From Oligoflexia bacterium (GTDB taxonomy: Bacteria; Bdellovibrionota; Bdellovibrionia; Bdellovibrionales; Bdellovibrionaceae), in NCBI GenBank assembly GCA_016861345.1, contig BOLD01000011.1, forward strand, positions 51,511-115,510: a stretch of DNA of 64,000 nucleotides. Reading direction: 5' to 3'. Under the pieces are notes generated by a model. That model had not been told where the DNA came from and searched no databases. It saw nothing but the letters and a program-made list of their open reading frames with translations. A program made the position numbers and the translations under genes. Every line of letters starts with the position of its first letter. Position 1 is the stretch's first letter. Of this stretch, positions 1 through 64,000 are shown piece after piece.

Positions 1-432
1 TTCAAGGGGAATATTGTAAGACCGTAGCGCGCGATTAATGAATTTCACAAGCACAATGGGAACGTTGTGATGAGAGTAAGCGTCCATATTATCAACTTCA
101 GCGACACAGCGATCAACTAGTGATTGAAAGTATTCAGGATCAAGACGATGTACGGTAATTACAAATCCAGGTCCAAAAAAGATAGCGACCTTTCGGGTCA
201 GCTCAACGACTGTATCTGCTCCAGGACTAGCATCCACATCATAAATGCGCACGATAATAAAGGTAATATTTCCGTTCTTTTCATATTTTGGAAGATGAAT
301 AGGGTCTGCACAGTCTTGAACTAAAATGGGGTGAAGTTTGAATTCACGCTGTACGGCATCGAGTTCATCCTTGCTGGGATGAGATAGGTCTAGCCACTTC
401 AGGGTGGGATGTTCAAAGATGGTTCGCCTCAT
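1..432 (-). CDS. corA: CorA-type Mg2+/Co2+ channel, N-terminal part (runs off left edge)
   Basis: First 144 codons of a CorA-family divalent-cation channel; the remainder lies beyond base 1. Reading leftward from the ATG at 430-432 the protein starts MRRTIFEH and shows the family's soluble-domain landmarks: W13-x-DL, HPSKDEL, FKLHPILVQDC, HLPKYE, the strand FIIVRIYD and GPGFVITVH. The two C-terminal membrane helices with the GMN motif would be off the window and cannot be checked. No convincing Shine-Dalgarno precedes the ATG, so the exact start is uncertain. It follows the lipoprotein gene at 498-1577 on the same strand after a 65-base gap. Family assignment is from motif pattern; ion specificity is not visible. 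Confidence 0.8.
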   Translation of the reverse strand, partial: MRRTIFEHPTLKWLDLSHPSKDELDAVQREFKLHPILVQDCADPIHLPKYEKNGNITFIIVRIYDVDASPGADTVVELTRKVAIFFGPGFVITVHRLDPEYFQSLVDRCVAEVDNMDAYSHHNVPIVLVKFINRALRSYNIPLE

Positions 433-497
433 AAAGGGGCATCGGTTAAGTCTGAGAAAAACTTAAATTATAGACATAATAGATAAAGGTCGAGATA

Positions 498-1577
498 TCA
501 GTTTGCTACAGTCATGGCTGAAACACATCTTGTAAATGCACTTTGGGATATGAACGGTATTGATGTGGCTCGGGAGAGAGTTTTTGTTGAAGAATTGTAA
601 GAAAATTTTTCGATGTTATTGTAACTGGAAATGGCGTTTGCAACATAAACAGAACCTGTTGCCGTGTCCTCAACCATTCTGGAGGGGCCCATGACCACTG
701 CGAAATTGTTATAAGCGGCAGTAGCATTGGAAATAGTATTTAAGTTAGCATCCACATCATATGAATAGATCAGGTTACTCGTACTTGTCGTGCTTCCATA
801 AGCAATGAGTAAATGTCCAGATGAGTGTAGAAGGGCAGAGGTTGGTAATGCTGTTGTGGCTGGAGCAGCTACAGTGGTTAGACAATCAGCAGTGGATGCG
901 TAGCCTGATGCTGATATCAAAACGGTTTTATTATTCGGTGTTGCTGCCGCGTGGGTATAGAGGATCTTTCCATCGCCGATTGTTGTAAGGGATGAGACTA
1001 ATGTATTTGTTGTAGCACAGGTTGACCCTGGGGCATTGACAAAGGGGCTTGCTCCTGACGTAACTCTCGATTTGGCCGAGTTAAATTTTTCAATGGCAGA
1101 TGATTTGCTGACGAGAATACTTCCATCTCCGAGAAGAGCCATATCTCTTCCAACAGCACTAAGCGCTGTTGAGTTGGTGATATAGGACGTGTATCCGGAG
1201 CCATCCTTGTTCACAATATCAATTCTGCGTCCACCTGCATTTTCAACGAGAACGAGTACGCGATTGTCGTCAAAATTCTGAATTGCCACTGGCATATCTC
1301 CAGGAGATGCTGTGTTGTAATCCATGACAATACTATCCATAGATCCGGTATCAATATTGTATCGAACTATCGTTCCAATTCCAGTTGATGTTGTTACACC
1401 TCCGCCGTAGCAGGATCCGCTAGCAACGTAGAGAAACTTCTGGTCAACAGGGGGTGAGCTTGGTGTAGATGGAGCCGTTGATGCCGAGTCAGTCGAGCTT
1501 GCGGACTTTTTCTTATCGCAGGCAGATAGAACCATGACAAAAGACAATATCAGTATCGTAAATAAACTGGTTTTCAT
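498..1577 (-). CDS. Secreted lipoprotein, probably beta-propeller-like, unknown function
   Basis: A 359-residue exported lipoprotein. Residues 1-19 form a signal peptide and VLSAC gives a lipobox with lipidated Cys20. Asp21 at position +2 would mean inner-membrane retention under the enterobacterial Lol rule, which may not hold here. A low-complexity Ser/Thr/Pro linker (about 25-45) follows. The rest is rich in repeated short strands (LYVASG, RVLVLV, GSILVS, GKILYTH, GSVYVAN), suggesting a WD40/NHL-like propeller, with scattered Cys that may form disulfides. Start is fixed by a strong GAGGAGG ribosome site a few bases upstream. It diverges from the beta-barrel gene at 1727 across a shared promoter region with sigma-28-like elements. 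No function recognised. Confidence 0.85.
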   Translation of the reverse strand: MKTSLFTILILSFVMVLSACDKKKSASSTDSASTAPSTPSSPPVDQKFLYVASGSCYGGGVTTSTGIGTIVRYNIDTGSMDSIVMDYNTASPGDMPVAIQNFDDNRVLVLVENAGGRRIDIVNKDGSGYTSYITNSTALSAVGRDMALLGDGSILVSKSSAIEKFNSAKSRVTSGASPFVNAPGSTCATTNTLVSSLTTIGDGKILYTHAAATPNNKTVLISASGYASTADCLTTVAAPATTALPTSALLHSSGHLLIAYGSTTSTSNLIYSYDVDANLNTISNATAAYNNFAVVMGPSRMVEDTATGSVYVANAISSYNNIEKFSYNSSTKTLSRATSIPFISQSAFTRCVSAMTVAN

Positions 1578-1605
1578 ATACTAGCCCTCCTCAGCTCTGG
1601 TTATT

Positions 1606-1632
1606 TATTCGGCATTTCTTTGCCAAATCTTA
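1606..1632 (-). promoter_or_regulatory. Sigma-28 (FliA)-like promoter for the lipoprotein gene
   Basis: On the minus strand TAAGATTT (1625-1632), an 11-base spacer and GCCGAATA (1606-1613) match the FliA consensus TAAAGTTT-N11-GCCGATAA at 6/8 in each half. Predicted transcription would begin about 20 bases before the ATG at 1577, leaving room for the GAGGAGG ribosome site. Read by eye; no scoring matrix was run. Confidence 0.5.
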
Positions 1633-1657
1633 AGTTTTTTTGAAATAATCTTAAGTT
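1626..1657. repeat. Tandem direct repeat AATCTTAAGTT, 21-base period
   Basis: The 11-mer AATCTTAAGTT occurs at 1626-1636 and again at 1647-1657, 21 bases apart (two helical turns), between two divergent genes. Each copy contains the palindrome CTTAAG. The copies overlap the -35 parts of the two divergent sigma-28-like promoters, so the repetition may simply reflect two promoter elements, or a pair of activator sites on one face of the helix. Confidence 0.6.
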
Positions 1658-1678
1658 ATTCTTATCCTTTTCCGATAT
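1652..1678 (+). promoter_or_regulatory. Sigma-28 (FliA)-like promoter for the beta-barrel gene
   Basis: TAAGTTAT (1652-1659), an 11-base spacer and TCCGATAT (1671-1678) match TAAAGTTT-N11-GCCGATAA at 5/8 and 6/8. It would start a transcript about 40 bases before the ATG at 1727. It is weaker alone, but it faces a similar element of the same type driving the opposite gene. Confidence 0.42.
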
Positions 1679-1726
1679 TAATGATCAGAACTGAGACAGT
1701 TAGTGGAGTAATTTGAGAAGTGTCTT

Positions 1727-2362
1727 ATGTTGATATCATTTTGTGTGGGTCTTTATTTGAGATTCTCTATCCTTGTTGTGATGGGGTTGTTTCCGGTCTA
1801 TTTACAGGCTGGGGTCTCGGATGTTTTTACTAAGGCAAAATACAGATTCGCTCTTGATTATTACCAATTTAATTCTGACGCGATCTATGGGTTGGGCTCG
1901 AGCACCATTGGCTACGGAGGATTAATTGGTCTTCAGTACGGCACTGGTCGGTTTCGTGGAGCTCTCGATTTGACAGGGATTTATGTCTCTGGTGTTGAAC
2001 AGTTTCAAGACGGGTCCGTTCAGAGGAAGCTTGATGTGAATGGCTTATTGTTGGGAATAGCTCCAGGTTTTTATTTGGATCTGCTTGGAAGTACAAATTC
2101 CAAGGCTACCTTAACCTTTTCAGCTAATGGAGTGGCAGAGTACACTTATTTAAAGCTTCCGGTCGATGCGACTCTGACAAATATTGCTCAAACGGATAAT
2201 GGAGTTTTTGTTGGCTACAGTGTGGGTCTGGGGCTTCAGTGGAAGATCTTTTCTAAACCCACAGTGATTGAGGCTCGGTACCGTTCATTGACAGGAAAAA
2301 TATTTGAGCGGTCAGATTATTCGACCTCTGGTCTAGGGGTTCGATTTGGAGTTCAGTATTAA
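1727..2362 (+). CDS. Predicted outer-membrane beta-barrel protein
   Basis: A 211-residue protein with an N-terminal export signal (hydrophobic core about residues 8-28, likely cleavage after LQA). The mature part alternates hydrophobic and polar residues in Gly/Tyr-rich strands (SSTIGYGGLIGLQYG, GVFVGYSVGLGLQW) and ends RFGVQY, a terminal aromatic residue typical of BAM-inserted barrels. The size fits an 8-stranded OmpA/OmpW-like barrel. GAGAAG at 1715-1720 serves as ribosome site. It is transcribed away from the lipoprotein gene at 498-1577; both carry sigma-28-like promoter elements. No specific family recognised, and a porin role is not claimed. Confidence 0.75.
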   Translation: MLISFCVGLYLRFSILVVMGLFPVYLQAGVSDVFTKAKYRFALDYYQFNSDAIYGLGSSTIGYGGLIGLQYGTGRFRGALDLTGIYVSGVEQFQDGSVQRKLDVNGLLLGIAPGFYLDLLGSTNSKATLTFSANGVAEYTYLKLPVDATLTNIAQTDNGVFVGYSVGLGLQWKIFSKPTVIEARYRSLTGKIFERSDYSTSGLGVRFGVQY

Positions 2363-2443
2363 GTTTTCCCTATGAATTAATTCAATCTTGAGGCATAGCT
2401 CAGCTTTATCAATATTAATGTAAATCCTAGACCTTTTTCTGTC

Positions 2444-2470
2444 TCAAGTTGGGACGATAATAACCGATAA
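2444..2470 (+). promoter_or_regulatory. Sigma-28 (FliA)-like promoter ahead of the small membrane protein
   Basis: TCAAGTTG (2444-2451), 11 bases, then ACCGATAA (2463-2470) match the FliA consensus at 6/8 and 7/8. The -10 box ends only six bases before the ATG at 2477, so a transcript from here would be essentially leaderless, and AAGGA (the apparent ribosome site) overlaps the -10 box. Either the mRNA is leaderless or the match is fortuitous. Confidence 0.4.
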
Positions 2471-2476
2471 GGATTC

Positions 2477-2704
2477 ATGGTTAACGCAATACTTTCTATT
2501 TTATCAGTGCTTCTTTTTTGTTTTTGTTGCCATCAATTTATAAAAGTTGTGGTGACTCCTCAACCAAGATTGAATGCGACGGGGTATTCAAGAACAGCTC
2601 TCAATATGAAGCGCATCTATGTGATTTTCTCTTGGGGCACGATGACAGGAGTCTTTCTCTTAGGTCTTGTTGTTTCCTTTTATCAGGTCTACACTCAGCT
2701 CTAA
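2477..2704 (+). CDS. Small two-helix membrane protein, unknown
   Basis: A 75-residue protein with two hydrophobic segments (about residues 3-26 and 48-71) joined by a short basic loop (TPQPRLNATGYSRTALNMKR), so probably an inner-membrane hairpin protein. ATG follows AAGGA by a few bases. It ends 15 bases before the aldehyde dehydrogenase ATG, suggesting co-transcription. No recognised family. A second frame (2518-2739) overlaps it but lacks a start signal and runs into the dehydrogenase, so I treat it as spurious. The gene carries a sigma-28-like element directly upstream. Confidence 0.65.
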   Translation: MVNAILSILSVLLFCFCCHQFIKVVVTPQPRLNATGYSRTALNMKRIYVIFSWGTMTGVFLLGLVVSFYQVYTQL

Positions 2705-2719
2705 AGGAAGAGCTTGAGT

Positions 2720-4096
2720 ATGACATTTCAGACCACTAATCCAGCAACTGGTGAATTTTTAAAAGAATATAATTATGATACTCTTGCTCAGGGGCAAGAA
2801 AAGTTACATCAACTTCATAAGTCTTTTCAGAATTACAGAACTTTCACGATCAATGAAAGATCTCAGTTGTTACTCAGGCTAGCAAAGTCTCTTCGAAATC
2901 ATTCCGAAGAATTGGCAAATCAAGCCAGTCTTGAGATGGGCAAAACTCTTGCAGAGGCTAGGGCTGAAGTTGAAAAATGCGCCCAAACGGCAGAGTATTT
3001 TGCTGAAAATCTTGTTGGTTTTCTGAAACCAGATCAGATCAATTTTGGTGATCAAAAAAACTGGATAATAAAAGAGCCTCTGGGGATTATTTTGGCTATT
3101 ATGCCATGGAATTTTCCCTACTGGCAGGTAATTCGCTTTGCTGTACCCGCTCTGGGGGCCGGTAATGTCATTTTGATGAAGCACTCAGATCTCACGGCTG
3201 GTTGTGCAGAAAAAATTGAAAAAGTTTTTTTAGAAGCATCTCAGGGAATAACCCTTCTTGTGAATTCTCATTTGGATCATGATTCTGTTCAAAGAATGAT
3301 GGGCGATTCTCAGATCCGTGGGGTGACCTTTACAGGTTCAACCCGTGGTGGGTGTGCTGTTGGTGAGAGAGCAGGAGTGCATTTGAAAAAAACTGTGCTT
3401 GAGCTTGGTGGCTCAGATCCTTATCTTGTGCTGAGTGATGCGGATATTCACTGGGCTGCAGTGACTTGCGCAAAGTCTCGAATGGTGAACAATGGGCAGT
3501 CCTGTGTCGCCGCAAAAAGGTTTATCGTCCATCAATCTGTCTATGAAGATTTTAAAATTCAGTTTACTCAAGAATTAAAATCCTATTCTTATGGTTCTCC
3601 ATTTGATCCAACTTCTAAGGTTGGTTCTCTGGCCCATCATAAATTTCAAACTCAACTTCATTTGCAGGTTCAGTCCTTGATTCAAAATAAGAAGAACCAT
3701 CTTGTTTTTGGTGGAACAGTCCCTGAAGAAAAAGGGGCTTATTATCCAGTTACCCTAATTGATATGGACAGTGAGTCAATGACTCAAGAAGAGTTTTTTG
3801 GGCCAGTGGCGCTAATCTGGAAAGTGCAGACTGACGAAGAAGCCATCCAGCTTGCAAACCAATCTATTTATGGATTGGGTGGGGCACTTTTCTCAAAAGA
3901 TATTGAGAAAGCAAAAAGATTAGCTCTTGAGCTTGAGTGTGGATTTGTTGCAATCAATGATATGGTCAGATCAGATCCAAGAATTCCCTTTGGTGGTGTC
4001 AAGCAGTCAGGGTTTGGAAGAGAACTCAGTGGTTACGGGCTTCAAGAGTTTTGCAATGTGAAAACACTTACGCTGAAAAATTCATCAGTCAGTTGA
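2720..4096 (+). CDS. NAD(P)-dependent aldehyde dehydrogenase, succinate-semialdehyde dehydrogenase type (Sad/YneI-like)
   Basis: A 458-residue aldehyde dehydrogenase oxidising an aldehyde to the acid with NAD(P)+ in the cytosol. Landmarks: NPATGE near the N-terminus, MPWNFPYWQV, FTGSTRGG, LELGGSDP with general base Glu228, NNGQSCVAAKRF with nucleophile Cys262, EEFFGPVA and FGGVKQSGFGRE. Length and motif wording are closest to E. coli Sad (YneI), so succinate semialdehyde is the likely substrate, but substrate cannot be read from sequence. The ATG at 2720 lies 9 bases after AAAGGAAG; an in-frame TTG at 2714 is too close to it. The 3' end overlaps the convergent gene at 4085 by 12 bases. Confidence 0.9.
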   Translation: MTFQTTNPATGEFLKEYNYDTLAQGQEKLHQLHKSFQNYRTFTINERSQLLLRLAKSLRNHSEELANQASLEMGKTLAEARAEVEKCAQTAEYFAENLVGFLKPDQINFGDQKNWIIKEPLGIILAIMPWNFPYWQVIRFAVPALGAGNVILMKHSDLTAGCAEKIEKVFLEASQGITLLVNSHLDHDSVQRMMGDSQIRGVTFTGSTRGGCAVGERAGVHLKKTVLELGGSDPYLVLSDADIHWAAVTCAKSRMVNNGQSCVAAKRFIVHQSVYEDFKIQFTQELKSYSYGSPFDPTSKVGSLAHHKFQTQLHLQVQSLIQNKKNHLVFGGTVPEEKGAYYPVTLIDMDSESMTQEEFFGPVALIWKVQTDEEAIQLANQSIYGLGGALFSKDIEKAKRLALELECGFVAINDMVRSDPRIPFGGVKQSGFGRELSGYGLQEFCNVKTLTLKNSSVS

Positions 4097-4681
4097 AATG
4101 CTTTGATCTTGTTCAAGATTTTTACCAAAAATCTTTGAGTCCACAAGGCTAGCAGCCTGGTCTAAATCCATAGGATTTCCAGAGTCACTTTGGTTTCCGT
4201 TGATGTAGTTTCTTTCATTTAAGAAATTTTCTGGTTTTTCAGGTTTCAGAACGCCAGAGTAGTTCATATAATTTTGCATGACTTCAAGTGGATTCTCATT
4301 GGGCTCGACGGCTTCTTTCAGAATATGAGCCATATTTTCGAGAAACTGACCATCCCGGGTAAAGGCTTTGTTTTTCTGGCTTTGGCTAGTCTCGAGCATG
4401 TTTTCAATGATGTTATCAAAGGATTGTTTATTGATGGTTTGTTGTTGGCGAGATTGGACGTGAAAAATGACCCGATCAATGAGTTCTTTTCTGGTGTCTA
4501 GCTCTAAAGTTTTTGTTCTTTCTGTTAATTCGGGATTATCAAGATCCTCGGATATTTTTGAGTTAAGTTCAATACGCCAGTTTTGGAGAAAACGAACAGC
4601 ATCAGATTTGGACAGGGGCCCGGCCTGTGTCTGAAGGGAGAAGAGGGCTGTCAGAAAGAGAATTAAAAGGCGAATCTGCAT
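4085..4681 (-). CDS. Exported hypothetical protein
   Basis: About 198 residues from the ATG at 4679-4681, beginning MQIRLLILFLTALFSLQTQAG, a clear signal peptide with cleavage after TQA. The mature part is helical and charged (KSDAVRFLQNWRIELNSKI and onwards) and ends acidic, with no Cys and no membrane segment, so a soluble periplasmic protein is likely. The frame stays open upstream to an ATG at 4762, which would put 27 hydrophilic residues before the signal peptide; I prefer the shorter form. Its end overlaps the aldehyde dehydrogenase end (4085-4096). No family recognised. Confidence 0.6.
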   Translation of the reverse strand: MQIRLLILFLTALFSLQTQAGPLSKSDAVRFLQNWRIELNSKISEDLDNPELTERTKTLELDTRKELIDRVIFHVQSRQQQTINKQSFDNIIENMLETSQSQKNKAFTRDGQFLENMAHILKEAVEPNENPLEVMQNYMNYSGVLKPEKPENFLNERNYINGNQSDSGNPMDLDQAASLVDSKIFGKNLEQDQSISTD

Positions 4682-4701
4682 AGGACTTGAGTTTACCAGA
4701 T

Positions 4702-4737
4702 TCGACACAGTGAGAGAGAGAGATTTATCAGTGTCGA
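4702..4737. repeat. Inverted repeat TCGACAC/GTGTCGA between divergent genes
   Basis: Perfect 7-base arms at 4702-4708 and 4731-4737 flank 22 bases that include a (GA)6 run at 4712-4723. It sits between the divergent genes at 4681 and 4790, directly before a TTGACA box. Candidate operator; the spacing is too long for a tight dimer site, so a looping or RNA hairpin role is equally possible. Confidence 0.4.
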
Positions 4738-4742
4738 TAGAA

Positions 4743-4771
4743 TTGACAGATAGTCTTTTCATGAATAGGAC
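4743..4771 (+). promoter_or_regulatory. Sigma-70-like promoter for the 4790 gene
   Basis: Perfect -35 TTGACA at 4743-4748, 17-base spacer, poor -10 TAGGAC at 4766-4771. A transcript would begin near 4778, ahead of the AAGGGGG ribosome site (4779-4784 region). The strong -35 with weak -10 suggests an activated promoter. Confidence 0.4.
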
Positions 4772-4789
4772 TAAATCAAGGGGGTTTCC

Positions 4790-5260
4790 ATGTTTAAATT
4801 CTTATTAGCATTTTTATTCGCGTCTTCAGCTTTTGCAGTTGAATATCTCGAGGTGGACACAGTTTATCGATTGAATGAAAAAGGCGAGAAAAGTTTTCGA
4901 ATGGATTTCGATTCTGAAGGTCAGAAAATGGTCGCGACTTTGGGGCTTGAGATAATAAACCCCGAAGTTTTAAACCAGTCTGGTTATGATTTGAGTCGGG
5001 CTGAATCTTACAGAATTGCCTTCCCTTCTGAAGCAATGGGTTGTGAGTTGGTTTCTGCAGGTGGGCAGATGACTGCTGATCCTAAATCTCAAGACAATCA
5101 AGTTATTTTAAAATATGTTGGTTCTGAGTGTGAAGGAATGCGTGATGGATTCCGAGTGAACTTGATGACAACTGTTGTCTTTTACAATGTTCCGACTTTA
5201 AACGGACAAGGGGAAAATGCAGAAGTTCTTCGTGTTCGAGTTTACGATTACGCTCCCTAG
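4790..5260 (+). CDS. Exported hypothetical protein
   Basis: A 156-residue protein starting MFKFLLAFLFASSAFA, a signal peptide cleaved after AFA. The 140-residue mature part is beta-rich with two Cys (in MGCELV and SECEGM) that could form a disulfide and no membrane segment. Ribosome site AAGGGGG precedes the ATG. It ends 13 bases before tilS, so it may be read into the tilS operon, although it has its own promoter-like TTGACA upstream. No family recognised. Confidence 0.7.
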   Translation: MFKFLLAFLFASSAFAVEYLEVDTVYRLNEKGEKSFRMDFDSEGQKMVATLGLEIINPEVLNQSGYDLSRAESYRIAFPSEAMGCELVSAGGQMTADPKSQDNQVILKYVGSECEGMRDGFRVNLMTTVVFYNVPTLNGQGENAEVLRVRVYDYAP

Positions 5261-5273
5261 GGGTTTAAACTAA

Positions 5274-6227
5274 ATGAAGTGGACTCCCTTTGAACATGAT
5301 ATTTATCGGATCCTACAGGATCTTCAGGGGAGTTCAGTTCTTGTTGGTCTTTCTGGTGGGGCAGATTCTGTATGTCTTGCCAATATCTTAAAAACATTCG
5401 AAGTTCCTCTTCAGCTCAAAATTCACTTGATTCATTGTCACCACGGACAATCAAAAGATTCGCAAACACAAATTTTTCGAGATCAGGCGGCTCAGTTTTG
5501 TCAGAATTTTGCTGAAAAACTTCAAATACCGCTTTCTTTTAAACGCTATGATGACACTGAGGAGCTCAATTCAGAATCGAAAATGCGTGATTTTCGCCAC
5601 ACAATCTTTCGTCAGAAGAAGGATGAGTTGGGTTTTCTGTATATAGCGACGGCACATCACCAAGACGATGTGCTTGAAACTCGTCTCATGCGTCTGATTC
5701 GAGGAACAGGGCTTTATGGTCTTGAGGCCATGAGATTTCAACAGGGGAGTATGATTCGCCCCTTATTGAATGTAAGTCGTGATCAAATTTTGAGTTATCT
5801 TCATGAAAAGGGTCTAGTTTATATCGAGGACCCCTCAAATCAAGATCCTGGTTATTTTCGAAACTGGATTCGAAATGAATGGTTGAAATCCCTTGAGGTC
5901 CGGCAGCCTGGGGCAAAGGCTAGTCTTTCTCGATCATTAGAACTGATACTTCAGGAGGTGGATCAGAGGGAAAATCTTGAGTTTGACAGTGAGAATTTGG
6001 CTTATTCCTCTTATCTCACGCTGGACTTGATCCAGAAAAAGACATTGCTTGCGCGTTACATTATGTCCCTTGGCATAAGAAATTATAGTCTAGGTCACAT
6101 CGAGGAAATAATTAAGCAGCTGGACAATTCCGATTCTCGACACAGATTTAGAGTCTGTGGTTTAGAGTGGGCGATTGATGCGGGGCGAATTAGGGCAAAT
6201 CGGAGCAAATCCAGTCCTTCTGTCTAA
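5274..6227 (+). CDS. tilS: tRNA(Ile)-lysidine synthase
   Basis: A 317-residue TilS. It uses ATP to attach lysine to C34 of the CAU-anticodon tRNA(Ile), switching it from Met to Ile identity and AUG to AUA reading. The PP-loop motif SGGADS is at residues 27-32; [30 protein letters not shown] and [13 protein letters not shown] follow, all typical. At 317 residues it is much shorter than the roughly 430-residue E. coli enzyme and appears to lack most of the C-terminal substrate-binding domain, as in other compact TilS proteins. It precedes ftsH, a common bacterial pairing. Confidence 0.93.
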
Positions 6228-6281
6228 AATCGGACTATCTGAAAAACAGCAAAATTAAAGCCCTATATTGGGGGCGTTTAG

Positions 6282-6310
6282 TTGTCTCAACATTAGAGAA
6301 ATGGTACACT
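6282..6310 (+). promoter_or_regulatory. Possible sigma-70-like promoter for ftsH
   Basis: TTGTCT (6282-6287), 17-base spacer, TACACT (6305-6310), each 4/6 to consensus, in the 98-base gap between tilS and ftsH. It would give a short leader containing the GGAGG ribosome site. Weak by itself. Confidence 0.3.
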
Positions 6311-6337
6311 TTTTCAAGTGCATCATTGGAGGATGTC

Positions 6338-8296
6338 ATGAAGCAAGCACAAAAAACTCTCGCGCTCTGGTTCTTTCTCGTTATTATCGCTGTTTTCTTA
6401 TTTCAAGCTTATGAAAACCGACATGAAAGAGTGGTGCCTCACTTTAACTATTCAAAGTTCTCTGAAGCTGTAAAGGCTGGAGAAATTCAAAGTGTTACCT
6501 TTCGCCCAGAGTCTGGGGAGATTGTTGGTGAAATTCGTCCCGAGTTTGAAAAGAAATATGAAGGAAAGAAATTTATCATCACGGGTAACACTGGGGATGA
6601 GGGTTATAAATTTCTTGTTTCAAACGGGATTACTCCCAATTATGAACGGGCAGAGTCCAATTCGTTCATTCAATCTTTTCTCGTGAATTGGTTGCCAGTT
6701 TTATTGATCGTAGCGATGTTTATTTTCATCATGCGCCAGATTCAAGTGGGCGGTGGAAAAGCTATGAGTTTTGGTAAGAGCCGGGCTCGATTATTGAATG
6801 AATCAAAAAATAAAGTCATGTTTAAGGATGTGGCCGGTGTGGATGAGGCAAAAGATGAGCTTCAAGAGATCGTCCATTTTTTAAAAGAGCCAAAGAAGTT
6901 CACAAAGCTTGGGGGAAGAATTCCAAAGGGTGTTTTGCTTGTCGGTCCTCCGGGTACGGGTAAGACATTATTAGCCAAGGCAGTTGCCGGAGAAGCTGGG
7001 GTTCCCTTTTTCTCAATTTCTGGTTCTGATTTCGTTGAGATGTTCGTTGGTGTGGGTGCTAGCCGAGTGCGAGATTTGTTTGAACAAGGTAAGAAAAATG
7101 CTCCTTGTTTGATTTTTATCGATGAGATTGATGCTGTCGGAAGACACCGGGGAGCCGGCCTTGGCGGTGGGCATGATGAGCGGGAACAAACGCTCAATCA
7201 GCTTCTGGTTGAGATGGATGGTTTTGAGTCCAATGATGGTGTAATTATCATTGCAGCAACAAACAGACCTGATGTGCTTGATCCGGCACTTCTTCGACCA
7301 GGACGATTTGATCGTCGGGTGATCGTTAACAAACCTGATGTGAACGGAAGAAAGCAAATTCTTGAGGTTCACACAAGTAAGACTCCGCTTGGACCATTTG
7401 TCGACCTAGAGAAAATTGCCAGGGGAACCCCTGGATTTTCAGGAGCTGACCTTGAAAACTTAGTGAACGAGGCTGCGCTGATAGCGGCCCGATCGGATAA
7501 AAAATATCTCGAAAACGAAGACTTTGAAAAAGCTAAAGACAAAGTTCTCATGGGGTCTGAAAGAAAATCCATGGTGATCAGTGATGAGGATAAAAAGGTT
7601 ACTGCTTATCATGAGGCCGGACACACTCTTGTTGGAAAGAAACTTGCTGGTCTTGATCCAATTCATAAGGTGACTATTATTCCTCGAGGTATGGCACTGG
7701 GCGTGACTCAGACGTTGCCGGAAAAGGATAGTTTGAATCTTTCAAAGACAAAGGCTGAGAACATGATTGCCTTTTTATTTGGAGGACGGGCTGCTGAAGA
7801 ATTAATTTTCAAAGACATCACCACGGGCGCAGGAAATGATATTGAACGAGCAACAGAGATTGCGCGCCGTATGGTTTGCGAGTGGGGAATGTCGCCGAAA
7901 CTTGGACCTTTGAAATACGAGAAGCATGATGGGCCTGTATTTTTGGGTATGACTTCGAATAAAACACGAGAGTATTCTGACGCGAAGGCTGAGGAAATCG
8001 ATAAAGAGGTCTTTGATATTATTGATCACGGTTACAAGACAGCTATGACGATTCTTAAGGACCACAACGATGTCCTGGAGCGGTTAGCTCAAGCACTACT
8101 TGATTATGAGACTATTGATGGACACGAGGTCGATATGCTTGTGAATGGTGCAGCAGTTTCAGAGATACGAAAGTATCGATCAAATAAGCAACATGACGGT
8201 GGGATGGGGCCAGGGACTCCAGCCCCTGTAACAGAGGGTAAGGTTATACCAGGAGGTAGTGATCCGGTTGGACAACCAGGGTCAGCGCCAGTTTAA
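6338..8296 (+). CDS. ftsH: ATP-dependent zinc metalloprotease FtsH
   Basis: A 652-residue membrane AAA+ protease that extracts and degrades membrane and short-lived cytosolic proteins as a hexamer. Order: membrane helix at about 8-24, periplasmic domain, second helix at about 117-136, AAA module with Walker A GPPGTGKT (203-210), Walker B IFIDEID, second-region-of-homology arginines in RPGRFDRRV, then the zinc site HEAGH (425-429). The tail is Gly/Pro-rich. The ATG at 6338 is chosen because GGAGG at 6328-6332 precedes it; an in-frame TTG at 6326 overlaps that site. In many bacteria folP lies between ftsH and glmM; here the next gene is cdaA. Confidence 0.97.
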
Positions 8297-8327
8297 ATTC
8301 ATCCTGAAAAAGTAAAGGGTAGCAGCT

Positions 8328-9143
8328 TTGATTATGCAACAGATGTTCGATAATATAGTTTCCATTGTGACTCACCTGCGTGTGCAGGATGTTATCGATA
8401 TGATCTTTGTTTGGATGGTTGTGTACCGAGTTCTGATATTGATTAAAAAAACGGGTACTATCCAAATGCTATCAGGGTTGGGTGTGCTGGCCATAGCTTA
8501 TATTGCAAGTATTTGGTTTGAGCTTTTTACTTTTAACTGGATTCTTGAAAAGTTTTTTTCCAATTTGTTTTTGATTGTTGTGATTCTGTTTCAGGGTGAG
8601 ATTCGTCGAGCATTGGCGCAGATTGGGTCAAATCCCTTTTTCTCAGATGTTTCTGCGGTTCAAGAAACACATGTGATTGAAGAGATTGTTAAAGCGGCTT
8701 ATCTAATGGCTCAGCGCGGATTTGGTGCTTTGATTGTTATTGAACGGGATATCTTAGTTGATTATCACATTGAATTTGGAACAGAGATGGATTCAAAAGT
8801 GAGTAGCGAACTTTTAGTTTCGATTTTTCATCCCACAAGTCCTGTGCACGATGGTGCAACCTTAATACGTGGGGGAAAAATTCATTCCGCAGGTAACTTT
8901 TTGCCACTGAGTAAAAATCCAGCCCTTGATAAAAATTTAGGGACTCGTCATCGGGCGGCAATTGGTTTAACAGAAGAAAGCGATGCGCTTGTGATTATCG
9001 TTAGTGAAGAACATAAATCTGTTGGTATTGTTCAATCAGGACATTTGACAACAAATCTTGAGTCCAGCGATTTAAGAAAAAGTCTCTATGAGGCCTGTGG
9101 ACTTAAATTTAAAGCCCATGATCAGGGAGCTTTTGAGATATGA
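8328..9143 (+). CDS. cdaA: Diadenylate cyclase CdaA (c-di-AMP synthase)
   Basis: A 271-residue membrane diadenylate cyclase making c-di-AMP from two ATP. Three N-terminal membrane segments (about 20-95) are followed by the DAC/DisA_N domain with HDGATLI (DGA at about 175-177) and TRHRAAIG (RHR at about 207-209), the substrate-binding motifs. Start choice is open: TTG at 8328 lies 8 bases from AAGGG, whereas ATG at 8334 lies 14 bases away; they differ by two residues. The gene overlaps cdaR by four bases and precedes glmM, the operon order known from Firmicutes, where CdaR and GlmM modulate CdaA. Confidence 0.93.
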   Translation: MIMQQMFDNIVSIVTHLRVQDVIDMIFVWMVVYRVLILIKKTGTIQMLSGLGVLAIAYIASIWFELFTFNWILEKFFSNLFLIVVILFQGEIRRALAQIGSNPFFSDVSAVQETHVIEEIVKAAYLMAQRGFGALIVIERDILVDYHIEFGTEMDSKVSSELLVSIFHPTSPVHDGATLIRGGKIHSAGNFLPLSKNPALDKNLGTRHRAAIGLTEESDALVIIVSEEHKSVGIVQSGHLTTNLESSDLRKSLYEACGLKFKAHDQGAFEI

Positions 9144-9532
9144 AATCAAAAGTTGGAACATTTTTTACTGAAAATTTAAGCTATAAAATCGTTTCTTTAT
9201 TTATTGCTCTTATTCTTTGGGTAACAATACTTGGTCGAAGAGATTTTACATTGGCAAAAAATCTTGAAGTTGAATTTTTTGTTGCTCAAAACCAAACTTT
9301 AATTTCCCAGAGCACTGACCACATTAAGGTGAAAGTATCGGGCCCTCGAACTGCCCTAAGAAAGTTCATCGACAGTGGAGTTTCTCAGCTCGTTTCAGTG
9401 GATTTATCTGGTAAACCAGAGGGAACTTATTCTGTCGAGATACCTTTGAATCGAATTGACGTTCCTTTTGGTGTGAAAGTGTTATCGATTAAGCCGAATC
9501 AAATACAAGTTCAAGTTGGGAAGAAAGAATAA
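9140..9532 (+). CDS. cdaR: YbbR-domain protein (CdaR-like)
   Basis: A 130-residue protein with one N-terminal membrane helix (about 15-32) and a single extracytoplasmic YbbR-like repeat of roughly 90 residues (NLEVEFFVAQNQT, VKVSGPRTALRKF, VSVDLSGKPEGTYSVEIPL). Family members are regulators of the adjacent diadenylate cyclase; the usual Firmicutes CdaR carries several YbbR repeats, so this is a short form. The ATGA overlap with cdaA implies coupled translation. glmM begins two bases after its stop. Confidence 0.85.
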   Translation: MKSKVGTFFTENLSYKIVSLFIALILWVTILGRRDFTLAKNLEVEFFVAQNQTLISQSTDHIKVKVSGPRTALRKFIDSGVSQLVSVDLSGKPEGTYSVEIPLNRIDVPFGVKVLSIKPNQIQVQVGKKE

Positions 9533-9534
9533 TT

Positions 9535-10932
9535 ATGCCAAACGCTGAAAAAAAGGCAGATAAAAAAGTTCGACTTTTTGGTACTGATGGAATCCGTGGA
9601 ACTGCAAATCAATATCCGATGACTCCTGATATGGTTGTCAAAGTGGGTCAGGCAATCGGCCATCTTCTTCAAAAACAAAAGCTACCTTGGGTTAGTCCAG
9701 TACGAAAAGTCGTTATCGGTAAGGATACCAGACTTTCAGGTTACATGATCGAGCAGGCGTTAGCTTCGGGGTTAAATTCGATGGGAGTTCAGGTTCAACT
9801 AGTTGGACCCCTACCCACACCGGCCATCGGATACATCACTCGAAACATGAGAGCTGCGGCAGGGATTGTGATTTCAGCCTCTCACAATGCTTATCAAGAT
9901 AATGGAATCAAGGTTTTTGGTTTTGATGGATATAAAATTCCAGAAGAGATGGAAAGAGAAATTGAAAGACTGGTTTTAGAAGAAGATCTTTCAAAATTAT
10001 TACCTTCTTCTCCCAATGTAGGACGAACCAGACGAATTGATGATGCTCAAGGTCGATACATTGTTTATGTGAAAAGCACTTTTCCATTCGAATACACTCT
10101 GGATGGTCTTCGAATCGTTCTTGATACGGCAAATGGGGCAGCCTATAAGGTGGCGTTGAATGTTTTTGAAGAGCTAGGGGCCGAGGTCATTCAATTTGGA
10201 AATCAACCCAATGGCACAAACATCAATGACAAGGTAGGCGCCCTTTATCCTGCTAAAATTGCAGAGGCTGTGCTTGAGTACCGCGCTGATGTGGGTATCA
10301 GTTTAGATGGGGATGCGGACCGAGTGATCATGGTTGATGATAAAGGTCAGATCATGAATGGCGATCACATTCTAGGAATTTGTGCTCTTCATATGAAAAA
10401 AGAAGGAAAGTTAAACAAAGACACTCTTGTTGTGACTCAAATGTCTAATTTTGGCTTAGAAAAGAAAATGAAAGAGGCTGGAATTAAGGTTGTTAAGACA
10501 GGGGTGGGAGATAAGTATGTCGTCGAAGAAATGCGCCAAAATGGATACAATCTTGGTGGTGAACAGTCAGGTCATATTATTTTCTTAGACCATACGACAA
10601 CAGGGGATGCTTGCATAGCTGCGCTTAATGTTCTTGCTGTGATGAAACAAACAGGCGTTAAAATGAGCGATCTTAACCGCATTATTGAGGATGTTCCTCA
10701 GGTTTTAATCAATTGCCGAGTGAAGAATCGTAAAGAATTAGATTCAATCGTCGGGTATAAAAAACTTATTCAAGAAATTGAAAAGAAATTGGGATCAGAT
10801 GGGCGAGTTTTTGTTCGATTCTCAGGCACTGAACCCTTAATTCGAATTTTAGTTGAAGGTCCAAATAAGAGAGAAATCACCACCTATGCAGAGGAAATCG
10901 CAAATTTCCTTGAAAAACATCTGAGTGACTAA
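9535..10932 (+). CDS. glmM: Phosphoglucosamine mutase
   Basis: A 465-residue alpha-D-phosphohexomutase converting glucosamine-6-P to glucosamine-1-P for UDP-GlcNAc, peptidoglycan and LPS. Landmarks: LFGTDGIRGTAN, phosphoserine loop SASHN with Ser116, metal loop DGDADR (258-263), sugar loop GGEQSGH and phosphate-binding RFSGTEPLIRI near the end. Length and motif order are normal. Its place after cdaA-cdaR links cell-wall precursor supply to c-di-AMP, as in Gram-positive bacteria where GlmM binds and inhibits CdaA. Confidence 0.97.
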   Translation: MPNAEKKADKKVRLFGTDGIRGTANQYPMTPDMVVKVGQAIGHLLQKQKLPWVSPVRKVVIGKDTRLSGYMIEQALASGLNSMGVQVQLVGPLPTPAIGYITRNMRAAAGIVISASHNAYQDNGIKVFGFDGYKIPEEMEREIERLVLEEDLSKLLPSSPNVGRTRRIDDAQGRYIVYVKSTFPFEYTLDGLRIVLDTANGAAYKVALNVFEELGAEVIQFGNQPNGTNINDKVGALYPAKIAEAVLEYRADVGISLDGDADRVIMVDDKGQIMNGDHILGICALHMKKEGKLNKDTLVVTQMSNFGLEKKMKEAGIKVVKTGVGDKYVVEEMRQNGYNLGGEQSGHIIFLDHTTTGDACIAALNVLAVMKQTGVKMSDLNRIIEDVPQVLINCRVKNRKELDSIVGYKKLIQEIEKKLGSDGRVFVRFSGTEPLIRILVEGPNKREITTYAEEIANFLEKHLSD

Positions 10933-10936
10933 TGAT

Positions 10937-11674
10937 ATGTCCATCAGACTTGGGGTAAACATTGATCATATTGCAGCTCTTCGCGAAGAAAGACGTGGTC
11001 AGTTGCCGCACCCTGATCTTTTGCGGCTTACAGAAAAAATAATTCAAGGTGGGGCTGATAATATCACCCTCCACTTAAAAGAGGATCATCGATCGATCAA
11101 AGAAAACGATTTGGCAACTTTGGCTAAGCACTGTTCAATTCCCCTGACGCTTGAAATCGCCCCGACGAATGAGATGGTACGGATTGCGCGTCGTTACCGA
11201 CCTGAATGGGTTTGTTTTGTTCCTGAAAACCGTCAGGGTTTCGTTATAGAAAAGGGTTTGAATGTTGATAAAGCAAAACACCAACTGACAAGAATGATTG
11301 AGCGATTGCAGTTTATCGGGATTGAGGTTTCAACTTTTATTGAACCCAGCTTAAGACAAGTCAAAGCTGCCTATGAAGTCGGTGCTGATGCTATCGAAAT
11401 TCACACAGGGGCCTGGGTGTGCTCGCAGGGGAAAAAGAAAAAGGCAGAGTGGAATCGATTAAATGAAGCTGCATCTTACGCTCATCAATTAGGTTTAGGC
11501 GTACATGTGGGCTATGGACTTGATTTAAAGTCTGTACAAGAGATTGCAAAGTTGGACTTTATTGAGGAAGTCCATATTGGACACTGGTTATTCTGTCAGG
11601 CCCTCGAGATTGGCATTGAAGAATCTGTACGCCAAATGAAATTTATTTTGCAGCAGTCCGGTTTATCAAAATGA
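10937..11674 (+). CDS. pdxJ: Pyridoxine 5'-phosphate synthase
   Basis: A 245-residue TIM-barrel enzyme condensing 3-amino-2-oxopropyl phosphate with deoxyxylulose-5-P in the DXP-dependent pyridoxal phosphate pathway. The N-terminus MSIRLGVNIDHIAALREERRG is characteristic and supports the ATG at 10937 over an in-frame GTG at 10925 inside the glmM end. Further motifs: QGGADNITLHLKEDHRSI, LTLEIAPTNEM, ADAIEIHTGAW, GLGVHVGYGLD and EEVHIGHWL. It overlaps tsaE by four bases. No acpS follows, although pdxJ-acpS is a frequent pairing elsewhere. Confidence 0.96.
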   Translation: MSIRLGVNIDHIAALREERRGQLPHPDLLRLTEKIIQGGADNITLHLKEDHRSIKENDLATLAKHCSIPLTLEIAPTNEMVRIARRYRPEWVCFVPENRQGFVIEKGLNVDKAKHQLTRMIERLQFIGIEVSTFIEPSLRQVKAAYEVGADAIEIHTGAWVCSQGKKKKAEWNRLNEAASYAHQLGLGVHVGYGLDLKSVQEIAKLDFIEEVHIGHWLFCQALEIGIEESVRQMKFILQQSGLSK

Positions 11675-12129
11675 AAACAAAAACGCTCTGGGTTGAAAAC
11701 TCAAAAACGCTGCAAGATCACTCTCGAATTGGACAGAAAATATCTCAAACTCTTGGGGATCGGGCGATCTTGCTTCTTCAGGGGGACTTGGGTGCGGGAA
11801 AAACGGAGCTTGTGAAATCCATTGTGCAAAGTCAGAGTGGTGGGCAGGCGACTTCACCGACATTTGCTCTTCATCACCAATATCAGGGTCAGCGCTGTTT
11901 GATTGATCATTATGATCTTTATCGACTTGAGAATGAGGATGATTTAGAGACCACCGGTTTTTGGGATGTTTTTTCGCAAAATAAGGGTTTGATTTTAATT
12001 GAGTGGCCCGAGCGAATCAACGAAAGTCATTTGCCACTGAATTGGCCCATCTATTTAGTCAAGCTCACCTTACAAAATGTTGGGCAATCTACAGAGTATC
12101 GCAAAGTTGAATTCAGTGTTCGCGATTAA
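11671..12129 (+). CDS. tsaE: tRNA threonylcarbamoyladenosine biosynthesis ATPase TsaE
   Basis: A 152-residue P-loop ATPase that cycles the TsaB-TsaD complex during t6A37 formation on ANN-decoding tRNAs. Walker A is GDLGAGKTEL (about 37-44); SPTFALHHQYQG, IDHYDLYRLENEDDL and ILIEWPERI are family hallmarks. It starts inside the pdxJ stop (ATGA) and ends overlapping the convergent minus-strand gene by four bases. TsaB, TsaC and TsaD are not in this window. The MtaB enzyme encoded at 15663 uses t6A as substrate, a functional tie. Confidence 0.94.
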   Translation: MKTKTLWVENSKTLQDHSRIGQKISQTLGDRAILLLQGDLGAGKTELVKSIVQSQSGGQATSPTFALHHQYQGQRCLIDHYDLYRLENEDDLETTGFWDVFSQNKGLILIEWPERINESHLPLNWPIYLVKLTLQNVGQSTEYRKVEFSVRD

Positions 12130-13202
12130 GCCGCTTTCAAGGATTCAGGATCTTTTTGAATCAACTGAGCAATAGATAAGGCAAGCTTTTCACTGAGCTG
12201 AAGGTGTTCTTTGGTGTAGCAAGAAGAATCTCCAATGCCTAAGAGAATTCCAACGGTGTGATCTGAGATGATGATGGGAGCTAATGTGGCGTGTTCTGGT
12301 TTTTGTCCATTGTTCCATTCTTTGAGAAATGCAGCGGTGATTGGATTATCAGGAAGATACCCATGATAGGACTTCATTGTTTTCGCCGCAATTTTAAATG
12401 GACTTGGGGTTTTTAATTCAATTTTTGATTGTTCGCCTGGTGCATGTGTAAAATTCAAGGACCACTTCCAGGGCTTTGCTTGATTGGGATCAACAAGTAA
12501 GATCATTGCTTTTTGATAATGAGTGCAAAGCTGATCGAAAATATCAGTAAACCATGAACTGGTTGTTTCGATGTAAGCGGGAGGCGTGCTTTCGGAGAGA
12601 TCGACAACCTCAGATTGCGTTGTTTGTGTATCCTGAATAGCTTGGGATGTCTGGGAAGATTGAGAAGGTTTTTCTGCAACTAATCCTTCGATCATTTCAG
12701 GCTCTGTAGGATCATTTTGTCGAGCCTCAGTTAAAGTCAAATTGGACGAGGTCTCGAGTTGATCAATAGAGAAGCTATCTGACTGTACCGTCGTTTTTAC
12801 CGATTGTATTTGTGAAAAGAAATCATCAGAGTCAGATTGAGTATTTCCTGAAACCTGAGAAAGATCCAAACCTTCAATGGAATCCGTAGCCACAGAAGAA
12901 CTTGGTGTTTGAGGAAGATTCAGGCCTTCGAGGAGTTCAGAAGACGAATTTGACTTTGGATCTTGATGATAAGCTTTCCAAAGATTTTTCAGATCCTCTG
13001 TTTGAGCTTGAACAAAGACGCAGTTGATTCCGGGGGGCAGAGTTTCAGGCAAATTATTGCAGGCGATAAAGAGAATTCCGTCCCACTCATAGAGGGGAAG
13101 AATCGTGTCTTTCCACAAAAATTGACCCTGCCATTTTTGAAAGAACTCCATGCTGGGTGGATGATCTTTGAAAAATTGGGGTGACAATACTGGTAAATTC
13201 AT
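12126..13202 (-). CDS. Cytosolic protein with C-terminal GAF-like domain, unknown
   Basis: A 358-residue soluble protein. Residues 1-90 form a compact N-terminal region (FFQKWQGQFLWKDTILPLYEWDG), 95-205 are a Ser/Thr/Gln/Glu-rich disordered linker with repeated acidic motifs of the form EGL-L-P/S, and about 210-350 look like a GAF fold (SWFTDIFDQLCTHYQKAMIL, APIIISDHTVGILLGIGD, EHLQLSEKLALSIAQLIQ). No enzymatic output domain. The repeated short motifs in the linker could be docking sites. It overlaps the tsaE end by four bases and has only a weak ribosome site. A signalling or scaffolding role is inference. Confidence 0.7.
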   Translation of the reverse strand: MNLPVLSPQFFKDHPPSMEFFQKWQGQFLWKDTILPLYEWDGILFIACNNLPETLPPGINCVFVQAQTEDLKNLWKAYHQDPKSNSSSELLEGLNLPQTPSSSVATDSIEGLDLSQVSGNTQSDSDDFFSQIQSVKTTVQSDSFSIDQLETSSNLTLTEARQNDPTEPEMIEGLVAEKPSQSSQTSQAIQDTQTTQSEVVDLSESTPPAYIETTSSWFTDIFDQLCTHYQKAMILLVDPNQAKPWKWSLNFTHAPGEQSKIELKTPSPFKIAAKTMKSYHGYLPDNPITAAFLKEWNNGQKPEHATLAPIIISDHTVGILLGIGDSSCYTKEHLQLSEKLALSIAQLIQKDPESLKAA

Positions 13203-13210
13203 TCATTTTC

Positions 13211-13237
13211 TTTTCGGCATTTCTAAGAAATTCTTCA
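13211..13237 (-). promoter_or_regulatory. Weak sigma-28-like element before the GAF-like gene
   Basis: Minus-strand TGAAGAAT (13230-13237), 11 bases, GCCGAAAA (13211-13218). It shares the 12-mer AGAAATGCCGAA with the promoter region of the lipoprotein gene (plus-strand 1608-1619 and 13213-13224). Matches are 5/8 and 6/8, and the -10 end lies only eight bases before the ATG, so this is the least convincing of the set. Confidence 0.25.
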
Positions 13238-13329
13238 GTAAATTCAACGAACTGAGGGATTTTCTTTCTTATTTTGATTCATTTTTTCAAAGGGTTTAAG
13301 AATTCCTGGTTTTTCAATATTCAGGACCT

Positions 13330-13357
13330 TTGTTTTAGAGTGAATTTATGCTATGTT
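13330..13357 (+). promoter_or_regulatory. Possible extended -10 promoter for the tRNA-thiolation operon
   Basis: TTGTTT (13330-13335), 16-base spacer, TATGTT (13352-13357) preceded by TGC, i.e. an extended -10. It lies 25 bases before the cysteine desulfurase ATG in the 180-base gap that separates it from the divergent gene. Nothing else was recognised in that gap beyond the sigma-28-like element at 13211. Confidence 0.35.
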
Positions 13358-13382
13358 CCAGACCCTTATTAAGTAGGCACAA

Positions 13383-14582
13383 ATGCTCGAGAAAACACAA
13401 AAAACGAGAATCTATCTCGACCACAATGCAACCACTCCTGTTGGCTCCGACATTTTATCAAAAATTGTCGAAGTCGCAGACATTTGGGGAAACCCCAGTT
13501 CTATTCACTGGGCTGGTCGAGGTCCGAAAGCACTGATTCGCGAAAGTCGCCAACACCTGGCCTCTGCACTTTCTGTTAGTCCGCTTGAGTTGATTTTCAC
13601 ATCAGGTGGTAGTGAGGCCAACGCCACTGTGATTCGGTCTATCTTTGATGAGATTGAAAAAACAAGTTCACCACGATTTGGTCGAAATGAATTTGTCACC
13701 ACTCAGATTGAGCATCCCTCGGTACTAAAAGCATTTCAGTGGATCGAGGAGCGCGGAGCAAAAGTCACTTACTTGACCGTGGACCGCGATGGGAATTTGA
13801 ATCTTGAGCTTTATGAAAAAGTGATCAGTGAAAAAACAGCTCTTGTTTCAATTATGTATGCCAATAATGAAACTGGAGTTGTTTTCCCGATTCAAAAATT
13901 AGCAAAAATCGCTCATGAGCGCGGAGCCTTGTTTCATTCAGACTGTGTTCAGGCTCTTGGTAAAGTCAGTTTAAATCTGGCAAAAATGGGAATTGATTAT
14001 GCCTCTTTCTCTGGACACAAGGTTTACTCTTTAAAAGGGACAGGTTTTCTGTATGCTCGCAAAAATTGCCCAATAGAACCTTTGATTTTTGGCTCTCATG
14101 AGAGACATCGACGTGGGGGCACTGAGAACACACTCGGGATTTGGTCTTTGGGTGTAATGGCTCAAAAATTATCCACTGTCTCTGAGATCTACCCCAGGAT
14201 CACTTTGCTTCGCGATCAGATGGAAGAACAAATTCAAAAAACGATTTCTGGGGTGAAGATCACTTCAAAATCAGCACATCGATTACCGAATACATCGAGT
14301 ATGGTGATTGAAGGTGTGGATGGGGAAACCTTACTCATGTCTCTCGATATGAAAGGAATTGCAGTGAGCACGGGCGCAGCCTGTTCCAGTGGAAGTCCAG
14401 AACCCAGTCCTGTTCTTCTTGCCATTGGACTCAGTCGACAAGAAGCTCAGAGTAGTTTGAGAGTCAGTCTGGGTTGGAAGACCACGCCAGAAGAAATTCA
14501 AACCTTTATCGATATTTTATCACAGGTTGTTCAAAGATTAAGAACGCTTGAACAAACACAAAAGGAACTTGATCATGTCTGA
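13383..14582 (+). CDS. Cysteine desulfurase (NifS/IscS family)
   Basis: A 399-residue class V aminotransferase-fold enzyme taking sulfur from L-cysteine as a Cys persulfide. IYLDHNATTP at the N-terminus, HSDCVQALGK, the PLP lysine K213 in SGHKVYSLKG, and catalytic Cys334 in GAACSSGSPEPS within the mobile loop. The nucleotide overlap with mnmA (8 bases) and absence of iscU or sufBCD nearby suggest it serves tRNA 2-thiouridylation rather than Fe-S assembly, though dual use is possible. It starts a seven-gene overlapping chain that ends with the transporter at 21266. Confidence 0.93.
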   Translation: MLEKTQKTRIYLDHNATTPVGSDILSKIVEVADIWGNPSSIHWAGRGPKALIRESRQHLASALSVSPLELIFTSGGSEANATVIRSIFDEIEKTSSPRFGRNEFVTTQIEHPSVLKAFQWIEERGAKVTYLTVDRDGNLNLELYEKVISEKTALVSIMYANNETGVVFPIQKLAKIAHERGALFHSDCVQALGKVSLNLAKMGIDYASFSGHKVYSLKGTGFLYARKNCPIEPLIFGSHERHRRGGTENTLGIWSLGVMAQKLSTVSEIYPRITLLRDQMEEQIQKTISGVKITSKSAHRLPNTSSMVIEGVDGETLLMSLDMKGIAVSTGAACSSGSPEPSPVLLAIGLSRQEAQSSLRVSLGWKTTPEEIQTFIDILSQVVQRLRTLEQTQKELDHV

Positions 14583-15666
14583 AGTGAAGTCTAAAGGTCG
14601 CGTTCTTGTTGCCATGAGTGGCGGAGTTGATTCCTCTGTCGCAGCAGCCTTGTTAGTCGAGCAGGGCTATGAAGTCATCGGTGCCACCATGCAGGTGTGG
14701 GATTATTCTTCTTGTGATCTTGAAGAGGGCAATGGGACTTGTTGTTCCAGCATTGACGTGGATGATGCCCGCGCTGTCGCAGATAAGTTAAATATTCCAT
14801 TTTATGTTCTGAACTGCGAAGCTAAATTTAAAGCCCAAGTGATTGATCCCTTTATCGCAGCTTATTTACAGGGGACAACTCCGCTTCCTTGTGTGGATTG
14901 TAATACGTATTTAAAATTTGATCATTTAATCCGAAAAATGAAAGAGCTTGAGTGTGATTATCTTGCTACAGGCCATTATGCTCAAATTGTTCATGATCAA
15001 GCCGCTGTTAAAATTTTGACCAGCACTGATGATTGGAAAGATCAGACTTATTTCTTATTCTCAATTGATAAAACGATTTTGCCCCATTTATTATTCCCCA
15101 TTGGACATATGAAAAAGCCCCAGGTTCGTGAGTACGCAGAAGCTAAGGGCTTAATCAATGCTAAAAAGAGAGATTCAACAGGGATTTGTTTTGTTGGCAA
15201 TCAGGGCTATGGTAATTTTGTTCAGGCGCACGCCAATCCTGAAGAATTAAAAAAGAAAAAAGGCTTTATTCGACGTTACCCCAGCGGCGAGAAAATGGCT
15301 CCCCATGATGGCATTCATTTGTTCACAATTGGTCAGAGCAAGGGTTTGGGGATGGACTTTCATGAAAAGCTTTATGTGATTAAAATTGATCCAGTCACAA
15401 ATACAGTTTGGGTGGGTGACGAAAAACATCTCTATGGCACCGAGCTTTATTTAAAGGATTTGCATTTATTAGACGAAATTTCTCCTGATGAAAAACTGGA
15501 TGTGAAAATTAGGTATTCAGTTCGTGGAAGTCCTGCTCGGGTTGAACAATCTGACAAAGGTATCAAGGTTGTTTTTGATGAACCTCAACGAGCCATTACT
15601 CCTGGACAGGCTTGTGTATTGTATCGGGGAAAACAGCTTGTCGGTGGAGGGTGGATTTACTTATGA
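14575..15666 (+). CDS. mnmA: tRNA-specific 2-thiouridylase MnmA
   Basis: A 363-residue enzyme installing the s2 group on U34 of Lys, Glu and Gln tRNAs using ATP and a persulfide. PP-loop SGGVDSS lies near residue 16. Catalytic Cys106 is in PCVDCN and the second, Cys205, in TGICFVG, with QTYFLFS between; the C-terminal beta-barrel ends VLYRGKQLVGGGWI. The ATG at 14575 follows AAAGGAA and overlaps the cysteine desulfurase stop by eight bases, indicating coupling of sulfur donor and acceptor. It overlaps mtaB by four bases. A frame extension to a TTG at 14548 is not supported. Confidence 0.96.
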   Translation: MSEVKSKGRVLVAMSGGVDSSVAAALLVEQGYEVIGATMQVWDYSSCDLEEGNGTCCSSIDVDDARAVADKLNIPFYVLNCEAKFKAQVIDPFIAAYLQGTTPLPCVDCNTYLKFDHLIRKMKELECDYLATGHYAQIVHDQAAVKILTSTDDWKDQTYFLFSIDKTILPHLLFPIGHMKKPQVREYAEAKGLINAKKRDSTGICFVGNQGYGNFVQAHANPEELKKKKGFIRRYPSGEKMAPHDGIHLFTIGQSKGLGMDFHEKLYVIKIDPVTNTVWVGDEKHLYGTELYLKDLHLLDEISPDEKLDVKIRYSVRGSPARVEQSDKGIKVVFDEPQRAITPGQACVLYRGKQLVGGGWIYL

Positions 15667-16976
15667 AATATCAAATTCATACCTTCGGTTGTAAAGTTAA
15701 TACTTATGATACGGGTCTTATTCAAAAAAATTTATCCAGTGCTCCGCAAGAACCACAGGGGCAAGTTCATGTTTTGAACACCTGTGCTGTTACTCAAGAG
15801 GCCACAAAAGAAGCTGTACGTCTGATTAGACGAATTAAATCAAAAGATCCTTTCGCAACAATCGTGGTCACAGGTTGTGCGGCTCAGGTGGACACAGGAG
15901 CTTTTGAAAATCTTCCGGGAGCGGACTTGGTCGTCGCGAACTCGCACAAGGGTTTACTTCCTCAGATTATTAACCAACATTTTAAAGGTGAACTAAAAGA
16001 AAAAGTTTTTAAGTCGAACATTTTTCGAAAAGAAGATCTTGAGGCTGGTGGTGGACTTGAAGAAAGCCACACGAGATCTTTTTTGAAAATTCAAGATGGA
16101 TGCAATAGCTTTTGCACATATTGTATTATTCCCTATGCTCGGGGGAAAAGTCGAAGCATCCCCATTCGTGAATTGATGAATCGAATCAATGAGCTTTACG
16201 ATCAAGGTATACGTGAAGTTGTTCTGACGGGCGTTCATATTGGTGACTATCAAGATGAAACAAGAAAAGAAAAGAATGCACTCGAGGATTTAATTGAGAT
16301 GTGTTTAAAGTACACTCAAGTGCCGCGATTTCGACTGACAAGCTTTGAGCCACCAGAATTAAATGATCGATTGTTGGATTTGTTTCAAAATCCGAGACTC
16401 TGTCCTCATTTTCATATGAGCATTCAAAGTGCAGAAACAAAAGTACTTCAAGATATGAAGAGAAAGTACAATCAGACGGACGTCATTCAATCGTTACATA
16501 AGATTTCTCAAAAAGTTCCCAATGCCTTTGTCGGCATGGATGTGATTGTTGGCTTCCCAACAGAGACAGAGGAAAGTTTTAATGAAACTTATCGGGTCCT
16601 TTCTGAAGCTCCATGGACAAAGCTTCATGTTTTTCCATATAGCGAACGACAAGGGACGCGCGCAGCTCTAATGACCGAAACAGTTCCTCACCAGGAGCGA
16701 AAGGCTCGAGCGCAAAGATTGAGAGAACTCAGTCTGCATCGTTATCAGTCAGAAGCTTTACGTCAAATCGGGAAGGTGAAGAGGTGTTTGGTTTTGAATA
16801 AAGAAGCCAAGGGTGCAAATTCAATTGCTCATGATTTTTGGCCCGTGAAAATCAAAGATCTACCGCAAGATTTAAAAGGCCAAGAAATCAGTGTTGTGAT
16901 TGAAAACTATGATCATTCCAATGCCCAGCTGTTTGAAGGATTTTTGGTGGGATCAGTGAGGTCAGAGCTGCAATGA
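15663..16976 (+). CDS. mtaB: tRNA t6A37 methylthiotransferase MtaB
   Basis: A 437-residue radical SAM methylthiotransferase converting t6A37 to ms2t6A37. UPF0004 domain first (IHTFGCKVNTYDTGLI, NTCAVTQEATKE, VVTGCAAQ), then the radical SAM cluster Cys147-x3-Cys151-x2-Cys154 in CNSFCTYC, PYARGKSRS, and a C-terminal TRAM-like stretch. FGCKVN and the FPYSERQGTRA segment favour MtaB over MiaB. ATG overlaps the mnmA stop as ATGA; upstream in-frame codons to 15612 lie inside mnmA and are rejected. Confidence 0.94.
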   Translation: MKYQIHTFGCKVNTYDTGLIQKNLSSAPQEPQGQVHVLNTCAVTQEATKEAVRLIRRIKSKDPFATIVVTGCAAQVDTGAFENLPGADLVVANSHKGLLPQIINQHFKGELKEKVFKSNIFRKEDLEAGGGLEESHTRSFLKIQDGCNSFCTYCIIPYARGKSRSIPIRELMNRINELYDQGIREVVLTGVHIGDYQDETRKEKNALEDLIEMCLKYTQVPRFRLTSFEPPELNDRLLDLFQNPRLCPHFHMSIQSAETKVLQDMKRKYNQTDVIQSLHKISQKVPNAFVGMDVIVGFPTETEESFNETYRVLSEAPWTKLHVFPYSERQGTRAALMTETVPHQERKARAQRLRELSLHRYQSEALRQIGKVKRCLVLNKEAKGANSIAHDFWPVKIKDLPQDLKGQEISVVIENYDHSNAQLFEGFLVGSVRSELQ

Positions 16977-17671
16977 TCAAACTTCAAGAAAAATTGAATT
17001 ATAATTTTAAAAATGCTGATCTGCTCACGGTGGCAATGACTCATAAAAGTTATCATTACGAGCTCAAAGAAACTTCAAAGGGGCATAATGAAAAGCTCGA
17101 GTTTTTAGGCGATGCGGTTTTGGATTTAGTCTTAAGTGAAATGTTGATGGCTTCTTTTCCTTTGGATGATGAAGGGAATTTGTCAAAAAAACGAGCCAGT
17201 CTTGTGAATGAGTCTGTCCTTTCGCGCGTGGCGAATGATTTGGGTTTAGCTGAGCATATGCTTTTAGGTAAGGGCGAGTACTTAACAGGCGGAGATAAGA
17301 AACCTCGTTTATTGGCCTCGACCTATGAGGCTCTTATTGGAGCAATCTTTCAAGATGCTGGTTTTGATGTTGTTCGTAAAATTATTTACCAAAATTATTC
17401 TGAAATTATAAAAGAAATTGATCCTTATCATGACTATGTTGGGGATTTTAAAACCAGGCTTCAAGAGATCATTCAATCTGAAAAAAAACCAGCTCCAACC
17501 TATAAAGTTATTAACGAGGTTGGACCTGCTCATAATAAAATTTTTGAAGTTGAAGTTTCAGTCAGTGATCGCCACTTAGCCAAAGGCGAAGGACGAAGTA
17601 AGAAACTTGCTGAGCAGGCTGCAGCTCAAAAGGCCATTGAAATATTAAAAAACCAAGGGAGAGTGCAATGA
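16973..17671 (+). CDS. rnc: Ribonuclease III
   Basis: A 232-residue double-strand-specific endoribonuclease that processes rRNA precursors and structured mRNAs. The signature KLEFLGDAVLDLVLSEML (about 43-60) contains catalytic acidic residues, and ASTYEALIGAIFQDAGF holds the second acidic pair (about 115-125). The double-stranded-RNA-binding domain covers about 158-228 (KTRLQEIIQ, KKLAEQAAAQKAIEIL). It overlaps both mtaB and era by four bases; the rnc-era pairing is widespread. Confidence 0.96.
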   Translation: MIKLQEKLNYNFKNADLLTVAMTHKSYHYELKETSKGHNEKLEFLGDAVLDLVLSEMLMASFPLDDEGNLSKKRASLVNESVLSRVANDLGLAEHMLLGKGEYLTGGDKKPRLLASTYEALIGAIFQDAGFDVVRKIIYQNYSEIIKEIDPYHDYVGDFKTRLQEIIQSEKKPAPTYKVINEVGPAHNKIFEVEVSVSDRHLAKGEGRSKKLAEQAAAQKAIEILKNQGRVQ

Positions 17672-18582
17672 CATATAAAGCAGGATTCGTAGGGCTCATC
17701 GGACAGCCAAATGCTGGAAAGAGCACTCTGCTCAATCATTTAGTTGAGGATAAAATTTCAATTGTGACTCCAAAGCCACAAACAACTCGACGTCGAGTTT
17801 TGGGAGTGGTTTCCCGTGATCAAGGGCAAGTTGTTTTTGTGGATTCTCCAGGAGTGTTAAGAACCCAAAAGGGACTTAATGCCTTTCTGACTAAAGAAGC
17901 AGAGGATGTTATTGAGAGTTCGGACGCTCTGGCAGCCGTTGTTTCAATTGATGAAAAGAAAAAAGACGATGTTTTGAAGATTATTAATCTTGTAAAAGAA
18001 AGTCACAAACCCTGGTTCGTGATCATTACGAAAGTTGATCTATCCGAGAAATCACATCGTGTTGAAATGGTCAAAGATCTCGTCCGAACTATTGATCCAA
18101 AAGTAAAGATCATCGAATTTTCTTCTGAATGGAAAAAGGAATCAAAAGAAATAATCCAAGATGTTATTCAGACATCGATCTCTCTTTTGCCAGAATCAAA
18201 AAAACCACTCTATGATGTAGAGTTGTTCACTCCACATTCAGTTCGTGAATTGGTTGGGGAAATTGTTCGAGAAAAGTGTTTTGAGAATTTGACAAAAGAA
18301 CTTCCTTATCAGATCGCTGTGCGGGTCACAAATTTTGATGAGTCAAAGAAAAATCTGACGAGTATATTTGCAGACATTATCGTTTCAAAGGAAAGCCATA
18401 AGCCCATCGTCATCGGCAAGGGTGCAGCCACTGTCAAAGCCATTGGAATGCAGGCAAGAAAAGAAATTGAAAAGCTTGTCGGGCATAAGGTTTTTTTAAA
18501 GCTAGATGTTGTGATTAGAGATAATTGGTTTGAAAATCCAAGAATGATGAAAGATTTAGGTTATCATAATGATAGAAAATAG
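17668..18582 (+). CDS. era: GTPase Era
   Basis: A 304-residue GTPase assisting 16S rRNA 3'-end processing and 30S assembly. G1 GQPNAGKSTLLN, G2 around PQTTRR, G3 DSPGV, G4 TKVD; C-terminal KH domain about 205-295 with IGKGAATVKAIGMQARKEIE. Starts by ATGA overlap with rnc. It overlaps der by 14 bases. Confidence 0.96.
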   Translation: MTYKAGFVGLIGQPNAGKSTLLNHLVEDKISIVTPKPQTTRRRVLGVVSRDQGQVVFVDSPGVLRTQKGLNAFLTKEAEDVIESSDALAAVVSIDEKKKDDVLKIINLVKESHKPWFVIITKVDLSEKSHRVEMVKDLVRTIDPKVKIIEFSSEWKKESKEIIQDVIQTSISLLPESKKPLYDVELFTPHSVRELVGEIVREKCFENLTKELPYQIAVRVTNFDESKKNLTSIFADIIVSKESHKPIVIGKGAATVKAIGMQARKEIEKLVGHKVFLKLDVVIRDNWFENPRMMKDLGYHNDRK

Positions 18583-19918
18583 TACTGATGTTGTCGTAAC
18601 TGTTCCTAAAGTGGCTATTATCGGTCGACCGAATGTGGGTAAGTCGACATTATTTAATATTCTAACTGATTCTCGAAAATCTGTTGTTAAAAACCAAGCA
18701 GGGGTGACTCGAGATATTATTATTGAACCTTGTGAGATTTGGGGAAAAAACTTTGATTTGATTGATACTGGCGGAATCACCGAGGCTCATGACACATTTT
18801 CAAAACTTATCCGTGAACAGGTGATTGAGTTTTTGCAGGTAGTGGATTTTTTACTTGTTGTGATGGATGGTCGAGTTGGACTTTTGCCAGAAGATCGCGA
18901 ATTAATTCGTATAGCAAAAGAAAGTGGAAAAGATTTTCTTTTAATCATCAACAAAGTTGATCGACAACATGAGTCGGATCTTCTTTTGTCAGAATTTTAC
19001 GAGTTCGGTGCGGATCTTGTTTCAGCCAGTTTTGAACAACGTCGCGGAATTGGGGAAATCCTTGAGTGGGTGCATAAAAGAATTCCTGAGCAAGTCTCTA
19101 AACCGAAAGAGGGATCAACGATCGCTCTTGTCGGAAAACCAAATGTGGGCAAAAGCTCAATGGTCAATGCTCTACTGGGTGAACATCGGATGATTGTTTC
19201 CGATATCGCGGGAACCACAGTTGATGCAGTGGATACTCCATTTCAGTTTAACAATAAGAAATATATTCTTGTGGATACGGCGGGTTTAAGAAAGAGCGCT
19301 CGTCGGGATGATGATATTGAGATCATTGCAGCATTTAAATCTCATGATTCAATTCGAAAAGCCGATATTGTTCTTTTGATGATTGATGGGACACAGGGAC
19401 CAACCGATCAAGATGCACGGATTATGCAGTCCATTCTTGAGGATCATAAAGCGGTTATCGTCGTTGCAAACAAATCTGACCTTGGTCGAAGTGAAGTTGT
19501 TGATTACCGAAAGACCTTCCAGATGCAGTGTGAACAAGTCTTTCATTTTTATAGAGATGTTCCTATTGTATTTACGAGTGCAAAAACTGGGTACGGAATC
19601 GGAGAGTTACTCAATAAAATTGAGTGGATGAGTGAAAAACTTCAAGCAAGATTCTCAACTTCAGAACTGAATGATTTCTTCTTTGATGTGATTCGTAAGG
19701 CACCTGCGCCCGTTTATGGAATTACAAATGTGAAGTTTTATTATCTGACACAAACCTATCAAAAACCACCATCGTTTATCGCTTTTGCTAACCATCCAGA
19801 CGGTGTTGATAATGCTTATCGAAGATTCATAATTAAAAATCTAAAAGACCGATTTGATATGCATGGGATTCCAATTCGCATTTTTGTCATGAAATCTAAA
19901 GGGAATCGAGATGGGTAA
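18569..19918 (+). CDS. der: GTPase Der (EngA), double G-domain ribosome assembly factor
   Basis: A 449-residue protein with two tandem GTPase domains and a C-terminal KH-like domain, acting in 50S subunit maturation. First domain: GRPNVGKSTLF, DTGGI, NKVD; second: GKPNVGKSSMVN, DTAGL, NKSD; the KH-like part includes APAPVYGITNVKFYYLTQTY and ends in a basic tail. The start lies inside the era coding region (14-base overlap), a strong hint of translational coupling. Followed by the transporter with an eight-base overlap. Confidence 0.96.
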   Translation: MIENSTDVVVTVPKVAIIGRPNVGKSTLFNILTDSRKSVVKNQAGVTRDIIIEPCEIWGKNFDLIDTGGITEAHDTFSKLIREQVIEFLQVVDFLLVVMDGRVGLLPEDRELIRIAKESGKDFLLIINKVDRQHESDLLLSEFYEFGADLVSASFEQRRGIGEILEWVHKRIPEQVSKPKEGSTIALVGKPNVGKSSMVNALLGEHRMIVSDIAGTTVDAVDTPFQFNNKKYILVDTAGLRKSARRDDDIEIIAAFKSHDSIRKADIVLLMIDGTQGPTDQDARIMQSILEDHKAVIVVANKSDLGRSEVVDYRKTFQMQCEQVFHFYRDVPIVFTSAKTGYGIGELLNKIEWMSEKLQARFSTSELNDFFFDVIRKAPAPVYGITNVKFYYLTQTYQKPPSFIAFANHPDGVDNAYRRFIIKNLKDRFDMHGIPIRIFVMKSKGNRDG

Positions 19919-21266
19919 AAGACTTTCTTGGGCAACTCGGTTTGGTTTTTATTTAGCCGCGATTGGGTCAGCCTGTGGTCTTGGTAATTTATGGCGTTTT
20001 CCTTATGTGGTTGGGGAAAACGGAGGTGGTGCCTTTGTTTTACTTTATGTTTTTTTGGCTCTAACATTTGGACTACCCTTATTGATTGGTGAGCTAATTC
20101 TTGGTAAGGCCACTCGAAAAAGTGTCCTCACGGCTGTTGATACGCTTGAATATGAAAAGAAAAAACCTTTTCGAATTTTTGGAAAAATGGCTTTAGTGCT
20201 TAATTTGGCAGTTCTATCTTATTATGCTGTGATTAGCGGCTGGGTTTTACATTTTGCTATTCAATTTCTCGTGCGCTTACTGGGTATTCATCAGGCTCAA
20301 ACTCAAAGTATGATGGATTTGCTTCTCAATAACGGCCTTTTGCAGGTGGGTTTAACGAGTGTGCATCTATTATTTACAATTATTGTTGTTTTAAAAGGTA
20401 TACAGGATGGTCTTGAAAAGTGGGTCGGTTGGATGATGCCCCTTTTTGGTGTCTTGATGCTCATTCTTGTTGTGCGTTCATTGTCGCTTTCAAGTAATCA
20501 AGAGGCTTTGAGATTTTTATTTTACCCTGATTTTTCAAAACTCACATATTCATCAATGATTCATGCTATTGGTCACGTTTGTTTTACTCTTTCGGTTGGT
20601 TTTGGAACGATGGTCACTTTTGGAAGCTATCTTCGAGAAGAAGATCATGTGCCGACAGCTGGCTTTCGAGTGACGATTGTGGATACATTGATTTCGCTTT
20701 TTGCAGGTCTTCTCATTTTTCCAATTGCCTTTCAGGGAACAAATACTCCGATGACAGATCCAGGTCTATTGTTCGAGTTATTGCCATCATTTTTATTTGA
20801 ATTGCCAGGTGGAATCCTTTTTGGATTTGGATTTTTTATTTGCCTCTATCTGGCTGCATTATCCGCAAGTATTGGTCTCTTAGAGGTCATCGTCTCTAAT
20901 ATAGAGGATCGATTAAAATATCGACGATCTTCGTCGGCCTGGGTTGTTGGAATTGTTGCTCTGATAGTAGGAATGGTACCCGCCCTTTCGGGTTCTGCAC
21001 TTAAGGGAATTCGTATTTTTGGTAAGGGAATGCTAGAGGGATTAGATTCAATAGTTATTAATTGGATATTGCCAATCATTGCTGCAGGAATGGCTCTTGG
21101 TATCACCTATGGAATGAAGAAAATGGACAAAGAAAGGTTGTTTGTTGATACAAATAAAATGGAATCAGCTTCACTCTTTTCTCACTGGGAAGTTGCTCTA
21201 AAATGGTATATTCCTATTCTTGTTGTGGTTGCGCTCGTATTTCAAGTTTTTGGACTATTCCAATAG
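19911..21266 (+). CDS. Neurotransmitter:sodium symporter (NSS/SNF) family transporter
   Basis: A 451-residue inner-membrane Na+-coupled symporter with roughly 11 hydrophobic segments. The first helix carries the family signature FYLAAIGSACGLGNLWRFPY, whose unwound GxGxxWRFP core binds Na+ and substrate, followed by GGGAFVLLY. Bacterial relatives (LeuT, TnaT, MhsT) carry amino acids, so amino-acid uptake is likely; the substrate is not readable. The eight-base overlap with der puts a nutrient transporter at the end of an RNA-metabolism operon. It ends two bases before the convergent phosphoesterase gene. Confidence 0.9.
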   Translation: MGKRLSWATRFGFYLAAIGSACGLGNLWRFPYVVGENGGGAFVLLYVFLALTFGLPLLIGELILGKATRKSVLTAVDTLEYEKKKPFRIFGKMALVLNLAVLSYYAVISGWVLHFAIQFLVRLLGIHQAQTQSMMDLLLNNGLLQVGLTSVHLLFTIIVVLKGIQDGLEKWVGWMMPLFGVLMLILVVRSLSLSSNQEALRFLFYPDFSKLTYSSMIHAIGHVCFTLSVGFGTMVTFGSYLREEDHVPTAGFRVTIVDTLISLFAGLLIFPIAFQGTNTPMTDPGLLFELLPSFLFELPGGILFGFGFFICLYLAALSASIGLLEVIVSNIEDRLKYRRSSSAWVVGIVALIVGMVPALSGSALKGIRIFGKGMLEGLDSIVINWILPIIAAGMALGITYGMKKMDKERLFVDTNKMESASLFSHWEVALKWYIPILVVVALVFQVFGLFQ

Positions 21267-21268
21267 GG

Positions 21269-22096
21269 TTATCTCCAGATTCCCTGAGGGAGAGTCGCTG
21301 TGGCATCCTTTCGACCCAAGTGGCCCAAATCCCACTCAATCTCTATCATCTTTAGAATGCTGTAATGATCCAATTTTTGATTTGTTTTTGATCCTGGTAA
21401 AACCGATGCTCCCAAAAAGACGGTATAGATTTTGTTATGAAAATAATTTGAGCTTTCGTCAAAAGTAATGATGAATAAAGTGTTTTGCATGGCTATGGGA
21501 TTAGAGAAAATACCACCAAAGGTGCTCTGTAGCCAGGCTCCCGCGAAATCTATACCTGTATCGTGACCGTTGTTTGAGTTATCGGGGATAAAAAGTGAGT
21601 AATCAGGAAGTTGATTCGAATAATAATCTTGAAAAAATTCTTGGCTGTTGACTATGTTTGCACATCTTGTTGGGTTTGTGGAAACATTGAGCATGCTCAT
21701 GAAGGGGACATGCTTTCTCACGTATTGACCTTTTGATGTTCCTTTAAAGCAATTTCCCGGGTAACCCTCAGCGTAGACTTTCCATGATCTACCTTTTGAC
21801 TCAAGGAGATCACCGATGTGATTAGAGTCGAGATCGACCTTAAAATCGTGATTAATTGAAAATGTATCACCAGCTATCATAGCTATATAATTTCCCTGGC
21901 TTGGGTGTATGACGCCATTCATTTGACTGAGATAGGCTCCTTGGTCTGCTAAGAGCTTTAAGTAGGGATGGCTGATGGCTTGTTGTTCGTTTGTATTTTC
22001 AAGAACAATGATCACTACTTTTTCAAATTGGCGAGCTTCAGATTGAGAACTGAGAGAAAGACAAAGAAAGACAAGAGAAAGAAAAGTTTTTTTCAT
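21269..22096 (-). CDS. Exported phosphoesterase (acid phosphatase/phospholipase C-like family)
   Basis: A 275-residue secreted hydrolase: signal peptide MKKTFLSLVFLCLSLSSQSEA, then the alkaline-phosphatase-superfamily phosphoesterase pattern: IIVLENTNE at the start (metal and nucleophile region), GVIHPSQGNYIAMIAG, the SLFIPDNSNNGHDTG block with an Asp/His pair, and FIITFDES near the end. This resembles PF04185 enzymes (AcpA acid phosphatase and phospholipase C types). At about 255 mature residues it is a compact member. Likely periplasmic or extracellular, releasing phosphate from phosphoesters. It follows the barrel gene at 22106 by nine bases on the same strand, so the two may be co-expressed. 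Confidence 0.8.
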   Translation of the reverse strand: MKKTFLSLVFLCLSLSSQSEARQFEKVVIIVLENTNEQQAISHPYLKLLADQGAYLSQMNGVIHPSQGNYIAMIAGDTFSINHDFKVDLDSNHIGDLLESKGRSWKVYAEGYPGNCFKGTSKGQYVRKHVPFMSMLNVSTNPTRCANIVNSQEFFQDYYSNQLPDYSLFIPDNSNNGHDTGIDFAGAWLQSTFGGIFSNPIAMQNTLFIITFDESSNYFHNKIYTVFLGASVLPGSKTNQKLDHYSILKMIEIEWDLGHLGRKDATATLPQGIWR

Positions 22097-22105
22097 AAAA
22101 ACCTC

Positions 22106-22888
22106 TTAATAGTTAAGCCCAATGATTCCTAAAAGATCATAGGTGTCGCCACTGGGTTTTGTGGATGTTTGTGTGTTGTCAGGCAGTCGAATGTTGATGC
22201 TTTCGTCACGAAACTGCACATAGTGGTAAATAAATTGGACTCCAAAAAAAGCTTTTTTTCTCATTAGGGGGATTTCGATACCTCCACCCATGTCAAGGCC
22301 CATTGTGGATTCATTTGAGCTGGCGATTGAACCTGATGAGCTGGCTGTTGTGTACGTTCGATAAACTTGGGAGAAGCCGCCATAGGCGTAAGGATTTAAA
22401 TCAGCTAAGCCCCGAGTTATATTTTGAGTATTGATGAAGTATTTTAAACCAAGATTGATGAAAGTGAGAGATACGTTACCTGTATTGGATGTTGAGGTTG
22501 AACGAAATTCGTAGCCGTAGTCGCCGGTGTTAAAGCCGAACTGAAGGGCGAATCTCATATCAAAGAAAAAGGCCATAAAAAGGCCATAGGTCATCGAGTT
22601 TTGATAAAGGGTTGATAGGTTACCCGTAAAGCCCCTCATCCCTGCATTAAAACCTAGAGAGAGAAACCGTCCATGGCGAAAGAAATAAATATCAGCTTCT
22701 TCTTCTGAAGCTTCGTCAAACTCTGAATAATCAGAAAAAGGATCGTAGGTATCGTCAGTTTCTGTAGCTTGAGCTAAGAGATAGGATTTATGATCGTCTG
22801 ATGGCGACAAATATGAAGCATGCGAATAAGAAGAAAGTAGGCTAATGAGCAGGAAGAGAAAGAGAGAAAAAAGGGGGTTCTTATTCAC
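22106..22888 (-). CDS. Predicted outer-membrane beta-barrel protein
   Basis: A 260-residue protein with a GTG start (complement of 22886-22888), a signal peptide (hydrophobic core FSLFLFLLISLLSSY, cleavage near SHA), an acidic segment (about 40-65), then a barrel-like region of alternating residues (RFLSLGFNAGMRGFTGNLS, LRFALQFGFNTGDYGYEF, LDMGGGIEIPL, FFGVQFIYHYVQF) ending GIIGLNY with a terminal Tyr. It resembles OmpW/OmpA-like 8-stranded barrels. No Cys. Upstream of the secreted phosphoesterase in the same direction. Function unknown. Confidence 0.75.
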   Translation of the reverse strand: MNKNPLFSLFLFLLISLLSSYSHASYLSPSDDHKSYLLAQATETDDTYDPFSDYSEFDEASEEEADIYFFRHGRFLSLGFNAGMRGFTGNLSTLYQNSMTYGLFMAFFFDMRFALQFGFNTGDYGYEFRSTSTSNTGNVSLTFINLGLKYFINTQNITRGLADLNPYAYGGFSQVYRTYTTASSSGSIASSNESTMGLDMGGGIEIPLMRKKAFFGVQFIYHYVQFRDESINIRLPDNTQTSTKPSGDTYDLLGIIGLNY

Positions 22889-22975
22889 AAAAATAGTCTC
22901 TCAATATTTCGGAAAATCATGTAGTCTTCGGATGAAAACTAGACTTGGGTCGATATTTAGTGATAGGCTCTCGCC

Positions 22976-23272
22976 ATGAAAAAAACTTTTAAGCTAACGG
23001 CGCCGAACAAGACTCCTGAAAGACAAACTGATTCTGTCAAATTTGAAATCAGAAAATACATAGCACGTGAACGAAGAAAGATCTTGCCTGAGGGTGTGGA
23101 TTTTTGGGATTTTGACTGTAAAATGGGTGATTCACCTGATAATGCAATTCCTATTCACGTATCCGAAATCAATAAAAAGATTGATGGAGTGGTTCAAGAG
23201 AAAAAAGAAACCTTCTACTTAGAAGTTCTTGCGAAGCCCGGGCGACGAATCCGGAAACCAAAAGAAGAATAA
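22976..23272 (+). CDS. Small conserved protein, DUF6172-like
   Basis: A 98-residue basic cytosolic protein starting MKKTFKLTAPNKTPER with the block KYIARERRKILPEGVDFWDF and the tail FYLEVLAKPGRRIRKP. From memory this matches the proteobacterial family annotated DUF6172, of unknown function; no search was possible. No signal peptide, membrane helix or Cys cluster. Highly charged (Lys/Arg-rich ends) with a strand-rich middle, so nucleic-acid binding is possible but unproven. It stands alone between the divergent barrel gene and the Crp-type regulator. Confidence 0.75.
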   Translation: MKKTFKLTAPNKTPERQTDSVKFEIRKYIARERRKILPEGVDFWDFDCKMGDSPDNAIPIHVSEINKKIDGVVQEKKETFYLEVLAKPGRRIRKPKEE

Positions 23273-23279
23273 TACGGTC

Positions 23280-23288
23280 TGTTATACT
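23280..23288 (+). promoter_or_regulatory. Extended -10 promoter element before the Crp-type regulator
   Basis: TGTTATACT: a 5/6 -10 hexamer TATACT (23283-23288) preceded by the TGn extension, 43 bases before the regulator ATG and just after the previous gene's stop. No recognisable -35, which is usual for extended -10 promoters. Confidence 0.4.
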
Positions 23289-23330
23289 ATTTCCATTCAC
23301 ATCATTTCTCAGATTGATTAAAGTTTAAAT

Positions 23331-23981
23331 ATGATTTGGAAGGGTATTTGGGCTGAATTGCCTACTGAAGTAAAATGGCAAATGGAATCTCAATCGCAAA
23401 TTATTGAGGTGAAGCGAGGTGATTCTATTTACCGTCAAGGTGATCAACCGCGCGGAATTTATTTTGTGAAAAAGGGTCTTGTTGGTCTTGTATTGACGGG
23501 GGCATCTTCTGGTAAGGAACACCTTCTTCGATTTTTTAAAGAGGGACAGTTTTTTGGTCATCGAGCCTTATTTTCGAACGAAGGATATCACGGTTCTTCG
23601 GTCGCTCTTCAGCAAACAACGCTTCAGTTGGTTCCGAAAACGACGATTTTATCTGTTATTGATAAGCATCCGATTGTACTTCAAGATGTGGTAAGGGTTC
23701 TCGCTCAAGAATTAAAGCGTTGTGAAAATCATCAAGTGATGATTCTTGAAAACCAGATTCTTGGGCGAACGGCTCAAGCCCTTATTTATCTTAAGGACCT
23801 GCACCCAGACCATAATTGGACTCGTCAGGAAATTGCGAATTTTTGTGCAAGTACTGTGTCAACTGTCATTAAAACTCTTGCTGAGCTTGAAAATATGGGG
23901 CTTATACGTCAAGAGGGTCGCTCAATTCACGTCCTTGATCGAGATGGTCTTGTTGCTCTGCAAGATAAAGAGACATCATAA
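23331..23981 (+). CDS. Crp/Fnr-family transcriptional regulator
   Basis: A 216-residue regulator: cyclic-nucleotide-binding-type beta-roll (about 15-125, with VKRGDSIYRQGDQPRGIYFVKKG and FKEGQFFGHRALF), long dimer helix, and a winged helix-turn-helix (about 160-205, RQEIANFCASTVSTVIKTL). The phosphate-binding residues of true cAMP-binding proteins are not conserved and there is no FNR cysteine cluster. Two Cys (in KRCENH and NFCAST) could sense thiol state. Located 63 bases before the persulfide dioxygenase operon, which it probably controls; a 14-bp palindrome at 23996-24009 is a candidate site. Confidence 0.9.
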   Translation: MIWKGIWAELPTEVKWQMESQSQIIEVKRGDSIYRQGDQPRGIYFVKKGLVGLVLTGASSGKEHLLRFFKEGQFFGHRALFSNEGYHGSSVALQQTTLQLVPKTTILSVIDKHPIVLQDVVRVLAQELKRCENHQVMILENQILGRTAQALIYLKDLHPDHNWTRQEIANFCASTVSTVIKTLAELENMGLIRQEGRSIHVLDRDGLVALQDKETS

Positions 23982-23995
23982 TTATAGTCTCAATT

Positions 23996-24009
23996 ATGTG
24001 CCAGCACAT
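23996..24009. promoter_or_regulatory. Palindrome ATGTGC-CA-GCACAT, candidate operator of the sulfur operon
   Basis: A perfect 6-bp dyad with a 2-bp centre lies 36 bases before the ATG at 24045 and 15 bases after the regulator stop. Crp/Fnr proteins bind 14-22 bp dyads often containing TGTG/CACA, so it is a natural candidate site for the adjacent regulator. No second copy was noticed before the other genes of the module. Confidence 0.45.
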
Positions 24010-24044
24010 CATTGCTCATCTGAAAGATATGCGATGTTGAGGGC

Positions 24045-25499
24045 ATGGAAACGCAAACAAAACAAATCAAACCACAGAGTCAAGTTAAGCTCAACTGCGA
24101 TCAGGTCTACAATTTATGGGCGACAGAACCCTATTTGATCAAACTCTTTGATATTCGCCCAGAGGCCGAGTTTAAGGCTGCGCACATACCAGGATCGGAA
24201 AATATATCTCAGCACAATCTGATTCAAGCTATGGATCACTTGAATCAGAGGCTCGCAATTATCATTGCGCCAGAGGAAGATGAGGCTGCACTTAGCCAAA
24301 CTCTTCAGGGGCGCCAGGATTACGTTTTTATGAGTCAGTGTCAGCGATGGGTTAAAGAAAATAAGCCCCTTGCAGGAGAAGGACTTCAATCAACAATTTT
24401 AAATTTTAATCAACAGAAGAAAAAAGGAGCAACCATGAAGAATGATATTATCTTTCATCAACTATTTGAGCCAGAATCATCAACTTACACATACATCATT
24501 GCAGATAAAAAATCTAAAGAAGCGGCGATTATCGATCCTGTCATTGAAACTGTTGATCGCGACCTTAAATTGATAAATGAACTCGGTCTGAAATTGATGT
24601 ATGTACTTGATACTCACATTCATGCAGATCACATCACTGGGGCAGGTGAGATACGAAAAAGGACTCAAGCAAAAACAGCTGTGAGTCACGAAGCCAATGT
24701 GGATTGTGTCGATATCCCTCTCGAAGATGGGCAAGAGCTCTTATTGGGAGATAAGAAAATTAAAGTAATTGCGACCCCAGGACATACAAATACCTGCATG
24801 ACTTACTCCTTCGAAGGAATGATTTTCACTGGAGATTCGCTCTTAGTCAGAAGTTGCGGACGGACTGATTTTCAACAGGGCTCCTCTGAAAAACTTTATG
24901 AAAGCATTCAGGGAAAGCTTTATAAACTGCCTGAGGATACGATTGTTTATCCTGGACATGATTATAGAGGTCATACTGCTTCAACAGTGGGACTTGAGAA
25001 AAAGTATAATCCAAGAGTTGGGGAAAATAAGACAAGGGATGAGTTTAAAAAAATCATGTCTGAGCTTAAATTGGCTAACCCCAAAAAAATACACGAGGCA
25101 GTTCCTGCAAATTTGGCGTGTGGTCGCAAAGTAGAATCACGAAATTTGAACCCACAGCTTGTTGATGGAATTCCAGAGGTATCTTGTGAAACTGTATTTG
25201 GAAAACAGGAGCAGGTAAAAGCAAAGAAAATTAAACTGATCGATGTTCGAAATCCAGATGAATTTAATAACGACCTTGGACATATTCATGGTGCAGAACT
25301 AGTAACGCTTGGCCCCGAGTTATCTCGCTTTCTTGAGAAAGGAAATCGAGATGATGAGATTGTCTTTATCTGTCGAAGTGGTGGTCGTTCGGCCGCAGCA
25401 ACAGCGGAAAGTATCAGGTTTGGATACAAATACACTGCCAATATGACCGGCGGAATGATCAGTTGGAACGAAAAACGACAGCCTGTAGAGAGAAATTAA
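24045..25499 (+). CDS. Fusion: inactive rhodanese - persulfide dioxygenase (ETHE1-like) - active rhodanese
   Basis: A 484-residue cytosolic protein. Residues 15-125 look like a rhodanese domain (LFDIRPEAEFKAAHIPGSENI) without a Cys in the active-site loop. Residues 131-370 are a metallo-beta-lactamase-fold persulfide dioxygenase, with metal ligands in THIHADHITG, TPGHTNTCMTY, TGDSLLVRSCGRTDFQQG and YPGHDYRG, oxidising glutathione-type persulfide to sulfite. The last 100 residues are an active rhodanese with catalytic Cys in FICRSGGRSAA. An in-frame ATG at 24435 (residue 131) has its own strong ribosome site, so a 354-residue short form matching the usual dioxygenase-rhodanese architecture is likely also made. 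Confidence 0.9.
   Translation: METQTKQIKPQSQVKLNCDQVYNLWATEPYLIKLFDIRPEAEFKAAHIPGSENISQHNLIQAMDHLNQRLAIIIAPEEDEAALSQTLQGRQDYVFMSQCQRWVKENKPLAGEGLQSTILNFNQQKKKGATMKNDIIFHQLFEPESSTYTYIIADKKSKEAAIIDPVIETVDRDLKLINELGLKLMYVLDTHIHADHITGAGEIRKRTQAKTAVSHEANVDCVDIPLEDGQELLLGDKKIKVIATPGHTNTCMTYSFEGMIFTGDSLLVRSCGRTDFQQGSSEKLYESIQGKLYKLPEDTIVYPGHDYRGHTASTVGLEKKYNPRVGENKTRDEFKKIMSELKLANPKKIHEAVPANLACGRKVESRNLNPQLVDGIPEVSCETVFGKQEQVKAKKIKLIDVRNPDEFNNDLGHIHGAELVTLGPELSRFLEKGNRDDEIVFICRSGGRSAAATAESIRFGYKYTANMTGGMISWNEKRQPVERN
24426..24437 (+). promoter_or_regulatory. Internal ribosome binding site and ATG within the fusion gene
   Basis: AAAGGAG followed by six bases and ATG (24435-24437) lies in frame inside the long coding region, exactly where the canonical persulfide dioxygenase domain (MKNDIIFHQL) begins. 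It is a better initiation site than that at 24045, where only a weak GAGGG precedes the ATG. Confidence 0.7.
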
Positions 25500-25513
25500 A
25501 TAAGGGGTGATTT

Positions 25514-25939
25514 ATGAACTTTGAGTGGATGAATATACTATTGGGCGGAGTGATCATTGGTATATCTGTTTCCTTAATGCTTCTATGGAACGGGCGTGTA
25601 ACGGGGATCAGTGGAATCATCAGTGGCGTCTTATCACCTGTAAAAGGTGATACGGGTTGGCGAGTGTATTTTATTGGTGGACTGATTCTTGGAGGACTCG
25701 TTTTAAAAGTTCTTAATCCCGACGTGTTTTCAGAGACAGTATCGATGAGCGCATCAACAACTGTTATTGCAGGATTGTTGGTTGGATTCGGCACTCTTCT
25801 CGGTAGCGGGTGTACAAGTGGCCATGGGGTTTGTGGGGTGAGTAGAATGTCACCTCGATCCCTTGTTGCAACTGGAGTCTTTATGGCAGCAGGTATTGGT
25901 GTTGTCTACGTTCTTAGAAATTTAGGAGTAATCGTATGA
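25514..25939 (+). CDS. YeeE/YedE-family half-transporter, first half (PmpA-like)
   Basis: A 141-residue inner-membrane protein with about four helices, carrying the conserved GSGCTSGHGVCGVSRMSP loop whose Cys residues handle reduced sulfur in the YeeE (thiosulfate) family. Ribosome site AAGGGGTG. It overlaps the next gene by four bases; together the two halves correspond to one full-length YeeE. Neighbouring persulfide dioxygenase, rhodanese and TauE exporter point to uptake or export of a sulfur species. Confidence 0.88.
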   Translation: MNFEWMNILLGGVIIGISVSLMLLWNGRVTGISGIISGVLSPVKGDTGWRVYFIGGLILGGLVLKVLNPDVFSETVSMSASTTVIAGLLVGFGTLLGSGCTSGHGVCGVSRMSPRSLVATGVFMAAGIGVVYVLRNLGVIV

Positions 25940-26364
25940 AGAATCGAATAGCAGCTCTTGTTGTTGGATTTATTTTTGCAATCGGTCTTGGGATTTCGGG
26001 AATGACTCAGCCAGAAAAAGTTGTGGGGTTTCTTGATGTCTTTGGTGACTGGGATCCCTCTCTTATTTTAGTTATGGTGGGTGCCGTCCTTGTTCATGCG
26101 GTGACATATAAAATAATACGAAAAAGAGATACTCCCTTACTTTCCCCGCAATGGCATGTCCCGACAAAAAAAGAGATCACTCCAGCTTTAATAACTGGAG
26201 CTTTGATATTTGGAATTGGTTGGGGGCTTGGTGGTCTCTGCCCTGGACCAGCAATAACATCGTTAGCAAGTTTTGACTCAACTCCATATTTGTTCGTGGG
26301 CAGCATGATTGCTGGAATGTATCTCTTTAAGAAAGTTGATAATAAGTTAAAATTACAGAAATGA
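25936..26364 (+). CDS. YeeE/YedE-family half-transporter, second half (PmpB-like, DUF6691)
   Basis: A 142-residue membrane protein with about four helices, with conserved LGISGMTQPEKVVGFLD near the N-terminus and GWGLGGLCPGPAITSL in the third helix, the hallmark of the second YeeE half. Begins by ATGA overlap with its partner and ends seven bases before the TauE gene. Likely forms a heteromer with the 25514 product. Confidence 0.88.
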   Translation: MKNRIAALVVGFIFAIGLGISGMTQPEKVVGFLDVFGDWDPSLILVMVGAVLVHAVTYKIIRKRDTPLLSPQWHVPTKKEITPALITGALIFGIGWGLGGLCPGPAITSLASFDSTPYLFVGSMIAGMYLFKKVDNKLKLQK

Positions 26365-26371
26365 GATCACT

Positions 26372-27172
26372 ATGGAAATCTACGGATATATAGCTTCAAT
26401 TTTTATGGGCTTAATGTTGGGATTAATCGGAGGTGGCGGTTCAATTATGACCGTCCCAATTCTGGTTTATCTTTTTTCAATTAATCCTGTTTCCGCAACG
26501 GCTTACTCATTGTTCATTGTCGGACTAACTGCCTTGGTTGGAGGTTTATCCTATCTTAAAAAAGGTGAAGTTGATTTTAAGACTGGATTTATTTTTGCAG
26601 TTCCAAGTTTTATCGGTGTCTATTTAGCGCGAGCCTATGTTGTGCCACAACTGCCAGATCCAGTTTTTACTTTAGGTGCAATGAGTGTATCTAAACCCTT
26701 GGTCATTATGCTTGTGTTTGCAATTTTGATGGTTGCTGCTTCATTGTCGATGGTTCGCAGTCAAAAAAAAGCTACGCAACCGAAAGAAATCTCAAAATGG
26801 AAGCGAACAGTCTTGGTTTCTGTTGAAGGTTTGGTTGTTGGGGGTATTACTGGTTTCGTTGGGGCCGGAGGTGGATTTCTCATTATACCAGCTCTTGTGT
26901 TGCTTGTCGGCATGCCAATGAAAATTGCTGTTGGTACCTCACTCTTTATCATTGCTGCAAAATCTCTTCTAGGCTTTATTGGTGATCTTCAGCAGCAGAC
27001 AAATATTGAATGGCAGCTGCTATTTTCTCTTTCTGGTATAGCCATAATTGGGCTAATTTTGGGTGTTATGATGTCAAAAAGAGTTCCAGAAAAGTTATTA
27101 AAAAAAGGTTTTGGATACTTTGTCTTAGTGATGGGCACGATAATATTATTGGATCAAATTCGAAAAATTTAA
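26372..27172 (+). CDS. TauE/SafE-family sulfite exporter-like permease
   Basis: A 266-residue inner-membrane permease with roughly eight helices. GLMLGLIGGGGSIMTVPILVY near the N-terminus and the repeat GGITGFVGAGGGFLIIPALV in the second half are the two conserved motifs of the family, reflecting internal duplication. As the last gene of the persulfide dioxygenase module it probably exports the sulfite made by that enzyme. Sulfite specificity is inferred from context. Confidence 0.9.
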   Translation: MEIYGYIASIFMGLMLGLIGGGGSIMTVPILVYLFSINPVSATAYSLFIVGLTALVGGLSYLKKGEVDFKTGFIFAVPSFIGVYLARAYVVPQLPDPVFTLGAMSVSKPLVIMLVFAILMVAASLSMVRSQKKATQPKEISKWKRTVLVSVEGLVVGGITGFVGAGGGFLIIPALVLLVGMPMKIAVGTSLFIIAAKSLLGFIGDLQQQTNIEWQLLFSLSGIAIIGLILGVMMSKRVPEKLLKKGFGYFVLVMGTIILLDQIRKI

Positions 27173-27197
27173 AATGCTAAGAGTGCAACTTGATGAA

Positions 27198-27644
27198 TTA
27201 AGAAAAAAGAATCAGGACGGCGCCTATCATGGAAAGAAGGGCTCCGCCGATTTTTTGAATATTAACCGGATTTCCCAGGAAATATGTATCCACAAAAAAA
27301 CCACATAAAAGTTGAGAAGAAATAAGCAGAATAAAGGTTGCGCCTGCTCCAATGCTTTGGAAGGCCCAAGGTAGTCCGAGAACAAGAATAAAGCCACAGA
27401 TTCCTGGAATTAAATAGTACCACTGAAAGGGCGAAGTGAGAGGTTTAGCTCGTAAAAAATCAGGGACAAGATTTGGAGTATAGAAACTCAGGGCCAAAAA
27501 GCAAAGGCTTAAAATGAAAAAAATTGCTGCATTGATAAGCACGGCTACTGAAAGGCCGTAAATAGAGCCTATTTGTTTATTCAATGTCCCCTGAAGAACA
27601 ACTGTGACACCAAGAGCTATGGGGATAAGATAGTATGCATTCAT
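27198..27644 (-). CDS. DMT-superfamily small membrane protein (DUF606/YdcZ-like)
   Basis: A 148-residue protein with about five hydrophobic helices. The start MNAYYLIPIALGVTVVLQG is the usual N-terminus of the DUF606 family, followed by TLNKQIG; the other conserved part is WYYLIPGICGFILVLG. Relatives are half-size drug/metabolite-type transporters whose substrates are mostly unknown. Transcribed against the TauE gene (26-base gap) and away from purM. Confidence 0.85.
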   Translation of the reverse strand: MNAYYLIPIALGVTVVLQGTLNKQIGSIYGLSVAVLINAAIFFILSLCFLALSFYTPNLVPDFLRAKPLTSPFQWYYLIPGICGFILVLGLPWAFQSIGAGATFILLISSQLLCGFFVDTYFLGNPVNIQKIGGALLSMIGAVLILFS

Positions 27645-27696
27645 GACATGGATAATCTATCAGAAGTCTTGATGGACTCGCAAGGGATTCCATTTT

Positions 27697-27712
27697 AAAG
27701 TGACCTCACTTT
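27697..27712. promoter_or_regulatory. Palindrome AAAGTGA-CC-TCACTTT before purM
   Basis: A perfect 7-bp dyad with 2-bp centre, ending 13 bases before the purM ATG and just before the GAGGGGATAGG ribosome site. Position suggests an operator for the nine-gene purine operon; as RNA it could form a 6-bp tetraloop hairpin close to the ribosome site. No match to the E. coli PurR box was recognised. Confidence 0.5.
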
Positions 27713-27725
27713 TTGAGGGGATAGG

Positions 27726-28718
27726 ATGAGCGTTGAATCAAACAACCCAGGTAAGGACTTGTATAAAGAATCTGGGGTTGATGTCGAGGCTGGCGATGCC
27801 CTTGTCGATTGGCTCAATGAATCTAACAGTAGTAAATCAAAAGTTCCACATGCTGATCGCATAGTTTCTGGTATTGGTGGATTTGCTTCTTTATTCCGAA
27901 TTGATTTTCCTGAAATGAAAAAGCCACTCCTTGTCACGTGTACAGATGGCGTTGGAACTAAGGTTAAATTGGCTTCACAATATAATCGCTATGATACTGT
28001 AGGACAGGATTGTGTAGCGATGTGTGTCAATGATCTTATCTGTACAGGTGGTCGGCCACTCATGTTTTTGGATTACTATGCTACTGGAAAATTGGATCTT
28101 AAAAACGCGAAGGACTTTTTAAAAGGTCTTCGTCAAGCCTGCCATGATTCTGATTGTGCATTAGTTGGCGGTGAGACGGCCGAGATGCCAGGGGTTTACC
28201 ACGAAAACGACTTTGATTGCGCAGGGTTTGCAGTCGGTGTTGTGGATGAACCAAAAGCCTGGGGTGCACACAGAGTAAAATCAGGAGATCGACTTGTCGG
28301 CGTATCAAGTTCTGGATTTCACTCAAATGGATATAGTCTTTTGCGTAAAGTTTTTGAAAAAGATATGGATCAATGGATTGATCAACTTTTAATCCCGACC
28401 GCTCTTTATGTGCGACTGGCTCAGGACTTAGCTGGTCAAGTTGATGTTCATGCAGCAGCTCATATAACTGGTGGGGGTATGGAAAATGTTCCTCGAGTTC
28501 TTCCACCTGATTTGAAGTGGGTCAGAAAAAATTGGGAACCCCCCAGTTTATTTCAAGAAGTGATTAGGCGAACGCAGATCAGTGAAGAAAAATTGAAGAA
28601 TACACTTAATTGTGGAATTGGTTTTGTCTTTGTTGTTTCAGCTCCAGATTTTGAGAAAACATGTTCTGTGATTCAAAAGCACCGGTTCAAAGCTTATGAT
28701 CTTGGGAGTCTTGAATGA
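27726..28718 (+). CDS. purM: Phosphoribosylformylglycinamidine cyclo-ligase
   Basis: A 330-residue AIR synthetase closing the imidazole ring in de novo purine synthesis with ATP. Motifs: YKESGVDVEAGDALVDWL, GIGGFASLFRID, TDGVGTKVKLA, QDCVAMCVNDLICTGGRPL, GGETAEMPGVY, GLHSNGYSL-like SGFHSNGYSLLRKV and GGGMENVPRVLP. Normal length. First gene of the purine operon; it overlaps purN by four bases. Confidence 0.96.
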   Translation: MSVESNNPGKDLYKESGVDVEAGDALVDWLNESNSSKSKVPHADRIVSGIGGFASLFRIDFPEMKKPLLVTCTDGVGTKVKLASQYNRYDTVGQDCVAMCVNDLICTGGRPLMFLDYYATGKLDLKNAKDFLKGLRQACHDSDCALVGGETAEMPGVYHENDFDCAGFAVGVVDEPKAWGAHRVKSGDRLVGVSSSGFHSNGYSLLRKVFEKDMDQWIDQLLIPTALYVRLAQDLAGQVDVHAAAHITGGGMENVPRVLPPDLKWVRKNWEPPSLFQEVIRRTQISEEKLKNTLNCGIGFVFVVSAPDFEKTCSVIQKHRFKAYDLGSLE

Positions 28719-29272
28719 CCCAAAGGCGGTGGGCACTCTTTCTATCTGGACGAGGCTCAACTGCCCAGAGTGCCTTGGATCTCTGTTCTCAAGTGGATAT
28801 CCGATTAGTTGTTTCAAGTAAACCGACAGCTGCTGGTTTATTGCGAGCCAAGCGGTCTGGGGTGTCGACTCTTCTGCTTGATAAAAACGTGAATTGGTCT
28901 CAGCTGACATTGGATCTTAAAAGTCGCGGCATCACGCATATTTTTTTACTTGGGTTTATGAAATTATTGCCACAGCAATTTTGCCAAGAATGGCAAGGAC
29001 GGATCTGGAATATTCACCCAAGTCTTTTGCCAGCGTATCCAGGACTTCATGCTATAGAAAATAGCTATAAGGACCAAGCTCCCATGGGAGTGACAATTCA
29101 TGAGGTTATTCCAGAGATGGATGCTGGTCCGATTGTTTATCAGAAAAAGGTATATCAGTCTGATCGAAATCATCGGCTTGATTTTTCAGAGATTCAGCTT
29201 TTGATGTCGGCAACAGAGAGAAGATTAATTGGTGAATTAGTTATTCAAAAAGAACGTGGGGTTTCATGTTAG
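28715..29272 (+). CDS. purN: Phosphoribosylglycinamide formyltransferase (folate-dependent)
   Basis: A 185-residue GAR transformylase using 10-formyl-THF. LFLSGRGSTAQSAL (phosphate site), IWNIHPSLLPAYPGLHA with catalytic Asn/His, and GVTIHEVIPEMDAGPIVYQ with catalytic Asp. Begins inside the purM stop (ATGA) and overlaps the following unknown gene by seven bases. The N-terminal loop reads SGRGST instead of the common SGNGSN; still compatible with the family. Confidence 0.94.
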   Translation: MTQRRWALFLSGRGSTAQSALDLCSQVDIRLVVSSKPTAAGLLRAKRSGVSTLLLDKNVNWSQLTLDLKSRGITHIFLLGFMKLLPQQFCQEWQGRIWNIHPSLLPAYPGLHAIENSYKDQAPMGVTIHEVIPEMDAGPIVYQKKVYQSDRNHRLDFSEIQLLMSATERRLIGELVIQKERGVSC

Positions 29273-30579
29273 AAGATATGAATACAATAGTCATCATATC
29301 TGCCTTCGGTCGAGGGCACTGGTTGGCTGTTGAGTTGCAGCGGTCAGGCTTGTCAGTTTGTCTTGTCGATGTCACTGAGAAGATGGGTTCTTCAGTCCCT
29401 GAAGATGCCGAAGGGCCTTTCGGATTTTTCTATTCAGAGAAAAAGAAAGAGTCTCAATTGGAGCGATTTTTAGAGGGCGATCCTCCACAAACATTACCAG
29501 GCGGCTTTACTGTTTGGTTAAGTGATGGGCCACTAGAAATGAAGAGTTCATTAACCTTGCATAGGCTCGATCAGCTTCAAGTTGCGCCTGAGGTTCGAAC
29601 TGCGATCCTTGCAGGTGAGGCAGATTCCTTTAAAAAAATTCAAAACTTACCATTTTCAAAAACATGGTTGGCTCAAATCGGAGCAAGTTTAGCTGCAAAT
29701 GTTTATTTTCCGCACGGAGAATTATTAAATTCAAAATTACCACTGTCCCTTTTTTCGAACTATATGACGATCATGCCCACTCGCCAGGGGCACCAAAAAT
29801 CACTCGATTGGTGTCGAAGACAGGGTGTTAAAGTTATTGAAAAAGCAGAAGTCATTGATTTTTCATTCTTTGATCGAAAACTTGTTCGTGGCATTGAGAT
29901 TCGTCATGATCGATCAGATTTATCGCGGTTAATTGAGGGCGAAAGATTTGTGTGGTGTTTGACATCTGAAGAGAGTGAAATGCTTGGAGTGAAAATACAA
30001 GATCACTTGTATCCAGAAGGAAAACTTGAGCCAGAGTGGATCTGGAGTCGATTTCGAATTAAGCTATTGCCCTGCCTTGAGCGAGAGCAGCTTCCTGCGC
30101 ACTTTTTGATGTTGCAAGATCTCGATCGGCCTTGGACGCATGAGAATTTTACTCTTGTTATCAGAACAGGATCTCCTGATTTCTTTGATTGTTGGATGAG
30201 AATTTCCAACGTCCAGCGGTTTAATAAAGAGCATCTTGAGTTTCGAGGTCAGCGATTAATTGAAATTCTGAAGTCACGCCTTGAACTCAGTGATCCTCAG
30301 ATTGGTGAGTATCCAATCGGTTATGAACATACTTACAATCAGGTCGGCCCAGCAAGACATCCAATATACAATCTTTCTAAAAAAACCCGTCATAAAGTCG
30401 GAGGATTTCAAAATATTTATTTTGATTCTCCGGAACAATGGGACTGTCTAGGTTGGGAAGGCGCTTTTGCTCATCAAAATGGAATTATCACACAGATCAA
30501 CCATTGGTGGGAAGCAAAGCAGGCGCAGCTCAGAAAACAAAAGAAAAATCAAGGAATGAATGAGGTCAATAGTGATTAG
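29266..30579 (+). CDS. Unfamiliar FAD/NAD(P)-dependent oxidoreductase-like protein inside the purine operon
   Basis: A 437-residue cytosolic protein. The N-terminus TIVIISAFGRGHWLAVELQR then SGLSVCLVDV looks like a degenerate Rossmann dinucleotide-binding unit (beta-alpha-beta ending in an acidic residue), and the C-terminal NIYFDSPEQWDCLGWEGAFA then HQNG resembles the closing FAD-contact motif of amine-oxidase/phytoene-desaturase-type flavoproteins. The middle carries no motif I recognise. It overlaps purN by seven bases and purB by eight, so it is translated as part of the operon. A second start at 29278 is possible. I assign no reaction. Confidence 0.75.
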   Translation: MLEDMNTIVIISAFGRGHWLAVELQRSGLSVCLVDVTEKMGSSVPEDAEGPFGFFYSEKKKESQLERFLEGDPPQTLPGGFTVWLSDGPLEMKSSLTLHRLDQLQVAPEVRTAILAGEADSFKKIQNLPFSKTWLAQIGASLAANVYFPHGELLNSKLPLSLFSNYMTIMPTRQGHQKSLDWCRRQGVKVIEKAEVIDFSFFDRKLVRGIEIRHDRSDLSRLIEGERFVWCLTSEESEMLGVKIQDHLYPEGKLEPEWIWSRFRIKLLPCLEREQLPAHFLMLQDLDRPWTHENFTLVIRTGSPDFFDCWMRISNVQRFNKEHLEFRGQRLIEILKSRLELSDPQIGEYPIGYEHTYNQVGPARHPIYNLSKKTRHKVGGFQNIYFDSPEQWDCLGWEGAFAHQNGIITQINHWWEAKQAQLRKQKKNQGMNEVNSD

Positions 30580-31861
30580 TCGATACACACGCCCAGAGAT
30601 GGGATTAATTTGGGAAAGTGACGCTCGCTTTGCAAAGATGATGGAAGTTGAAATTGCAGTAGCTCAAGTTCAAGCACAAAATAAAATTATTCCACGAGCA
30701 GCCGCTCTTGCAATTGCCAAAAATGCGAAATTTTCGGTAAAGAGAATTCTCGAAATTGAAAAAGAAACAAAGCATGATGTCATTGCTTTTGTTTCAAATC
30801 TTGCTGAAAACGTGGGTGACTATGGAAGATTCATTCATTATGGAATGACCAGTTCTGATGTGCTTGATACGGCTTTTAGTCTTCAGGTTGCAGAAGCCGG
30901 TGAGGTCTTGCTTGAGACAATTGAATTTTTAGAAAAAGCATTAAAATCAAAAGTTAAAGAGCATCGAGACACGTTATGTGCAGGACGTACTCATGGGATG
31001 TTTGCTGAGCCGACAACGTTTGGTTTAAAGCTTGCGGGTTATCTTGCTGAATTACAAAGAAATAAAAAACGTGTTCTCACTGCAATTGACCAAATGAAAA
31101 TCTGTAAACTGAGTGGAGCAGTAGGGACTTACTCTGGACAACCACCTGAAATTGAATCAAAAGTGGCAAAGAAGTTAGGATTAAAATGCGAAGTTGTGGC
31201 GACTCAAGTGGTGCCAAGAGATCGACATGCTGAAATGCTCAATGCTTTAGCGATGCTAGGAGCTGGTCTAGAAAGATTGTCGATTGAATTAAGACATCTT
31301 CAAAGATCTGAAGTTTCTGAAGTCATTGAGGGATTCACAAAGGGTCAAAAAGGTTCTTCAGCTATGCCACATAAGAAAAATCCAATCTCGGCTGAAAATA
31401 TTACTGGTTGTGCTCGACTTCTTCGTTCTTATGCGCTGGCAGCGCAGGAGAATATCGGACTTTGGCATGAAAGAGATATTTCCCATTCATCAGTTGAGAG
31501 AGTGATTTTCCCTGATGCCTTTATCCTAGCTGACTATGCTGTCCATCGTATGGCGATTTTAATTGAAGGATTAAATGTTCAGAAAAAGCAGATGATGGAT
31601 AATATTGACCTTTCTCAAGGACAGCTCTTTTCAAGTCAAGTGCTACTGGCTTTAGTTGAAAAAGGAATGGAAAGAGAGAAGGCCTATTATCATATTCAAA
31701 GGCTATGTCACTCGATGGGTAAGGGTGAACATCTCATGAATAAAATTCTGAAGGATTCTGAGATTGGACGACTGATTAAGCTCAAAGAGTTAGAAAAAAT
31801 TTTTAAAGGTGAAAGAAATAAAAAATATATTAAAAAAATTATTCAAAGGGTGCTTGTATGA
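30572..31861 (+). CDS. purB: Adenylosuccinate lyase
   Basis: A 429-residue fumarase/aspartase-superfamily enzyme releasing fumarate at two purine steps (SAICAR to AICAR, adenylosuccinate to AMP). The signature GSSAMPHKKNPI is present, along with TSSDVLDTAFSL, AGRTHGMFAEPTTFG and the C-terminal basic helix. I place the start at the GTG of 30572 because ISRYTRPEM then aligns with the family N-terminus and GAGG lies six bases upstream; an ATG at 30560 adds four residues. Overlaps purC by four bases. Confidence 0.96.
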   Translation: MISRYTRPEMGLIWESDARFAKMMEVEIAVAQVQAQNKIIPRAAALAIAKNAKFSVKRILEIEKETKHDVIAFVSNLAENVGDYGRFIHYGMTSSDVLDTAFSLQVAEAGEVLLETIEFLEKALKSKVKEHRDTLCAGRTHGMFAEPTTFGLKLAGYLAELQRNKKRVLTAIDQMKICKLSGAVGTYSGQPPEIESKVAKKLGLKCEVVATQVVPRDRHAEMLNALAMLGAGLERLSIELRHLQRSEVSEVIEGFTKGQKGSSAMPHKKNPISAENITGCARLLRSYALAAQENIGLWHERDISHSSVERVIFPDAFILADYAVHRMAILIEGLNVQKKQMMDNIDLSQGQLFSSQVLLALVEKGMEREKAYYHIQRLCHSMGKGEHLMNKILKDSEIGRLIKLKELEKIFKGERNKKYIKKIIQRVLV

Positions 31862-32571
31862 AAAAGACACTACTTTATGAAGGTAAAGCTAAAAAAATCT
31901 ACGAAACAGATCAGCCCCATGTTGTGTTAGTTGAGTATAAAAACAGTCTAACCGCATTTAACGCACTTAAAAAAGGTGAATTCGAAGGAAAAGGTCAAAT
32001 CAACCGTGATGTGACTTCATTAATTTTTAGAGAACTGACTAAATCGGGAATTCCGACACACTGGATTCAAGATGTGGGTCTAACTGAAATGCTCGTTCAT
32101 CAGGTTTCCATTATTCCAATTGAGGTCGTTGTTAGAAATATCTTGGCAGGGTCAACAGCAAAAAAATTTGGTATCAATGAAGGAAAGGTCCTGCATAAAC
32201 CCTTGGTTGAATTTTATTATAAGAACGACAATCTTCAAGACCCTTTCATGAGTGACGATCAGGCCCTTATGATGGGAATTGTGATTGAAAAAGATATAGC
32301 TGAGATGAAGGATCTAGCTCTTAAAATCAATGAGCAGCTTAAAATGATTTTTGAAAAAATTGGAATTCGACTAGTCGATTTTAAAATTGAATTTGGTAAA
32401 AAGTTAAATGGTCAAATTGTCTTAGCAGATGAGATCACTCCTGACTGTTGCCGATTGTGGGATGTGAAAACAAATGAAAAGTTAGATAAGGATCGGTTTC
32501 GTCGTGATCTAGGTTATGTGAAAGAATCTTACGAAGAAGTTCTTCAACGTCTAAAAGGAAGTGTTCAATGA
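31858..32571 (+). CDS. purC: Phosphoribosylaminoimidazole-succinocarboxamide synthase
   Basis: A 237-residue SAICAR synthetase joining CAIR and aspartate with ATP. LLYEGKAKKIYET at the start (glycine-rich loop), IEVVVRNILAGSTAKKFG, ISDDQALMM-like MSDDQALMMG and LADEITPDCCRLWD are characteristic. Normal short single-domain form. Overlaps both purB and purS by ATGA junctions. No purE or purK is encoded in the window although CAIR is its substrate. Confidence 0.96.
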   Translation: MKKTLLYEGKAKKIYETDQPHVVLVEYKNSLTAFNALKKGEFEGKGQINRDVTSLIFRELTKSGIPTHWIQDVGLTEMLVHQVSIIPIEVVVRNILAGSTAKKFGINEGKVLHKPLVEFYYKNDNLQDPFMSDDQALMMGIVIEKDIAEMKDLALKINEQLKMIFEKIGIRLVDFKIEFGKKLNGQIVLADEITPDCCRLWDVKTNEKLDKDRFRRDLGYVKESYEEVLQRLKGSVQ

Positions 32572-32807
32572 AGCATAAATTTGGAGTTAAAATTATGCCC
32601 CGTGAAGTGATTTTGGATACTCAAGGTCGAGCCGTGGAGCAGACTTTAAAACTGAACCATTTGGATGTTGAAATGTGCCGAGTGGGTAAATATGTCGAAC
32701 TTGAGATCGAAGGCACTGCAGATGATGCAAGACTTAAGGCAGAGATGATTGCAAAGAAAGTTCTTCATAATCCTTTAATTGAAACTTATGAAGTGAAGGG
32801 ATTATAG
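32568..32807 (+). CDS. purS: FGAM synthase subunit PurS
   Basis: A 79-residue dimeric bridging subunit that couples PurQ to the small PurL. ILDTQGRAVEQTLKLN and VEMCRVGKYVELEIEG match the family, and NPLIETYEV closes it as usual. Its presence predicts a short PurL and separate PurQ, both found next. Starts in the purC stop (ATGA); purQ follows after five bases. Confidence 0.93.
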   Translation: MKHKFGVKIMPREVILDTQGRAVEQTLKLNHLDVEMCRVGKYVELEIEGTADDARLKAEMIAKKVLHNPLIETYEVKGL

Positions 32808-32812
32808 AAAGT

Positions 32813-33451
32813 ATGAAAAAGATCGGAGTGGTTCGTTTTCCTGGATCAAATTGTGACCGTGATGTCTTTCAATATGTGCAGGATCATCAGTATCAGGCCG
32901 AGTATTTATGGCATCTCGATCAATTTAATATTCATGACTATGAAGGAATTATCCTGCCAGGCGGATTTAGTTACGGTGATTATTTACGAGCTGGGGCCCT
33001 ATCGGCCAGATCACCAGTGATGAAATCAGTAGCCGACTTTGCACAGAAAGGTCGTCCTGTTCTTGGTATTTGTAATGGGTTTCAGGTTCTTGTGGAAACC
33101 CATATTCTTCCTGGGGCTTTGGTTCAAAATTCTGGACTGAAATTTATTGATGGGTGGGTTAATTTAAAATTTGAAAATCAATCCACCTTTTGGGCCCAAA
33201 AAGAATCACAGAAAAATATACGACTTCCGATCGCTCATGGTGAGGGTCGGTTTTATGCTCCACAAGCAGAGCTAGAAAAAATAGAAGACTGCGGTCAAGT
33301 TTGGCTCAGGTACGAAAGTAATCCCAATGGATCCTTAAATGATATTGCTGGGGTTTTGAATCGAACAAAAAATGTTGCGGGTCTGATGCCACATCCAGAG
33401 AGAGCTTATGCGGATTGGATGGGTGGAATCGATGGATGGAGTTTTCTATGA
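32813..33451 (+). CDS. purQ: FGAM synthase glutaminase subunit PurQ
   Basis: A 212-residue class I glutamine amidotransferase giving ammonia to PurL. RFPGSNCDRDV at the N-terminus, LPGGFSYGDYLRAG, nucleophile Cys in LGICNGFQVL, and the catalytic His/Glu of GLMPHPERAY near the end; IAHGEGRF is also conserved. Overlaps purL by ATGA. Normal length for the small-PurL system. Confidence 0.95.
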   Translation: MKKIGVVRFPGSNCDRDVFQYVQDHQYQAEYLWHLDQFNIHDYEGIILPGGFSYGDYLRAGALSARSPVMKSVADFAQKGRPVLGICNGFQVLVETHILPGALVQNSGLKFIDGWVNLKFENQSTFWAQKESQKNIRLPIAHGEGRFYAPQAELEKIEDCGQVWLRYESNPNGSLNDIAGVLNRTKNVAGLMPHPERAYADWMGGIDGWSFL

Positions 33452-35628
33452 ATCAAATCACACACGAGGGAAAACTCAAACATTACAGAATATCTCAAGC
33501 TGAGTATGAAAAAATTTGCTCAATGCTAGGTCGTCCACCAGAGGGTGTCGAATGGGCTCTTTTTTCAGCACTTTGGAGCGAACACTGTTCCTACAAAAGT
33601 TCAAAAATTCATTTAAAGAAATTTGGCAAAACGCTCAATCAAACAGTGGTCAATGCCGAAGGCGAGAACGCTGGAGTTGTGGATCTGGGGCAAGGTGAAC
33701 GAGTTGTCTTTAAGATGGAATCTCACAATCACCCAAGTTTTATCGAGCCCTACCAAGGGGCGGCTACAGGGGTCGGTGGGATACTCAGAGATATTTTCAC
33801 GATGGGAGCAAGACCAATAGGGCTTGCTGATTATCTTTGTTTTGGAAATATCGAGGCTGATCGGATGAAGACCCTTGTTGAAGGAGTCGTTAAAGGCATC
33901 AGTGGATATGGAAACTCAGTCGGAGTACCGACTGTAACTGGGCAAACCAATTTTGATCCAGCTTACAATAAAAATATTTTAGTCAATGCAATGGCAGTGG
34001 GACTGCTTCGACCAAATGAAAAAGTATCATTATCTGCAGCAAAAGGCCCAGGGAACTGCGTGGTCTATGTCGGAGCAAAAACTGGAAAAGATGGGGTCCA
34101 CGGAGCAGCGATGGCTTCAGAATCCTTTGATGAAAACTCAGAGGCTAAAAAACCAAATGTTCAAATTGGAGATCCCTATTTTGAAAAGTTATTGATCGAA
34201 TCATGTTTTGAAGTCCTGCAGAAAAATCTTGTGGTAGCCATCCAAGATATGGGAGCAGCTGGAATTACAAGTTCAAGTTTTGAAATGTCCTCGAAAGGAC
34301 AAGTGGGCATGATGATTCAGCTGGATCAGGTGCCGGTACGGGATTCTTCCATTCAACCTGAAGAGATTCTCCTTTCAGAATCTCAAGAGAGAATGCTTCT
34401 TGTTTGTGAGCCGCAAAAATTCTCCGAATTAAGCCAAGTTTTTGAAAAATGGGGACTTGATGCCGTGATTATTGGCGAGGTCATCGCAGAAAGAAAGGTA
34501 AAGCTTTATTGGAAGGGACATTGTTTAACTTCAATTGATCCAGATTTATTGGTTGAAAAGGCACCGGTTTATGAACGTCCCTATCATGCTTGGAAGTCGC
34601 AGAATCAGACAGAGAAAATTCATTCGAACCTTCAGCCTAAAGATTATATTTCTCAACTGATTTCATATTTAGGATCAACTCATGGAACAGCAAGAGATTA
34701 TATTTGCAGTCAGTATGATCAGCGTGTGGGATTGATGACAGCTCGTGGGGCAGATCATGATGTGGCAATTTTACGCTTACCAGATTCAAAGAGAGGTCTG
34801 GGAATGACAGTGGGATGTCGTCCCTCTGTCATGAAGTGTGATGCTCAATTGGGTGGTTTTGATTCAGTTTTCTATCCTGCTTTGCAAATGGCAGCAAAGG
34901 GAATAAAAACTTTAGCAATCACGGATTGTCTGAACTTTGGAAATCCTGAAAAGCCTGAAATTATGTCTGAATTTGTGGCTGCCGTTGAGGCCATTCGAGA
35001 TGCCTCTCTTATTTTAGATGCCCCAGTTGTTAGTGGTAATGTCAGCTTTTACAATGAAACTCTTGGGCAAAATATTATTTCAACTCCAGCAACGGGACTT
35101 ATTGGCCTTAGGGAGACAGTAGCGCAAATTCCCGAGGATCAATTCCAAAAAATAGGTTCTCAAGTTTACCTGCTGAGCTCAGTGAGTGCAAAAATGCTCA
35201 GTCCCTACTTTGAAAACAAAAAGTCATGGATTGGAAAAATTGAGCCTCAAAAAACTGGTCAATTTATTCAAAAAATTCAAAAACTTTCTCTTCTCACTAG
35301 TGTTTTAAGTACTCAAGCTGTGGGCAGAGGAGGATTGGGAGTTTCTTTAGCACGAATGTGTCGCCCCGGTTTTGGATTTCAATCATTTATTGAGATGTCC
35401 GTAGCAGATTTAATCACAGAGACCTTTTATGAAGTTATTTTTGAAGTTGATCATGATGCTCAACATGATTTTGAAACCAAGCTTAAAGCTGAGAATATTG
35501 ATTATAAAATCTTAGGAAAGGTCACAGAAAGAACTTTTAATTTGTCGCAAGAAATTCATGTGGATTTATTGAGAGTGAATCAAGCCCAGAATAAAGGTTT
35601 AGGAGGCTTCATTGAAAACCTGGCGTGA
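33448..35628 (+). CDS. purL: FGAM synthase small-type large subunit PurL
   Basis: A 726-residue synthetase of the PurS/Q-dependent kind (about half the length of the single-chain enterobacterial enzyme), amidating FGAR with ATP. LWSEHCSYKSSK near residue 40, VVFKMESHNHPSF, GAATGVGGILRDIFTMGARP, GDPYFEKLLIESC, IQDMGAAGITSSSFEM and GRGGLGVSLARM are typical. The ATG at 33448 follows GGAG and overlaps the purQ stop; a longer reading from 33415 would lie within purQ. The 3' end overlaps purF by 17 bases. Confidence 0.96.
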   Translation: MNQITHEGKLKHYRISQAEYEKICSMLGRPPEGVEWALFSALWSEHCSYKSSKIHLKKFGKTLNQTVVNAEGENAGVVDLGQGERVVFKMESHNHPSFIEPYQGAATGVGGILRDIFTMGARPIGLADYLCFGNIEADRMKTLVEGVVKGISGYGNSVGVPTVTGQTNFDPAYNKNILVNAMAVGLLRPNEKVSLSAAKGPGNCVVYVGAKTGKDGVHGAAMASESFDENSEAKKPNVQIGDPYFEKLLIESCFEVLQKNLVVAIQDMGAAGITSSSFEMSSKGQVGMMIQLDQVPVRDSSIQPEEILLSESQERMLLVCEPQKFSELSQVFEKWGLDAVIIGEVIAERKVKLYWKGHCLTSIDPDLLVEKAPVYERPYHAWKSQNQTEKIHSNLQPKDYISQLISYLGSTHGTARDYICSQYDQRVGLMTARGADHDVAILRLPDSKRGLGMTVGCRPSVMKCDAQLGGFDSVFYPALQMAAKGIKTLAITDCLNFGNPEKPEIMSEFVAAVEAIRDASLILDAPVVSGNVSFYNETLGQNIISTPATGLIGLRETVAQIPEDQFQKIGSQVYLLSSVSAKMLSPYFENKKSWIGKIEPQKTGQFIQKIQKLSLLTSVLSTQAVGRGGLGVSLARMCRPGFGFQSFIEMSVADLITETFYEVIFEVDHDAQHDFETKLKAENIDYKILGKVTERTFNLSQEIHVDLLRVNQAQNKGLGGFIENLA

Positions 35629-36997
35629 AGAGTGTGGGGTATTTGGAGTCTGGAATCATGAGCAGGCGGGACGCTTAACTTATTTGGGACTCTATGCGAT
35701 GCAACACCGTGGACAAGAGTCTGCGGGTATTGTGGCTCTTCATCAGAATCAGCACTTACAGCATAAAGGCTTAGGCTTGGTCGCTGATGTATTTAAAGAA
35801 GCAGATCTTGATCGTCTTTTGGGAGAATCGGCCATTGGCCATGTGAGATACTCCACCACTGGGGAAAATCGTCTTGCTAATGCTCAGCCTCTTGCGGCTC
35901 AGTTGTTTTCAGGACCTGTGGCGTTGGCTCATAATGGTAATTTGGTGAACAGTCATATACTCAGAAAACAACTTCAAGAGCAGGGTTCGATCTTTCAAGG
36001 AACAAATGATACAGAGTGTGTCCTTCATCTCATTTCACGGACACCAACAAGTGATATTATTGAGGCTATGAAGCTTGTTCTCCCGCAACTTGAGGGGGCT
36101 TTTAGTTTTACAATTTTAACCCATGACCGTCTTCTTGCTGTTCGAGATCCTTTTGGCTTTCGACCCCTTGTGCTTGGAAAAAAGAAAAACGACCGAGGAG
36201 AGGACTCTTATATTGTTGCCAGTGAAACCTGCGCCTTTGATCTTGTGGGAGCACAGCTTGTTCGTGAAATTGAACCTGGGGAAATGATTGAAATAAATAA
36301 AGAGGGAATTCGAAGCTACTTCTTTCAAAAGAAAGTCCAGTCTGCTCCTTGTGTTTTTGAGCATGTGTATTTCTCTAGACCTGATTCAATAGTTTTTGGT
36401 CAGTCTGTTTACGAAGCGAGAAAAAGTTTTGGAAAATGGCTAGCTAAAGAATTTCCCACCGAAGCTGATATCGTCATCCCAGTTCCTGATAGTGGTGTGC
36501 CTGCGGCCATTGGCTACAGTGCTGAATCAAAAATTCCTTTTGAGTTCGGCATTATTCGAAACCACTATGTCGGGCGAACCTTTATTCAGCCCCATCAGTC
36601 CATCAGAAATTTTGGGGTCAAAATTAAATTAAACCCCCAGACCGCAATTCTTTCTGGCAAGCGGGTAATCGTGGTGGATGATTCTCTTGTGAGAGGAACT
36701 ACAAGTAAGAAAATAATTGGTCTCATCAGACAGGCTGGAGCCAAAGAAGTTCATATGCGAATTGCAAGTCCTCCGACAATTGGGCCTTGTTTTTACGGAG
36801 TGGATACTCCTCAAAAGTCCCAACTGATTGCAGCCAATCAAAGTCTAGCTGAAATTCGAGATCACATTGGGGCCGATAGTCTAGCGTATTTGTCAATTGA
36901 GGGGATGTTAGCTTCGTTAAAAGAATCTCAAAAGCCCACTCATCGCACATATTGTTCCGCCTGCTTTGATGGGAAGTATCCAACACGGGTAGAGTAA
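35612..36997 (+). CDS. purF: Amidophosphoribosyltransferase
   Basis: A 461-residue PRPP amidotransferase for the first committed purine step. It starts at TTG, fixed by AGGAGG at 35601-35606 five bases upstream, inside the purL end. The N-terminal nucleophile is Cys8 in EECGVFG, so a seven-residue propeptide must be removed, as in the Bacillus-type enzyme. Cys in PCVFEHVYFSRPD, GPCFYGVDTP and YCSACFDG are at the places of the [4Fe-4S] ligands of that type. The PRPP loop is VIVVDDSLVRGTTSKKI. Last gene of the operon. Confidence 0.96.
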   Translation: MKTWREECGVFGVWNHEQAGRLTYLGLYAMQHRGQESAGIVALHQNQHLQHKGLGLVADVFKEADLDRLLGESAIGHVRYSTTGENRLANAQPLAAQLFSGPVALAHNGNLVNSHILRKQLQEQGSIFQGTNDTECVLHLISRTPTSDIIEAMKLVLPQLEGAFSFTILTHDRLLAVRDPFGFRPLVLGKKKNDRGEDSYIVASETCAFDLVGAQLVREIEPGEMIEINKEGIRSYFFQKKVQSAPCVFEHVYFSRPDSIVFGQSVYEARKSFGKWLAKEFPTEADIVIPVPDSGVPAAIGYSAESKIPFEFGIIRNHYVGRTFIQPHQSIRNFGVKIKLNPQTAILSGKRVIVVDDSLVRGTTSKKIIGLIRQAGAKEVHMRIASPPTIGPCFYGVDTPQKSQLIAANQSLAEIRDHIGADSLAYLSIEGMLASLKESQKPTHRTYCSACFDGKYPTRVE

Positions 36998-37060
36998 GGT
37001 CCTGCGTCGAAAAGTATGTGACTTCTTGCTTTAGACTGAATTTTCAGTGATTCTGTAGTG

Positions 37061-37996
37061 ATGGAGTTAAACTTATGTACCAGGTTACAACCTGGCGATA
37101 TTATTGATGTAATTGCACCTGGATATGTTTCAACTGAGGCAGAGCTTCGGGGTGCTATTGAGTATTTAAAATCTCATGGTTTTGTTCCCCGCGTGCCGGA
37201 TGATCTTCTATCTCCAGAATATTTTCATTCAAATTCCGATCAAGTTCGGTTTGAACATTTGAAAACAGCTCTCTTGGCAAAAGACTCAAAAGCGATTTGG
37301 TGTTTGCGTGGTGGTTATGGTTCAAATCGTTTGATTCCTTTATTGGGAAAAATAAAAAAACCAACGCGAGCAAAACTTTTAATTGGAATCAGTGATATCA
37401 CATCATTGCATTTATTTTTAAATCAAAAATGGAAATGGCCAAGTTTACATGCCTCACTTTTAGATCGCCTTGGAGCTGGTAAAGTACCTCAGGAAATTCA
37501 AGAGGAACTTTGGGACATTCTTCGAGGGGAAGAAAAAGAAACTATATTTTCAGGTTTAGCTCCCTTGAATGAAAAAGCCCGTCGAGTTAAAAAAATTCAA
37601 GCTTCAGTTGTGGGTGGAAATTTGACAGTTCTTCAGTCTACATTAGGAACTTCGATTTCTGTGAAAGCAAAAGGAAGTTTTCTTTTTATCGAGGACATTG
37701 GCGAGCGCGGCTACAGAATCGATCGAATGTTGGAGCAGATGAAGCAGGCAAAAGTTTTTCAAGGCTGCCGCGGCTTGCTTGTCGGTCATTTTATTGGTGG
37801 CGAAGAACCAGGAAATCACACATCTCGCTGCCAAGAAGCTCTTCAGAGATTTGCAGATGAAAATTTATTACCCGTGTTTTCACAAGTGCAAGCGGGGCAC
37901 GATATGAATCAATATCCACTTCCTTTGGGAACAAAAGCTCAATTGAGTGGTGGAAATAATTCTTGGACATTAAAGGTTCAGACAGGGTTGAAATGA
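37061..37996 (+). CDS. LD-carboxypeptidase (peptidase S66, LdcA-like)
   Basis: A 311-residue cytosolic serine peptidase removing the terminal D-Ala from murein tetrapeptides. GDIIDVIAPG at the N-terminus, IWCLRGGYGSNRLIP, nucleophile Ser in IGISDITSLH, catalytic Glu in FIEDIGERGYRID and His in AGHDMNQYPLPLG. No signal peptide, so it acts on recycled peptides in the cytosol. ATG at 37061 (a GTG lies just before). It overlaps the serine hydrolase by four bases, and the same run ends in Mpl. Confidence 0.9.
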   Translation: MELNLCTRLQPGDIIDVIAPGYVSTEAELRGAIEYLKSHGFVPRVPDDLLSPEYFHSNSDQVRFEHLKTALLAKDSKAIWCLRGGYGSNRLIPLLGKIKKPTRAKLLIGISDITSLHLFLNQKWKWPSLHASLLDRLGAGKVPQEIQEELWDILRGEEKETIFSGLAPLNEKARRVKKIQASVVGGNLTVLQSTLGTSISVKAKGSFLFIEDIGERGYRIDRMLEQMKQAKVFQGCRGLLVGHFIGGEEPGNHTSRCQEALQRFADENLLPVFSQVQAGHDMNQYPLPLGTKAQLSGGNNSWTLKVQTGLK

Positions 37997-39048
37997 AGTC
38001 GTCTATTTTTGAGCAAAAGTTGATCAAGCGAATCGAAGAGAAGCTTCCAGGGGCGGCGCCTGGGATTATGGTTCAGGTTCATCAAGCAGGAAAAAAAGTT
38101 TGTGATATCGCTGTGGGTGAGACCTATGCCTATTATGATTTGGCATCGCTGACAAAGATTATTTTCACAACTCAAGCGATGATCGGGGCTTTTCAGGATG
38201 GTAAGTGGAATCTTTCATCTAAAGTAAAAGATTATTTAAAGTGGTTTCCCTCTGAAGAGACGTTGATACTTGATTTATTAAATCATAGTTCAGGTTTACC
38301 CTGGTGGTTGCCAATTTATAAAGAGATGAATGTTCAACAATCTGTCGAGGATCGTTGGAAATATCTGCAACAAGTTTTAGAAAAAGTCACAATTGAGAAA
38401 AGAGATTCGAGCGTTTATTCCGACGTTGGTTTTTTTGTATTATCCTTTTTGTTGCAAGAAATGTATCAAATGCCAATAAAATCTGTATGGCTTCAAACAA
38501 AAGAGATGTACTACCCACGATTGTCGATTGATTTTAGTGAAAACAATATACCGAAACAGCCTGTAAAATACTATGCTCCTACAGAAAAGTGCCCCTGGCG
38601 CGGACGAATTCTTCATGGTGAAGTTCACGATGAAAACTGCTGGGCACTGGGTGGAATTTCAACCCATGCAGGATTATTTGGCAGTATTGATGATATTGGA
38701 TGGTTCGGACTTTATGTCCGAGGGCAGCTCCATGGTATTTCCAAAACAGTCATTAAGCAGAAAACGGCCCAGCTTTTTGCGACCAGATCACGACCTTTAG
38801 GGAAAGGTGACTTTGCCATTGGATATATGATGCCCACTCCGGGAGCTTCAAGTTCTGGAGATTATTTCTCTCCATATTCAATTGGGCATACAGGCTTTAC
38901 AGGAACGTCTTATTGGTACGACCCCGCTCAAGATCTCAGTGTTGCTATCTTGAGTAACCGAGTGGCTTTTGGACGCGAGAGAGAGGATTTCAAATTGTTG
39001 AGACCTCAAATTCACAATTGGATCGTGGAAGGATTAAGACGAAGCTGA
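37993..39048 (+). CDS. Beta-lactamase-fold serine hydrolase (DD-peptidase/esterase-like)
   Basis: A 351-residue protein of the class C beta-lactamase/penicillin-binding-like family. SxxK nucleophile Ser52-Lys55 in LASLTK, second motif YSDVGF (Tyr), and third-motif equivalent HTGFTGTSYW; LLNHSSGLPWW and GLFGSIDDIGWF are also typical. No signal peptide is visible, so unlike most relatives it seems cytosolic. Adjacent to LD-carboxypeptidase and upstream of Mpl, a role on recycled murein peptides is likely but unproven. Overlaps its neighbours by ATGA and TGATG junctions. Confidence 0.85.
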   Translation: MKSSIFEQKLIKRIEEKLPGAAPGIMVQVHQAGKKVCDIAVGETYAYYDLASLTKIIFTTQAMIGAFQDGKWNLSSKVKDYLKWFPSEETLILDLLNHSSGLPWWLPIYKEMNVQQSVEDRWKYLQQVLEKVTIEKRDSSVYSDVGFFVLSFLLQEMYQMPIKSVWLQTKEMYYPRLSIDFSENNIPKQPVKYYAPTEKCPWRGRILHGEVHDENCWALGGISTHAGLFGSIDDIGWFGLYVRGQLHGISKTVIKQKTAQLFATRSRPLGKGDFAIGYMMPTPGASSSGDYFSPYSIGHTGFTGTSYWYDPAQDLSVAILSNRVAFGREREDFKLLRPQIHNWIVEGLRRS

Positions 39049-39785
39049 TGAAATACGCATTGCTGGCTGACATTCATAGCAATATTGAAGCCCTTGATGC
39101 CTGTCTAGAAAAAGTTGAACAATTTAATCCTGATCAATACATTTTTTTAGGGGATTTGGTTGGATACGGCGCTGACCCGGTGGCTGTGCTTAACCGTATC
39201 CGTTCAATTTCAAACCGAGTTGTCATTAAAGGAAATCATGATGCAGCAGTGGCGATAGCTGCAAACCCAAATATGAGAGAAGATGTTCGCCAGGCAATTG
39301 ATTGGACACGAATGCAGCTTCAGCAGTCTGACTTGGATTTGCTTAATCAATTACCACTGACTTTTCGTGAGGGACATTGTCTTTTTGTTCACGCAAATGC
39401 GATTTCTCCAGAGAAGTGGTCCTATGTTTTGACAGAGGCAGAAGCAATGCACAATATGAATGCCGTTCAAGAGTCAGTGATTTTCTGCGGTCATGTGCAT
39501 GAACCCAAACTTTATTCAATGGGTTCAAATGGCCGGGCTCAGTTGTTTATTCCGACCTCGGGTGTTTCAATTCCACTTATTCAATCACGAAAATGGTTTT
39601 CGATTGTGGGATCAGTGGGGCAACCTCGAGATAAGAGCACTTTGGCTTCTTGTGCTGTCTATGATTCAGATAAAAATCAATTAACTTATTTCCGTGTCAT
39701 CTACGATTATCTTTCTGCTGCTGATAAAATCAGAAAAGCAGGACTACCCACATTCTTTGCTGATCGATTAGAGAGAGGTGAATGA
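39048..39785 (+). CDS. Calcineurin-like metallophosphoesterase
   Basis: A 245-residue protein with the full metal-site pattern DIHSN, GDLVGYG, GNHDAAV, FVHAN and GHVHEPK, as in YfcE/bis-nucleoside tetraphosphatase-like phosphoesterases. Cytosolic. Starts at the ATG formed in TGATG with the previous stop and overlaps the kinase gene by four bases; such direct linkage to a Ser/Thr kinase is suggestive of a phosphatase partner, though family members mostly act on small phosphoesters. Substrate unknown. Confidence 0.88.
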   Translation: MKYALLADIHSNIEALDACLEKVEQFNPDQYIFLGDLVGYGADPVAVLNRIRSISNRVVIKGNHDAAVAIAANPNMREDVRQAIDWTRMQLQQSDLDLLNQLPLTFREGHCLFVHANAISPEKWSYVLTEAEAMHNMNAVQESVIFCGHVHEPKLYSMGSNGRAQLFIPTSGVSIPLIQSRKWFSIVGSVGQPRDKSTLASCAVYDSDKNQLTYFRVIYDYLSAADKIRKAGLPTFFADRLERGE

Positions 39786-41194
39786 TGCCAAAACCGATCT
39801 CGACGGGAACAGTGTGTGATGGATTTTTGGTCGGCGAGGGATTGTTAAGAGGTGGAATGGCGACCATCTATGAGGTCACAAAACCTGGATATGATCTTCC
39901 GATGATCATGAAGGTTCCTCATTGGGGACACGGAGATGATGCGGCTAGTATTGTTGGTTTTGAAGTTGAGAAAATGATTCTGCCAAAACTAACTGGAATT
40001 CATGTTCCCCGATTTATTGCCAGTGGTGAACATGATACTTGTCCTTACATTGTCATGGAATATGTTAAAGGCATGTCGCTGAGGCACTATTTCAATGTCG
40101 CTCCTTTAACCATTGATCAAGTGCAGAGAATTGGAATTAAGGTAGCGACAGCCTTACATGATTTGCATCAGCAGCGTGTTGTTCATATGGATTTAAAGCC
40201 AAGCAATATTATTTTTCGAGAATCGGGAGAGGCTTGTTTGATCGATTTTGGTTTTTCTCAGCACCAAGATCTTCCGGATTTGTTAAAAGAGGAAATTCAT
40301 GAACCCTTAGGGACAGCTCCTTATATATCCCCTGAACAAATTTTCTTTCATCGTGGTGATCCGAGAAGTGATATTTTTGCACTTGGCGCGATTCTTTATG
40401 CTTTAATTACTGGGACAAGACCTTTTGGCTTTCCAACAAGTGTTGCCGGATTAAAGCGTCGGCTTTATGAAGATCCAAAGCCTCCTAGATTGTTAAGAGC
40501 AGAAACTCCAAAGTGGTTACAAGAAATCGTGCTTAGATGTTTAGAGGTTGAGCCGACCAATAGATACGGATCAGCAGCTCAGTTAGCCTTTGATTTATCA
40601 AATCCGGAGCAAGTTTATATTAGTTCCCGGGGGAAAAAAGTCTACCCAGACCCCTGGTGGGCTGTACTGAGACGGCGTTTTGTTTCTTTTACCTATGAGC
40701 CAGAAAAAACTGAGACAGCACAACTTCAGCTCAGTCGTGCCCCCATTATGATGGTGGCAATCGATATTGAGGGTTCAAGCGAGGATTTGCTATTATCACT
40801 TAAAGAATCGATACAAAGATTATCAAAAGAGAAAGATTATCGAATTGCTATTGTTTCTGTATTAAAGATTTCACGACTGGGTCTAGATGCTTCTAGTGAT
40901 GAAAAAGGAAAAAGCTATCATCTTAAAAAGCTTTCTGAGATCAAGGGCTGGTCAAAAAATTTGCAGGTGAATGAAGCTAATGTGACTTATCATGTGCTTG
41001 AGGCCTCAGATCCAGCGACAGCGATAGTGGATTATATTCGCCATAACAATGTGGACCATGTGATTATTGGAGCGAGAGGAAGTTCAATGATGAGAAGATT
41101 TTTAGGAAGTGTATCTTCTCGAGTGGTTTCAGAAGCTCCCTGCACTGTGACAGTGGTGAGAACACCTCGACAAGAAATTCAATCTTCGACATAA
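39782..41194 (+). CDS. Soluble Ser/Thr protein kinase fused to a universal-stress-protein domain
   Basis: A 470-residue protein: Hanks-type kinase (about 15-285) followed by a UspA domain (about 320-465). Glycine-rich loop GLLRGGMATIYE, Lys44 in MIMKVPHW, catalytic loop HMDLKPSNIIF (135-145), metal-binding DFGFS, GTAPYISPEQ and DPRSDIFALG. The catalytic loop has Met instead of Arg before Asp, so it is a non-RD kinase. The C-terminus GARGSSMMRRFLGSVSSRVV is the Usp nucleotide-binding motif. No membrane helix. Overlaps the phosphoesterase by four bases. Confidence 0.9.
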   Translation: MMPKPISTGTVCDGFLVGEGLLRGGMATIYEVTKPGYDLPMIMKVPHWGHGDDAASIVGFEVEKMILPKLTGIHVPRFIASGEHDTCPYIVMEYVKGMSLRHYFNVAPLTIDQVQRIGIKVATALHDLHQQRVVHMDLKPSNIIFRESGEACLIDFGFSQHQDLPDLLKEEIHEPLGTAPYISPEQIFFHRGDPRSDIFALGAILYALITGTRPFGFPTSVAGLKRRLYEDPKPPRLLRAETPKWLQEIVLRCLEVEPTNRYGSAAQLAFDLSNPEQVYISSRGKKVYPDPWWAVLRRRFVSFTYEPEKTETAQLQLSRAPIMMVAIDIEGSSEDLLLSLKESIQRLSKEKDYRIAIVSVLKISRLGLDASSDEKGKSYHLKKLSEIKGWSKNLQVNEANVTYHVLEASDPATAIVDYIRHNNVDHVIIGARGSSMMRRFLGSVSSRVVSEAPCTVTVVRTPRQEIQSST

Positions 41195-41221
41195 TTATGT
41201 TGGACAGACAAGGATGTTAGT

Positions 41222-42697
41222 ATGGAAGTAAAGCAAATCAATGAATTAAAACCAGGATCTCATATTCACCTGATGGGTGTCTGTGGCACAGCGATGGCTT
41301 CTTTAGCAGGATTATTAAAAGATCGAGGCTTTAAAGTTACCGGTAGTGAATTAAACCCTTATCCGCCCATGTCGACTCAGATTGAAAACTTGGGAATCAC
41401 AATTATGAAACCCTATAAGGCTGAAAATCTTCATCCAAAGCCTGATTTTGTTATTGTTGGAAATGTGATTTCTGCAAATAACCCCGAGGCCCAGGAGTTG
41501 ATGAAACTTGGCATCCCCTACACAAGTCTGCCAAAGGCCATGGGGGAATTCATTATTGGAAATCGAGAATCCATCGTGATTTCTGGTACCCATGGCAAAA
41601 CCACAACAACTTCTTTGATGGCTTGGGTTGCGACAGAAGTCGGCGTGGAGCCTGGTTTTTTGATAGGTGGAATTGCAAAAAACTTTTCGAAGTCATTTCA
41701 AAATCCAAAGGGAAATTTCTTTGTGATCGAGGGAGATGAGTACGACACGGCTTATTTTGATAAGGTTCCTAAGTTTATTCATTATCGACCTCGTCATGTG
41801 ATTTTAACCAGTGTCGAGTTTGATCATGCAGATATTTATGCGGACTTGCAGGCTGTGAAAAATGCATTTTCATCGTTGATGAAATTGATCCCTGTAAATG
41901 GAACTTTGATGGCCTGTGCAGAGGATCCCATTGTGATGGAACTTTCTCAATTGGCAAAGGCTAATATTAAGACCAATGTGAAGACCTATGGTTTAACTCA
42001 GGGTGATTACCGGGCTACAGTGATCAAAGTTCAAGATAATGGTTCTTTGTTTAATGTGAGTTACCACAAGAATGGACAAAAAACTGATCTTGGTGACTAT
42101 CAAGTCTGCTTAACAGGTGATTATAATATTCTCAACACAACTGCTGTTATTGGATTAGCCCACAGTTTGGGTTGGGATTTAGCCCAGGTGAAAAAGGCAC
42201 TGGCCACATTTCAAGGTGTGAAACGTCGACAAGAGGTATTAGGTGAACCAGGTGGGGTTCTTGTGATCGAGGACTTTGCTCATCACCCAACGGCAGTACG
42301 GGAAACCATTAAAGGTATTGTGGCGAAATACCCTGGGCGTAAGTTATTTGCTGTGTTTGAACCAAGATCAGCGACCTCACGTCGAAAGGTCTTTCAAAAA
42401 GATTATGTTGAGGCCTTTAAGCAAGCTGATCAAATATTGATTGCAGAGGCCTTTGATCAGGGGAAAATTGATACGGAAAATCGTTTTTCATCAGCAGAAC
42501 TTGCTCAGGATTTAACCCGTGAGGCTAAGCGAGCGCAGGCTTATCCGGGAGCAGATTCGATTGTGGCAGACTTGGTAAAATCAAGTCGAAAAGGGGATTT
42601 GATATTGATTATGAGTAATGGGGGATTTGACGGAATATACACTAAGCTTATCAGTGCCTTAGAGGCTCGATCAGCTGAGATTGGAACTCCCATTTAG
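41222..42697 (+). CDS. mpl: UDP-MurNAc:murein tripeptide ligase
   Basis: A 491-residue Mur-ligase-family enzyme that re-attaches recycled L-Ala-gamma-D-Glu-meso-DAP to UDP-MurNAc. HLMGVCGTAMASLAGLL at the N-terminus, P-loop SGTHGKTTTTSL, the Mpl-specific EGDEYDTAYFDK and FIHYRPRHVI, and EDFAHHPTAVRE. EGDEYDTA separates it from MurC. It follows the kinase gene by 27 bases. With LD-carboxypeptidase upstream, it makes a recycling pathway from tetrapeptide to UDP-MurNAc-tripeptide. Confidence 0.94.
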   Translation: MEVKQINELKPGSHIHLMGVCGTAMASLAGLLKDRGFKVTGSELNPYPPMSTQIENLGITIMKPYKAENLHPKPDFVIVGNVISANNPEAQELMKLGIPYTSLPKAMGEFIIGNRESIVISGTHGKTTTTSLMAWVATEVGVEPGFLIGGIAKNFSKSFQNPKGNFFVIEGDEYDTAYFDKVPKFIHYRPRHVILTSVEFDHADIYADLQAVKNAFSSLMKLIPVNGTLMACAEDPIVMELSQLAKANIKTNVKTYGLTQGDYRATVIKVQDNGSLFNVSYHKNGQKTDLGDYQVCLTGDYNILNTTAVIGLAHSLGWDLAQVKKALATFQGVKRRQEVLGEPGGVLVIEDFAHHPTAVRETIKGIVAKYPGRKLFAVFEPRSATSRRKVFQKDYVEAFKQADQILIAEAFDQGKIDTENRFSSAELAQDLTREAKRAQAYPGADSIVADLVKSSRKGDLILIMSNGGFDGIYTKLISALEARSAEIGTPI

Positions 42698-42723
42698 CCT
42701 GTAAAAATGCCATGCCTGATAAT

Positions 42724-42752
42724 TTGACATAGCGTATCAAATATGATTTAAC
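42724..42752 (+). promoter_or_regulatory. Sigma-70-like promoter after mpl
   Basis: Perfect -35 TTGACA (42724-42729), 17-base spacer, TTTAAC (42747-42752, 4/6). It would start transcripts near 42759 for the two small exported proteins and the RND pump. The predicted start falls within the left arm of the inverted repeat at 42753-42790. Confidence 0.45.
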
Positions 42753-42790
42753 TGCCCCCAATCAAGACCGATCAATGAACTTTGGGGGCA
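42753..42790 (+). promoter_or_regulatory. Inverted repeat covering the ribosome site of the 42794 gene
   Basis: TGCCCCCAA (42753-42761) pairs perfectly with TTGGGGGCA (42782-42790) across a 20-base loop. The right arm is the G-rich stretch directly before the ATG at 42794, so pairing would hide the ribosome site in transcripts reading through from mpl. It is not followed by a T-run and so is not an intrinsic terminator. Confidence 0.55.
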
Positions 42791-42793
42791 AAG

Positions 42794-43162
42794 ATGTTCA
42801 TCCGATTTTTTGTGTTTTTGATCACGTTGTATTGGGGGGTAAGAAGTTTGGCTTCAATACAAACCCAGTGTCAGGTTATTCAGCAATCTCAGGGATCAAA
42901 ACAAATTTCATCTTTGAGAATTCAAAATCAAGGTAATGGTAAAGGCGTCATGAGCCTGATAACTCAGCGATTTGGTGGCGATCATCTTGAGATTATAAAT
43001 AGTGAAGGTCAGCTTAAAAACGAAGGTAAACTTATTGCCTTTGCGGGAGAATCCAAGCTTGGCCGAACAGCATTATTAGTAAAGGACAATGTTGGAACCG
43101 TGACAATTCGGGACAACCAATTTACAGTCGTTTGCAAGGAGTCTTTAAAGACAATCAAGTGA
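42794..43162 (+). CDS. Small exported hypothetical protein
   Basis: A 122-residue protein with a signal peptide (MFIRFFVFLITLYWGVRSLA, cleavage near LAS). The mature part is beta-rich with two Cys (TQCQVI and VVCKES) near its ends that may pair. The ATG at 42794 is the likely start; an in-frame TTG at 42782 falls in the hairpin arm. Ends seven bases before the next small exported protein. Unknown function. Confidence 0.65.
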   Translation: MFIRFFVFLITLYWGVRSLASIQTQCQVIQQSQGSKQISSLRIQNQGNGKGVMSLITQRFGGDHLEIINSEGQLKNEGKLIAFAGESKLGRTALLVKDNVGTVTIRDNQFTVVCKESLKTIK

Positions 43163-43169
43163 GGTGATC

Positions 43170-43712
43170 GTGAAATTGAAGTGGTTGGTTATTCTTTTTA
43201 CCGCTTCATTCCTGGCTCACTTCAGTCAAGCCACCCAAGATGTTCTTCAGGGTGATTGGAAAACGGAATGTTTAATTCTTGAAGAAGATGTTGTTCAATC
43301 CAAAATCAACATTCAAGAAAACATTTGGACTTCGATCCATACGGGTTATGAAGATGAAAAGTGTCAAAGGCCCTACCTGGAATTTCGACAAGTTCAAAAG
43401 GCATTAGTCCTTGGAGCTGATCTTGATTTAACGGCGATTGAATCATCCTATACTCCATTAACAAACGAAATTTCCGAAGCACTCAATTTAATTCGATACT
43501 GCGGAATTGAGACTTGGAAGATGGGCGAAGCACAAATTGTGAACGGAAAAGAGTGCCAAGATTTTCAGGCACCTAAAATCGGAAGTGTTTTGTATACGAC
43601 TTATAAAATATCAGTAGGTCGTCTTTATTTAGGAAGACCTGGAAAAGGGAAACGTGGTCAGACTGCTGAGGATCGGCTCAGCGAGTATGAGACATATTTT
43701 TATTCAAAATGA
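43170..43712 (+). CDS. Exported hypothetical protein
   Basis: A 180-residue protein from a GTG at 43170, five bases after GAGG. Signal peptide MKLKWLVILFTASFLAHFSQA, then LQGDWKTECLI and about 155 polar residues with four Cys, two likely disulfides, consistent with a periplasmic fold. It lies nine bases before the RND pump gene, so the pair may be co-translated and this could be an accessory protein, but it bears no resemblance to a membrane-fusion protein. Family not recognised. Confidence 0.7.
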   Translation: MKLKWLVILFTASFLAHFSQATQDVLQGDWKTECLILEEDVVQSKINIQENIWTSIHTGYEDEKCQRPYLEFRQVQKALVLGADLDLTAIESSYTPLTNEISEALNLIRYCGIETWKMGEAQIVNGKECQDFQAPKIGSVLYTTYKISVGRLYLGRPGKGKRGQTAEDRLSEYETYFYSK

Positions 43713-43721
43713 TGGGGCATC

Positions 43722-46700
43722 ATGGCTGAACTATCGATACGACGACCTGTTTTTATCACCTGTTTATTTATTCTCATTTTGGCAGTAGGTGGTCTAAGTC
43801 TAAAATTTCTTGCTGTAGATCTATTTCCAAATGTGAATTTTCCCATAGTGACGGTCACCACAGTCTATCCAGGTGCGGGGCCGAGCGAAGTTGAAAATCT
43901 GGTTTCTAAAAAACTGGAAGAAGAATTAAGCCCCATCGCTGGGATTAAATCGTTACGATCCATCAGCCGTGAGGGAGCTTCAGTTGTTATTGTCGAGTTT
44001 CAATTAAAAACAGACATTAAATATGCAGAACAACAAGTTAGAGATCGTACGTCTTCGGCACGAAATAAATTGCCAACAGATATAAAAGATCCTGTTATTC
44101 GTCGAGTCGATCCTGCTGACCAACCGATTCTGATTCTCTCACTGGCTCCGCAAAAAGAAATGTCACAGGCTCAATTATTTGATTTGGCCGATCAAGTGGT
44201 TAAACCGCGAATTGAGCAAGTGGAGCAAGTCGGTCTTGTGGATATAGTCGGGGGAAGAAAAAGAGAGATTCGAGTTGAGATGGATGTGGATCAACTGCGT
44301 GAGTTTGATCTATCAGCCTCGAGCATTCGGCGAAGACTTTCGACTTCTGGAAAAAATATTCCAGCAGGAAAAGTTGATAAAGAAGTTCAGTCGAGTGTTT
44401 TTAGAACAATGGGTGAATTTCGATCAATTCAGGAAATTGAACAGGTGCCTATTAATTTCTTCAACAATGAAAATTCGATCCGCTTAGGGCAAGTGGCCAA
44501 GGTTCATGATGGTCTTGTTGAGGAGCAAACAAGAACATTTGTGAACGGGAAAAAAGGTCTTCTTTTTCAAGTGTATCGTCAATCTGGTGCAAACACAGTT
44601 CAGGTTGCCGATAATATCAAGAAACAGGTTGAGAAAATCAATCTTGAGCTGACGGGGAAAGGGACGGTGTCTGTCGTTCGTGATGGCGCAAAACCAATTC
44701 GGGCTAATATTACCGATGTGAAAGAATCTATAATGATCGGTATGGTTTTAACAATTATCGTCGTCTTTTTCTTTCTTGCTAGCTTCAGGTCGACATTTAT
44801 TACAAGTCTTGCTCTGCCAAACTCATTACTGGGAGCCTTTATTCTCATGGCGGTGGCAGGATTTAGTATCAATATTATGACATTACTTGCTCTTTCATTA
44901 GCAGTTGGTCTTTTAATTGATGATGCAATTGTTGTTCGAGAAAATATATTCCGACATATTGAAATGGGTAAGTCTCCTAAAATTGCAGCACGCGAAGGGA
45001 CCAATGAGGTTCTCATGGCGGTTGTGGCAACCACAATGACTGTTATCGCGGTTTTTGGTCCAATTGGATTTCTGCAGGGTATGGTGGGACAATTTTTTAA
45101 AGAGTTTGGACTAACAATTTGCTTTGCAATGTTGATCAGTTTGTTTGATGCCTTAACTATGGCTCCCATGATGTCGGCTTATTTTGCAGGAAAGCATAAT
45201 GTGCTACCAACATCGAAAATCGGACTTTTTGTGCATCGATGGCTAAAGTGCTTTGATCGATTTCAAACCCGTCTTGAAGATTATTATGTCGTCTTGTTAA
45301 GGTGGGCCATGAATCACCGATTGAAGATTCTCGGGGGGGCGGTTTTAATTTTTGTGGTCAGTCTTCTCGTCGCGGCGAAAGTTCCAAAAACATTTTTACC
45401 TCCTCAGGATAACGGAGAATTTAGTGTTGCGATTGACTTAAAACCAGGCACAAGTCTGGCTGCAATGTCCAAGCTGGCTGAAGAGATTGAAGCGATGATT
45501 CGAAAAAATCCTGAAGTGAGCAATGTGATTCTCGTTGTTGGAGAAAAAGACGGGGAACCCAATAAGGCCTCTTATTTTATTACTTTGGTTGATGCAAAAA
45601 AACGAAAAGTGAATACATCTCAGATGAAAGATGTCATTCGTGATCAACTGAAGCCTTATGCCTATGCAAACCCTGTGGTTAAGGATAATGACGGTGTAGG
45701 CAGTGGACAACGACCTTTTACATTAAATATTATTGGTCAAGATATGAAGCAGCTTGAAGAGGTCGCTCAAGGTGTTTATGCTAAATTGAAAGTGCATCCT
45801 GGATTAAAGGATGTGGATTTGAATTATCGTCCTGGAAAACCAGAGGTTCAGATTCAAATTGATCCCATGAAGTCACTTCGAGTGGGTGTTTTAACGGCCG
45901 ATGTGGGGGATGAACTTCGATCGCTGGTCGAGGGAGTTGTCCCGGCTGTTTACCGTGAAGAAGGGCGTGAATACGACATCCGAATTCGCTTGAAAGAAGA
46001 TCAGCGGGACCTTGTTGAAAGGTTAAAGCAAATTCGAGTGGCGAATATGAACGGACGATTAACAAATATTACAAATGTGGCTGAAATTAAAATGACCACT
46101 GGACCAACCAGCATCAATCGTGAAGATCGTCAAAGATATATTTCCATTATGGCGGATATCGCGCCAAACGGACCTGGTCTTGGTGGTGTGATCAATGATG
46201 TGAAAAAAATGTTTGAGACAGAAAATCCACTTCCACAAGGGATGAGATATCGCTTCACGGGACAAGCAGAGAATTTTGGAGAGCTGTTGGTCAACATGGT
46301 GATCGCAATGGGACTTGGAATTTTGTTTATTTATCTTGTTCTTGCTAGCCTTTATGAGTCCTTTATTATTCCCTTCACAATCATGCTCGTCCTTCCTTTG
46401 GCAGCCTGTGGAGCTTTCTACGCTCTCTATATAACACGAGCATCGTTGGATTTGTTTTCGATGATTGGTGTGGTGATGCTTTTAGGTATCGCAACGAAGA
46501 ACTCGATTATTCTTGTGGACTACATTCATCAACAAATTGAAAAAGGTAAGTCACTGACGGATTCAATTCTAGAAGCTGGCAAAACAAGACTTCGTCCAAT
46601 TCTAATGACGAGCTTTGCTCTGATTGCAGGTATGCTTCCTGTTGCGATTGGATTAAATGAAGCATCGAAACAAAGAACAAGTATGGGTATTGCTATTATT

Positions 46701-46829
46701 GGGGGGTTGATTAGCTCCACATTGCTGACCCTTGTTGTTGTTCCAGCGGCCTATTCCTATATTGAGCGATTCAGGCTCTGGATGAATAGAATGTTTGGCA
46801 AGGTCAGTGGCGAAAGTCATTCAGAGTGA
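43722..46829 (+). CDS. RND-family efflux pump inner-membrane protein (AcrB/MdtB-like)
   Basis: A 1035-residue proton-driven RND transporter with the usual layout: helix 1 (about 10-30), large periplasmic domain, helices 2-6 (about 330-475), helix 7, second periplasmic loop, and helices 8-12 (about 855-1015). The helix-4 segment LSLAVGLLIDDAIVVREN holds the proton-relay Asp-Asp and GIATKNSIILVDYI is on helix 10-11. PNVNFPIVTVTTVYPGAGPSEVE is near the N-terminus. Gene neighbours include no membrane-fusion protein or TolC-type channel, so it depends on partners elsewhere. Substrate unknown. Confidence 0.93.
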   Translation: MAELSIRRPVFITCLFILILAVGGLSLKFLAVDLFPNVNFPIVTVTTVYPGAGPSEVENLVSKKLEEELSPIAGIKSLRSISREGASVVIVEFQLKTDIKYAEQQVRDRTSSARNKLPTDIKDPVIRRVDPADQPILILSLAPQKEMSQAQLFDLADQVVKPRIEQVEQVGLVDIVGGRKREIRVEMDVDQLREFDLSASSIRRRLSTSGKNIPAGKVDKEVQSSVFRTMGEFRSIQEIEQVPINFFNNENSIRLGQVAKVHDGLVEEQTRTFVNGKKGLLFQVYRQSGANTVQVADNIKKQVEKINLELTGKGTVSVVRDGAKPIRANITDVKESIMIGMVLTIIVVFFFLASFRSTFITSLALPNSLLGAFILMAVAGFSINIMTLLALSLAVGLLIDDAIVVRENIFRHIEMGKSPKIAAREGTNEVLMAVVATTMTVIAVFGPIGFLQGMVGQFFKEFGLTICFAMLISLFDALTMAPMMSAYFAGKHNVLPTSKIGLFVHRWLKCFDRFQTRLEDYYVVLLRWAMNHRLKILGGAVLIFVVSLLVAAKVPKTFLPPQDNGEFSVAIDLKPGTSLAAMSKLAEEIEAMIRKNPEVSNVILVVGEKDGEPNKASYFITLVDAKKRKVNTSQMKDVIRDQLKPYAYANPVVKDNDGVGSGQRPFTLNIIGQDMKQLEEVAQGVYAKLKVHPGLKDVDLNYRPGKPEVQIQIDPMKSLRVGVLTADVGDELRSLVEGVVPAVYREEGREYDIRIRLKEDQRDLVERLKQIRVANMNGRLTNITNVAEIKMTTGPTSINREDRQRYISIMADIAPNGPGLGGVINDVKKMFETENPLPQGMRYRFTGQAENFGELLVNMVIAMGLGILFIYLVLASLYESFIIPFTIMLVLPLAACGAFYALYITRASLDLFSMIGVVMLLGIATKNSIILVDYIHQQIEKGKSLTDSILEAGKTRLRPILMTSFALIAGMLPVAIGLNEASKQRTSMGIAIIGGLISSTLLTLVVVPAAYSYIERFRLWMNRMFGKVSGESHSE

Positions 46830-46910
46830 TGAGTTAATGCTTAATAACTAAGCACGTCATGCGGGTTTCAAATTGATTCTTTAGTGATCAATGAATAAGT
46901 CATTTGTCAT

Positions 46911-49370
46911 ATGCAAGAGACCTCAAATTTAACACCCCTTATGAAGCAGTATTGGGACATTAAAAGCCTTCATTCTGACAAAATTCTATTATTTCGAATG
47001 GGTGATTTTTTTGAGATGTTTTATGATGATGCTGTCAAAGCAGCGCCACTTTTAGGAATTGCGCTCACATCAAGAAATAAAAAAGCTCAAGATGAAACAC
47101 CCATGTGCGGGATGCCTCACCATTCAATCGGTGGTCCGATTAATAAGCTTTTATCTGCAGGACTTAAAGTTGCCATCTGTGATCAAATCGAGGATCCAAA
47201 AACTGCAAAGGGTATTGTCAAAAGAGCAGTGACTCGAATTCTGACTCCAGGAATGGTCTATGATTCAGACACTCTTGAATCAAGTTTAGCTCATTACATT
47301 GCATGCTATGATTCTGAAGTGCTGGCTTGTGTAGATACAACAACGGGCGAAGCATTTTACTTTTCACCCTGTGAGGAATCCACTTTTCAACGTTTGATTG
47401 AAATTCTTCCAATTGCAGAACTGATTTTACCTGAATCAAAAGAGTTGCCCTATCAGGGATTAATTAGTTTGCATCAAGGTCTTGTTGATGAAAATCATCA
47501 GTTACTCACGGCGGGTGCTCCCTATGCGGCAAGAAGATTAATTTCATATATCTTGTCTCTTGGCGGAGGGGATCAGATTCAAGTGATTCAAAAATTTGAA
47601 CCTCGTGAGATTCATGGACGAATGGACTTATCGCAGGTGACAATTCGTCATCTTGAAATCTTCTCAAACTACAAGGGTGAAGATCAAGGAACTTTGTTTC
47701 GAGCTGTGAACCGTACACAAACATCTGCAGGAGCTAGGCTTCTTCGAAGTCGGCTCAGTTTTCCCCTGACAGCTCAAAGTGAAATCGAAAAACGACTTGA
47801 TCATGTTCAAAGATGGCTCGGCGATGTCCCTAACTTAAAGCGCATTCGTGAAATTTTAGGACAAATGGGAGATATCGAGCGAAGGCTTGGAAAAATCACT
47901 CAATCTCAGTGTCATGGACGAGATCTTTTAGCTTTAGCCCAATCTATTCATGCAGGTTTGTCAGCTTTAAAAATTGCCAAATCAGATTTTAATCAAAATT
48001 ATTTACTGAATTTAGCTCAAAAGATTGAAACAACATTGGTCGAAGAGCCTCCGTTTCAGACCCGTCAGGGCCATATGATTCGTCAAGGCGTTCATCCACA
48101 GTTGGATGAATATATTGTCTTGACGACAGATACCCAGGGGCTTTTGCAAAAAATGGAAGAGCGTGAAAAAGAAGCCACTGGAATTTCAAGCCTCAAGATC
48201 CGTTACAATAACGTATTTGGGTATTATATTGAGATTACAAACACGCATAAAGATAAGGCGCCTTCGCATTATATGCGTAAGCAAACTTTGGCCAATGCTG
48301 AACGTTACTGCACAGATGAATTAGTTGAATTGGAAAAGAAAGTCCTTTCTGCTCAGACAAAGCGCTTTGATCTTGAATTTGAAATCTTTGATCAATTGAG
48401 AAAAGAGATTATTGAGAATGCAAGTCAGTGTCTGCAGCTCGCCCAGTTGGCGTCAGAGCTAGATGTCTCGACCTCTTTGGCTTGGTTATCATTAGAGCGA
48501 AAATACACTCGACCTTTGTTTACGAATGGTCAGCTGCAATTGGTAAATTGCCGTCATCCGGTGGTTGAGCAAACAGTGAAAAAAACTTTTATTCCCAATT
48601 CAATTGAGCTCGACAAGTCGGGGTGTTTACTTTTAACCGGTCCCAATATGGCCGGAAAAAGCACGATCATGCGCCAGGTGGCCTTGATCGCTATTTTAGC
48701 TCAGACCGGAGCCTATGTCCCGGCAGAGAGTGCAAAATTACCTATCTTTGATCACCTTTTTACTCGAATTGGAGCCAGTGATCAGCTTTCAGAGGGTTTA
48801 TCAACATTTATGGTTGAGATGACTGAGACATCTGAAATGATCAAAAAGGCGACATCGAAAAGTCTTTTGATTTTAGATGAAGTCGGCCGAGGAACTTCGA
48901 CCTTTGATGGAATGAGTTTAGCTCAGGCTATCTTGGAACATATTTTAACAGAGATTCGCTGTTTAACATTTTTTGCGACTCATTATCATGAGCTAACGGC
49001 TTTGCATAAAAACTATCCTCATTTGAAAAATGCTCATATGAGTGTAGGAGAAAGAAATGGAGAGATTCACTTTCTTCACACATTAAAAGATGGGCCGGCT
49101 CAAAAATCCTACGGAATTCAAGTGGCCAGACTGGCTGGTTTGCCTCAAAAGCTAACAAAGAGAGCAGAAGCTTTGCTTAAAAATCATGAAAAGCAAAACC
49201 TGACAGATTTGAATCAGTTGTCATTAATGGATTATGTATCTGAAAATGATTCTGAGCCTATTATTGAAGCTCACCCCTTAATTGAGAAAATTAAAAAATA
49301 CCCTGCAATGAATGTGACTCCCTTGCAGGCCCTTCAGCAAATTGCCGAGTGGCAAAAAGAGCTCAATTAA
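46911..49370 (+). CDS. mutS: DNA mismatch repair protein MutS
   Basis: An 819-residue mismatch-recognition ATPase. MKQYWDIKSLHSDKILLFRMGDFFEMFYDDA includes the mismatch-contact Phe-x-Glu (in DFFEMF); clamp and lever helices follow, then Walker A GPNMAGKST, DEVGRGTSTFDGMSLA and FFATHYHELTAL. Length is near that of the E. coli protein. No clear ribosome site precedes the ATG; GTCAT is all that is near. No mutL in the window. Separated from the RND gene by 81 bases. Confidence 0.97.
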   Translation: MQETSNLTPLMKQYWDIKSLHSDKILLFRMGDFFEMFYDDAVKAAPLLGIALTSRNKKAQDETPMCGMPHHSIGGPINKLLSAGLKVAICDQIEDPKTAKGIVKRAVTRILTPGMVYDSDTLESSLAHYIACYDSEVLACVDTTTGEAFYFSPCEESTFQRLIEILPIAELILPESKELPYQGLISLHQGLVDENHQLLTAGAPYAARRLISYILSLGGGDQIQVIQKFEPREIHGRMDLSQVTIRHLEIFSNYKGEDQGTLFRAVNRTQTSAGARLLRSRLSFPLTAQSEIEKRLDHVQRWLGDVPNLKRIREILGQMGDIERRLGKITQSQCHGRDLLALAQSIHAGLSALKIAKSDFNQNYLLNLAQKIETTLVEEPPFQTRQGHMIRQGVHPQLDEYIVLTTDTQGLLQKMEEREKEATGISSLKIRYNNVFGYYIEITNTHKDKAPSHYMRKQTLANAERYCTDELVELEKKVLSAQTKRFDLEFEIFDQLRKEIIENASQCLQLAQLASELDVSTSLAWLSLERKYTRPLFTNGQLQLVNCRHPVVEQTVKKTFIPNSIELDKSGCLLLTGPNMAGKSTIMRQVALIAILAQTGAYVPAESAKLPIFDHLFTRIGASDQLSEGLSTFMVEMTETSEMIKKATSKSLLILDEVGRGTSTFDGMSLAQAILEHILTEIRCLTFFATHYHELTALHKNYPHLKNAHMSVGERNGEIHFLHTLKDGPAQKSYGIQVARLAGLPQKLTKRAEALLKNHEKQNLTDLNQLSLMDYVSENDSEPIIEAHPLIEKIKKYPAMNVTPLQALQQIAEWQKELN

Positions 49371-49468
49371 ACCTCTTAAGGATTTAATTTTCTGTATTAT
49401 TTTCAACATGATCATGAGCCAATAGGCATCTGGTTCGATATTGAATATAACCGCCTTTTGAGGTTGGT

Positions 49469-50332
49469 GTGAGATATTTCATATTACTTTTTTTGTGGAT
49501 TTTATCTGTCGCCTTGATGGGTTGTTATCAAAATCAGAGTTTAAAAGTCACTTCATTGGAAACCGCAGATTCGATTATTGGAGGAAGTATTGCGACCCCT
49601 AGTGAGTTTCCATTCCTTGTGAATATTTGGCTGAATACTCCAAAAGATAATTATGTAGCTCACCATTGTGGTGGAAGTCTTATTCACAAAAAGTGGGTTT
49701 TAACAGCGGCTCACTGTGTTCTTCAGGATGCCTCTGATCGATCCGAGGGTTTAATTAAATCTAAAGATCTGCAGCTTTATCTAGGTAGTATTCAGGTGAG
49801 TGGTGAGGGTGGACGATTGTTAAAAGTTAAGTCGATTCAAATTCATCCTCAGTTTTCTTGGCCTCACTACGACGTTGCCCTGATTGAGCTATTGAACGAG
49901 ATTCAAGATGTTCCTGTGCTTTCATTAAACACAGTGCCGATTCAAGATTTTAAATTACCAATGAATGCAATTGTTATGGGTTGGGGATTAACAGATAAAG
50001 AAGGTCGTGTTGATGCTGAAATTGTCAATAAAGTATCAGTGCCAGTGACTTCGAGCAAGATATGCACTCAGGATGAGTTTGTTCGGAAAAAGGGCTGGAA
50101 AATATCAGAGGATATACTTTGTGTTGAAACAAATCTGAATACCCGCTCTTCTTGCCCTGGGGATAGTGGGGGGCCATTGATTACCTCAAAAAATGGTCAA
50201 TATGTTCAAATTGGCATTGTCAGTTGGGGGTCGGCATGTCGTTGGCCTTTTGATAAGATTCAATCAAATATTGAAGGTTATGCGAATGTGGCGTATGTCT
50301 ATGGATGGATACAACAGGTGATCAATAAATAG
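49469..50332 (+). CDS. Exported S1 (chymotrypsin-fold) serine protease, lipoprotein
   Basis: A 287-residue protease from a GTG start. Signal peptide with lipobox ALMGC (Cys19), a short pro-segment, then SIIGGSIATPSEFPF, where Ile-Ile-Gly-Gly marks the activation cleavage. Catalytic His82 (TAAHC), Asp135 (HYDVALIEL) and Ser233 (CPGDSGGPLI). Six Cys placed for the three conserved disulfides. The residue six before the catalytic Ser is Ser, not the Asp of trypsin, so cleavage after large hydrophobic residues is more likely than after Lys/Arg. First of a run of exported proteins; the next gene follows by eight bases. Confidence 0.93.
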   Translation: MRYFILLFLWILSVALMGCYQNQSLKVTSLETADSIIGGSIATPSEFPFLVNIWLNTPKDNYVAHHCGGSLIHKKWVLTAAHCVLQDASDRSEGLIKSKDLQLYLGSIQVSGEGGRLLKVKSIQIHPQFSWPHYDVALIELLNEIQDVPVLSLNTVPIQDFKLPMNAIVMGWGLTDKEGRVDAEIVNKVSVPVTSSKICTQDEFVRKKGWKISEDILCVETNLNTRSSCPGDSGGPLITSKNGQYVQIGIVSWGSACRWPFDKIQSNIEGYANVAYVYGWIQQVINK

Positions 50333-50340
50333 GGAGCCTT

Positions 50341-50688
50341 ATGTTCATATTACTTCTCGGTTTAATTCAATCAGCGGTGGCCTCGACGTTTATTAATTTG
50401 AGTGGAGATTGGGATTTAGGTGAAGGCAAAGCTGCTCTGAGAGTTCATCATGCAGAAATGGACCGTTTAGATGTTTTGTATTGTAAACGAAAGACACTGA
50501 TTCAGAAAAACGTTTGCACTGATACAACTGTTTATGAATTTTATTATGATCCCTCAATAGAGGCCTTTGTTCTTAACGAAGCAGATGGGCGATTGATTTT
50601 CATCTATCCAAAAGATGAAAAGACTCTTCATTACAAATTTAAGGGATCCTGGGGTTCTGATGAATTTGATGGGCATCGGATACGCTAA
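50341..50688 (+). CDS. Small exported hypothetical protein
   Basis: A 115-residue protein with signal peptide MFILLLGLIQSAVAS and mature part SGDWDLGEGKAALRVHH, beta-rich, with two Cys (in LYCKRK and NVCTDT) that may pair. AGGGAG precedes the ATG, eight bases after the protease stop, so they are probably co-transcribed; an inhibitor or chaperone for the protease is a possibility but not shown. No family recognised. Confidence 0.65.
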   Translation: MFILLLGLIQSAVASTFINLSGDWDLGEGKAALRVHHAEMDRLDVLYCKRKTLIQKNVCTDTTVYEFYYDPSIEAFVLNEADGRLIFIYPKDEKTLHYKFKGSWGSDEFDGHRIR

Positions 50689-50838
50689 GTCCATACCTTA
50701 AGTTCTTGTTTTTATATGACAATTTTGGTCACTCTGTAGGGGTTCTAACACCTCTTGTGCATTAAATAGAATGAGTTGATTTTAAGCGGGCATTGAATTT
50801 GAACCACTCCCTAGGGATTTAAACCATAAGGAGTCATT

Positions 50839-51441
50839 ATGAAAATTCAAAGTTTTATCAGTGTATTTGTCGCCAGTCTTATTGCCACTCAGCCTGTATT
50901 TGCACAGCTTCAAGCTGCAGATATGATGGCAGCCGCAAAACAGACCGAAGGTCTAACTGAGCAAAGAGCTGGACAGATTATTCAAAAAAATGAAGAGCTC
51001 ATTAAAGAAATTCAAAAAGTCGAAGCTCAGATTGAGGAAGCAAAGAAGAAAATTGAGACCAACACTAAAGATGCAAAAAGATCAGCGAAAATTGCCATTG
51101 GTATTGGTGTTGTCTTCGCTGGAGCACTTGCGGCTGGAGTGGGAGCTCAATTTCTAGATTCAAGAAATGCAGCATCAAGTATTCATGCTGTGCGAAGACT
51201 TATTGTTGAGGTCTCTGAACGCATTATCACTTTAGGAGCTGGTGCTCATGGTGAAGAAGGGCAGATGCGACTGATGATGATGTTTATTGTTGAAATGATG
51301 GCTGCTGTTGGATTTGGAGTTAACGCTGGAGTTAATGTTGTGCAAGTTGAGTTCTTCAATAAGAAAGAATTAGCCTCGCTTGAATTAATGCTTTCAAACC
51401 TAAAGACAAGACTTCAGGCTGAAAATCAAAGCTTGAGATAA
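50839..51441 (+). CDS. Exported protein with coiled coil and two hydrophobic segments
   Basis: A 200-residue protein. Signal peptide MKIQSFISVFVASLIATQPVFA, then a heptad-rich coiled coil (about 35-85, EELIKEIQKVEAQIEEAKKK), then hydrophobic stretches at about 87-108 (AIGIGVVFAGALAAGVGAQF) and 138-165 (MMMFIVEMMAAVGFGVNAG), and a final amphipathic helix. A Met/Ala/Gly-rich segment and coiled coil recall pore-forming or membrane-remodelling proteins, but I know no family. AAGGAG precedes the ATG. The following exported gene begins seven bases after. Confidence 0.7.
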   Translation: MKIQSFISVFVASLIATQPVFAQLQAADMMAAAKQTEGLTEQRAGQIIQKNEELIKEIQKVEAQIEEAKKKIETNTKDAKRSAKIAIGIGVVFAGALAAGVGAQFLDSRNAASSIHAVRRLIVEVSERIITLGAGAHGEEGQMRLMMMFIVEMMAAVGFGVNAGVNVVQVEFFNKKELASLELMLSNLKTRLQAENQSLR

Positions 51442-51448
51442 TTTTTGT

Positions 51449-52300
51449 ATGAAAAGCCTGATTCTTTGTTTTTTTCTTATGATTGGACAGTCGGCACTTG
51501 GTTACAACCAGTGCCGATTTGTTCATTTTAATAAAGCAGAGCAGGCTATGGCCCAATCACTTTTGCGAGATTCTGATTACTTTATGAAATCAGAATGGGC
51601 ACTTCGCGAACAGATCAGGCAGGAATCATATCGCCAGCATGGTCCAGATATTCAAGTCCAAGATATATTTAAATTGGACGCCTTTGAGCAATCCAAACGA
51701 GCCCTACAGCTTATGGTTGCTCAGGAACTTGCGTATCAAGGGGTTCAATCGTTAAGAATAAGTCCTGATTTTCATTTAAAATTAAGGCAGCGTTTATCAT
51801 TTTTTATGAGGTCACGGCATTTTGAATATTTTGGTATGGCCTCTTCAATTTATTTTGTAGCGACCCATGGTGGTTTGCCATTTTTGCCAGAATTTCGATT
51901 TTTGAAATTAAAGGCTGAGGAATTAAATACTTTAATCTTAAATGGAGTTGATTCACCCGAAGGCCAAGCTATTGTTCGAGAAAAAGCTCGTTCTGCTCGA
52001 CTGCAGTCGATAGGAGAGCTTGCTCGAAGAGCCTATTTGGTGCTCACAATGGCTGTTGCGATGTACATCCTGTCAGATGAAATTGACAAAGAAGATGAAA
52101 AAGCTGCCAGAGAGGCCTTTATTAAACTTTTTAATCACTACAACAAAGTTCTAGAGTCAAAGCAAGAAGTCAAAACGAAGCTTGATCTTCATTATGAACT
52201 AACGCTGACTAATTTAGAGAATAAGTATCAAAGACATCTGACATCGAATGAAAGAAGTGAGCTTTGTCAGATTATTAATAGTCCACAAAATTGCCGTTGA
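51449..52300 (+). CDS. Exported hypothetical protein
   Basis: A 283-residue protein with signal peptide MKSLILCFFLMIGQSALG and a helical, charged mature part containing one further hydrophobic stretch (about 195-212, AYLVLTMAVAMYILSD). Ends with a Cys pair (LCQIINSPQNC). It has no clear ribosome site and starts seven bases after the coiled-coil gene, so translation is likely coupled. It ends 21 bases before the phosphatase gene. No recognised family. Confidence 0.65.
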   Translation: MKSLILCFFLMIGQSALGYNQCRFVHFNKAEQAMAQSLLRDSDYFMKSEWALREQIRQESYRQHGPDIQVQDIFKLDAFEQSKRALQLMVAQELAYQGVQSLRISPDFHLKLRQRLSFFMRSRHFEYFGMASSIYFVATHGGLPFLPEFRFLKLKAEELNTLILNGVDSPEGQAIVREKARSARLQSIGELARRAYLVLTMAVAMYILSDEIDKEDEKAAREAFIKLFNHYNKVLESKQEVKTKLDLHYELTLTNLENKYQRHLTSNERSELCQIINSPQNCR

Positions 52301-52321
52301 TAAAATTGAGTAGGAGATGAT

Positions 52322-53140
52322 GTGAAAAAATATACTCGAAATATTGTAGCGCTGCTTATCCTTTTTTGTACCCTACAAGCTCCATCTAAAACATTAGTGG
52401 TTTCCGATATTGATGACACGATCAAAATCTCACATGTCCTCGGCTTGGCTGATAAGTTTCTCAATGCTCCACAGACTTCGAATGCTTTTCAAGGGATGAG
52501 TGATCTTTATCTGTATCTTGAGAACAAAATTAAACCCCAGGGCATTCGTTTTGTATATCTCTCTAACGCTCCTGTGTATTTGATGTTGGGGCTTCATCTT
52601 GAGTTTTTAAATGAAAATGGTTTTCCAAAAGGTGAACTCTTGCTTGCTCCAGATTTATCAAGCCAAGAAAATCATAAGATCACTGAGCTTCGTCGACTAC
52701 TAAGTACAGATCGGTATGATCAGGTTCTTTTGATCGGTGATAATGGGGAGAGGGATGTTGAGATCTATGATCAGATTCAAAAAGAGTTTCCTGGCGTTCA
52801 ATTCTTAACTTTTATCCATCAGGTCTATTTTTCCAAGTCGACCCAAAGTCCAGGTAAACTGCTTGTTCAAAGACAGGTTGGATTTGTCACGGCCGTTGAT
52901 ATTGCCCAGACTCTTGCGGAAAAAGGCATTTTTCAACCACAGGATCTTCTGATGCTGAATGAGTTACTGATCATGCAGATTGCTCGTGACACTCAAGATG
53001 AAGATAATGGGCGAATTAGTTTTCCGACATGGATGGATTGCCGAGATTTTAAAGTTAAAAAAGATCTTTCTGGAGCTCAACTCTATGAATACTATAAAAG
53101 AATAGTATCTCGTCGGTGTTCCTTGCCAAGATCCAGATAA
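52322..53140 (+). CDS. Exported App1-type phosphatase (DUF2183, HAD-like)
   Basis: A 272-residue protein from a GTG five bases after AGGAG. N-terminal hydrophobic export signal (YTRNIVALLILFCTLQAPSK), then the HAD motif VVSDIDDTIKISHVLG with the DxD catalytic pair, FVYLSNAPVYL, and LIGDNGERDVEIYDQI with the third-motif Asp. This is the catalytic domain pattern of phosphatidate phosphatase APP1 and bacterial DUF2183 proteins. Location outside the cytoplasm suggests action on lipid or other phosphoesters of the envelope, or of prey if the host is a predator. Substrate inferred only. Confidence 0.85.
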   Translation: MKKYTRNIVALLILFCTLQAPSKTLVVSDIDDTIKISHVLGLADKFLNAPQTSNAFQGMSDLYLYLENKIKPQGIRFVYLSNAPVYLMLGLHLEFLNENGFPKGELLLAPDLSSQENHKITELRRLLSTDRYDQVLLIGDNGERDVEIYDQIQKEFPGVQFLTFIHQVYFSKSTQSPGKLLVQRQVGFVTAVDIAQTLAEKGIFQPQDLLMLNELLIMQIARDTQDEDNGRISFPTWMDCRDFKVKKDLSGAQLYEYYKRIVSRRCSLPRSR

Positions 53141-53187
53141 GTGGATAGCATATTACTATGTGATTCAAATATGATTAAGGCGGTCAT

Positions 53188-53610
53188 ATGGTTGATGATG
53201 TCGTACAGAAGGCATTTATATCAAAGGCAAAAGATCAGGCTACAGGTATTTTAGCGCAGCCACATATCGGCGCAGAAACAAAGGCAATAGTTAAAGATTT
53301 GCTCACAATCATTGAAACATACGAGAGACAAGCTCTAGAGTCGACAGGGCAAAGTGCAGATGTCAGACTTGCAAGAAAAAAGCTCGAACAATCAAAAGCA
53401 GAAACCCGGGCAGCAGAGGCTAAGGCAGAATCTGCAAAGCAGCTCATACTATCACTCATAGAGGATATTAAAACGATCAACAATGAGACGCTCAGTATAT
53501 TAAAGCGTCACACGCCTGAAAGTGCCGATGCTGATTCTCAGTCTGCAACGAAAATTCGGTCTTCAATACAGAGAATGACAGAAACGATAACTCGTTCGAG
53601 CGCTAAATGA
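53188..53610 (+). CDS. Cytosolic coiled-coil protein, unknown
   Basis: A 140-residue Lys/Glu/Ala-rich protein without signal peptide or membrane helix. Residues 62-110 form a continuous coiled coil (ARKKLEQSKAETRAAEAKAE), the C-terminus is Ser/Thr-rich. AAGGCGG precedes the ATG. It lies between the exported-protein run and the convergent RarD gene, ending 10 bases before it. No recognised family; role unknown. Confidence 0.65.
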   Translation: MVDDVVQKAFISKAKDQATGILAQPHIGAETKAIVKDLLTIIETYERQALESTGQSADVRLARKKLEQSKAETRAAEAKAESAKQLILSLIEDIKTINNETLSILKRHTPESADADSQSATKIRSSIQRMTETITRSSAK

Positions 53611-53620
53611 TGAAAGTGAA

Positions 53621-54475
53621 TTAGTATTTCTTTCTCAGAGTCGCCGCTTCGCTAATAACTATACCAAGACCAAGCCAAACTAGACTAAATCCGATCGCTT
53701 TTTCCACTGAGAAGTCTTCTTTAAAATAAAGAATGGCACAGAGAAACTGTAAGGTCGGAGCTACGTATTGAAAAAAACCAAGTGTGGAAATGGGGATTCT
53801 TTTCGCTGCAGATGAGAACCAGATGAGGGGTAGGCCAGTCACAACTCCGCAAGAGATTAAGAGGAGCCATGTTAAGAGGTCTCTTTCAAGATAACTCTGG
53901 GGGTTTTGAATTCCAATATGAACAAGATAGCCTAGCGTGAGCGGAATAAGAATAAGGGTTTCAAGCTGCATTCCGAGAATAGAGGGAACTTGAACTCGCT
54001 TTTTAATTGCCCCATAAATACCAAAAGTTAAAGCTAACGAAAGCGCAATCCAGGGTAGTCCCTGATAAACCCAAGTCAGATAAAGAACTCCAGCTAATGC
54101 AAAGGCGATGGCAATTTTTTTAGGTTGAGAAAGATGTTCATGAAAAAGAAGAACTCCGAGAATAAAGTTAATTAAAGGATTGATAAAGTAGCCCAGGCTG
54201 GATTCGGCTACATGGCCATTGTTGACGGCCCAAATGTAAACTCCCCAATTAACCCCGATCAAGAGTCCGGCAAATCCAAGCAGTAACTTTTGATTCACTG
54301 TTGTGTGATTTTTTAATTTTTTTGTTGAAACAATTAAAGTGTAAAAAACAAAAGACCAAAGCACACGGTGGCAAAGAACTTCGATGGGATCTATATGTTT
54401 AAAGAGAGCCCAATAGATGGGAATAATGCCCCAAACGCCAAAGGCAGTCAGGGCATAGATGTAGCCAGAATTCAT
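53621..54475 (-). CDS. RarD/EamA-family permease
   Basis: A 284-residue inner-membrane transporter with about ten helices in two EamA repeats. The N-terminus GYIYALTAFGVWGIIPIYW and WGVYIWAVNNGHVAESSLGY, FGIYGAIKKR and FFQYVAPTLQFLCAI match RarD (chloramphenicol-sensitive-protein family). Start overlaps the glutaryl-CoA dehydrogenase stop by one base (TAATG), so translation is coupled. Substrate unknown. Confidence 0.9.
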   Translation of the reverse strand: MNSGYIYALTAFGVWGIIPIYWALFKHIDPIEVLCHRVLWSFVFYTLIVSTKKLKNHTTVNQKLLLGFAGLLIGVNWGVYIWAVNNGHVAESSLGYFINPLINFILGVLLFHEHLSQPKKIAIAFALAGVLYLTWVYQGLPWIALSLALTFGIYGAIKKRVQVPSILGMQLETLILIPLTLGYLVHIGIQNPQSYLERDLLTWLLLISCGVVTGLPLIWFSSAAKRIPISTLGFFQYVAPTLQFLCAILYFKEDFSVEKAIGFSLVWLGLGIVISEAATLRKKY

Positions 54476-55638
54476 TATCGGTATGCAGGAATACCGGTGA
54501 TGTGCTCACCGATCACAAGGCGGTGAATATCCTCAGTGCCTTCATAAGTGTTCACACTTTCAAGGTTGAGCATGTGGCGACCGCATTGGTATTCGTAGGT
54601 GATGCCGCTGGCACCCAGAATATCTCTGGTAACTCGTGCGCAGTTCAGTGCCATAGCCACGTTGTTCATTTTAGCCATAGAGATGTGCACAGGCTGAGCT
54701 TTACCTTCGTCTTTCATGCGACCCACGTGAAGAGCAAGTAATTGGGCTTTAGTAATTTCGGTGTACATATTGGCCAGTTTGGCTTGGACCAGCTGGAATC
54801 CGCCAATGGGTTTGTCAAATTGGATTCTGGTTTTAGAATAAGTGACAGCTTCATCAAAGCAGGCCATAGCAGCACCAAGAGCTCCCCAAGAAATTCCGAA
54901 TCGTGCATTATTCAGACAAGCAAAGGGACCTTTTAGTCCTGAGACCTCGAGCATTTGGCTCGCAGGAACTCGTGCATCTTCGAAAATTAATTCTGACGTG
55001 ATTGAGGCTTTCAGAGAGAATTTCTTCTCAATATCTCTGACTGTAAATCCTTTTGTGTCACGATCAACGATAAAGCCTTTAATTTTATTGTCATCATCTT
55101 TTGCCCACACTATCGCAAGATCAGACATGCCCCCATTGGTGATCCACATTTTTGCACCATTAAGGACATAGTGGTTACCGTCTTTTTTTGCTCTTGTGAT
55201 CATTCCGCCAGGGTTTGATCCAAAGTCAGGCTCTGTTAATCCGAAGCATCCAATCAACTGACCCTTGGCCATTTTTGGTAAGTATTTTTTCTTATGTTCC
55301 TCTGTACCAAATGCTGCGATGGGGAACATGCAAAGGGCTCCTTGAACGCTCACGAAAGATCGAATACCAGAGTCGCCTCGCTCAAGTTCTTGCATGATTA
55401 AACCATAAGAGGTGTAATTCAGTCCTGCACACTCGTAACCCTGAATTGTTGCACCCAAGGTACCTAGCTCAGCAAGAAGAGGAATCAAACGCTTTGGAAA
55501 GACTCCTTTTTCATAGTCAGAGGCAATTGTCGGCATGATTTCTTTCGTCACAAACTGACGAATTGTGTCTCTAATCATTTTTTCTTCATCAGAAAAGTGA
55601 GTGTCTAGATTTAAAAAATCAGGTGCTGTGTATGCCAT
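54475..55638 (-). CDS. gcdH: Glutaryl-CoA dehydrogenase
   Basis: A 387-residue acyl-CoA dehydrogenase with decarboxylating activity, converting glutaryl-CoA to crotonyl-CoA in lysine/tryptophan breakdown. ERGDSGIRSFVSVQGAL (glutaryl-binding Arg region), CFGLTEPDFGSNPGGM, WITNGGMSDLAIVWAK, and catalytic Glu366 in NTYEGTEDIHRLVIG. GAGGAG precedes the ATG. Upstream, korA is divergent. Closest overall wording is to GCDH rather than short-chain dehydrogenases; electrons go to ETF. Confidence 0.93.
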   Translation of the reverse strand: MAYTAPDFLNLDTHFSDEEKMIRDTIRQFVTKEIMPTIASDYEKGVFPKRLIPLLAELGTLGATIQGYECAGLNYTSYGLIMQELERGDSGIRSFVSVQGALCMFPIAAFGTEEHKKKYLPKMAKGQLIGCFGLTEPDFGSNPGGMITRAKKDGNHYVLNGAKMWITNGGMSDLAIVWAKDDDNKIKGFIVDRDTKGFTVRDIEKKFSLKASITSELIFEDARVPASQMLEVSGLKGPFACLNNARFGISWGALGAAMACFDEAVTYSKTRIQFDKPIGGFQLVQAKLANMYTEITKAQLLALHVGRMKDEGKAQPVHISMAKMNNVAMALNCARVTRDILGASGITYEYQCGRHMLNLESVNTYEGTEDIHRLVIGEHITGIPAYR

Positions 55639-55775
55639 GAGTTACTCCTCGAGGAATTTTGTAGGTCTTAGGCTGCTCCAAGACAAAAATATTTGCAAAC
55701 AAAATTCTTTGCGTAATTCAAGATCGGTGGGGTAAGATTTTGGCGTTTGAAAATGGGGTAAAAAAGGGTGTTTTT

Positions 55776-57581
55776 ATGAATCAAATGGTGAATGATTTTG
55801 TTTTGAATATAGGCACTGTCAATGGAAGTGGTTCTCAGTCTGCAAATACAATTATTTTAAAGTCTTTATTTCGAATGGGTATCCCTGTGGGCGGAAAGAA
55901 TGTCTTTCCTTCAAACATTCAAGGATTGCCGACTTGGTTTTGGGTGCGTGCATCATCAAAGGGCTATACGGGGCGTCGAAAAGATGCAGATATCGTTGTT
56001 GCTATGAATCCACAGACCTTGGTGGAAGATCATAAGGTTGTTAAATCAGGTGGAGTTTTCATCTACAACACGGATCTTAAAGTTGAAAATTTGAAACTGC
56101 GCGATGATGTGACCAATTACGGGGTTCCTTTTAAGACACTTGTGGATCAAGCGACCACAGTGGCAAAGATCAAGAAACTTCTGACGAATATTGTCTACGT
56201 CGGTGTTTTAGCAGAGCTTCTTGAGATTGATGATGAAGTTCTTCAAGCAACTTTAGTTGATCAATTTGATGGGAAAGAGTCCGTGGTTGAGCCAAATCGC
56301 AAAGCGATGGGTCTAGGTCGACAATACGTTCAAGAGAACTTTAAAAAATCTGAATTTCCCATCAAAGTTCAAAAAATGGATAAAACCTCTCAGAAAATGA
56401 TGATTGATGGAAATACAGCAGGTGCCTTAGGTCTTGTCTTTGGTGGAGCCTCCTTTGCAGCTTGGTATCCGATCACTCCATCAAGCTCACTGGTTGAAAA
56501 CTTTATGAAGTATTCAGCTCAACTTCGAAAAACAGAAGATGGAAAAAATAAATTTGCTGTTGTTCAAGCTGAAGATGAGATTTCAAGCATTTGCATGGTT
56601 CTTGGTGCTGGGTGGGCAGGTGCAAGGTCGTTTACGGCGACTTCGGGTCCTGGTTTGAGTTTGATGCAAGAAGCTGCGGGTTTTGCTTATTACGCTGAAA
56701 TTCCCTCTGTGATTTGGGATGTACAACGGGTTGGTCCATCAACCGGAATGCCGACTCGAACAGCTCAGGGAGACATTATGTTGGCTCTTCATTCTTCTCA
56801 CGGAGACACTAAACATCCAGTTTTATTGCCGGGATCTCCAAAAGAGTGTTTCGAGTTTGGTCAGGCGGCTCTTGATCTTGCTGATCGATTGCAAACTTTG
56901 GTTCATGTCCTCAGTGACCTTGATATTGGAATGAATCTTTGGATGGAGGATGATTTTCAATATCCTGACAAACCCATGGACCGTGGAAAAATTTTGACTG
57001 AGGATCAGATCAATCAACTGAATGCACAAGGAAAGCATTACTACCGATATATGGAAGTTGATGGCGACGGAATTCCTTATCGCACACTGCCAGGCACTCG
57101 ACATGCCCAGGCTCCTTATTTGACTCGAGGATCGGGTCATGGCCCTAAAGCACAGTACACTGAAAAAAGTGATGAGTACCAAGATGTCGTCGACCGTTTA
57201 GTGCGAAAGTGGGAAACAGCCAGAACTCTTGTTCCAAAACCAGAAATCATTGGTCAGGGTAAGAAAATTGGAGTTATCAGTTATGGATCAGCATCAGCAG
57301 TGATGAAGGAATCTATAGATCTACTTTCAGCTCAAAAAATTGAAATTGATGTTTTACGTATCAGATCAATTCCCTTTAATGATGATGTGAAAAACTTTAT
57401 CCATAATCATGATCGAGTTTACGTTTTTGATTTAAATCGAGATGGTCAAATGTATGATCTGATTCGCCTTGATTACCCTGATCAGTGGCAAAAGTTAAAA
57501 TCCATTCGTCACTATGATGGAACTCCGGTCACTGCTGAATCTATTGTTGAACCTGTTTTGAGAACAGAGAAGGGGTTATAA
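55776..57581 (+). CDS. korA: 2-oxoglutarate:ferredoxin oxidoreductase, fused gamma-alpha subunit
   Basis: A 601-residue subunit of a 2-oxoacid:acceptor oxidoreductase (N-terminal gamma domain with GTVNGSGSQSANTIILKSLF; alpha domain from about 210 with AAWYPITPSSSLVENFM and SFTATSGPGLSLMQEA). It partners with KorB for CoA-dependent oxidation of a 2-oxoacid, reducing ferredoxin. ATG at 55776 follows AAAGGGTG; an in-frame TTG at 55740 adds 12 residues. KorB follows one base after. The 2-oxoglutarate preference is inferred from the two-subunit gamma-alpha/beta layout. Confidence 0.9.
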   Translation: MNQMVNDFVLNIGTVNGSGSQSANTIILKSLFRMGIPVGGKNVFPSNIQGLPTWFWVRASSKGYTGRRKDADIVVAMNPQTLVEDHKVVKSGGVFIYNTDLKVENLKLRDDVTNYGVPFKTLVDQATTVAKIKKLLTNIVYVGVLAELLEIDDEVLQATLVDQFDGKESVVEPNRKAMGLGRQYVQENFKKSEFPIKVQKMDKTSQKMMIDGNTAGALGLVFGGASFAAWYPITPSSSLVENFMKYSAQLRKTEDGKNKFAVVQAEDEISSICMVLGAGWAGARSFTATSGPGLSLMQEAAGFAYYAEIPSVIWDVQRVGPSTGMPTRTAQGDIMLALHSSHGDTKHPVLLPGSPKECFEFGQAALDLADRLQTLVHVLSDLDIGMNLWMEDDFQYPDKPMDRGKILTEDQINQLNAQGKHYYRYMEVDGDGIPYRTLPGTRHAQAPYLTRGSGHGPKAQYTEKSDEYQDVVDRLVRKWETARTLVPKPEIIGQGKKIGVISYGSASAVMKESIDLLSAQKIEIDVLRIRSIPFNDDVKNFIHNHDRVYVFDLNRDGQMYDLIRLDYPDQWQKLKSIRHYDGTPVTAESIVEPVLRTEKGL

Positions 57582-57582
57582 A

Positions 57583-58626
57583 ATGACAACACAAGAAGTG
57601 AATCAAGTTCCCCGAAATAAAATCAATCTTGAAAAGAAAGATTATGTCGGAGGAGTTTCGACTCTTTGTACGGGATGCGGTCATGATCAGATTACAAATC
57701 ATATTGTGACAGCTTTTTATAATCTATCAATTAACCCCCATGACGTGGCAAAAATGTCAGGGATCGGGTGTTCATCAAAAACGCCGGGATATTTTTTATC
57801 AAAAGCTCATGGATTTAATTCAATGCACGGGCGAATGGCGCCTGTGTCCACAGGATCCAAAGTTGCGAACCAACATTTGATTCATATCGGAGTCAGTGGA
57901 GACGGGGATTCGGCAAGTATTGGTTTTGGCGGATTTGCTCACTTGATGCGACGAAATCTTCCTATGACCTACATTGTGGCTAATAACGGAGTTTATGGTT
58001 TAACAAAGGGACAGTTCTCAGCGACTGCGGATAAGGGCGCAAAGCTAAAATCAGGAGAACAAAATCCTTTTGAGAATATAGATCTCTGCACGATGGCTTT
58101 GGATTTAGGTTGTACATTTATTGCCCGTTCTTTTTCTGGTGATGCAAAACAATTAGTTCCACTTCTTCAGGCAGCGCTGAAACACAAAGGGACAGCTCTG
58201 ATTGATGTGATTTCACCCTGCGTGACTTTTAATAACCATGATGGTTCGACAAAAAGTTTTTCATATGTGAAGGAACATGACATTAGTCTTCAAGAGCTTG
58301 GTTTTATTCCAGCGACAGAGGCGATCACTGTGGATTATGCCGAAGGAACAATGGAAGTTGTGCAGCTTCCGGATGGATCTCAGTTGACGCTCAAAAAACT
58401 GAACTCACGCGAACACAATGTTCATAGCCGATTAGATGCTGCAAAACTTCTCTATGAATCAAAGGAAAAAGGAGAGCTTTTAACAGGTCTTCTTTACATT
58501 GATGAAACTCGAAGTAATTTTTCAGATACCTTGAATCTTTGTGATAAGCCCTTGGCTCATTTAACTGAGAAAGAGCTTCGTCCAAGTCGCGAAGCTTTCT
58601 CGAAGGTTATGAAGGCTTTTAAATAG
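57583..58626 (+). CDS. korB: 2-oxoglutarate:ferredoxin oxidoreductase, beta subunit
   Basis: A 347-residue thiamine-diphosphate-binding subunit. LCTGCGHD (two Cys), IGCSSKTPGYF, the TPP-metal motif SGDGDSASIGFGGFAHLMRR then NNGVYGLTKGQFSAT, and SPCVTFNNHDGSTKS are typical of KorB. Four Cys (C-x2-C and two later) are positioned as the [4Fe-4S] ligands of this family. Forms a heterodimer with korA, whose stop precedes it by one base. Confidence 0.9.
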   Translation: MTTQEVNQVPRNKINLEKKDYVGGVSTLCTGCGHDQITNHIVTAFYNLSINPHDVAKMSGIGCSSKTPGYFLSKAHGFNSMHGRMAPVSTGSKVANQHLIHIGVSGDGDSASIGFGGFAHLMRRNLPMTYIVANNGVYGLTKGQFSATADKGAKLKSGEQNPFENIDLCTMALDLGCTFIARSFSGDAKQLVPLLQAALKHKGTALIDVISPCVTFNNHDGSTKSFSYVKEHDISLQELGFIPATEAITVDYAEGTMEVVQLPDGSQLTLKKLNSREHNVHSRLDAAKLLYESKEKGELLTGLLYIDETRSNFSDTLNLCDKPLAHLTEKELRPSREAFSKVMKAFK

Positions 58627-58654
58627 TTGATAACGCAATATGGCACGCTATGCT
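58627..58654 (+). promoter_or_regulatory. Sigma-70-like promoter for ferredoxin-nifJ
   Basis: TTGATA (58627-58632, 5/6), 16-base spacer, TATGCT (58649-58654, 4/6), immediately after the korB stop. It would start transcripts about 60 bases before the ferredoxin ATG, separating the korAB and fdx-nifJ units. Confidence 0.45.
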
Positions 58655-58722
58655 AATTTGCGAAATGACAATAAAAATGATAATTTTTGACGTCTTAAAC
58701 AAGAACTGAAACGGAGATACCT

Positions 58723-59010
58723 ATGGCATATAAAATTACATCTGACTGTAACAACTGTGGTGCTTGTGAACCTGAATGCCCAAATTCAGCTATTTCTTCA
58801 GGACCAGATATTTTTGAAATTAAAGCCGATGCTTGTACTGAGTGCGTGGGATTTCATGGAAAGCCCCAGTGTGCAGCAGTATGCCCAGTGGATGCTTGTG
58901 TGACAGATTCAGCTCATGTAGAGACTGAAGAAGCATTAATAGCTAAATTAAAAGTTCTTCATCCAAATAAGAATTTATCTGGACCGATTCCTTCTCACTT
59001 TAAAAAGTAG
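58723..59010 (+). CDS. 2[4Fe-4S] ferredoxin
   Basis: A 95-residue low-potential electron carrier with two clusters: C-x2-C-x2-C-x3-CP in [12 protein letters not shown], and the second as C-x2-C-x8-C-x3-CP ([18 protein letters not shown]), the longer spacing of Alvin-type ferredoxins. It lies between korAB and nifJ and is the probable acceptor of electrons from both. GGAG (CGGAGATACCT) precedes the ATG. Confidence 0.93.
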
Positions 59011-59016
59011 TTTCAA

Positions 59017-62000
59017 ATGACAAAGACAGTGGCTGCAACCTTGGATGGCAATGAGGCGGCGGCCTCGGTTGCCTATCGTTTTTCTGAAACAGTGGCAATT
59101 TATCCCATCACACCATCTTCAACGATGGCAGAACTAGCTGATGAGTGGTCCTCAAAAGACAAACCAAATTTATGGGGTACGGTTCCTCGGGTTACAGAAA
59201 TGCAGTCCGAAGGCGGAGCTGCAGGCGCCATCCATGGGATGTTGCAAACAGGATCATTAACAACAACATTTACAGCTTCTCAGGGATTGTTGTTGATGAT
59301 TCCCAACATGTATAAAATTGCAGGAGAGCTTACTCCCTTTTGTATGCATGTTTCAGCTCGTACGATTGCAACACATGCTTTGTCGATTTTTGGTGATCAC
59401 TCAGATGTGATGGCTTGTCGGCAAATTGGATTTGCCATGCTCTGTTCAGGGTCCGTTCAAGAGGCCCATGACTTTGCAGCAGTTTCTCATGTAACAACTT
59501 TTAAAGCTCGAATTCCATTTTTACATTTTTTTGATGGATTTAGAACTTCGCACGAGGTCGCCAAGATCAATCTTCTCTCCGATGAAGATCTCCGACAACT
59601 TTTCAATGAAGAGGATATTCAGGCCTTTCGAAAACTGGCTTTAACATCGGATCATCCGATGATTCGAGGTACAGCTCAAAACCCAGATGTTTTCTTCCAG
59701 GCTCGCGAAGCTTGTAATCCTTTTTACGAGAAAGTTCCTGACCTTGTTCAAAAAAGTTTTGATGAACTTAAAAAAGTAACAGGACGAAGTTATCAACTTT
59801 TTGATTATCACGGACATCCTGAAGCTGATCGAGTCATTGTCATGATGGGATCAGGATCAGAAACAACTCACGAATTAGTGGATTGGCTTCTGGGTAAAGG
59901 TGAAAAGGTCGGTGTTTTAAAAGTTCGTCTTTATCGACCCTTTTCAGCAAAACATTTTCTAGCAGCTTTGCCAAAATCTGTTCAAAAGATTGCAGTCTTA
60001 GATCGAACAAAAGAACCTGGTGCTTTAGGCGAGCCGCTTTATCAAGATGTGGTGACAGCATTATTTGAAATGAACACCTTTAAAGTCCAGCCTCAGGTCA
60101 TTGGTGGACGCTACGGACTATCATCAAAGGAATTCACACCAGCAATGGTGAAAGGAATTTTTGATGAGATGAAAAAAACAAAACCAAAGAATCATTTCAC
60201 AATTGGTATTGTGGATGATGTCAGTGGAACTTCGTTAGAGTATGATCGTGATTTTGATATTGAGCCTAATGATGTGACCAGATGTGTGTTTTTTGGTTTG
60301 GGAGCTGATGGAACAGTTGGGGCAAATAAGAACTCGATTAAAATCATCGGTGAAGAAACAAATAATTACGCTCAAGGGTATTTTGTTTATGATTCTAAAA
60401 AATCAGGAGCCATGACGATCTCGCATCTTCGTTTTGGTCCAAGAGATATTCGCTCATCATACTTAATTAAAAAAGCCAATTTTGTAGCTTGTCATCAGTG
60501 GGACTTTCTCGAGAAATACGATGTCCTTGATTATGCGGCCGCAGGGGGAGTGGTTCTCTTTAACTCTCTTTATCCTGTAGATCAGGTCTGGGATCATCTT
60601 TCAAAACAGGCCCAGGCTCAGATCATTCAAAAGAAATTAAAGGTCTACACCATTGATGCCTTTAAGGTGGCCCGTGAAACGGGTATGGGTGGTCGTATCA
60701 ATACAGTGATGCAAACCTGCTTCTTTGCGATATCAGGTGTTTTACCGCGCGAACAAGCTATTGAGCAAATCAAGGCGGCCATTCAAAAGACTTATTCTAA
60801 AAAAGGTTCAGAGATGGTCGAGAGAAACTTTAAAGCCGTCGATCATACTTTGCATGCGCTGTTTGAAGTGAAAATTCCAAATCAAGTCACAAGTCAAAGA
60901 TCCATGAGTCCCTTAGTGCCAGATCATGCTCCCGATTTTGTAAAGCGTGTCTCTGGATCAATATTAGCAGGGCGGGGTGATCTTTTACCAGTCAGTGCCT
61001 TTCCTGTTGATGGAACATGGCCAACGGGAACAACTCAGTATGAGAAAAGAAATATTGCACAGTTTGTTCCTGTCTGGGATCCCCAAATTTGTATTCAGTG
61101 TAACAAGTGTGCTTTGGTCTGTCCTCATGCTACTATACGAGCAGCACTCTATGAGCCTGAAGCTCTTAAGGGCTGTCCAAGTACATTTAAATCAATGGAT
61201 TTTAAATCAAAAGAGCATCTCAACAAAAAATACACCATCCAAGTTGCAGTCGAGGATTGCACGGGCTGTGCTGTTTGTGTCGAGGTTTGCCCAGGTGTGG
61301 ATAAATCAAATCCAAAGCGTAAATCTCTTGAGATGAAACCCCAGTTACCTCTCAGACAGAATGAAAAAGAAAATTATGAATTTTTCTTAAACATTCCTCT
61401 TGCTGATCGAAGCGTGGCTCGTGGTGATGCAAAGATGTCTCAATTCCTTGAGCCTCTCTTTGAATTCTCGGGTGCTTGTTCAGGTTGCGGGGAAACTCCG
61501 TATTTGAAACTGCTCACTCAACTTTACGGAGATCGACTCTTTATTGCTAATGCCACTGGATGTTCATCCATCTATGGTGGAAATTTACCGACAACTCCAT
61601 ATAAGTGTAACTCCGAGGGACGGGGGCCAGCATGGTCCAATTCTCTTTTTGAAGATAATGCCGAGTATGGATATGGAATGCGTTTCTCGATTGATAAACA
61701 TCGAGAAATTGCCCAAGAGCTTCTTAAAAAACTTTCAGCACAAATTGGTGATCGACTTGTTCAAGAGATACTCATTGCTGATCAAAGCACAGAAGCGGGT
61801 ATTTTTGCCCAACGAGATCGGGTCAAATCTCTGAAAGAAAAATTGAAATCAATCAAGACATCAGAAGCCAAACAGCTTGAATTCTTTGCTGACTACCTTG
61901 TCAGCAAGAGTGTGTGGATTGTGGGTGGTGATGGTTGGGCCTATGACATTGGCTTTGGTGGTCTTGATCATGTTCTTGCTCAGGGTCGCAAAGTGAACAT

Positions 62001-62580
62001 TCTGGTTATGGATACAGAAGTGTATTCAAACACAGGGGGACAATCATCAAAGGCGACTCCGATGGGTGCCTCGGCAAAATTTGCGATCTCTGGAAAACAA
62101 ACATCGAAAAAAGACTTAGGTCTAATGGCAATGAGCTATGGCAATGTCTATGTTGCTAGAATTGCCTACGGCGCTAAGGATCAACAAACTTTGCAAGCCT
62201 TTGCAGAAGCTGAGAGTTTCCCTGGGACTTCAATCATTATCGCTTATTCTCATTGCATCGCCCATGGCTACGGAATGCATTTGGGGTTAGAGCAACAAAA
62301 ACTGGCGGTGGATTCAGGTTACTGGCCACTCTTTAGATATGATCCACGACGAGTGCCTCAAGGATTAGCTCCACTGAAGCTTGATTCAGCTCCGCCCAAA
62401 ATTCCACTGAAGCAATTTTTAGCAAATGAGATTCGATATCGAATGCTTGAGAAATCTCATCCGACAGAGGCAGCAGAAATGCAGGCTGAAGCTCAAAAAT
62501 TTGTAACAGAAAGATATTTGCTTTACGAATATCTTTCAAAAAACCAACCTCTATCACCAGTTCAATCAAAGGAAATATAA
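59017..62580 (+). CDS. nifJ: Pyruvate:ferredoxin (flavodoxin) oxidoreductase, single-chain
   Basis: A 1187-residue PFOR: alpha domains with AIYPITPSSTMAELADEWSS, gamma domain (about 415-620), two [4Fe-4S] motifs CIQCNKCALVCP and CTGCAVCVEVCPG (about 690-770), and the TPP-binding beta domain with GCGETPYLKLLTQLYG, NATGCSSIYGG and IVGGDGWAYDIGFGGLDH. Converts pyruvate and CoA to acetyl-CoA, CO2 and reduced ferredoxin. All core motifs present and no truncation. Begins six bases after the ferredoxin stop. Confidence 0.96.
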   Translation: MTKTVAATLDGNEAAASVAYRFSETVAIYPITPSSTMAELADEWSSKDKPNLWGTVPRVTEMQSEGGAAGAIHGMLQTGSLTTTFTASQGLLLMIPNMYKIAGELTPFCMHVSARTIATHALSIFGDHSDVMACRQIGFAMLCSGSVQEAHDFAAVSHVTTFKARIPFLHFFDGFRTSHEVAKINLLSDEDLRQLFNEEDIQAFRKLALTSDHPMIRGTAQNPDVFFQAREACNPFYEKVPDLVQKSFDELKKVTGRSYQLFDYHGHPEADRVIVMMGSGSETTHELVDWLLGKGEKVGVLKVRLYRPFSAKHFLAALPKSVQKIAVLDRTKEPGALGEPLYQDVVTALFEMNTFKVQPQVIGGRYGLSSKEFTPAMVKGIFDEMKKTKPKNHFTIGIVDDVSGTSLEYDRDFDIEPNDVTRCVFFGLGADGTVGANKNSIKIIGEETNNYAQGYFVYDSKKSGAMTISHLRFGPRDIRSSYLIKKANFVACHQWDFLEKYDVLDYAAAGGVVLFNSLYPVDQVWDHLSKQAQAQIIQKKLKVYTIDAFKVARETGMGGRINTVMQTCFFAISGVLPREQAIEQIKAAIQKTYSKKGSEMVERNFKAVDHTLHALFEVKIPNQVTSQRSMSPLVPDHAPDFVKRVSGSILAGRGDLLPVSAFPVDGTWPTGTTQYEKRNIAQFVPVWDPQICIQCNKCALVCPHATIRAALYEPEALKGCPSTFKSMDFKSKEHLNKKYTIQVAVEDCTGCAVCVEVCPGVDKSNPKRKSLEMKPQLPLRQNEKENYEFFLNIPLADRSVARGDAKMSQFLEPLFEFSGACSGCGETPYLKLLTQLYGDRLFIANATGCSSIYGGNLPTTPYKCNSEGRGPAWSNSLFEDNAEYGYGMRFSIDKHREIAQELLKKLSAQIGDRLVQEILIADQSTEAGIFAQRDRVKSLKEKLKSIKTSEAKQLEFFADYLVSKSVWIVGGDGWAYDIGFGGLDHVLAQGRKVNILVMDTEVYSNTGGQSSKATPMGASAKFAISGKQTSKKDLGLMAMSYGNVYVARIAYGAKDQQTLQAFAEAESFPGTSIIIAYSHCIAHGYGMHLGLEQQKLAVDSGYWPLFRYDPRRVPQGLAPLKLDSAPPKIPLKQFLANEIRYRMLEKSHPTEAAEMQAEAQKFVTERYLLYEYLSKNQPLSPVQSKEI

Positions 62581-62582
62581 TC

Positions 62583-63596
62583 ATGAATTTAGAAGTGAAT
62601 TATCTTGGTTTGAAACTGAAAAGCCCCCTCATGACAGGGGCTTCGCCTTTAACTGATAATCTGGACTATGTGAAGAGAATCGAAGATGCTGGAGCCTCGG
62701 CAATTGTTCTCAGATCCCTGTTTGAAGAACAAATTGTCATGGAAGAGCGAGCTTATCATTTTCACGTTTCAAGTCACATGGACGCTTCTGCTGAATCTTC
62801 ATCAGGTTTTTTGCCACACTTTCATGATTTTACCTTTGATACAGACCATTATCTTGAACATATACGAAAAGTTAAATCAGCTGTCTCGATTCCAGTCATT
62901 GGGTCACTGAACGGTATTACCCATGGTGGATGGGAAAGTTATTCAAAAATGATTGAAGAGGCCGGGGCTGATGCGCTAGAGCTGAATTTCTATGATTTAC
63001 CAACTGACCCTGGTCATTCCTGTCAGGATGTGGAATCTCGATATGTGGAGATTCTGAAAAGCATCAGAGCTCTTGTGAAAATTCCTCTCTCAGTCAAATT
63101 AACTCCATTTTTTTCATCCCTACCAAATTTCGTCCAAAAACTATCCCAAAATGGAGCAAACGGTGTTGTCCTATTTAATCGTCTCTATCAGCCTGATATT
63201 GATATCGACAATCTGGTTGCAAAATCCACATTTCATTTTTCTGAATCCCATGAGCTTGCACTTCGATTAAGATGGCTCGCGATTTTAGAGCCCCACTTTA
63301 AAGGCTCATTGTCAGCAGCAGGTGGTGTTCACTCTGTTGAAGATGTGATTAAAGCCATTATGGCCGGAGCATCCACAACTCAGATGGTTTCTGCGATCAT
63401 GAAGCACGGACCTACTTACTTCTCTAAAATCGAGTCAGAGCTAAAAAAATGGCTGATCGACCACGAGTATGAATCCTTAAATCAAATGCGAGGAAGCATG
63501 AGTTTAAGAACATGTCCTGATCCTTCCGCCTTTGGCCGCACAAACTACATGAAGATCCTTCATGGCTGGAATGTTCTCATGCAGGATCAGAAGTAG
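62583..63596 (+). CDS. Dihydroorotate dehydrogenase-like flavoprotein
   Basis: A 337-residue TIM-barrel FMN protein: NLEVNYLGLKLKSPLMTGAS, VIGSLNGITHGGWESYSKM, ADALELNFYDLP, KIPLSVKLTPFF, ANGVVLFNRLYQPDIDI and SAAGGVHSVEDVIKAIMAGAS. It resembles the class 1 dihydroorotate-dehydrogenase-like family, but its divergent motifs and position two bases after nifJ suggest a partner for ferredoxin electrons rather than the pyrimidine enzyme. No other pyr gene is nearby. Confidence 0.88.
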   Translation: MNLEVNYLGLKLKSPLMTGASPLTDNLDYVKRIEDAGASAIVLRSLFEEQIVMEERAYHFHVSSHMDASAESSSGFLPHFHDFTFDTDHYLEHIRKVKSAVSIPVIGSLNGITHGGWESYSKMIEEAGADALELNFYDLPTDPGHSCQDVESRYVEILKSIRALVKIPLSVKLTPFFSSLPNFVQKLSQNGANGVVLFNRLYQPDIDIDNLVAKSTFHFSESHELALRLRWLAILEPHFKGSLSAAGGVHSVEDVIKAIMAGASTTQMVSAIMKHGPTYFSKIESELKKWLIDHEYESLNQMRGSMSLRTCPDPSAFGRTNYMKILHGWNVLMQDQK

Positions 63597-63694
63597 TTTT
63601 TTAATTTGCTTGGATGCGCATGTTCTAAGTTGATTCAAAATACGAATCACAATGAAATTCATATCAAAACAAGAATTCTAAAATAAAAAAAAGT

Positions 63695-63721
63695 TAAAGT
63701 TTCTTCAAAACATGTCGATTA
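63695..63721 (+). promoter_or_regulatory. Strong sigma-28 (FliA)-like promoter before the 47-residue lipoprotein
   Basis: TAAAGTTT (63695-63702, 8/8), 11-base spacer, GTCGATTA (63714-63721, 6/8). The spacing is exact. Transcripts would begin near 63729, giving a leader of about 42 bases with the GAGG ribosome site. A -10-like TATACT also occurs at 63744-63749 but has no -35. Confidence 0.6.
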
Positions 63722-63770
63722 GCATCCTCAGTAAATATAGCACTATACTTGATTCATTGTGAGGCAGTTC

Positions 63771-63914
63771 ATGAAGACCACTACAAAAGTCCTAATAGCT
63801 ATGTGTTCTCTCTATTTGGTTGGATGTCTTGAATCATCACCCGATACAGGTGGGAGCAGCTCACAGTCAGGAATGTTAGGTGTAACGAAATTCCATCCGG
63901 TTTATTTGTCATAG
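63771..63914 (+). CDS. Small lipoprotein (47 residues)
   Basis: A short frame from the ATG at 63771 with GAGG seven bases upstream encodes MKTTTKVLIAMCSLYLVGC and 28 further residues, ending in TAG at 63912-63914. The lipobox is LVGC with lipidated Cys19; Leu follows. The mature peptide is Ser/Gly-rich (SSPDTGGSSSQSGMLGVT). It could be a genuine small surface lipoprotein or the remains of a longer one cut by an early stop; no continuation in other frames was recognised. A sigma-28-like promoter with a perfect -35 lies upstream. Confidence 0.6.
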   Translation: MKTTTKVLIAMCSLYLVGCLESSPDTGGSSSQSGMLGVTKFHPVYLS

Positions 63915-63941
63915 CATAAGGGTCTAGATTGCCTCTTTAGG

Positions 63942-63956
63942 GCGCCAAATTGGCGC
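63942..63956. repeat. Palindrome GCGCCAA-A-TTGGCGC
   Basis: A perfect 7-bp dyad around one base, between the small lipoprotein stop and the gene at the right edge, ending 13 bases before that ATG. As RNA it can fold a 5-bp G/C stem with a 5-base loop; no T-run follows, so it is a candidate operator rather than a terminator. Confidence 0.4.
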
Positions 63957-63969
63957 ATTGGAGAGGAAG

Positions 63970-64000
63970 ATGACAGGGTTAAAAGTAAAAAGATATAGTC
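63970..64000 (+). CDS. Start of a gene running off the right edge
   Basis: ATG at 63970 preceded by GGAGAGGAAG, a strong ribosome site, opens a frame MTGLKVKRYS that continues beyond the window. Only ten codons are visible; no identification is possible. The basic, non-hydrophobic start argues against a signal peptide. Confidence 0.5.
   Translation, partial: MTGLKVKRYS

Follow-up and report, generated by a model that had tools for sequence, protein, structure and literature searches.

The gap between a lipoprotein gene and a predicted beta-barrel gene near the start of the window (the whole 64,000-nucleotide stretch analysed here) very probably constitutes, judging from its sequence, a bidirectional FliA-type promoter pair that would drive both genes in the free-swimming phase. 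Two outward-facing elements with the same 16-base spacer lie back to back in this gap, sites of the same build recur before relatives of both genes, and the genome encodes FliA. The paired elements are confirmed and conserved, and a promoter of this sort is ordinary in kind; a more surprising lead is that similar sites in this order of bacteria often lie directly against the start codon. The features of the region are as follows.

498..1577 (-): lipoprotein gene, 359 aa, lipobox-like Cys20, predicted beta-propeller (mean pLDDT 85)
1592-1584 (-): likely Shine-Dalgarno sequence GAGGAGGGC of the lipoprotein gene
1606..1633 (-): putative FliA-type promoter of the lipoprotein gene; -35 TTAAG 1633-1629, 16-base spacer, -10 CCGAAT(A) 1612-1606
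1626..1660 (no strand): two copies of AATCTTAAGTTNTT (1626-1639 and 1647-1660), one -35 inside each
1634..1650 (no strand): 17-bp A/T-rich stretch separating both -35 elements, upstream region common to both promoters
1651..1677 (+): putative FliA-type promoter of the barrel gene; -35 TTAAG 1651-1655, 16-base spacer, -10 CCGATA 1672-1677
1715-1720 (+): weak Shine-Dalgarno-like GAGAAG of the barrel gene
1727..2362 (+): predicted 8-stranded outer-membrane beta-barrel, 211 aa, signal-like N terminus (mean pLDDT 85)

Two outward-facing elements in one gap

An earlier note had described two elements of FliA architecture facing outward from this gap with exact 11-base spacers, and both are found: TAAGATTT-N11-GCCGAATA runs from 1632 down to 1606 on the minus strand, towards the lipoprotein ATG at 1577 (-), and TAAGTTAT-N11-TCCGATAT occupies 1652-1678 on the plus strand, towards the barrel ATG at 1727 (+), the gap itself spanning 1578-1726. 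Against the E. coli octamers the fit is mediocre (6+6 of 16 on the minus and 5+6 of 16 on the plus side, by manual count). Measured against the Bdellovibrio consensus TTAAG-N16-CCGATA, the plus site agrees at 11/11 positions and the minus site at 9/11, each with the 16-base spacer of a Bdellovibrio-type FliA promoter. The -10 elements end 29 nt (minus) and 49 nt (plus) before the ATG, which bears out the sensible leader lengths proposed, and Shine-Dalgarno-like sequence is present on either side, weak on the plus side; transcription is predicted to start near 1600 (-) for the lipoprotein and near 1684-1686 (+) for the barrel. The further observation that the -35 regions are the two copies of a repeat also holds, these being 14-mers with 93% identity set 21 bp apart, and since their CTTAAG is palindromic, TTAAG can be read on either strand.

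The two flanking products are predicted to be, as had been proposed, a lipoprotein and a beta-barrel. The AlphaFold2 model of the lipoprotein is rich in beta strands, and beta-propellers head its list of Foldseek hits; the model of the barrel has eight strands after a long N-terminal helix, with structural hits that include EstA, NspA, Ail, OmpA, OmpX and OmpW. For either protein, no Pfam or NCBIfam family scored above cut-off.

In the mechanism that we propose, RNA polymerase carrying FliA would engage each of the two -35/-10 pairs and read outward from the gap. The -35 elements are separated by 17 bp and sit one in each copy of the direct repeat, so the two polymerases would share the A/T-rich stretch upstream, which may play an UP-like role. 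In B. bacteriovorus FliA is active in the attack phase, when the cells are motile; under such conditions the products of both genes, by prediction a secreted beta-propeller lipoprotein and a small outer-membrane barrel, would appear at the same time, possibly with a joint function at the surface.

The neighbourhood holds two further FliA-like sites. At 440-466 (-), TTAAG-N16-CCGATG (10/11) stops 7 nt short of the start codon (ATG 432) of a CorA-like gene, whose mRNA is predicted from this spacing to be leaderless; at 2444-2469 (+), TCAAG-N15-CCGATA has the same 7-nt distance to the start codon (ATG 2477) of a 75-aa ORF resembling a membrane protein. Together with the pair, this places four FliA-like sites before four consecutive starts within about 2 kb.

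Recurrence before related genes and the level of chance

The gene for FliA lies at C6:193661-194332 (TIGR02479, 278 bits, over cut-off), and FliA is over cut-off in 37/39 genomes, this one included; the two without it, G026 and G037, are 83% and 86% complete. The FliA stretch LRVTESRVSQLHAQA is identical in 8/8 aligned sequences, from this genome and seven relatives. A second sigma-factor-like match (G000 C6:195083-195694, -; 78 bits, below the FliA cut-off) lies on the other strand, some 750 bp past fliA, and several relatives have a similar neighbour.

Relatives of the lipoprotein were found by a genome search in 17/39 genomes, including its own, and at 25 loci by a contig search, their titles naming Bdellovibrio relatives and one Oligoflexia; an alignment of 17 lipoproteins (A1) was too diverse for scanning, and a closer one (A2) worked. 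We scored 40 loci, including the window, over the 120 nt upstream of the start, as the number of matches out of 11 to TTAAG-N16-CCGATA. Loci not counted were L043, which is the window itself, L062 and a C50 fragment from G020, along with L077, L081, L086 and L087, duplicates of L044, L056, L060 and L050. The loci averaged 8.5, with 20/40 at 9 or more, 35/40 at 8 or more and 5/40 at 7 or less, counts to be read with the limit that close kin and paralogs make the loci non-independent; three start codons were set by hand, and automatic starts (150 nt) likewise give 20/40. Dinucleotide shuffles averaged 6.88 (2.6% at 9 or more, 15.8% at 8 or more), 108 control ORFs from 21 of the loci averaged 6.75 (4/108 at 9 or more), and the reverse strand of the 40 stretches averaged 7.2, its 5/40 at 9 or more being in part the barrel-facing sites. 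The -10 variant CCGAAT recurs in six lipoprotein loci (L048, L050, L060, L061, L071 and the window).

Within the genus Bdellovibrio the agreement is closer still. The gene is present in 21/24 genomes, at 22 loci, and 21/22 score at least 9; in 19 of the 21 the site lies 29-33 nt upstream of the ATG, and an AGGAG-like sequence follows most sites. The exception, L105, has a misplaced start. The genomes compared include G006, presumably B. bacteriovorus strain Tiberius, and G039, which we take to be B. bacteriovorus HD100. The ortholog in G039 (352342-353466, -) carries a FliA-type site, as here, and adjoins a subtilase gene that is probably Bd0376, so the lipoprotein may be Bd0377. Bd0376 is an S8 protease according to the text available of PMC11003981; a literature search by locus tag returned no text on the lipoprotein and, among the Bd037x tags, only Bd0376. 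A gene for a PilZ-domain protein (L090 2840-3709, -) with its own FliA-like site also adjoins the lipoprotein gene in G039.

On the barrel side 12 genes were scored; a single-protein contig search with the barrel found no relative. Half of them (6/12) reach at least 9, compared with 2.1% of shuffles, and the other 6/12 stay at 8 or below. Divergent lipoprotein-barrel neighbours recur in G013, G020, G010, L075, L079, L084 and G060; the barrel in G004 faces a more distant lipoprotein, linked to the family by hhalign (probability 96.5%), and in G021 the two genes stand in tandem. A PilZ-domain protein gene (L039 1902-2624, -) adjoins the barrel in G004. Sites of at least 8 point in both directions in G013, G020 and G010. 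The G039 barrel (L231) scores 7 and lies far from the lipoprotein gene.

The footprinting of 40 lipoprotein, 22 genus-Bdellovibrio and 12 barrel loci thus upholds the FliA reading, and it also bears on whether both sides are promoters. A FliA promoter might serve only one side, with the lipoprotein side conserved and the barrel expressed from another promoter, or the reverse: conservation on the lipoprotein side extends over far more loci, and the barrel direction in the divergent pairs L079 and L084 scores only 6, with no site at 8. We consider this unlikely, given that the exact match in the window is on the barrel side and that the six barrel genes at 9 or more include that of G057, although its lipoprotein gene sits on another contig. 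It is very unlikely that the repeats centred on CTTAAG are instead operators of a transcription factor for both genes, the promoters being something else. Two near-identical 14-mers with a palindromic core, 21 bp or two helical turns apart, would suit an operator; against this, each copy falls exactly at a -35, 16 bases from CCGA, and the unit that recurs across orthologs is the -35/-10 pair, its -35 reading TTAAG, TCAAG or TAAAG.

How often such sites arise by chance was assessed in 464 kb of the same genome, made up of the window and 20 further stretches of 20 kb each. Nowhere else in the 64-kb window, on either strand, is the consensus matched exactly as it is at the plus site, which is also one of two exact matches found within 120 nt of 397 called gene starts in the sample. 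Both starts of the pair are among the 17/397 that score at least 9, and of 56 divergent gaps this is the only one with at least 9 on both sides, so that the FliA reading stands out from background. The minus site by itself is weak, with a -10 two bases off consensus and a score also reached in 2.6% of shuffles and by 4/108 control ORFs; not significant alone, it appears convincing only through its conservation. At 10 or more we counted 11 sites, where permuted words gave 7.6 (sd 4.7). Pairs of such a site with an ATG no more than 70 nt away also numbered 11, compared with 2.0 for permuted words (sd 1.9, highest 7), and a single site could be paired with more than one ATG; a 400-kb sample of G039 gave 16 such pairs compared with 1.4 (highest 6). 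Once the threshold drops to 9, the 464-kb sample shows no clear excess over permuted words, neither of sites (157 versus 148, sd 71) nor of site-ATG pairs (59 versus 40, sd 20), and raw counts from this genome therefore prove nothing. The pattern TAAG-N{6,26}-CCGATA was rejected as too loose, its 66 matches in this genome showing no excess over 96 for the reversed pattern; the spacer is 16 bases in 8/66, and in one more case in C10, entered under a nearer TAAG.

That ordinary sigma-70 promoters serve the gap, the FliA-like words being chance products of A/T-rich DNA, is very unlikely: the words do lack a genome-wide excess and the plus strand does offer TTGCCA-18-AATAAT (1620-1649) and TTGAAA-17-TATCCT (1640-1668), yet two matches are close to the number in shuffled sequence (1.1, sd 1.0), the minus strand yielded no such match, and chance does not explain the recurrence of FliA sites in orthologs.

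Promoter-like sites abutting the start codon

The bidirectional FliA-type pair in the window is of the leadered form, unlike that of 13/40 lipoprotein loci in which a mere 7-11 nt separate the -10 (CCGANN) from the start codon (L047, L052, L054, L058, L059, L060, L063, L064, L065, L066, L073, L080 and L082, the starts of L047 and L060 being hand-set). In E. coli aer transcription starts 6 bp after the -10 octamer (PMC2859248, text as available), and the CGATWT element of C. jejuni is found 6-8 nt upstream of the start (PMC3847290, likewise). With these spacings, leaders of the abutting form would be about 0-5 nt long.

We scanned 20 genomes of the order, this one included, for TAAG-N16-CCGATA-N{0,30}-ATG and obtained 94 matches against 30 for the reversed pattern. 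The ATG follows CCGATA by 6-9 nt in 39/94, where an even spread would give 12, and by exactly 8 nt in 18; for this distance alone the count is 39 against 3 in the reversed control. With AAAG in place of TAAG there are 121 matches against 32, 30/121 at 6-9 nt (15.6 expected). A control with an 11-base spacer gives 22 matches against 33 and is imperfect, since 8/22 of them also have the ATG at 6-9 nt (2.8 expected), one of these eight being the same site as an N16 match. Some excess therefore persists without the right spacer, perhaps reflecting true promoters with a poor -35. Among the N16 matches at 6-9 nt, 30/39 were fetched and 29 read, and 21/29 open a frame of at least 60 codons, compared with 5/26 N11 readings at any distance, four of those five at 7-8 nt. 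Of 21 such proteins with at least 100 residues, 20 were scanned, and nine have Pfam matches, including a chemotaxis receptor, FliL, a subtilase and two PilZ proteins, kinds of gene that resemble those reported for the B. bacteriovorus attack phase.

FliA-type promoters in this order thus seem often to abut the start codon, which would predict leaderless mRNAs. A literature search for Bdellovibrio and leaderless found no paper dealing with the pattern, as far as titles and the beginnings of abstracts tell, and the word 'leaderless' is absent from the main text of PMC3627812. We lean towards the view that leaderless mRNAs make up a large class of FliA transcripts across the Bdellovibrio order and that the lipoprotein orthologs have switched between leaderless and leadered forms. 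The position of the promoter would make the first transcribed base coincide with the ATG or fall no more than one or two bases from it, and attack-phase proteins would then be translated without Shine-Dalgarno sites; if true, this would mean that in predatory bacteria the flagellar sigma factor is linked to another mode of translation.

Comparison with known systems

The closest parallel is B. bacteriovorus HD100, for which a start-site map has been published (Karunker et al. 2013, PMC3627812). In the text available of that study, TTAAG-N16-CCGATA is found in 92/140 attack-phase promoters, with the same -35, spacer and -10 as here; it precedes flagellar genes and also others, among them genes for cell-surface proteins and proteases. 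The same text names neither the lipoprotein nor the barrel gene. Reporters in B. bacteriovorus agree, promoters with the FliA motif tending to be stronger in attack phase (PMC12622784, text as available). The pair described here differs in being divergent and back to back, and in belonging to another genus of the family. By analogy with the published map we infer dependence on FliA, expression in the attack phase and a possible role in predation; the unnamed lipoprotein family, present in many Bdellovibrio relatives, and its barrel partner would then join the shortlist of likely attack-phase surface proteins.

With the enterobacterial sigma-28 promoters (TAAAGTTT-N11-GCCGATAA; PMC2859248, in the text available) the pair has in common the two-element layout and the CCGA core, whereas its -35 is TTAAG in the Bdellovibrio register and its genes are not flagellar. 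As for the products, the Bacteroides surface lipoproteins BtuG1 and XusB (Foldseek ranks 34 and 49) have the beta-propeller fold predicted here, with a TM-score of about 0.5 and an identity of about 10%; compared with those systems, the barrel here is small, with eight predicted strands.
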